From positions 1-20,697 of IMG/VR virus record IMGVR_UViG_3300044960_000150: DNA of 20,697 bases. One strand, 5' to 3'. Under the pieces are notes generated by a model that saw nothing but the letters and a program-made list of their open reading frames with translations, was not told the origin of the DNA and made no database searches. The number at the start of each line of letters is the position of its first letter. Positions within the stretch are counted from its first letter, which is position 1. This DNA comes from a virus. Position numbers and translations under genes: made by a program. Below are positions 1 through 20,697 of the stretch, piece by piece.

Positions 1-1
1 C

Positions 2-370
2 ACCCCGACGGACAACTTTGCGATGGGCACGTTCGGGTCCTCTGGGCCGCCGTCACGCTGGCTGATCGGGACAGGCGACATGTCCACAGCCGTCGACGGC
101 GGTGGCGTGGTCGACGACCGCCCACACCTGTTCGTCGTGCATCGTAACTCGACGGGAGTGATCGAGCTTTGGGTTGACGCTGTGCTCACTGCCGTAGCGA
201 CGACAGCAGCCCTGCCCACGCTGCTCGACTCGATCGCGTTTGTCGGGGATTGGTTCAATGACTTGCACCACGGCTTCGGTTGGGCTTGGGGCGCAGCCAT
301 CGCTGGGGCACTAACGCCTGCTCAGCAGATGCAGCTGCTCTCGTTCAAGCTCGCCAGATACGGAGCATGA
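2..370 (+). CDS. LamG-like (concanavalin-fold) virion protein, C-terminal part
   Basis: The frame is open from the first complete codon of the window, so the gene begins upstream and only the last 122 residues are seen. The visible part reads as the second half of a LamG/concanavalin-like jelly roll: a strand near HLFVVHRN, then IELWVDA (the usual 'i.lyvDG' strand), then WAWGAAIAGALTPAQQMQLL, which matches the closing strand and short helix (G.i...aLTpaq...L) of such domains in phage virion and tail proteins. The family usually binds carbohydrate or decorates capsid or tail, so a surface role is likely but inferred. An internal ATG at position 23 exists but would cut the domain and has no ribosome binding site. 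The stop overlaps the next start in an ATGA at 367-370. Confidence 0.6.
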   Translation, partial: TPTDNFAMGTFGSSGPPSRWLIGTGDMSTAVDGGGVVDDRPHLFVVHRNSTGVIELWVDAVLTAVATTAALPTLLDSIAFVGDWFNDLHHGFGWAWGAAIAGALTPAQQMQLLSFKLARYGA

Positions 371-465
371 ACGTGGACATCATGCCAGCTCCGGTGGTCC
401 GCCGGACGAATCGTGAGGGCAACGAGCTCGCGGTTGCCGTGGTGAGTATCAGGGGATCGGGCTGA
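367..465 (+). CDS. small hypothetical protein (32 aa)
   Basis: A 32-residue ORF starting MNVDIMPAPVVRRTNREGNE. The ATG overlaps the stop of the LamG-like gene (ATGA), and its own TGA shares one base with the ATG of the next small ORF, so it sits in a chain of translationally coupled genes. There is no recognisable domain, signal peptide or membrane segment. An upstream in-frame start exists at 280, but it would overlap the LamG-like gene by 90 bases, so the coupled start is preferred. No function is assigned. Confidence 0.45.
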   Translation: MNVDIMPAPVVRRTNREGNELAVAVVSIRGSG

Positions 466-557
466 TGGTCGTGCCAACGACTTGCGAGACGTGCAGCGGT
501 AGCTGCGGTGAGTGCCAGGAGCAGGATCTCATCACGGCAGGTCTGGGTGTCCCATGA
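465..557 (+). CDS. four-cysteine mini-protein (30 aa)
   Basis: A 30-residue ORF with the pattern CETCSGSCGEC (CxxC-x3-CxxC) near the N-terminus. That spacing could hold a metal ion or form disulfides. It starts in a TGATG overlap with the preceding ORF and ends in an ATGA overlap (554-557) with the glycosyltransferase-like gene, so it is bracketed by coupled genes on both sides. This makes a real short gene more likely than chance. It may be a small virion or accessory peptide; the family is not recognised. Cysteine clusters also occur in the connector and tail proteins later in the window. Confidence 0.45.
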   Translation: MVVPTTCETCSGSCGECQEQDLITAGLGVP

Positions 558-1600
558 TGATCGACGCGCTGGCGACCGAGCGCCACTATCTCGACCACTT
601 GCTTCCGGTGTGGGAGCGGCTTCCGGAGGAGGTCAAGGGCACGCTGTACGTCGGGCCTCGACTCGACTGCCGCCTGCCGCACGTGAGATCGGCGAGGGTG
701 GCTCCGAGCGACAACCTGCTCCTGGTGGCCGGGTTCGCCGATCTTCAGCGTAGCGGTGGTCGGCGGGCGATCCTCATGGAGCACGGCGCCGGCCAGTCTT
801 ATGCCGGAGACCCACAGGCGGCGAAGAACCCGTCCTACGCTGGGGGAGGCGGCCGGCACAACGTGGTTGCCTTCTTGTGCCCGAACGAGTACGCGGCGAG
901 GCGGAACCGCGCTGAGAACCCAGACCGCATTGTGCGGGTGGTCGGGAGCCCGAGGGTGGCTGAGCTACAGGGGAGAATGACTGACCGCTCCCAGGGTGAA
1001 CGTCCGGTCCTCGCGGTGAGCTTCCATTGGGATTGCGTGGCCTGCCCCGAAACCCGGAGCGCGTGGGCACACTTCTCACCAGGGCTGAAGAAGCTGGCAG
1101 ACAGCGGCCAGTTCGAGGTCCTTGGGCACGCCCATCCGCGCCTGTTCCGTGACGTCGAGGCGGTCTATCGTCGGCTGGGGATCGAGCCAGTTGAGAGCTT
1201 CGAGGAGGTCCTCGAACGAGCTGACGTTTATGCCTGCGACAACTCGTCGACCATGTACGAGTTCGCCTACCTGCGGGGGCCGGTCGTGGTGCTGAACGCC
1301 CCGTGGTACCGTCTGGACGTGGACCACGGCCTCCGGTTCTGGGACGCCGCGGGCATTGGGCCGCAGGTCTTTGAGGCGGACGGCATAGCGGCGGCAGCTA
1401 CCTTCGCCCTCCAGGAGCCGTGGGCCGGGGCGGACGAGATCGTCGAGCGGGTCTTTCCGGGGATCGAGGACCCGGCGGGTGTGGCGGTTGAGGTGTGCTT
1501 GGAGGCGCTGGCCGAAGCGGACCGGATGGACGTCCCTGGGAGGGGTGTGGCGCGATTTCCACGAACTTCTTCGGGATTGGTGTACGCTGCGCGATCGTAG
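554..1600 (+). CDS. CDP-glycerol glycerophosphotransferase-like (TagF/TagB family) protein
   Basis: A 348-residue protein with hallmarks of the TagB/TagF glycerophosphotransferase fold (GT-B type): MEHGAGQSY with His77 at the position of the HGT catalytic motif, GHAHPR around His192 as the second conserved histidine-proline motif, and DNSSTMYEFA at 229-238 followed by PVVVLNAPWYR, matching the D.SS...EfA.l..Pvv.l nucleotide-donor site. Family members transfer glycerol phosphate from CDP-glycerol to wall teichoic acid or related acceptors in the cytoplasm; phage copies are common in actinobacteriophages and their acceptor is generally unknown. The start at 554 was chosen because it forms an ATGA overlap with the preceding ORF; an upstream in-frame ATG at 512 overlaps that ORF. 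Its place between a LamG-like protein and the major tail protein suggests modification of virion or host surface (inference). A promoter for the next gene probably lies just after it. Confidence 0.72.
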   Translation: MMIDALATERHYLDHLLPVWERLPEEVKGTLYVGPRLDCRLPHVRSARVAPSDNLLLVAGFADLQRSGGRRAILMEHGAGQSYAGDPQAAKNPSYAGGGGRHNVVAFLCPNEYAARRNRAENPDRIVRVVGSPRVAELQGRMTDRSQGERPVLAVSFHWDCVACPETRSAWAHFSPGLKKLADSGQFEVLGHAHPRLFRDVEAVYRRLGIEPVESFEEVLERADVYACDNSSTMYEFAYLRGPVVVLNAPWYRLDVDHGLRFWDAAGIGPQVFEADGIAAAATFALQEPWAGADEIVERVFPGIEDPAGVAVEVCLEALAEADRMDVPGRGVARFPRTSSGLVYAARS

Positions 1601-1664
1601 GTCCCCGAAATGGCCCTGACCCGGAGCTACCCTCGGGGTGAACGGATCGACAGAGGAGGCCATC

Positions 1665-2462
1665 GTGGCGCTGTTCTGCCCCAAGTCCATCAAGGGTTGT
1701 GCCTTGCGGATCACCCGCCTCAACGAGTGCGGCGTGCCCCTGGACCCGCTCGTACCGAACAGTCGCATCCAGACCGCGGCGTTCACCGAGATCACGCTTT
1801 CGCCGGACACCGAAGACGGAGAGGACATCACCATCAAGAATGCCTGTGGCGCCATCTGCATCCGGGACAAGGACTGCATGAGGCTGAAGGGCTTCGATGT
1901 GGAGATGAAGCTCTGCGGCATTCCGCTCATGGTGCTGGAGATGATTCTCGACTCGACCTTGCTGGAGGCGCCCACCCCGGGGGACTTCAAGGGTGCCGTG
2001 CTCCGGGAGTCGAAGTCGGCCCCGTGCGCCTACCCGAAGATGATCGAGGTCTGGAGCAAGAACGCCAACCGTGACCAGTGCGGTGTCGGTGGTCTCGGCG
2101 CCAACGTGTTCGTGCATTGGCTCTTGCCGCACACGACCAACTGGGAGATCAGCGGAGACCTGACGTTCAATCAGGGCGCCCTGGAGGTCACTCTCGCCGG
2201 CTATGCCGAGAACAACCCCAACTGGTTCCCGAGCTGGCCGGGACCGACCTTCCCGAGCTACGTGCCCGGCGGTGGGGACCCCACTGGCGTGCCTACCGGC
2301 CCGCCAGGCCCGGTCCTGCCCAGTGGTATCACCGCCGACACCTGGACGCTCAGCGATCAGGCGGCGATCCAGGCCGGCGGTCCGCTGGCGTGGCAGAACG
2401 CCGCAACCCTCCCGAGCCCGATCGACGACTGCGGCTACGTGGGGGCCTCGCCGGGCTCCTGA
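1665..2462 (+). CDS. major tail protein
   Basis: A 265-residue protein resembling actinobacteriophage major tail (tube) proteins: an N-terminal start MALFCPKSIKGCALRITRL followed by GVPLDPLVPNS and a beta-rich body, which is the typical 'k..g...rvtrld.cG.p' opening. It would polymerise into the tail tube around the tape measure protein. The GTG at 1665 is chosen over an ATG at 1638 because a strong AGAGGAGG (1652-1659) lies five bases upstream. The C-terminal 70 residues hold a Gly/Pro-rich linker (about residues 195-220, YVPGGGDPTG..) and a final segment that may be an exposed domain. It carries ten cysteines, many for a tube protein. It is followed by a hairpin terminator, and it is separated from the other tail genes by seven kilobases of non-structural genes. 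Confidence 0.72.
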   Translation: MALFCPKSIKGCALRITRLNECGVPLDPLVPNSRIQTAAFTEITLSPDTEDGEDITIKNACGAICIRDKDCMRLKGFDVEMKLCGIPLMVLEMILDSTLLEAPTPGDFKGAVLRESKSAPCAYPKMIEVWSKNANRDQCGVGGLGANVFVHWLLPHTTNWEISGDLTFNQGALEVTLAGYAENNPNWFPSWPGPTFPSYVPGGGDPTGVPTGPPGPVLPSGITADTWTLSDQAAIQAGGPLAWQNAATLPSPIDDCGYVGASPGS

Positions 2463-2486
2463 GTCGTCCATCCGCACCTACGCCCG

Positions 2487-2514
2487 GGACCCTCGGCTTC
2501 GGCCGGGGGTTCTT
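2487..2514 (+). terminator. hairpin terminator after major tail protein
   Basis: CCCTCGGC (2490-2497), a TTCG tetraloop, then GCCGGGGG (2502-2509): eight pairs including one G-U. The stem can be extended outward by an A-T, a G-U and a G-C pair. A UUCG loop on a GC-rich stem 25 bases after the stop codon is typical of phage terminators. The following T-run is weak (TTCTT), so termination may be partial or stem-driven. Confidence 0.65.
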
Positions 2515-2727
2515 GGCGTTTACGGAAAGGTTCGACAGACAGAACAAGGGGGGAGCAGATGGATGATAGCTACCGATGAACCGTTCACGATCGAGAACGC
2601 GTTGGGTGTGTTGCGCTTGTAGGTTCGGTCGTAGGACGACCGAAGCGAAGCGATGCGGCACCGCCAGCAGACCGGGCTGAAGTGGCTGGGGATGAACATG
2701 GTGCAGATGGCGAAGTCGCCGCGCTCG
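2515..2727 (+). other. intergenic region with two possible tiny ORFs and a hairpin
   Basis: No convincing gene is present. A purine-rich AAGGGGGGAG (2546-2555) precedes a 19-codon ORF at 2563-2622 (MIATDEPFTIENALGVLRL). A 25-codon ORF at 2653-2730 (MRHRQQTGLKWLGMNMVQ..) follows the hairpin. Either could be a leader peptide, but neither has independent support. The stretch sits between the terminator of the tail gene and a leaderless-type promoter. Confidence 0.3.
2624..2644 (+). repeat. perfect 9-bp inverted repeat
   Basis: TTCGGTCGT (2624-2632), loop AGG, ACGACCGAA (2636-2644). CGCTT at 2614-2618 could extend the stem against AAGCG at 2648-2652 with an internal loop. There is no following T-run, so an RNA structure or protein-binding site is as likely as a terminator. 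Confidence 0.5.
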
Positions 2728-2739
2728 TAGGCTGGACGC
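2728..2739 (+). promoter_or_regulatory. leaderless-type -10 element
   Basis: TAGGCT fits the actinobacterial TANNNT -10 motif and ends six bases before the ATG at 2740 (GGACGC spacer), so transcription could start at the A of the start codon. The same arrangement, TAGTCT-GGACGC-ATG, occurs before the connector gene at 9822. No good -35 is seen, and neither gene has a ribosome binding site. Confidence 0.45.
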
Positions 2740-2931
2740 ATGGCGTGTGGCTGCAAGAAAAACCGATCGACTGGTAGAGCGGTGCGGACGAACTTCCCGC
2801 GCCAGACGAGCTTCCTGGTGCGTCGAGGCAGGGAGGTTGACTCCGAGTTCACGGACCTGCTGCAGGCGAAGGCTCGCCAGCGCGAGCTTGGTGACGGTTG
2901 GACAGTTGTGACGAAAAAAGCCTGGAAATAG
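2740..2931 (+). CDS. small Cys/Lys-start phage protein (63 aa)
   Basis: A 63-residue protein beginning MACGCKKNRSTG. It resembles the numerous small actinobacteriophage proteins that start M.CGC.K and carry a short basic or aromatic C-terminal half (here FTDLLQAKARQRELGDGWTVV). Their function is unknown. There is no Shine-Dalgarno sequence; the start is supported by the TANNNT element placed for leaderless transcription. The 3' end contains an A-tract that forms part of the upstream sequence of the next promoter, whose -35 begins two bases after the stop codon. Confidence 0.6.
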   Translation: MACGCKKNRSTGRAVRTNFPRQTSFLVRRGREVDSEFTDLLQAKARQRELGDGWTVVTKKAWK

Positions 2932-2961
2932 CTTGACTCTGCGTGGAGCTCATGCAAGAAT
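2924..2961 (+). promoter_or_regulatory. sigma70-type promoter, GGAAAnnGCTTGACT class (copy 1)
   Basis: -35 TTGACT at 2933-2938, 17-bp spacer, -10 AAGAAT at 2956-2961. The sequence GGAAATAGCTTGACT and an upstream A-tract match a second copy at 5646-5683. The transcript would start near 2968 and carry a short leader with AAAGGAGG before the GTG at 2991. Confidence 0.6.
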
Positions 2962-2990
2962 GAGGTAACCACAACAGCAAAGGAGGCAGC

Positions 2991-3161
2991 GTGAAGGACG
3001 AAACGATCATCACCCAGTCCGGGTTCGCCAAAGATGGCGAACCCGTCTTCACAGTGACCATCGTGAGAGATGGGCGCAAGGTCGAGGAGCGGAAGGTTCC
3101 CATCTACGAGATCGACTTCGCGCTGGGGCGCCTCCAGCGTCGACTGGAGGTGAAGGCATGA
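2991..3161 (+). CDS. small hypothetical protein (56 aa)
   Basis: A 56-residue ORF, MKDETIITQSGFAKDGEPVF.., starting at a GTG four bases after a perfect AAAGGAGG (2979-2986) and about 23 bases downstream of the predicted transcription start. The composition is beta-like (PVFTVTIVRDGRKVEERKV) followed by a short charged helix (IDFALGRLQRRLEV). It is the first gene of a three-gene operon, with its stop in an ATGA overlap with the next gene. The family is not recognised. Its strong ribosome binding site and early-type promoter suggest it is well expressed. Confidence 0.6.
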   Translation: MKDETIITQSGFAKDGEPVFTVTIVRDGRKVEERKVPIYEIDFALGRLQRRLEVKA

Positions 3162-3415
3162 GCGCTCGGTTCGACGAGAGCTGGACGCCTCATGACGAGG
3201 AGCGCTACCAACACGACTGCTGGCTGGAGGCATTGGCGCAGGAGGACGTGGAGGACTTCGATCCCGACGTCCACACGGTCACCCCGAAGATCGTCCACGT
3301 GGACGTGGTCGGGCACGAGGGGTGGTACCTGTCGGACGCACGGGGCCTCCACCCGCTCGACGAGAGCGATCTGGCCAGCCGGTCGAGCATCGCCGCACTC
3401 CTGGAGGCCCAGTGA
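3158..3415 (+). CDS. hypothetical acidic protein (85 aa)
   Basis: An 85-residue acidic protein (MSARFDESWTPHDEERYQHD..) rich in Asp, Glu and His. It is coupled to the preceding gene by ATGA at 3158-3161 and to the following one by GTGA at 3412-3415. The segment VTPKIVHVDVVGHEGWYLSDARGLHPLDESDL looks like a small beta-hairpin domain followed by a helix. No membrane segment or signal peptide is seen and the family is not recognised. The operon position between a small early-type protein and a small membrane protein gives no clear function. Confidence 0.6.
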   Translation: MSARFDESWTPHDEERYQHDCWLEALAQEDVEDFDPDVHTVTPKIVHVDVVGHEGWYLSDARGLHPLDESDLASRSSIAALLEAQ

Positions 3416-3624
3416 GGACGCGGCCGGTGCGTGACTGGACCTTCGGGCTCGCCGCCTGGTCGACCCTGGTGCTGATCCCGCTCGGCGCCCCCGGGTGGAG
3501 CAAGGTGGGCGGCGTCCTACTGACGCTGCTCGCGCTCGCCTGGGCGTCTTCGGTGGTCGAGCTCCCCGAGGAGCGCCGCGAACGCCTCAGCTCGATGAGC
3601 AGGCATCCGTCCTGTAGGGTGTAG
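3412..3624 (+). CDS. small two-helix membrane protein (70 aa)
   Basis: A 70-residue protein beginning at the GTG of a GTGA overlap with the preceding stop. Two hydrophobic stretches, WTFGLAAWSTLVLIPLGA (about residues 9-26) and VGGVLLTLLALAWASSVVEL (about 32-51), are separated by GWSK and followed by a charged cytosolic tail (PEERRERLSS). It is predicted to be a small inner-membrane protein; function unknown. Longer in-frame starts upstream would overlap the coupled gene, so the GTG is preferred. Its stop codon lies inside the TGTAGC-N7-GCTACA operator of the methyltransferase gene. Confidence 0.6.
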   Translation: MRTRPVRDWTFGLAAWSTLVLIPLGAPGWSKVGGVLLTLLALAWASSVVELPEERRERLSSMSRHPSCRV

Positions 3625-3638
3625 CTTGAGAGGCTACA
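3620..3638 (+). promoter_or_regulatory. putative operator TGTAGC-N7-GCTACA before methyltransferase
   Basis: Inverted repeat with arms TGTAGC (3620-3625) and GCTACA (3633-3638) around TTGAGAG. The same arms and spacing form the core of the palindrome at 7535-7555. It lies directly upstream of the AGAGGAG ribosome binding site (3638-3644) and overlaps likely -10 sequences (TAGGGT at 3615-3620, or TACAGA on the right arm). A binding site for an unseen dimeric regulator is inferred. Confidence 0.55.
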
Positions 3639-3648
3639 GAGGAGCGAC

Positions 3649-5637
3649 ATGAGTGAACCGTGGTGGATCACAGGCGACAGCCTGGATGTGGTCCGACAGC
3701 TGCCCGACGAGAGCATCGACCTCGTCGTCACGAGCCCGCCGTACCTGCGGAAGGTGAGCTACCTGCCGCCGGACCACCCCGAGAAGGAGCGCGAGCTCGG
3801 CACCGAGGAGCGGCCGGTGGACTTCATCGAGGCGCTGCTGACGCACGCCGACGAGTGGTTTCGCGTTCTGCGGCCTGGAGGGTCCATCGCCATCGACCTC
3901 GGGGACACGTTCTGCGCTGACACCGAGACGGAGATCCTCTCCCGAGACGGGTGGAAGACCTGGGACTCCTTGGCGGAAGGTGACGAGGTGCTCACCCTCA
4001 ACCCGGACAGCGGGCTGGCCGAGTGGCAGGCGGTCCAGCGGGTGAACGTGTTCGAGCCAGCTCGCCGACGCATGTTGCGAATCGAAGGCCGTTCGATGTC
4101 CGCCCTGGTCACCGCCGACCACCGTTGGCTGGTGGAGCAGCGGATCGGCACCACGGCCTCTCGCCGAGTTGAGCGCCAGATTCGCACGTCGGTGGAGTTG
4201 ACGCTGGACTCGTCCGTGCCTGTGGCGGCACCTTGCGCCTCGCTGCCCACCGAGCCGAAGTTCTCCGACGCCTTCGTGGAGGCGGTGGCCTGGTACTGGA
4301 CCAAGGGGCATGACCGGAAGCCCGGCGTTGGGCGCACCGAAACCACAGGGGCCTACATCGTCCAATCGAACCGCGTGAACTCGACCAACGTCCTCCGGAT
4401 CAGGGCGTGCTTGACTGAGCTGTTCGGTCCGCCCGTCGATCGGCTTCCTGGGGTCAAGGGAGTTGGCCCGGCTTGGCGGGAGGTCGTGTGGCCAAGCGCC
4501 CCCGACAAGACGGAGTTCCGGCTCAACGCTGCTGCGGCTCGACTGCTGCGAGAGGTGGCACCGGATCGTACTCCTATGGTCGGCTGGCTCTCGCAGCTGA
4601 CACAGGCCCAGTTGGACCTGTTCATTGAGCGGAGCATCGACGCCGATGGGCAACGGACTAAGCGAGGAGTCGGGTTTGCCCAGAAGGACCGCGCCCGAGC
4701 CGATGTGTTCCTGGCGGCCTGCCTCATGGCTGGCCGGTCCGCCAGCCTCCGGCGTGTTGGCCGGTGTGAGATGTGGCATGTCTCGGTCAACACCGTGGCT
4801 CGCCGGAAGCCCCTGCGCCAGGAGTCTGTCGAGTGGGTCGAATATGACGGCATCGTGTGGTGTCCGACGACCCCGAACGGGACCTGGCTCGCTCGTCGCC
4901 GAGGGACCACGTACTTCACGGGGAACTCCGGCTCGGGCGGGGCAGGCGGCGACCACAACCCTGGCGGGCTGAAGGAGGAGCAGCGTAAGTACGCCGGCAC
5001 GGCCGCGGCCAAGCGCAAGCACCCCGACGCGTGGCCAGGCGCCAAGAGCCTGTGCATGATCCCCGAGGCGTTCCGTCTGGGGCTGGCCTACGGGAAAAAC
5101 CCGCTGTGCTTCGACGGGCCGAGCGGTTGCACCGAGCACGAGAAGTGGCTGGTCCGCAACGTCGTGCGCCTGTGCCAGCGCAACCCGAAGCCGGGGCGCC
5201 AGGGCGACAAGTTCTGGCCGGCGACGACAGATCTCGTGGTGGCGTGCAAGAGCAGCGAGCGCTACTGGTACGAAGACATGCCGAACCCGAGCCTCGTCGA
5301 GCACGCCCGGCGCGGTGCGAGCGCTCCGAGCTACCCGAAGGACTGGTGGGTCTACAAGAACCGTGGGACGCCGGGCCATCCCGCCAGCTGGCCCCACGAG
5401 ATCATCACGCCGCTGGTGCTGGCGATGACGCCGTCGAACGGCGTGGTACTCGATCCTTTCGCCGGGGCCGGCATGAGCGTCCGCTGCGCGAGCGATCACG
5501 GCCGCATGGGCATCGGGATCGACCTCAGTGAGGAGTTCTACGCGCTGGCAGTCGAGAATATCGGTATGTACCTGCGCCGGGGGACGCCCGACGAGATCGC
5601 CGTGGCGCTGAAGGAGCGCAAGCAACGGTTTGGGTGA
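3649..5637 (+). CDS. beta-class DNA methyltransferase (N4-cytosine/N6-adenine type) with intein
   Basis: A 662-residue precursor. Extein motif IV, TSPPY (residues 28-32), comes before motif I, VLDPFAGAGMS, near the C-terminus, the order of beta-class amino-methyltransferases that use S-adenosylmethionine to methylate the exocyclic amine of cytosine or adenine. The conserved GDTF/SGSGGAGG and the following KSL..IP segment are typical of phage and restriction-modification members. Residues 89-426 are an intein inserted between GDTF and SGSGG; splicing would give a 324-residue enzyme, a normal length. The ATG at 3649 has AGAGGAG a few bases upstream, and a palindromic operator lies just before it. 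No restriction endonuclease is nearby, so it is probably an orphan methylase protecting phage DNA or marking it (inference). Substrate base and sequence cannot be read from the sequence. Confidence 0.88.
   Translation: MSEPWWITGDSLDVVRQLPDESIDLVVTSPPYLRKVSYLPPDHPEKERELGTEERPVDFIEALLTHADEWFRVLRPGGSIAIDLGDTFCADTETEILSRDGWKTWDSLAEGDEVLTLNPDSGLAEWQAVQRVNVFEPARRRMLRIEGRSMSALVTADHRWLVEQRIGTTASRRVERQIRTSVELTLDSSVPVAAPCASLPTEPKFSDAFVEAVAWYWTKGHDRKPGVGRTETTGAYIVQSNRVNSTNVLRIRACLTELFGPPVDRLPGVKGVGPAWREVVWPSAPDKTEFRLNAAAARLLREVAPDRTPMVGWLSQLTQAQLDLFIERSIDADGQRTKRGVGFAQKDRARADVFLAACLMAGRSASLRRVGRCEMWHVSVNTVARRKPLRQESVEWVEYDGIVWCPTTPNGTWLARRRGTTYFTGNSGSGGAGGDHNPGGLKEEQRKYAGTAAAKRKHPDAWPGAKSLCMIPEAFRLGLAYGKNPLCFDGPSGCTEHEKWLVRNVVRLCQRNPKPGRQGDKFWPATTDLVVACKSSERYWYEDMPNPSLVEHARRGASAPSYPKDWWVYKNRGTPGHPASWPHEIITPLVLAMTPSNGVVLDPFAGAGMSVRCASDHGRMGIGIDLSEEFYALAVENIGMYLRRGTPDEIAVALKERKQRFG
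3913..4926 (+). other. intein (338 aa) in methyltransferase, with degenerate LAGLIDADG endonuclease
   Basis: Splicing block A starts at Cys89 (CADTETEILSRDGWKTWDSL), block B holds VTADHRWLV with the TxxH pattern, and the C-terminal blocks read DGIVWCPTTPNGTWLARR then TTYFTGN with Ser427 as the +1 nucleophile. Gly replaces the common penultimate His, a known variant. The centre has two LAGLIDADG-like helices: FVEAVAWYWTKGH (about 209-221) and FIERSIDADG (325-334). The second keeps the acidic Asp333, but the first has Lys219 where Glu or Asp is expected. Splicing is probably intact while homing nuclease activity is probably lost (inference). Confidence 0.87.
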
Positions 5638-5645
5638 AAAATCCC

Positions 5646-5683
5646 GGAAACTGCTTGACTTCCGTGGGCATCTGTGGCAAGAT
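5646..5683 (+). promoter_or_regulatory. sigma70-type promoter, GGAAAnnGCTTGACT class (copy 2, leaderless)
   Basis: GGAAACTGCTTGACT matches copy 1 at 2924-2938. -35 TTGACT at 5655-5660, 17-bp spacer, -10 CAAGAT at 5678-5683. The -10 ends six bases before the ATG at 5690, so the transcript would begin at or next to the start codon. An A-tract (GAAAAAT) precedes the block, as in copy 1. Confidence 0.6.
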
Positions 5684-5689
5684 GCTGGT

Positions 5690-5935
5690 ATGAGCACAAC
5701 CAAGCACCAATCAGTCGCAGTCGAGATCGCCGGGGTCACGCCTGAGCAGCTGACTGCGTTGTCTGTTCTCCACCGCCGGCTGGTCGGCGATGAGGAGACG
5801 CCCAGCTCGATCACCACGACGGACTCCAACGGGGACCTGTTCGTGACGAACGACGGCGCCTCCGGGAACTTCCGGGTCCGCACGATGCGGCTCCGCCCCG
5901 ATCAGGTGGTCGAGCTGCTGGAGTTCCTCGGATGA
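5690..5935 (+). CDS. hypothetical protein (81 aa), likely leaderless
   Basis: An 81-residue protein, MSTTKHQSVAVEIAGVTPEQ.., with a helix-rich first half (LTALSVLHRRLVG) and a beta-like centre (TTTDSNGDLFVTND) ending in RLRPDQVVELLEFLG. No domain is recognised. The ATG has no Shine-Dalgarno sequence; the -10 element six bases upstream explains this as leaderless translation. A longer frame opening at 5630 overlaps the methyltransferase end and crosses the promoter, so it is not used. It is the first of a run of coupled small genes and ends in an ATGA overlap with the next. Confidence 0.6.
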   Translation: MSTTKHQSVAVEIAGVTPEQLTALSVLHRRLVGDEETPSSITTTDSNGDLFVTNDGASGNFRVRTMRLRPDQVVELLEFLG

Positions 5936-6153
5936 GCGCCAAGCCGATCACGAGCATCCGTAACGGCGGGGAGCTGTGGGGCCAGGAAGTCAAGATGGTC
6001 TTCCCCGTCGGCGAGCACGGCGTGAGTGTGGTCATCCCGCTCCCGCGCGAGGTCGACACGAAGGAGCAGGCCGAGCTGCTGGCCAAGGCGCTCTGGGTGG
6101 ATGCCTACGAGGGCATGGGCGACTTCGTCAGCTCGGTGGAGGAGGAGTCGTGA
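5932..6153 (+). CDS. hypothetical protein (73 aa)
   Basis: A 73-residue protein (MSAKPITSIRNGGELWGQEV..) with a beta-hairpin-like half (VKMVFPVGEHGVSVVIPL) and an acidic helical end (EQAELLAKALWVDAYEGMGDF). It is translationally coupled on both sides: ATGA with the upstream gene and GTGA (6150-6153) with the downstream one. It resembles no family I can name. The small size and tight coupling are typical of phage early accessory genes. Confidence 0.6.
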   Translation: MSAKPITSIRNGGELWGQEVKMVFPVGEHGVSVVIPLPREVDTKEQAELLAKALWVDAYEGMGDFVSSVEEES

Positions 6154-6446
6154 GGTACGACCTCCCGCACGCGCAGGTGGGCGACACCGTCCACGTCTTC
6201 GACGTCAACGGCAAGCGGATGGGGATGCCCTCGGGTGGCTGGATCGGCGAGGCCGTGAAGGCCGGCCCGAAGCTGCTCTACGTGATCTGCGACGGGCAGC
6301 CGAAGCCGCAGGCGTTTCGCAGGGATAGGTCATCAGCGAACGACGCCTATGGCCACCAGTACCTCCGCACGCCTGAGCAGGTGGCGGACGAGGCCATGCG
6401 CGGACGAGTGATCGTCGAGATCGAGAACGCGGGCTCCGGGTCCTGA
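6150..6446 (+). CDS. hypothetical protein (98 aa)
   Basis: A 98-residue protein starting at the GTG of a GTGA overlap. It contains VGDTVHVFDVNGKRMG at its start and a small beta-rich body (GWIGEAVKAGPKLLYVICDG), ending in VIVEIENAGSGS. It resembles small actinobacteriophage proteins of unknown role that open with a 'vGD.V.vfd.n' strand. An upstream in-frame start would overlap the preceding gene almost fully, so the coupled GTG is chosen. Its stop forms a CTGA overlap with a possible mini-gene. Confidence 0.58.
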   Translation: MRYDLPHAQVGDTVHVFDVNGKRMGMPSGGWIGEAVKAGPKLLYVICDGQPKPQAFRRDRSSANDAYGHQYLRTPEQVADEAMRGRVIVEIENAGSGS

Positions 6447-6514
6447 GGGACCACCGGGCGTGGACCAGCAAGCTGGAAGCCATCGTGAAGATCCTGGAGG
6501 ACCCCGAGTCGTGA
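6443..6514 (+). CDS. possible mini-gene with CTG start (23 aa)
   Basis: The frame from 6443 reads LRDHRAWTSKLEAIVKILEDPES before a TGA that overlaps the GTG start of the next gene (GTGA at 6511-6514). Its first codon, CTG, overlaps the previous stop (CTGA at 6443-6446), continuing the overlap pattern of every neighbour. The peptide is a plausible amphipathic helix. It has no ATG or GTG long enough to be useful. It could instead be a frameshift extension of the preceding gene or chance. Confidence 0.3.
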   Translation: MRDHRAWTSKLEAIVKILEDPES

Positions 6515-6711
6515 CCGTGAAGCCCGACGAGATGTACACCCTCACGCTGAGCGGCGAGGAGGTCTTGGAGCTCCGGCGGTGCGTGAAGGACCGCCAGATC
6601 ATGGTCGCCGCCGATCGGAGCGAGGGCCGCTACAACGACGAGCGGTACGCCGAGACGATGCACCTGCTTCGCTCGCTGGAGACGGCGCTGCAGGTGCGCA
6701 CGCCGACGTGA
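6511..6711 (+). CDS. hypothetical protein (66 aa), 3' end at IS remnant
   Basis: A 66-residue protein starting at GTG 6511, ten bases after GGAGG (6496-6500), with a short beta-like start (DEMYTLTLSGEEVLELRRC) and a long charged helix (NDERYAETMHLLRSLETALQ). A longer start at 6460 exists but lacks support. Its last codons overlap the sequence that encodes the TnpB tail in another frame, so the present C-terminus (VRTPT) may come from the inserted element rather than the original gene. The family is not recognised. Confidence 0.55.
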   Translation: MTVKPDEMYTLTLSGEEVLELRRCVKDRQIMVAADRSEGRYNDERYAETMHLLRSLETALQVRTPT

Positions 6712-6773
6712 ACGCGGCCGAGAACATTCTCAGGGCAGGGCTTGCCCTTCGCGACGCTGCGGAAGCGGCCTAG
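6699..6773 (+). pseudogene. tnpB: TnpB C-terminal remnant (IS200/IS605 family)
   Basis: The frame reads HADVNAAENILRAGLALRD up to a TAG at 6771-6773. H.D.NAA.NIL..G.A is the C-terminal signature of TnpB, the RNA-guided nuclease of IS200/IS605 and IS607 elements, where it follows the zinc ribbon and completes the RuvC-like domain. Nothing of the remaining protein (about 350-400 residues in the family) is present upstream in any frame, and the cysteines of the zinc ribbon are absent. This is a broken end fragment. It lies immediately before a hairpin that looks like the element's right end. Confidence 0.65.
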
Positions 6774-6809
6774 CGAGAAGCCGCTCCCTTCAGGGAGCGG
6801 AGGAGTCAC
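6774..6809 (+). mobile_element. IS605-type right end / omega-RNA 3' hairpin remnant
   Basis: GAGAAG is followed by CCGCTCCC (6781-6788), loop TTCA, GGGAGCGG (6793-6800) and AGGAGTCAC. A perfect eight-pair hairpin of the form ..CTCCCTTCAGGGAG.. followed by GGAGTCAC, just after a tnpB stop codon, is the usual layout of an IS605-type right end, whose transcript forms the 3' scaffold of the omega RNA. The bases after AGTCAC would occupy the guide position. No left end was found. Confidence 0.6.
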
Positions 6810-6906
6810 CCCGACCGCGATGAACATGGACGACCCGACCCCGTGGGTGTGCGATACGTGGTGGGCCACAGAGCAGGATCGAACTAGACACCAGGAGGAG
6901 TTCGTC

Positions 6907-6915
6907 TGCTATGAT
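6907..6915 (+). promoter_or_regulatory. extended -10 promoter of SLOG gene
   Basis: TGC-TATGAT is a TGn-extended -10 hexamer (TATGAT at 6910-6915). A weak -35-like TAGACA (6885-6890) is 19 bp upstream. The transcript would begin near 6922 and carry AAAGGAG at 6926-6932 before the GTG at 6940. Confidence 0.5.
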
Positions 6916-6939
6916 GAACGAGCAGAAAGGAGCGGCAAG

Positions 6940-7527
6940 GTGTCCAAGACCGCTGTGTTGGTGACCGGACCCCGGTGGTGGGGTGACGTGAGCGTGGATC
7001 GTGCGCGTCAGCCGATCTCGCTGGAGGAGCGTGACGTCTGCGACGCACGCCAGATCGAGGTCGACATGGAGCGCCGCGCCGTCGAGGATGCCGTGGCTTC
7101 GCTCCCCGAGGGGACGCTCGTACTCCAGGGGGCGGCTCGCGGGGCTGACACGCTGACCGTGTCTGCGGCTCAGCGCCGGAAGCTCCCGATCGCCTCTGTA
7201 CCTTACTTCGGGCACCTAGGACGCCAGGGAGGTCAAGAACGCAACGAGGCGATGATCGCCATGCTGAAGGGGCTCGAAGCTGCAGGGTGGAAGGTGAAAG
7301 TGCTCGGCTTCCTGCCCGAGCGCAGGACCGAGCGTCTTGCTGGCCGTGAGATCGTGTGCGCCACAGAGGGCACGCTGTCCTGTATGAAGATGGCCGAGGA
7401 GGCCGGCATCTTCGTGAAGGTGCAGTACCCCGTGGCGCCGCCCGAGCCCGAGGTCGACGCCGAGGAATCCGTCGATCAGCCAACCGGGGATGAGGTTTTT
7501 GTCGGTGCCGATGAGCCCGATTTCTGA
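6940..7527 (+). CDS. SLOG-superfamily protein (DUF2493/YspA-like)
   Basis: A 195-residue protein with a Rossmann-like start KTAVLVTGPRWW (residues 3-14), then GTLVLQGAARGADTL (58-72), the glycine/arginine nucleotide-binding loop of SLOG/DUF2493 proteins, then PIASVPYFGHLGRQGGQERNEAMI (83-106), matching the W...G..aG..RN.mi segment of that family. SLOG proteins bind nucleotides or nucleotide-derived ligands; the ligand here is unknown. The C-terminal 40 residues are acidic and proline-rich, probably flexible. The GTG at 6940 is chosen because of AAAGGAG seven bases upstream and an extended -10 promoter before it; in-frame ATGs at 6742, 6820 and 6826 lie in or next to the IS remnant and lack ribosome binding sites. 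It may act in DNA metabolism with the downstream operon, but the two are separated by a promoter. Confidence 0.72.
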   Translation: MSKTAVLVTGPRWWGDVSVDRARQPISLEERDVCDARQIEVDMERRAVEDAVASLPEGTLVLQGAARGADTLTVSAAQRRKLPIASVPYFGHLGRQGGQERNEAMIAMLKGLEAAGWKVKVLGFLPERRTERLAGREIVCATEGTLSCMKMAEEAGIFVKVQYPVAPPEPEVDAEESVDQPTGDEVFVGADEPDF

Positions 7528-7556
7528 TTGATCTTTGTAGCACGACGTGCTACAAT
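7528..7556 (+). promoter_or_regulatory. promoter with overlapping palindromic operator
   Basis: -35 TTGATC (7528-7533), 17-bp spacer, -10 TACAAT (7551-7556). A perfect palindrome at 7535-7555 with arms TTGTAGCACG and CGTGCTACAA around a central A fills the spacer and most of the -10, so a bound dimer would block RNA polymerase. Its core TGTAGC-N7-GCTACA is the same as the site at 3620-3638. The -35 starts directly after the SLOG stop codon. Confidence 0.68.
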
Positions 7557-7591
7557 CATCTTGCCTTAGTTGCCTGAACATAAGGAGTGAG

Positions 7592-8524
7592 ATGGCAGAA
7601 AACCGCAATCCCCTGGCCCTCTACGCGAGCCCGAGTCTCCGATGGGGGCTCCTGCTGGAGGATCACCCCGAGGCCCACGTCACGTTCGACTGCCGTTTGG
7701 GCACCGAGCTTGGGATCCCGTCCGCGATGGGCGGTGACGAGCAGTTTGTGGTGGCGACGATCCACTTCCCGCCGGGCACTGGAAAGCCGGACGCCATCGG
7801 GTATAAACCCTTGAGCGCTGGGACGAAGCGCTCCGGCGATCATGACTCGGACGTCTGGAACGTGCTCTGCACGAAGGCGCTCGGTCGAGCGCTGAAGCGG
7901 GCTGGCTACCCGGACAACTTGAACGACTTGAAGGCGCTCGTGTTGTGGCGCCAGCGGGACGCCGAGATCAATGCGATTCGCGCCGGCACGGCGAATCTGG
8001 CCCTCACGGCAGCGCCGATCGAGAAGGCGCTCGAAGCCGCTGCCTCACGCTCGGCGGAAGGTGATAGCCCGGACGATCGGGACGCGCCTGACGAGATCGC
8101 AGAGGTCGAGATCGTCGAAGACGAGCCTGAGCCCGCGAAGCCCAACACCGTCGAGAAGATGCGGCACGCGCTGTCGAAACTGGGTCCGAAGTCGAAGGAC
8201 GTGACGGCCTGGGCGCGGCGGCAGGGTTGGAGGGTGACGAGCCCGAAGTCCGAGGATGAAGCGCAGGCGATCCTGGCCTACGCGTTGCGGATGCAGGGAG
8301 TGAATCCCGAAACGGGTGAGGCCGTGGATGTGAACGAGGAGGCCGGGATGCTGGCAGAGCTCATCGGTGGGCTCGACGAGACCGAGCGCAAGAACTTCGC
8401 GGCGTACTGCAAGATGGTCGACATCGACCCGAACATGGCTGAGAACGACCCGACGTCGCTGACACCGGCACAGCGGGCAGAGCTCCTGGGCTGGCTCGAT
8501 CCCGATGGGGACGATGAAGGGTGA
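7592..8524 (+). CDS. putative single-strand annealing/recombination protein
   Basis: A 310-residue protein. The N-terminal 130 residues hold a beta-rich core (HVTFDCRLG, QFVVATIHFP) followed by DVWNVLCTKALGRALKRAGYPD (residues 88-106) and LNDLKALVLWRQR. The TKALGRAL..AG motif recalls the T.A.GRAL..lG helix of phage Rad52/Sak-type annealing proteins. A variable acidic linker (about 150-185) leads to a C-terminal region of short helices (VEKMRHALSKLG, NFAAYCKMVDID). The start is fixed by TAAGGAG (7581-7587) before ATG 7592. It is the first gene of an operon with the HIRAN and SSB genes, which fits a recombination or replication-restart role. The family assignment is by motif resemblance only; a DNA-binding protein of another family is possible. 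Confidence 0.5.
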   Translation: MAENRNPLALYASPSLRWGLLLEDHPEAHVTFDCRLGTELGIPSAMGGDEQFVVATIHFPPGTGKPDAIGYKPLSAGTKRSGDHDSDVWNVLCTKALGRALKRAGYPDNLNDLKALVLWRQRDAEINAIRAGTANLALTAAPIEKALEAAASRSAEGDSPDDRDAPDEIAEVEIVEDEPEPAKPNTVEKMRHALSKLGPKSKDVTAWARRQGWRVTSPKSEDEAQAILAYALRMQGVNPETGEAVDVNEEAGMLAELIGGLDETERKNFAAYCKMVDIDPNMAENDPTSLTPAQRAELLGWLDPDGDDEG

Positions 8525-9036
8525 GCAAGGAAGCCATGCTGAAGGTCGTCGGCGTGACGTTCGTGAAGGGGTACCCCGAGAACATCCTGCGCCTGCGCGA
8601 CATCTGCGAGGAGCGCCGGAAGGAGGCGATCCGCTCGTTCACGGACCTGACCGACGCGTCCGATGGCGTGTTCAACGCGCTGGCGCAGCGCGAGGAGGAC
8701 CCCGGGTCGTGGGCGACGCCGATCCCTGTGCTGTTGGTCCGTAATCCGGCAAACGAGTACGACGCGAATGCCATCGAGGTCCACGTGCCTCTGCTGGGGC
8801 GGAACTCGATGGTGGGGCACATCCCCCGTGAGCGGGCCGCTCGGCTGGCGCCGTTGATGGACTCGGGCACGAAGGGGGTGGAGGCGGAGGTCGACTTCGT
8901 CGCCGTGTCTCCGGAGAACCCGAAGCAGCCGGGGCTCTCGGTGAAGGTGCGGGTCTTCGACCTTCCGGCACCAAGTGAGCCGGAACCAGAGGACCCGTTC
9001 GTCACCCGGCCTCGGGCGATGGCGAAGACGAAGTGA
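8521..9036 (+). CDS. HIRAN-domain protein
   Basis: A 171-residue protein coupled to the upstream gene by a GTGA overlap. It is essentially one HIRAN domain: VVGVTFVKGYPENI (9-22), PVLLVRNPANEYDANAIEVHV (69-89), the R.P.N.yD.NAI.V signature, then MVGHIPRERAARLAPLMDSG (97-116), the vG.lpre.A..l...l..G signature, and strands VEAEVDFVAVS and LSVKVRVFDL. A 40-residue insert (about 23-62) separates the first strand from the core. HIRAN domains bind single-stranded DNA, including 3' ends at stalled forks in eukaryotic HLTF; stand-alone phage copies are thought to act on damaged or replicating DNA. Its place between an annealing-like protein and SSB supports that. The C-terminal tail (EPEPEDPF) is acidic and resembles an SSB tail. 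Confidence 0.75.
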   Translation: MSKEAMLKVVGVTFVKGYPENILRLRDICEERRKEAIRSFTDLTDASDGVFNALAQREEDPGSWATPIPVLLVRNPANEYDANAIEVHVPLLGRNSMVGHIPRERAARLAPLMDSGTKGVEAEVDFVAVSPENPKQPGLSVKVRVFDLPAPSEPEPEDPFVTRPRAMAKTK

Positions 9037-9080
9037 CTCGCGAAGTGTACGAGCCAGCAACCTGGGACTGAGGAGGTCCG

Positions 9081-9527
9081 ATGTCATCCGACAATCACGT
9101 CACCCTGATTGGGAACGCCACGCGTGATCCCGAACTGAAGTTCACGCAGAGCGGGTTGGCACTGTGCGGCTTCGGCCTCGCTGTCAACCGGCGCTGGCAG
9201 AACCGCCAGACGCAGCAGTGGGAGGAGAAAGTCTCCTTCATCGACGTCGTCTGCTGGGGCAAGCTCGCCGAGAACGTTAGCGAGAGCATCGAGAAGGGCT
9301 CGCGCATCATCGTCGTCGGCCGCTTTGACATGAACGAGTGGGAAACCGATGCCGGTGAGAAGCGCCGGAAGATCCAGTTGGTTGCCGATGCGGTCGGTCC
9401 GAGCCTGCAGTGGGCAACGGCCGAGATCAGCCGCAACCCAAAGGAGGGTGGCGGTGCCGCCATCTACCAGGAGCCGGACTTCGGCTACGGGGACTTCGGC
9501 GGTGGGAGTGACGAGGAGCCCTTCTGA
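9081..9527 (+). CDS. ssb: single-stranded DNA-binding protein
   Basis: A 148-residue protein with the complete bacterial SSB OB-fold: NHVTLIGNATRDPELKFTQSG at residues 5-25, FGLAVNRRW, FIDVVCWGKLAENVSESIEKGSRIIVVGRF, and an acidic C-terminus ending DEEPF, the protein-interaction tip that recruits replication and repair proteins. It coats single-stranded DNA during phage replication and recombination. The start is supported by GAGGAGG three bases upstream. It lies 44 bp after the HIRAN gene in the same operon and is followed by a strong terminator. The linker is short and glycine-rich (GYGDFGGGSD). Confidence 0.92.
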   Translation: MSSDNHVTLIGNATRDPELKFTQSGLALCGFGLAVNRRWQNRQTQQWEEKVSFIDVVCWGKLAENVSESIEKGSRIIVVGRFDMNEWETDAGEKRRKIQLVADAVGPSLQWATAEISRNPKEGGGAAIYQEPDFGYGDFGGGSDEEPF

Positions 9528-9567
9528 GGGCGAGTCCACCTGTCACACCGAGCACGTACAACGTAGG

Positions 9568-9600
9568 AGGGGGTCGGTCCGCCGGCCCCCTTCTTCCTTT
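9568..9600 (+). terminator. intrinsic terminator after ssb
   Basis: Stem AGGGGGTCGG (9568-9577), loop TCCG, CCGGCCCCCT (9582-9591): ten pairs with one G-U, then the U-rich run TTCTTCCTTT. A clear rho-independent terminator, 40 bp after the ssb stop, closing the DNA-metabolism cassette. Confidence 0.85.
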
Positions 9601-9632
9601 GTTGGGCCACGAGCGGGAGCGCTAGTCAAGGA

Positions 9633-9812
9633 GTGGGGGGCAAGGGCTGGACGGCGAGCAGCACGAAGAACGGCCACATCCGCCTCACCAGCCCGAACTG
9701 GCAGGTGGTGATCCTCCCCTCGACCCCGAGCGATCACCGTGCGCTGAAGAACGCACGAGCCCTACTCCGGCGGATCAGCCTCCTCCAGGCCGGCGAGGGC
9801 GGGCAGGAGTAG
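9633..9812 (+). CDS. HicA-like small protein (59 aa)
   Basis: A 59-residue protein, GWTASSTKNGHIRLTSPNWQVVILPSTPSDHRALKNARALLRR.., matching the HicA/YcfA double-stranded-RNA-binding-like fold: GW...rtk.GH.rl with the histidine (residue 15) that is catalytic in HicA RNases, then PSTPSD.RAL.NA.A.LRR. It lacks the first helix before GW, the GTG start nearly overlaps AAGGAG (9628-9633), and no HicB antitoxin is beside it, so it is probably one of the orphan HicA-like proteins common in actinobacteriophages rather than a complete toxin-antitoxin pair. An in-frame stop at 9564 prevents a longer form with a normal start. Its TAG stop is part of the next -10 element. Confidence 0.6.
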   Translation: MGGKGWTASSTKNGHIRLTSPNWQVVILPSTPSDHRALKNARALLRRISLLQAGEGGQE

Positions 9813-9821
9813 TCTGGACGC
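9810..9821 (+). promoter_or_regulatory. leaderless-type -10 element before connector gene
   Basis: TAGTCT fits TANNNT and stands six bases (GGACGC) before ATG 9822. The block from the -10 through ATGGC matches that before the gene at 2740 except for one base. No Shine-Dalgarno sequence fits the start, so leaderless transcription is the likely explanation. Confidence 0.45.
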
Positions 9822-10676
9822 ATGGCTGAGCCGCAGCTCGGGCCGTGTGGCCCCTGGATCGACGAAGACGCCGTCACGGCGTGCTGTGACGGTCTCGTGG
9901 AGACAGTCGACCCGACCCTGATGGCTCAGGCCATCGCGATGTCGACGAACATCCTGTTCCGGCTCTCGGGCCGGCAATTCCCCGGGATCTGCGAACGCAC
10001 TGTGCGCCCGTGCTTCGGGGACAACTGTGGGTGCGGGGTGGACCGCTTCGACCGCCTCCGCTACGGCTGGGACGGGATGAACGACTGGCCGTGGCAGTTC
10101 CCGACGTGGCCCGTGCTGATCGGCGGCGAGATGTTCAACGTCGGCTGCTGCGGCGGCCGGTGCCACCTGGAGTGCGTCACGCTCCCGTCGCCCGTGAGCT
10201 CGGTCACCGAGGTCGTTATCGACGGAGTGGTGCTCGACCCGAGCGCCTACCGGGTGGTGCAGTACCGGCAGCTGTGCCGCGTGGACGGCGGGAGCTGGCC
10301 GTGCTCGCAGGACTACACGAAGGACTCGTCGCCCGGGAGCCCCGACGCGGTGGGGTCGTGGCAGATCACCTACAGCTACGGGCGCGGCCCGGGGATCGAT
10401 GGGCAGATGGCGGCGGCAATCTTCGCTTGTGAGATCGCGAAGGCTCGATGCGGTGCCGACAACTGCGTACTGCCGCAACGACTGAAGGAGATCGTGCGCG
10501 ATGGTGTGACGATGGAGTTCGCGGACGCCCTGGACTTTCTGACGGTCACGAAGCCGCCGCGGGTGGGCATCTACGAGGTCGACATGTGGCTGCGCTCGGT
10601 GAACCCCGAGGGCCTCCAGCGCCGGGCCACGGTACGTCGAGTGGACCAGCCGAAACGCTGGAGGGAGTTCACGTGA
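9822..10676 (+). CDS. head-to-tail connector (adaptor)
   Basis: A 284-residue protein resembling actinobacteriophage head-to-tail adaptors: GPCGPWIDEDAVTACC at the start, a helical segment MAQAIAMSTNILFRLSGRQFPG (the 'a...as..ly.lsGrqFpG' motif), a cysteine-rich centre (CFGDNCGCGV, FNVGCCGGRC), strands around VIDGVVLDPSAYRV, and a helical end (MAAAIFACEIAKARCGADNC). Adaptors form the ring under the portal that closes the head after packaging. Sixteen cysteines are present, unusual for a cytoplasmically assembled protein. It is the first gene of the structural block after the ssb terminator, and its stop overlaps the next start (GTGA 10673-10676). Confidence 0.72.
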   Translation: MAEPQLGPCGPWIDEDAVTACCDGLVETVDPTLMAQAIAMSTNILFRLSGRQFPGICERTVRPCFGDNCGCGVDRFDRLRYGWDGMNDWPWQFPTWPVLIGGEMFNVGCCGGRCHLECVTLPSPVSSVTEVVIDGVVLDPSAYRVVQYRQLCRVDGGSWPCSQDYTKDSSPGSPDAVGSWQITYSYGRGPGIDGQMAAAIFACEIAKARCGADNCVLPQRLKEIVRDGVTMEFADALDFLTVTKPPRVGIYEVDMWLRSVNPEGLQRRATVRRVDQPKRWREFT

Positions 10677-11212
10677 TCGACAGCCCGACGTACCTGCTTG
10701 ACCTCACCGAGGCGATGCTGGCGAGGCTGTGCGAGTGCCTGGACGGCACACCGCGCGGCCGACCGGCGGACTGCTTCATCAGCCACGACCAGCCGCCGCA
10801 CGACTGCTGCGACTTCCTGGCGATCTGGGTCGAGCGGGTGAAGCCGACGCTGGAGTTCCCCTCCGAGTTCTTCGGGACGTGGCGCTGCGGCGACGTGCGG
10901 CCGATGGCCGAGTTCCGGGCGCTTTTGGTGCGGAACTGCTGGCCGACCGTGAGGAACAACCCGAAGAGCCCATTCCCGCCGCCGGAGGAGATGGACGCTG
11001 CCGCGAGCGACCTACTGATCGACGGCCAGGTGTTGTGGTGCTGCCTGAGCTCTGCCGCTGCGGACCACTCGCTGCTGCCCCCGAGCATGGATTGCAACGA
11101 GATCCGGCTCACGCGCATGGACCCCGTGCGCCAGGCTGACTGCGCCGGCTGGTCGATTCGTTGGGTGGTCGAGCTCGACGCCTGCTGCGAGCCCACGCCG
11201 GTCGGTAGTTGA
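10673..11212 (+). CDS. cysteine-rich neck/connector-region protein
   Basis: A 179-residue protein starting at the GTG of a GTGA overlap. Short helices at the N-terminus (LLDLTEAMLARLCECLDG) are followed by GRPADCFISHDQPPHDCCDFLAIWVERV, and by C..W.T..NN and VLWCCL motifs. This pattern is shared with a family found between adaptor and gp10-like genes in actinobacteriophages; the role is not certain, with stopper or tail terminator the likely options. It has thirteen cysteines, several in CC pairs. An upstream in-frame ATG at 10448 overlaps the adaptor gene and is not used. Confidence 0.55.
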   Translation: MIDSPTYLLDLTEAMLARLCECLDGTPRGRPADCFISHDQPPHDCCDFLAIWVERVKPTLEFPSEFFGTWRCGDVRPMAEFRALLVRNCWPTVRNNPKSPFPPPEEMDAAASDLLIDGQVLWCCLSSAAADHSLLPPSMDCNEIRLTRMDPVRQADCAGWSIRWVVELDACCEPTPVGS

Positions 11213-11213
11213 G

Positions 11214-11645
11214 ATGGCATCCGAGCTCTTCTACGTCGATGTGAAGCTGAACCCAGCGGCGCTCTACGAGATGCTGGAGAGCCCCACAGGTGAGGTCTCG
11301 CTGTGGGCGGCACGTCAGGCCGAGAAGATCGCGATGGTGGCTCGGGGGCTCGCCTCGGGGGCGATGGTGAACGTCGTCACCGGGAGGCTGCGCGACTCGA
11401 TCGACGTGAGGCTAGTGACGGGTGCCGATGGGTGGCCGCTCACGTACGAGGTGATTGCTGACGCGCCCTACGCCAGCTTCGTCCACGAGGGGACGAGGCC
11501 CCACCACATCGCGCCGAGGCAGGCGTCAGTGCTGCGCTTCCCGAAGTCGGGGACGATGCTCTACCGTCCTTCGGTGCAGCACCCGGGCACGCAGCCCCGT
11601 CCGTTCCTGCGGGTGGCGATGGATCAGGTGATCGGTGGCTTGTGA
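11214..11645 (+). CDS. HK97 gp10-like neck protein
   Basis: A 143-residue protein with the HK97 gp10/tail-completion signature: helix WAARQAEKIAMVARGLASG, then VVTGRLRDSIDVRLV, then ADAPYASFVHEGTRPHHI, and RPFLRVAMDQVI at the end. These proteins sit at the head-tail joint or aid tail completion. It starts one base after the previous stop, in the same operon. No cysteine is present, in contrast to the two genes before it. A promoter-like sequence follows its stop codon. Confidence 0.75.
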   Translation: MASELFYVDVKLNPAALYEMLESPTGEVSLWAARQAEKIAMVARGLASGAMVNVVTGRLRDSIDVRLVTGADGWPLTYEVIADAPYASFVHEGTRPHHIAPRQASVLRFPKSGTMLYRPSVQHPGTQPRPFLRVAMDQVIGGL

Positions 11646-11647
11646 CC

Positions 11648-11676
11648 TTGATCGAAGAAGTATGGAGCAGTAGGGT
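11648..11676 (+). promoter_or_regulatory. promoter before tail assembly chaperone
   Basis: -35 TTGATC (11648-11653), 17-bp spacer, -10 TAGGGT (11671-11676). The -35 is identical to that of the promoter at 7528 but no palindrome is present. Transcription would begin near 11683, with GGGAGG (11697-11702) before ATG 11707. Confidence 0.5.
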
Positions 11677-11706
11677 GAAGCCGATAGTTCGTCGATGGGA
11701 GGTCCA

Positions 11707-12111
11707 ATGCCTGTAGAAACCGCACTTTCTGGTGGTGGAGACGCTGAGCTCGCTGCCAAGATCGCCAAGGCAGAGGGGGTTGTCGAGCCTACTGTGGACA
11801 CGAGCGGATACGCCGCTGTCCGCAACGAGGGCGAGCCAGCCTTCATCGAAGTGCGCGGGCAGAAGTTCAGACTGATCCCGAAACTGCCGGCCATGACGAT
11901 GCTCGACCTGGCGATGGCTGGGGATCCGGCGGCGACGGACATGGAACGCCTGCGGGCCGTGCGATCCTTCATCGACATCGCCGTAGTACCCGAACAGGCG
12001 CCCGCTTTCCAGCGGCTCTTGCGCTCGACGGACGATCCGATCGGGATGGACGAGCTGATGAAGGTGATCGAGAAGGCAGTGGAGCTGCTCACGGGGCGCC
12101 CTACCGAGTAG
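11707..12111 (+). CDS. tail assembly chaperone (G-like)
   Basis: A 134-residue protein with the tail assembly chaperone pattern: FIEVRGQKFRLIPKLPAMTMLDLAMAG (a beta-strand and helix), LRAVRSFIDIAVVPEQAPAFQRLL, and IGMDELMKVIEKAVELLTGRPTE at the C-terminus. These chaperones bind the tape measure during tail assembly and are normally expressed as a short form and a -1 frameshifted long form. The ATG at 11707 is chosen by GGGAGG four bases upstream; the ATG at 11695 would put the ribosome binding site inside the coding sequence. The next frame opens across its stop codon, consistent with frameshifting. Confidence 0.72.
   Translation: MPVETALSGGGDAELAAKIAKAEGVVEPTVDTSGYAAVRNEGEPAFIEVRGQKFRLIPKLPAMTMLDLAMAGDPAATDMERLRAVRSFIDIAVVPEQAPAFQRLLRSTDDPIGMDELMKVIEKAVELLTGRPTE
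12090..12099 (+). promoter_or_regulatory. putative -1 programmed frameshift site
   Basis: Near the end of the chaperone frame the codons ACG GGG CGC lie over GGGG at 12093-12096. A -1 slip lets the GGG codon pair again with GGG and continues as GCG CCC TAC into the open -1 frame to 12434. It is not a perfect heptamer, so the exact site is uncertain; position and frame are what the family predicts. Confidence 0.45.
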
Positions 12112-12434
12112 CACTCGGGCTGGCGTTCTGGATCGTCAACAACGCTCTGGACGTCGATGGACGCCTGATTGCCCGAGGGCGGCGGCTGATGGAGCTCACG
12201 GCCGTCGAAGCACTCAACTTCGCCTACAGCGAGCTCGTCAAGAACGCCGACGGGAAGCAGAAGCGTCGCCTCGATGACGCCCTGGCCGGCAAGATCGGCG
12301 GCAGGGGTGGCTACATCGTGGACGACCCCGATCTCCCCGCGTCCCTCCAGGGCATCGAGGCCCCGGATTGGTGGGACCCGTACCATGATCCGTGGGAAAC
12401 TGCCCACCGGGTTCGTGATGTGGAGATCACCTGA
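12093..12434 (+). CDS. tail assembly chaperone, -1 frameshift extension (T-like)
   Basis: The -1 frame relative to the chaperone gene is open across its stop and reads APYRVALGLAFWIVNNALDV, then ELTAVEALNFAYSELVKNADGKQKRRLDDALAG, then a tail with DWWDPYHDPWE. Aromatic/acidic ends such as this are common in the T domains of actinobacteriophage chaperones. The first ATG in the frame, at 12189, would lose the first 30 residues and has no ribosome binding site, so production by frameshifting from the upstream gene is more likely than independent initiation. The stop codon abuts the ATG of the tape measure gene. Confidence 0.65.
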   Translation, partial: GAPYRVALGLAFWIVNNALDVDGRLIARGRRLMELTAVEALNFAYSELVKNADGKQKRRLDDALAGKIGGRGGYIVDDPDLPASLQGIEAPDWWDPYHDPWETAHRVRDVEIT

Positions 12435-15400
12435 ATGTCGAACGTCGTAGGGACCGCCCTCATCCGAGTGATCCCGGACACGTCCGGGTTCTCGGCGCAG
12501 CTGAGCGCACAGCTGCAGGGTGCTACGACCGCGGGCGCATCCGGGGCCAACCGGCTCTCGTCGGCCTTCGCTGCCTTCGGGGCGCAGCTGGACACCGTCG
12601 CGCTGAAGGCGAAGACGCTCGGGGCGACCATGACGTCCGCCTTCACGATCCCGCTCGGGATCCTGTCGGGGGCCGGGATCAAGACGGCGCTCGACTTCGA
12701 GAACGCCATGCTACAGGTCAAGGCTGTGCTGGCCGCGACGGGCGATCTCAGCGAGAACGAGATCGCCGGACAGATGGAGTTCCTGACGCAGAAGGCTCGG
12801 GAGTTCGGTCGAGAGGGGCAGTTCTCGGCCGTCCAGGTGGCGGAGGGGTTCAACTACATTGCGCGTGCCGGCCTGAGCGCCAACGAAGTCACGGCGGCCA
12901 TGTCGGCGATCCTGAACGTGGCCACGGCTGAACAGATCGACCTCGCCGAGGCGACGGACATCGTGCTGGGCACGCTGAAGGGTTACCGACTCGAAGTCAG
13001 CGAAGTGAACCGAGTGACCGATGTGCTGGCGTTCACCGCTGGCAAGACGCTGTCCTCGATTGAGTCGCTGGGTATTGGCTTCAGCTACGCCGGTCCATTC
13101 GCAGCCGCCGCCGGGTTGTCGTTCCAAGAAACGGCTGCGGCCCTGGGCCTCCTGGAGAACGCCGGCATCAAGGCTGAGCGTGCTGGTACCTCACTGCGAG
13201 GCATCATCGCCCGTCTGGCGGCGCCGTCGAAAGAGGCGCGTAATGCGCTACGCGAGCTCGGCATCGAAGTGGAAGCGGAGCTCGCTGCTGAGATGGCGGA
13301 GGGCGGCGTAGCGATCGAGGAGACACACCGCCGGCTGCAGCAGTTGGGGATCACAGTCTTCGACTCGTCTGGCAAGATGCGCCCGTTGGCCGACATCCTG
13401 CAGCAGTTGCAGGACAGGGGCATGACGGCTGGGCAGGCCTTCGAGATCTTCGGCCAGCGAGCAGGCCCGGCGGCCCAGGCCTTGATCGGCATGCAGTTCG
13501 AGGGGGAGAAGGGCGCGGACGCGCTCCGTAAGCTCACGGCCGAGATCGAGGGTGCTGGTGGTGCAGCGCAGCGCATGGCCGATGCCCAGATGGAGGGGTT
13601 GCGCGGTTCGCTACTCCGGGCGAAGAACAGCTTCGTTGACCTGAGCATCGCCATCGCGAAGTCGGGGGTGTTCAAGACGCTCGCCGATGTGCTGGGCGGT
13701 GTCACCGCGGCCGTGCAGAAACTCGGCTCCATCGCTCCCTGGATGCTGGCCTTCGCCAGCTACGTGACGCTCTCCGCCGTCGCAGCAGGACCCCTACTGA
13801 AGGTGGTGGGGTTCCTGGCGGATGGCCTCAGCTTGGTCGCCAAGGGGATCGCTCTCGTGCTGACGCCTGCGGGGGCCTTCGTGGCCGCTGTGGGGACGAT
13901 CGCCGTCGTGTTGAGGGCGGCCTACGACAACAGTCAGTCACTTCGAGACCAGCTGGCTCAGCTGGGTCGGTTCATCGACGCGGCTGTCTCGCCCGCCTTC
14001 GAGTTCTTCGGTGGGCTGCTCGATGGAGTAGGGGAGGGATTCGCAAGACTCACTGGGACCCTCGGTGACTTCATCGCCATCGGGATCGGTGAGCTCAACC
14101 AGGCCATCGAGAACCTGATCCTCGGGTGGAAGTCAGCCTTCGATGACACGATCCCGGACACGGGGTCAACGCTGCAGGACTTCATGGCGGTCATCGGCAA
14201 CATCGTGCAGCGCTTCGGGTGGCTGCGGGATATCTTGACGGGGGTCGAGACGCCCTTCGCCTCGGTTGACGAGCTGGTCGAGAACACGAGCTCCCACTTC
14301 GGGGTGCTGGGTGAGGCGGCGGCCGCCGTTATCGACTGGCTTGACAGGGCGAACTCCGCGCTGTTGCTGCTACGCGACTCCTTTTTCGACGGTAAGTCTG
14401 GACTGGATAGCTTCACCGCTCGGATCGACAACGTCGTGCGCCAACTGGCGGTGCTGAACGATCAGGCGCTTCCCGACTTCGTGGGCGAGCTCGCCGACGT
14501 AGCGTACGAGGTGGGCCAGGTGGTCGGCCTTGTGCAGGCCTGGGCGCGAGCGCTGCAGGACGCTGGGCCGCACACCCTGGAGACGGCCGAGGCTACGGAT
14601 GCCCTGCAGGGGAAGCTGGGTAACTTCGGTGGCGTCGTCGCTGACGTGCTCGGCAAGATCGAGGACTTTCAAGTCGCACTGCAGGTTGCCGGCGATGTCT
14701 TCACGCTGGCCTTCGGCGGCAAGCTCGGACAGGCCCGCCTGTTTGTCGACATCCTGCAGAATGGGCTCCCAGGCATCGGGGGCGGAGCTGATGAGCTCAC
14801 AGGCAAGCTGGCGGCCCTTGGCGGCGAGCTCGGCGGCATCTTCGGGGGGATCCGCAACTTCGTGGACGCCTGGCGGGACGCAGGCCCGGGATCAGCCGAA
14901 GTCAACGAGGTCCTTGAGGACATGCGCGGGAATCTGGGCGGCGTTGGGGATGCCGTCGCCGGGTTGCTCGACTCCATCGCCTCTTTCGCCACCGACATCG
15001 GCCCCGTGGCGCAGCAGGTGGGCGACTTCTTCGTCCTCCTTCTGCGAGGCGGAGCAGGGTCTGACGAGGCTCAGTCGAGGATTGACCGTGTCCGCGACAG
15101 CTTCGGCTGGCTGGGGGACGCCGCAGCGATCGCGATGACGGCGCTAGATCGCTTCGTGTCGTTCATGCGGGACACCGTGATCCCTGTGGCGATCGAAGTG
15201 GCCTCGGCAGTGAAGGACTTCCTGGGCACGGGCTTCCAAACGCTCACATCTTTCATCCAAACGACACTGATCCCTGCCGCGCAGGACATCGGGCCGCAGG
15301 TATGGGACAAGATCAAGGAGGGAGCCGCCGCCCTACAGGACGGACTCTCGTCATTCATCTCGTGGGCGCAGACGACGCTGGTGCCCTTCTTGCAGGAGTA

Positions 15401-18350
15401 TGGGCCGCGGGCGGTCGAGGCCTTTCGGGACATCTTCGTGGGGGCCTGGGAACTCATCGACGCGACCGTGGTGCCCATCGTCAGGGGGCTGCTGCCCCAC
15501 CTCGACGATCTGGCGGCGATCTTGGCGGGGGCGCTGTTCGTGGCCATCGACAACCTCGGGCCTGTGCTCTCGACACTGGCGGACCTCCTGCGGCCTGTTG
15601 GCGAGTTCATCGGCAACAACCTGCTTCCGATCCTGGCTGTGCTCGCTGGTGCCTTCGTGGCGATCCAGGTGGCTCCATTCATCGCGTCGCTGATCGGGGC
15701 CGCTGGGGCCATTGGCGGCTTGATCGGGGCCATCGGTGGTGTGATCTCCAGCCTGGGCGTGCTCGGCGGGCTCGGGGCGGTCTTGAGCGCCATCGTGAGT
15801 CCGGCTGTGGCCGTGGGTGGGGCCATCGCTGCCGTGATCGCCCTGTTCGTCATCCTCTGGCAGCGCAGTGAGGCCTTCCGCGAGTCCATCATGCAGGCCT
15901 TATCAGGCATCGGGAGCGTGGCCTCGGGGATCTGGGCCACGCTGCAGAACATCTGGGACGTGATCTCGGGGATCTTCCAGGGTGATTGGGGGAAGGTCCT
16001 CGATGGGATGCGCGGCCTGTGGGACGCGCTGAAGGATCAGGTGCTCACCGGCATCCTGGAGCTGAGTGGCGGGATCGTGGGGGCAATCAAGGCTGGCCTC
16101 GACGAGCTCCTGGGGGCGCTGTCGAACATCCCGATCATCGGGCCGATCTTCGACGGCATGAAGGAGTCGCTCGACGGCGTCTTGACGGTAGTGCAGGGGC
16201 TCTTGGAGTTCCTGGCGGGCATCTTCACGTTGGATTGGGGCCGAGCAGGGGAGGGACTGAAGACGGCTTTTGGGGGGATTGCTGATTGGCTCTACGAGCA
16301 GTTTGTCGCGCTGCCGCAACGGATCGCTGGCATCGCTGGCGAGATCGGAGGCCTCATCCTCGATGCACTGGGAAGCCTGGCGAGCAGGATCCCGGGAGCC
16401 CTAGCGACGTTGGGCTCGGCTATCTGGGGCTGGGTCTCCACCGAGCTCCCGCGGCTGCTAGTCGAGGGCTTCACGCTCGCCATCGAGGGCCTGTCGTCGC
16501 TGGCCTCCCTGCTGGGGGACGCAGGGAAGTCGATCATCCGCTTCCTGGTCGATGGGGCGAAGTCTGTGATCACCGGGATCGGCGACCTCGTCAAGGACAT
16601 TCCCGAGATCATCGTTGGCGTCTTCACCGGAGACGACAAGGCCGAGAGTGGTATCGGGAAGTGGCTCACCGACACGCTGCAGGGGGCATGGAACTGGGTG
16701 AAGGACAACATCCCGAGCATCCTTGCTAACGCCGGGAAAGTGATCGTAGAAGCGATCCTTGGCGGGCTGAAGCTCGCCTTCTGGGATATCCCGAAGTGGA
16801 TGGTCACCGAGGGGATACCGCTGCTGTGGGACCTCATCGTCGAGTTCGGGCCGCGGGTCCTCGCCGCTATCGGCAACATCCTGAGCCAACTGCCGAGCTT
16901 CTTGTGGGAAGCGCTGAAGGGGATCGGTGAGGTCGTGTGGACCATCCTCACGACGATTCCGGGCATCTTCGTGGACTTGCTGGGTGATCTTGGCGAGCTC
17001 TTGGTCGGGCTTCTGACTGGAGCTTGGCAGTGGGTGGTTGACAACGGGCCGACCATCCTCGCCAACCTGGGGACATGGCTGGCTGAGCTCCCGGGAAAGA
17101 TCCTGGGATGGCTCGGGTCACTGGGAGAGAAGATCGGAGAGTGGTTCTCGGCTGCATGGCAGTGGCTTGTCGATAACGGACCGGCGCTACTGGAGGCCTT
17201 CGTGGGCTTCTGGCAAGGGTTACCCGGCACGATCCTGGGCTGGATGGGGTCATTCGGCGAGAAGATTGGCGAATGGGTGAGCGCGGCCTTCCAGTGGCTC
17301 ATCGACAACGGGCCGTTGGTTATCACGAAGCTGTGGGAGTTCTTCTCGGGGCTGCCAGGCAAGATCGGTGAGGCCATCGGCAACCTGGGCGACTGGCTGT
17401 TCAACAACGTCTTCCTGCCTGCTACGCAGTGGCTTGCCGACAACTGGCCCATCGCGAAGGAGAAGATTCTTGGGTTCTTTCGCGAACTGCCGGGCAACAT
17501 CGGGTCGGCCATCGGGAACCTCGGCGATTGGCTCTACAACAACATTCTGCTTCCTGCTGCTCAGTGGCTCGCGGATCACTGGCCGGGTGCTCGCGAGAAG
17601 ATCCTGGGATTCTTCAGGGATCTCCCTGGCAACATCGGGTCGGCGATCGGCAATCTCGGTTCTTGGCTATGGGACAACGTCTTCGCCCCGGCGAGGGACT
17701 GGCTGTCCCAACACATCCCGGGGATGATCGATACGCTCGTCAACTTCTTCAGGGGCATTCCGCAGAGGATCGTCGACGCGATTGCTGGCATCGGTGGCAT
17801 GGCGTCGGACTTCGGGAAGACGATCGTCAACGCCATCATCGACTTCGTGAACACGCGGATCATCGACTTCATCAACAGGGTCGAGCTCAACACACCCCTG
17901 GGCACCATCGGGCTGCCCGACATCGGCTACATCCAGCACATCGCCCACGAGGGCGGCATCATCGGTCGCGACCGGATGCGGAAGTTCACAGGCAAGATGA
18001 AGCCGGACGAGGTCCCGATCATCGCCCAGGTCGGCGAGGGGGTGCTGCCCCGCAGCGTGATGTCGAAGCTGGGTGAGAGCGGGTTCGACGCTATCATGGC
18101 GGGGGAAGGGGTGGGTGCCGTGGCGGCGACGCTGGCGCCCCCGACGCCATCGCTGGCCGGCCTCGCTGCGGTCACCGCAGGCACCCCGGCAGTGGCCCCT
18201 CGGGCCACCGTTGTTGGAGCTCCGCAGCCGGGGACCGTGGACCAGTCGGAGACGTGGAACGTGAACATCGTGGGCATCAGCTTCGATCAGGCGCTTGCCG
18301 AACTCCGGGCTAGACAACAGGCGGCGCTGCGTTCACGTCGACGGGGGTGA
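12435..18350 (+). CDS. tail tape measure protein
   Basis: A 1971-residue protein, the largest in the window. Residues about 75-280 match the TP901-type tape measure core (FENAMLQVKAVLAATGDLS, AARAGLS-type turns, VLAFTAGKTLSSIESLGIGF, AGTSLRGIIARL). Hydrophobic helices follow at about 435-500 and 1070-1140 (LIGAAGAIGGLIGAIGGVISS). A long Trp-rich repeat region lies at 1510-1776. The C-terminus has HEGGIIGRDRM and DEVPIIAQVGEGVLPRSVM, the conserved end that is often processed or joined to the baseplate. It sets tail length; at about 0.15 nm per residue the tail would be near 295 nm (inference). No cysteine occurs in the whole sequence. The start abuts the frameshifted chaperone stop. Confidence 0.93.
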   Translation: MSNVVGTALIRVIPDTSGFSAQLSAQLQGATTAGASGANRLSSAFAAFGAQLDTVALKAKTLGATMTSAFTIPLGILSGAGIKTALDFENAMLQVKAVLAATGDLSENEIAGQMEFLTQKAREFGREGQFSAVQVAEGFNYIARAGLSANEVTAAMSAILNVATAEQIDLAEATDIVLGTLKGYRLEVSEVNRVTDVLAFTAGKTLSSIESLGIGFSYAGPFAAAAGLSFQETAAALGLLENAGIKAERAGTSLRGIIARLAAPSKEARNALRELGIEVEAELAAEMAEGGVAIEETHRRLQQLGITVFDSSGKMRPLADILQQLQDRGMTAGQAFEIFGQRAGPAAQALIGMQFEGEKGADALRKLTAEIEGAGGAAQRMADAQMEGLRGSLLRAKNSFVDLSIAIAKSGVFKTLADVLGGVTAAVQKLGSIAPWMLAFASYVTLSAVAAGPLLKVVGFLADGLSLVAKGIALVLTPAGAFVAAVGTIAVVLRAAYDNSQSLRDQLAQLGRFIDAAVSPAFEFFGGLLDGVGEGFARLTGTLGDFIAIGIGELNQAIENLILGWKSAFDDTIPDTGSTLQDFMAVIGNIVQRFGWLRDILTGVETPFASVDELVENTSSHFGVLGEAAAAVIDWLDRANSALLLLRDSFFDGKSGLDSFTARIDNVVRQLAVLNDQALPDFVGELADVAYEVGQVVGLVQAWARALQDAGPHTLETAEATDALQGKLGNFGGVVADVLGKIEDFQVALQVAGDVFTLAFGGKLGQARLFVDILQNGLPGIGGGADELTGKLAALGGELGGIFGGIRNFVDAWRDAGPGSAEVNEVLEDMRGNLGGVGDAVAGLLDSIASFATDIGPVAQQVGDFFVLLLRGGAGSDEAQSRIDRVRDSFGWLGDAAAIAMTALDRFVSFMRDTVIPVAIEVASAVKDFLGTGFQTLTSFIQTTLIPAAQDIGPQVWDKIKEGAAALQDGLSSFISWAQTTLVPFLQEYGPRAVEAFRDIFVGAWELIDATVVPIVRGLLPHLDDLAAILAGALFVAIDNLGPVLSTLADLLRPVGEFIGNNLLPILAVLAGAFVAIQVAPFIASLIGAAGAIGGLIGAIGGVISSLGVLGGLGAVLSAIVSPAVAVGGAIAAVIALFVILWQRSEAFRESIMQALSGIGSVASGIWATLQNIWDVISGIFQGDWGKVLDGMRGLWDALKDQVLTGILELSGGIVGAIKAGLDELLGALSNIPIIGPIFDGMKESLDGVLTVVQGLLEFLAGIFTLDWGRAGEGLKTAFGGIADWLYEQFVALPQRIAGIAGEIGGLILDALGSLASRIPGALATLGSAIWGWVSTELPRLLVEGFTLAIEGLSSLASLLGDAGKSIIRFLVDGAKSVITGIGDLVKDIPEIIVGVFTGDDKAESGIGKWLTDTLQGAWNWVKDNIPSILANAGKVIVEAILGGLKLAFWDIPKWMVTEGIPLLWDLIVEFGPRVLAAIGNILSQLPSFLWEALKGIGEVVWTILTTIPGIFVDLLGDLGELLVGLLTGAWQWVVDNGPTILANLGTWLAELPGKILGWLGSLGEKIGEWFSAAWQWLVDNGPALLEAFVGFWQGLPGTILGWMGSFGEKIGEWVSAAFQWLIDNGPLVITKLWEFFSGLPGKIGEAIGNLGDWLFNNVFLPATQWLADNWPIAKEKILGFFRELPGNIGSAIGNLGDWLYNNILLPAAQWLADHWPGAREKILGFFRDLPGNIGSAIGNLGSWLWDNVFAPARDWLSQHIPGMIDTLVNFFRGIPQRIVDAIAGIGGMASDFGKTIVNAIIDFVNTRIIDFINRVELNTPLGTIGLPDIGYIQHIAHEGGIIGRDRMRKFTGKMKPDEVPIIAQVGEGVLPRSVMSKLGESGFDAIMAGEGVGAVAATLAPPTPSLAGLAAVTAGTPAVAPRATVVGAPQPGTVDQSETWNVNIVGISFDQALAELRARQQAALRSRRRG
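16962..17762 (+). repeat. six tandem 44-45-residue repeats in tape measure
   Basis: Six in-frame units cover residues 1510-1776. The first three are 44 residues long (start GIFVDLLG, GKILGWLG, GTILGWMG) and share W.V.DNGP and end L.P. The last three are 45 long (GKIGEAIGNLGDWL, GNIGSAIGNLGDWL, GNIGSAIGNLGSWL) and share WLAD.WP and FFR.LP. The units are also close at DNA level, so recombination between them could change tail length. Confidence 0.75.
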
Positions 18351-18353
18351 CCC

Positions 18354-20697
18354 GTGTACTCGGGGTACGGCTACTACTCGGGAGTCGAGATCTGGAACAA
18401 CGAGCGCGTGATGGCGTACCTGCGCGGTGCGCCGAACATCGGTGTTCGTCCCTTGAAGCTTCCGTCGCTCTCACTGTCGCGCAACTGCGGGTGCCCCACG
18501 ATCCTGCCATACGTGTGCGATCCCGGGCCGCTGCCCTCGCTCGACTACGTGAGCGCATCAATCGACCCGGCCCCGTGGTTCGACCCCGCGGTTCCCGAAT
18601 CGGCCGACTTCGCTGGCTTGTTCGTCGAGGAGGTCACGCCCTTCGACAGCGTCGTGGACCGCGAGGCCCGCTCGGGGGCAATCCAAGGGGGGTCGCTTGG
18701 GCCGCTTCGGCTCGGGCCGAGGACGTTCACAGTCACGGGCTGGCTCATGGCTCGCACGTGCTGCGCGGCTGAGTACGGTCTGCGGTGGCTGAACGAGGCG
18801 CTGGCACAAACGCAGGGGTGCGTCGACTGCTCGCTGGGTGACTTCTACATGCTGAAATGCTGCCCACCGCCCCAGGACGAGTGTCGGCTGGCCCCGCGGA
18901 GCATCGAGGCAGGTCAGCCTACGGTGCAGTGGAACCTCACGGTGGTCGAGGCGTCGCCGGGCATCTTCGACATCACAATCGACGACTCGGAGCAGGCGAA
19001 CGTCCTGTCCGATCCGCTGGCCGGAGAGAACAACGCGAGCGGTGCGCTCATGGACTGCGTCTTTGCCGGTGGCATCGGGCGGCTGTTGATCCAGAACATC
19101 GGGTCTGGCAGTGAGTACTACCTGACCTTCGACGGATCGACGATCACCGCTGGCCCGAGTGGGCCTTCGGGTGTCGGCTACATGGCGCAATTCACGTTCG
19201 ACACAACGATCTCCGTGAGCTGCCCCGAGGAGCAGCAGGCCATCTACTCGGCGAGAGGAGCCTTGCAGCGATACATCGCAGACACAGGTGGATCCGGCAC
19301 CGTCTTCACGCTCGGCTCGATCGAGTGCATGGAGACGAGGACAGGTGCGCCTGCTACGGACATGGTCCGTGTCATGCACCGCACCGGCCTCGTGTCGGGA
19401 CCGAAGGTGGTCGATCGCTTCGGAACGTGCTGCTCGAACTGCGGCTGCACGATGCTCCGAGTGCAGTTCACTATGGCATCGGAGAGCCCGTACATCTTCA
19501 GCGACATCATGTGGTGCGCCTCGTCGGAGACGTTCCCCGACGAGGAGTTCTGCCTCGATCTCGACCGGATCTGCGAGGACGACTGCGCCGAGACGATCGG
19601 AACGCAGCTGGTCGAGCAGCAGGTGGCGCGGCCGACGTGCGGCGTGACGCTGCGCTATGACGGGTCGTGGTGCGCCTCGGGCTGGGACCCCGCTGAGGAG
19701 TGCCCGCCGCCGGACTGCCTCATTGACATCGTCGGCATCGAGGAGAGCGCCGGTTCGGTCGAGAAGACGCAGAGCTCGGGCAACAAGCCGTGCTACGTGA
19801 CTCTCTTGTCTTCCGGCAAGTGGACTGGTGATGGGTGGGACCCCGCTGACGGGATGCCGCCGGTCGCCTGCGACCTGCGCGTTGGCAACCTCGTGGACTG
19901 CGCCGAGATCCCAGATCCCGACACCTCCTGCCCTAGTGGTCGCGAGACGCGCCAAATCCGGATCATCTGGGATGGTTGCAGCGGTGTGGCGCGGTGGGAG
20001 CCGATCCGCTGGACGGGCTCGCTGTTCGACGCCTGCAAGTGCTACACGATCGCTGAGATCGTGGTCACGGAGCCGCCCGAGGAGGTGGCCGACTGCGAAG
20101 TGCCGCGGGTGTGCCCGGTCGACATCAGATGCGGGCTGGCGTACCGACCGTGGCAGATGACGAGCAGGCAATCGGCGGCAGTCTTCTTCTACCGCTACTC
20201 AGGATCGCCGCCATTCGTGCCCCCGACCACGCCCACCTTCAGCGACGTGCCGAAGACGAACAACTTCTACTTGGAGATCGAGTGGTGCGCCAACGTCGGA
20301 ATCCTCGACGGGTTCGGCGATGGGACGTTCCGGCCGGCTCTGAACATCTCGCGCCGGGAGCTTGCCGTGGGTCACTACCGGGCTGCCGGTAGCCCGCCCT
20401 TTGTGCCGCCGGGTGTCCCGACGTTCAGCGACGTGGGGCTGGCCCACCCCTCCTACCTGGAAATCGAGTGGGTGGCGAACCAGGGGATCATGGTGGGCTC
20501 CGGCAGCGGGACCTTCCGTCCCACGAACCCGATCTCGCGCCGAGACACGGCTGTCACGTTCTACCGGGCGGACGGGAGCCCGGTGTTCTCCCCACCACTG
20601 ATCCCGAGCTTCATTGATGTGCCGAACAGCGACACCGCGTATACCGCGATCGAGTGGTTCTACAGCCAGGGGATCACGACTGGCTTCGGCACCGACC
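18354..20697 (+). CDS. distal/minor tail protein fused to SLH repeats (3' end cut)
   Basis: The frame is open from GTG 18354, three bases after the tape measure stop, to the end of the window (781 codons seen). Residues 1-590 resemble the cysteine-rich distal/minor tail protein that follows the tape measure gene in many actinobacteriophages: YVSASIDPAPWFDPAVPESADFAGLFVEEV, RTFTVTGWLMARTCCAAEYGLRWLNEAL, then cysteine-paired segments (CCSNCGC) and VQFTMASESPYIFS. From residue 594 it changes to S-layer homology repeats: a half unit (RPWQMTSRQSAAVFFYR), a full one at about 628-681 (TFSDVP..GDGTFRP..ISRREL), a second from 690 (TFSDVG..SGTFRPTNPISRRD), and a third (SFIDVP..) cut by the window end. 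SLH domains bind secondary wall polymers, so this is probably an adsorption protein (inference). It has about 36 cysteines. GGGGG upstream may serve as ribosome binding site. Confidence 0.72.
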   Translation, partial: MYSGYGYYSGVEIWNNERVMAYLRGAPNIGVRPLKLPSLSLSRNCGCPTILPYVCDPGPLPSLDYVSASIDPAPWFDPAVPESADFAGLFVEEVTPFDSVVDREARSGAIQGGSLGPLRLGPRTFTVTGWLMARTCCAAEYGLRWLNEALAQTQGCVDCSLGDFYMLKCCPPPQDECRLAPRSIEAGQPTVQWNLTVVEASPGIFDITIDDSEQANVLSDPLAGENNASGALMDCVFAGGIGRLLIQNIGSGSEYYLTFDGSTITAGPSGPSGVGYMAQFTFDTTISVSCPEEQQAIYSARGALQRYIADTGGSGTVFTLGSIECMETRTGAPATDMVRVMHRTGLVSGPKVVDRFGTCCSNCGCTMLRVQFTMASESPYIFSDIMWCASSETFPDEEFCLDLDRICEDDCAETIGTQLVEQQVARPTCGVTLRYDGSWCASGWDPAEECPPPDCLIDIVGIEESAGSVEKTQSSGNKPCYVTLLSSGKWTGDGWDPADGMPPVACDLRVGNLVDCAEIPDPDTSCPSGRETRQIRIIWDGCSGVARWEPIRWTGSLFDACKCYTIAEIVVTEPPEEVADCEVPRVCPVDIRCGLAYRPWQMTSRQSAAVFFYRYSGSPPFVPPTTPTFSDVPKTNNFYLEIEWCANVGILDGFGDGTFRPALNISRRELAVGHYRAAGSPPFVPPGVPTFSDVGLAHPSYLEIEWVANQGIMVGSGSGTFRPTNPISRRDTAVTFYRADGSPVFSPPLIPSFIDVPNSDTAYTAIEWFYSQGITTGFGTD
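20134..20697 (+). repeat. SLH repeat array in tail protein
   Basis: In-frame SLH units of about 54 residues joined by GSPPFVPP-type linkers: half unit from 20134, unit 1 at 20235-20396, unit 2 at 20421-20582, unit 3 from 20607 to the window end. Each full unit has FsDV, the IEW helix, GI..G..DGTFRP and isRr..av..YR. The usual SLH set is three, so the complete protein may hold three units plus the half. Confidence 0.8.

Follow-up and report, generated by a model that had tools for sequence, protein, structure and literature searches.

The window analysed here, 20,697 bases long, comprises an entire IMG/VR record. Its forward strand encodes a putative head-tail adaptor (positions 9822-10676; phrog_783, E=1.6e-53), a syntenic connector block that reaches from the adaptor up to position 12434, a tail tape measure protein (12435-18350; phrog_1272, E=1.7e-99; Pfam PhageMin_Tail, E=2.2e-44) and a predicted distal tail protein of the Dit type carrying an array of S-layer homology (SLH) repeats (18354-20697). 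The order adaptor, neck, tape measure, Dit is common to the window and to the 171-kb contig of another uncultured virus (L083), in which the Dit gene also adjoins the tape measure. Since this order is shared at 33-52% identity (52% for the adaptor), the window is a fragment of a phage that is related to L083 and probably large. Neither L083 nor a 128-kb relative was found to encode a contractile sheath, which fits a siphophage. The virus of L083 encodes about 38 tRNA genes, 37 of them in a single cluster (L094:17690-18273 and L095:2066-10917). Elsewhere in the window (3649-5637) a 662-residue protein carries a C-terminal DNA methylase domain (N6_N4_Mtase) and has methyltransferase-like matches near its start.

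The tail gene begins with a GTG codon at 18354, three bases past the stop codon of the tape measure gene (TGA, 18348-18350), and a G-rich stretch precedes this GTG. The identical start and a similar opening, VY[ST]GYLYF, occur in the relatives L083, L086 and L088. From the GTG one open frame of 781 codons with zero stops runs to the end of the contig, beyond which the 3' end of the gene lies. An earlier note on this DNA had described a single open frame, and indeed neither a frameshift nor a stop codon occurs between 20000 and 20160.

The first 403 residues (18354-19562) correspond to a predicted Dit ring/belt domain. A PHROGs search matched residues 1-173 to phrog_838 (E=7.9e-43), while tblastn against annotated phages returned 65 records, nearly all of Streptomyces or Microbacterium phages, with matches mainly covering the first 170 residues and the gene named minor tail protein. 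Several of these homologues follow the tape measure gene directly (in TurkishDelight and Margaery they are located immediately 3' of the annotated one), and the start of the gene had thus been recognised correctly as that of an actinobacteriophage distal or minor tail protein. In Streptomyces phage phiSAJS1, a Dit-like gene (L007:3968-5335) bears the annotation omega-3 polyunsaturated fatty acid synthase subunit, which is evidently wrong.

The best match lacking SLH repeats (L012, from the 128-kb viral contig) is 42% identical over 403 residues, and 53% identical to the family query in the first 175; the belt domain of the window protein is homologous to its first 420 residues. The structure of L012, standing in for the window protein, was predicted with AlphaFold2 (40 rows, mean pLDDT 76.5) and compared with the PDB. 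By both aligners the best matches were Dits or Dit-containing tail tips, including the Dit of SPP1 (2x8k; Foldseek E=4.6e-6; Z 10.0, 227 residues aligned), the monocin tip (Z 10.4) and, further, p2, 80alpha, TP901-1, Bxb1, Douge and NF5; the nine top matches (Z 8.4-10.4) were all of this kind. The aligned ranges span residues 2-604, and other matches cover a tube-like part at 1-400 apart from a galectin- or lectin-like part at 455-611. Because superposition of the entire proteins gives a large rmsd (about 14 A), which probably reflects a different placement of the domains, the assignment of L012 as a Dit rests on the Z scores and on all top matches being Dits. By homology with this model, the product of the window gene would be an evolved Dit, with the ring/belt domain visible and a galectin-like C-terminal domain predicted beyond the end of the contig.

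Pfam SLH (PF00395) is the sole Pfam match in the window protein (E=2.9e-20; 72.4 bits, the cut-off being 20.8), so that the SLH repeats noticed earlier are confirmed by a profile search. By profile alignment, a leading half-repeat at residues 596-615 (20139-20198) overlaps the junction motif described below. It is followed by repeat 1 at residues 627-678 (20232-20387; 35.8 bits at 20235-20366) and repeat 2 at residues 689-740 (20418-20573; 36.8 bits at 20421-20552), each of which exceeds the curated Pfam cut-off alone and has both Gly29 and Arg43. Repeat 3, at residues 751-781 (20604-20696), was placed by profile alignment; the contig stops after its Gly29.

With the SLH part as query, the same fusion was found in four more uncultured viruses: L083, L084/L085 (apparently a single virus sampled twice), L086 and L088. 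Their complete proteins have 1302-1351 amino acids, arranged as belt, Cys-rich repeats, a six-unit SLH array and a Dit galectin-like C-terminal domain with the motifs CYCEPW...NPFG...IDSR, the same domain that ends L012; therefore, the window shows just the first part of a longer protein. The layout is that of an evolved Dit: the N- and C-terminal parts of L083, L084, L086 and L088 align to the insert-free proteins L012, L143 and L147, and the insert is internal. The statement of the earlier note that the protein ends in SLH repeats holds for the truncated window, but not for the complete relatives, in all four of which the Dit domain follows the array. Its broader reading, a tail protein that gained an SLH module, most likely for adsorption, stands with this correction: the module is not a C-terminal fusion but an internal insert.

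No SLH repeats were found among 62 viral relatives of the N-terminal tail domain, nor, by tblastn, in tail proteins of 50,697 annotated phage genomes, in which the sole annotated SLH match was the endolysin of a Moorella phage. In IMG/VR, a non-exhaustive scan with one short peptide pattern recovered SLH proteins of the endolysin, protease and surface types, none of them tail-like. The proteases include an SLH domain fused to a trypsin-like protease (L133:4001-4756, with a similar SLH frame in L136) and another fused to a subtilase (L137:76-1137). SLH matches in two human faecal records named 'Bacteriophage sp.' (MT835650.1 and MT838551.1; L005, L006) were rejected as precedents, because by eye these records look like pieces of bacterial chromosome, with an amidase-SLH gene beside a purL-like frame. 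Three large Dits of the same family match CBM_4_9 (L070:5998-10545, L068:5998-9285 and L045:5974-8517), of which only L070 is above the cut-off; from these matches, wall-binding additions may be recurring in Dits of the actinophage type.

Residues 429-586 of the window protein (19638-20111) consist of Cys-rich repeats of the form C-P-I-T-L-x-x-D-G-x-W-x-P-x-G-W-D...P-P-x-x-C, with two clear units near 429-460 and 480-511 and an additional unit with a WEPIRW core; relatives of these repeats outside the clade were sought and none found. Two clade members without SLH repeats, L143 and L147, show an unbroken Cys-rich repeat at the site that holds the array in the others (CPITVDCDGSWAPVDW in L143 and CPILLDADGTYTKIGW in L147), which continues as CPITVDCDGSWAP-VDWVLDP...FPPPGC in the former and CPILLDADGTYTK-IGW...FPPADC in the latter. 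In the SLH-bearing forms the first half of this repeat (CPINVQCDVEWRP in L083; CPVDIRCGLAYRP in the window, residues 587-599, 20112-20150) stands before the array and the second half, SWQPIGWALDP...FPPENC, after it, the unit being split identically in L083, L084, L086 and L088. The interruption falls at a D-G-[ST]-[WY] motif, which resembles the DGTF of SLH, and both junctions lie on a [WFY]-x-P motif that the Dit repeat (DG[ST]W.P) and SLH (DGTFRP) share. The array itself opens with the second half of one SLH repeat and closes with the first half of another. It may thus have entered by recombination or slippage at the shared [WFY]-x-P motif, and the half-repeat shift would join both of its ends at one point, as the insertion of a loop needs. 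On the tree one or two changes in the presence of the insert are needed, a single and a double gain both fit, and the nearest row to the window is the SLH-free L147.

In the surface protein SpaA, a pyruvylated ligand is held by SLH-Arg43, SLH-Gly29 and SLH-Trp13, and the glycine is required for a ligand-induced backbone flip (PMC6081394). Counted from the alignment of the five phage proteins, Gly29 and Arg43 are each present in 27 of the 27 units that cover them, and Trp13 is not kept: its column and the adjoining positions hold mostly Tyr, Phe or a different residue. In the bacterial SLH proteins compared, mostly actinobacterial, Arg43 occurs in 48/48 and Gly29 in 45/48 units, and the Trp13 column varies too; the phage units form a divergent subtype. 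The array is under purifying selection: for the pair L086/L088, dN is 0.114 and dS 0.722 in the SLH part, and 0.117 and 0.789 in the belt, giving dN/dS of about 0.16 and 0.15, respectively, so selection constrains the array and the core to about the same degree. A predicted model of the SLH array and C-terminal domain (five alignment rows) had a mean pLDDT of 34.9, too poor to judge the spindle, and it is from sequence that a spindle fold is predicted for the phage array.

Relatives with known hosts infect actinobacteria, and the hosts of the phages with SLH-bearing Dits are probably actinobacteria as well. SLH repeats of this type occur in 67 of 396 Actinomycetota genomes, which makes the capture of the module from a host, as proposed earlier, plausible. 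The bacterial proteins examined have three SLH units each, the phage array six. Among the same 396 genomes the only prophage relative of this tail gene was an SLH-free one, in Streptomyces, and none of the three actinobacterial genomes bearing SLH-free tail-gene relatives (two Streptomyces and Bailinhaonella) has SLH repeats of this type.

Taken together, these data suggest, with a probability of roughly three in four, that the gene encodes an evolved Dit in which an SLH array has been inserted between the Dit domains and is used most likely for adsorption to a secondary wall polymer of the host. The ring/belt and the galectin-like C-terminal domain would build the hub of the tail tip, as homology and the predicted fold of the relative indicate. 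The six SLH units would represent two sets of three, three units forming one binding spindle in S-layer proteins, and if the Dit is a hexamer, as in known siphophages, up to 36 units could be displayed on the tail tip. Their target would be a secondary wall polymer with negative charge, probably pyruvylated, and by binding it they would keep the tail fixed to the wall, either ahead of the true receptor-binding step or at the same time. It is the conserved ligand residues that suggest that this may be the polymer bound by the host's own S-layer-type proteins, as the earlier note had supposed. Inserted binding modules in Dits aid adsorption in other phages, including skunaviruses (PMC10688798; evolved Dits are reviewed in PMC7291167), and the SLH domain of the phage endolysin LysBT1 binds cells via the arginine of its TRAE motif (PMC12285257).

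One possible, though rather unlikely, explanation is that the array binds another target, for instance some other glycan of the wall or the lattice of an exposed S-layer, or that it attaches virions to debris or to cells nearby. The divergence of the phage units would agree with this, as would the binding of the LysBT1 SLH domain to several unrelated bacteria (PMC12285257), but the units retain two of the three canonical ligand residues, and the position within a Dit fits adsorption. A structural role, in which the array stiffens, trimerises or decorates the tail tip without binding the wall, appears improbable. The SLH domain of LysBT1 does also add stability and trimerise (PMC12285257), and the absence of Trp13 and the location of the insert among other Cys-rich repeats point the same way; the invariance of Gly29, with its role in the ligand-induced flip, and of Arg43 argues against it, not decisively, as Arg43 may also serve folding. 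It is very improbable that the product is a surface protein made in infected cells to modify the host, a role suggested for the SLH protein of cyanophage S-PM2 (some phage SLH proteins are read so; PMC2984593), since the fold of the relative, the family and the gene position all indicate a Dit, and from its GTG start the protein begins directly with the Dit domain. An assembly chimera, in which a phage tail gene and a bacterial SLH gene were joined in silico where the contig ends, can hardly be credited. The SLH part does occupy the extreme end of the contig, and no other viral contig was found to contain the 3' end of the window. But independent full-length relatives in other records (L083, L084/L085, L086 and L088) share this fusion, with the repeat split in the same way and at the same position; the reading frame is kept, and GC3 and the use of synonymous codons are uniform along the gene. 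For these reasons an assembly join was rejected.

The preferred reading, an SLH array inserted in an evolved Dit for adsorption, places the protein close to the evolved Dits with carbohydrate-binding modules (CBMs) of Lactobacillus phage J-1 and the lactococcal skunaviruses (PMC10688798, PMC7291167). In both cases the insert is internal, the N- and C-terminal parts align with an insert-free form, and the two forms coexist among relatives; the insert is a wall-binding module in those phages, and here it is predicted from its family to bind glycans. The CBMs, however, are located in galectin loops, whereas the SLH array lies within the Cys-rich repeat region between the belt and galectin-like domains, the hosts are probably actinobacteria, and the role of the SLH units is a predicted one. 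The phrog_838 'minor tail proteins' of actinophages (TurkishDelight gp29, Margaery, Saccharomonospora phage PIS 136) share the N-terminal domain, the position after the tape measure, a Cys-rich linker and a Dit-type C-terminal part, but have about 440-630 amino acids and, among the 62 viral relatives, no SLH repeats.

With the SLH regions of S-layer and surface proteins (Sap, SpaA and the actinobacterial three-SLH proteins) the array shares the SLH profile, Gly29, Arg43 and the DGTFRP motif. It differs in having six units set half a repeat out of register, with both ends meeting at one site, in its location inside a predicted virion protein, and in having Tyr, Phe or another residue for Trp13. 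The SLH-bearing endolysins (LysBT1, PMC12285257; that of Moorella phage MTATph1) are likewise phage proteins that use SLH to reach the wall, but they are lysis enzymes with a single C-terminal SLH and without a tail part. Such endolysins are not rare in viral contigs, as Amidase_3, Amidase_2 or CHAP-like enzymes with a single C-terminal SLH were seen in IMG/VR (L123, L125, L127, L135, L138). The 2025 paper on LysBT1 states that no SLH endolysins had been reported (PMC12285257), although these contigs and Moorella phage MTATph1 have them.

The earlier note knew of no common phage tail family with this layout. As an evolved Dit with an inserted binding module the layout is known, but no published case with SLH was found, and in the freely accessible literature no publication linked SLH to a tail, baseplate or distal tail protein. 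Evolved Dits and SLH domains, including those of phage endolysins, were already known, and SLH as a Dit insert in place of the usual carbohydrate-binding module appears to be new. If the proposed role is true, this would be the first SLH-based phage tail adhesin. It seems fairly probable, though less firmly so than the adsorption role itself, that a clade of large phages has turned the anchoring of bacterial surface proteins into a virion adhesion device, with SLH placed in the tail-tip ring via exchange at the motif that SLH shares with the Dit repeats and the virion competing with host proteins for the same wall anchor. In Bacillus, csaB mutants resist phages AP50 and Thrax1-2 (PMC9703825), which depend indirectly on the SLH anchoring pathway; CsaB is the enzyme that pyruvylates the wall. 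With a virion protein that itself carries SLH, such dependence would have a direct physical basis in the hosts of that phage. The insert would also add a new class of binding module to those known from evolved Dits, in the little-studied actinophages. To our knowledge, the SLH ligands of actinobacterial wall polymers are largely uncharacterised, and the phage SLH array would be a ready probe for these polymers.
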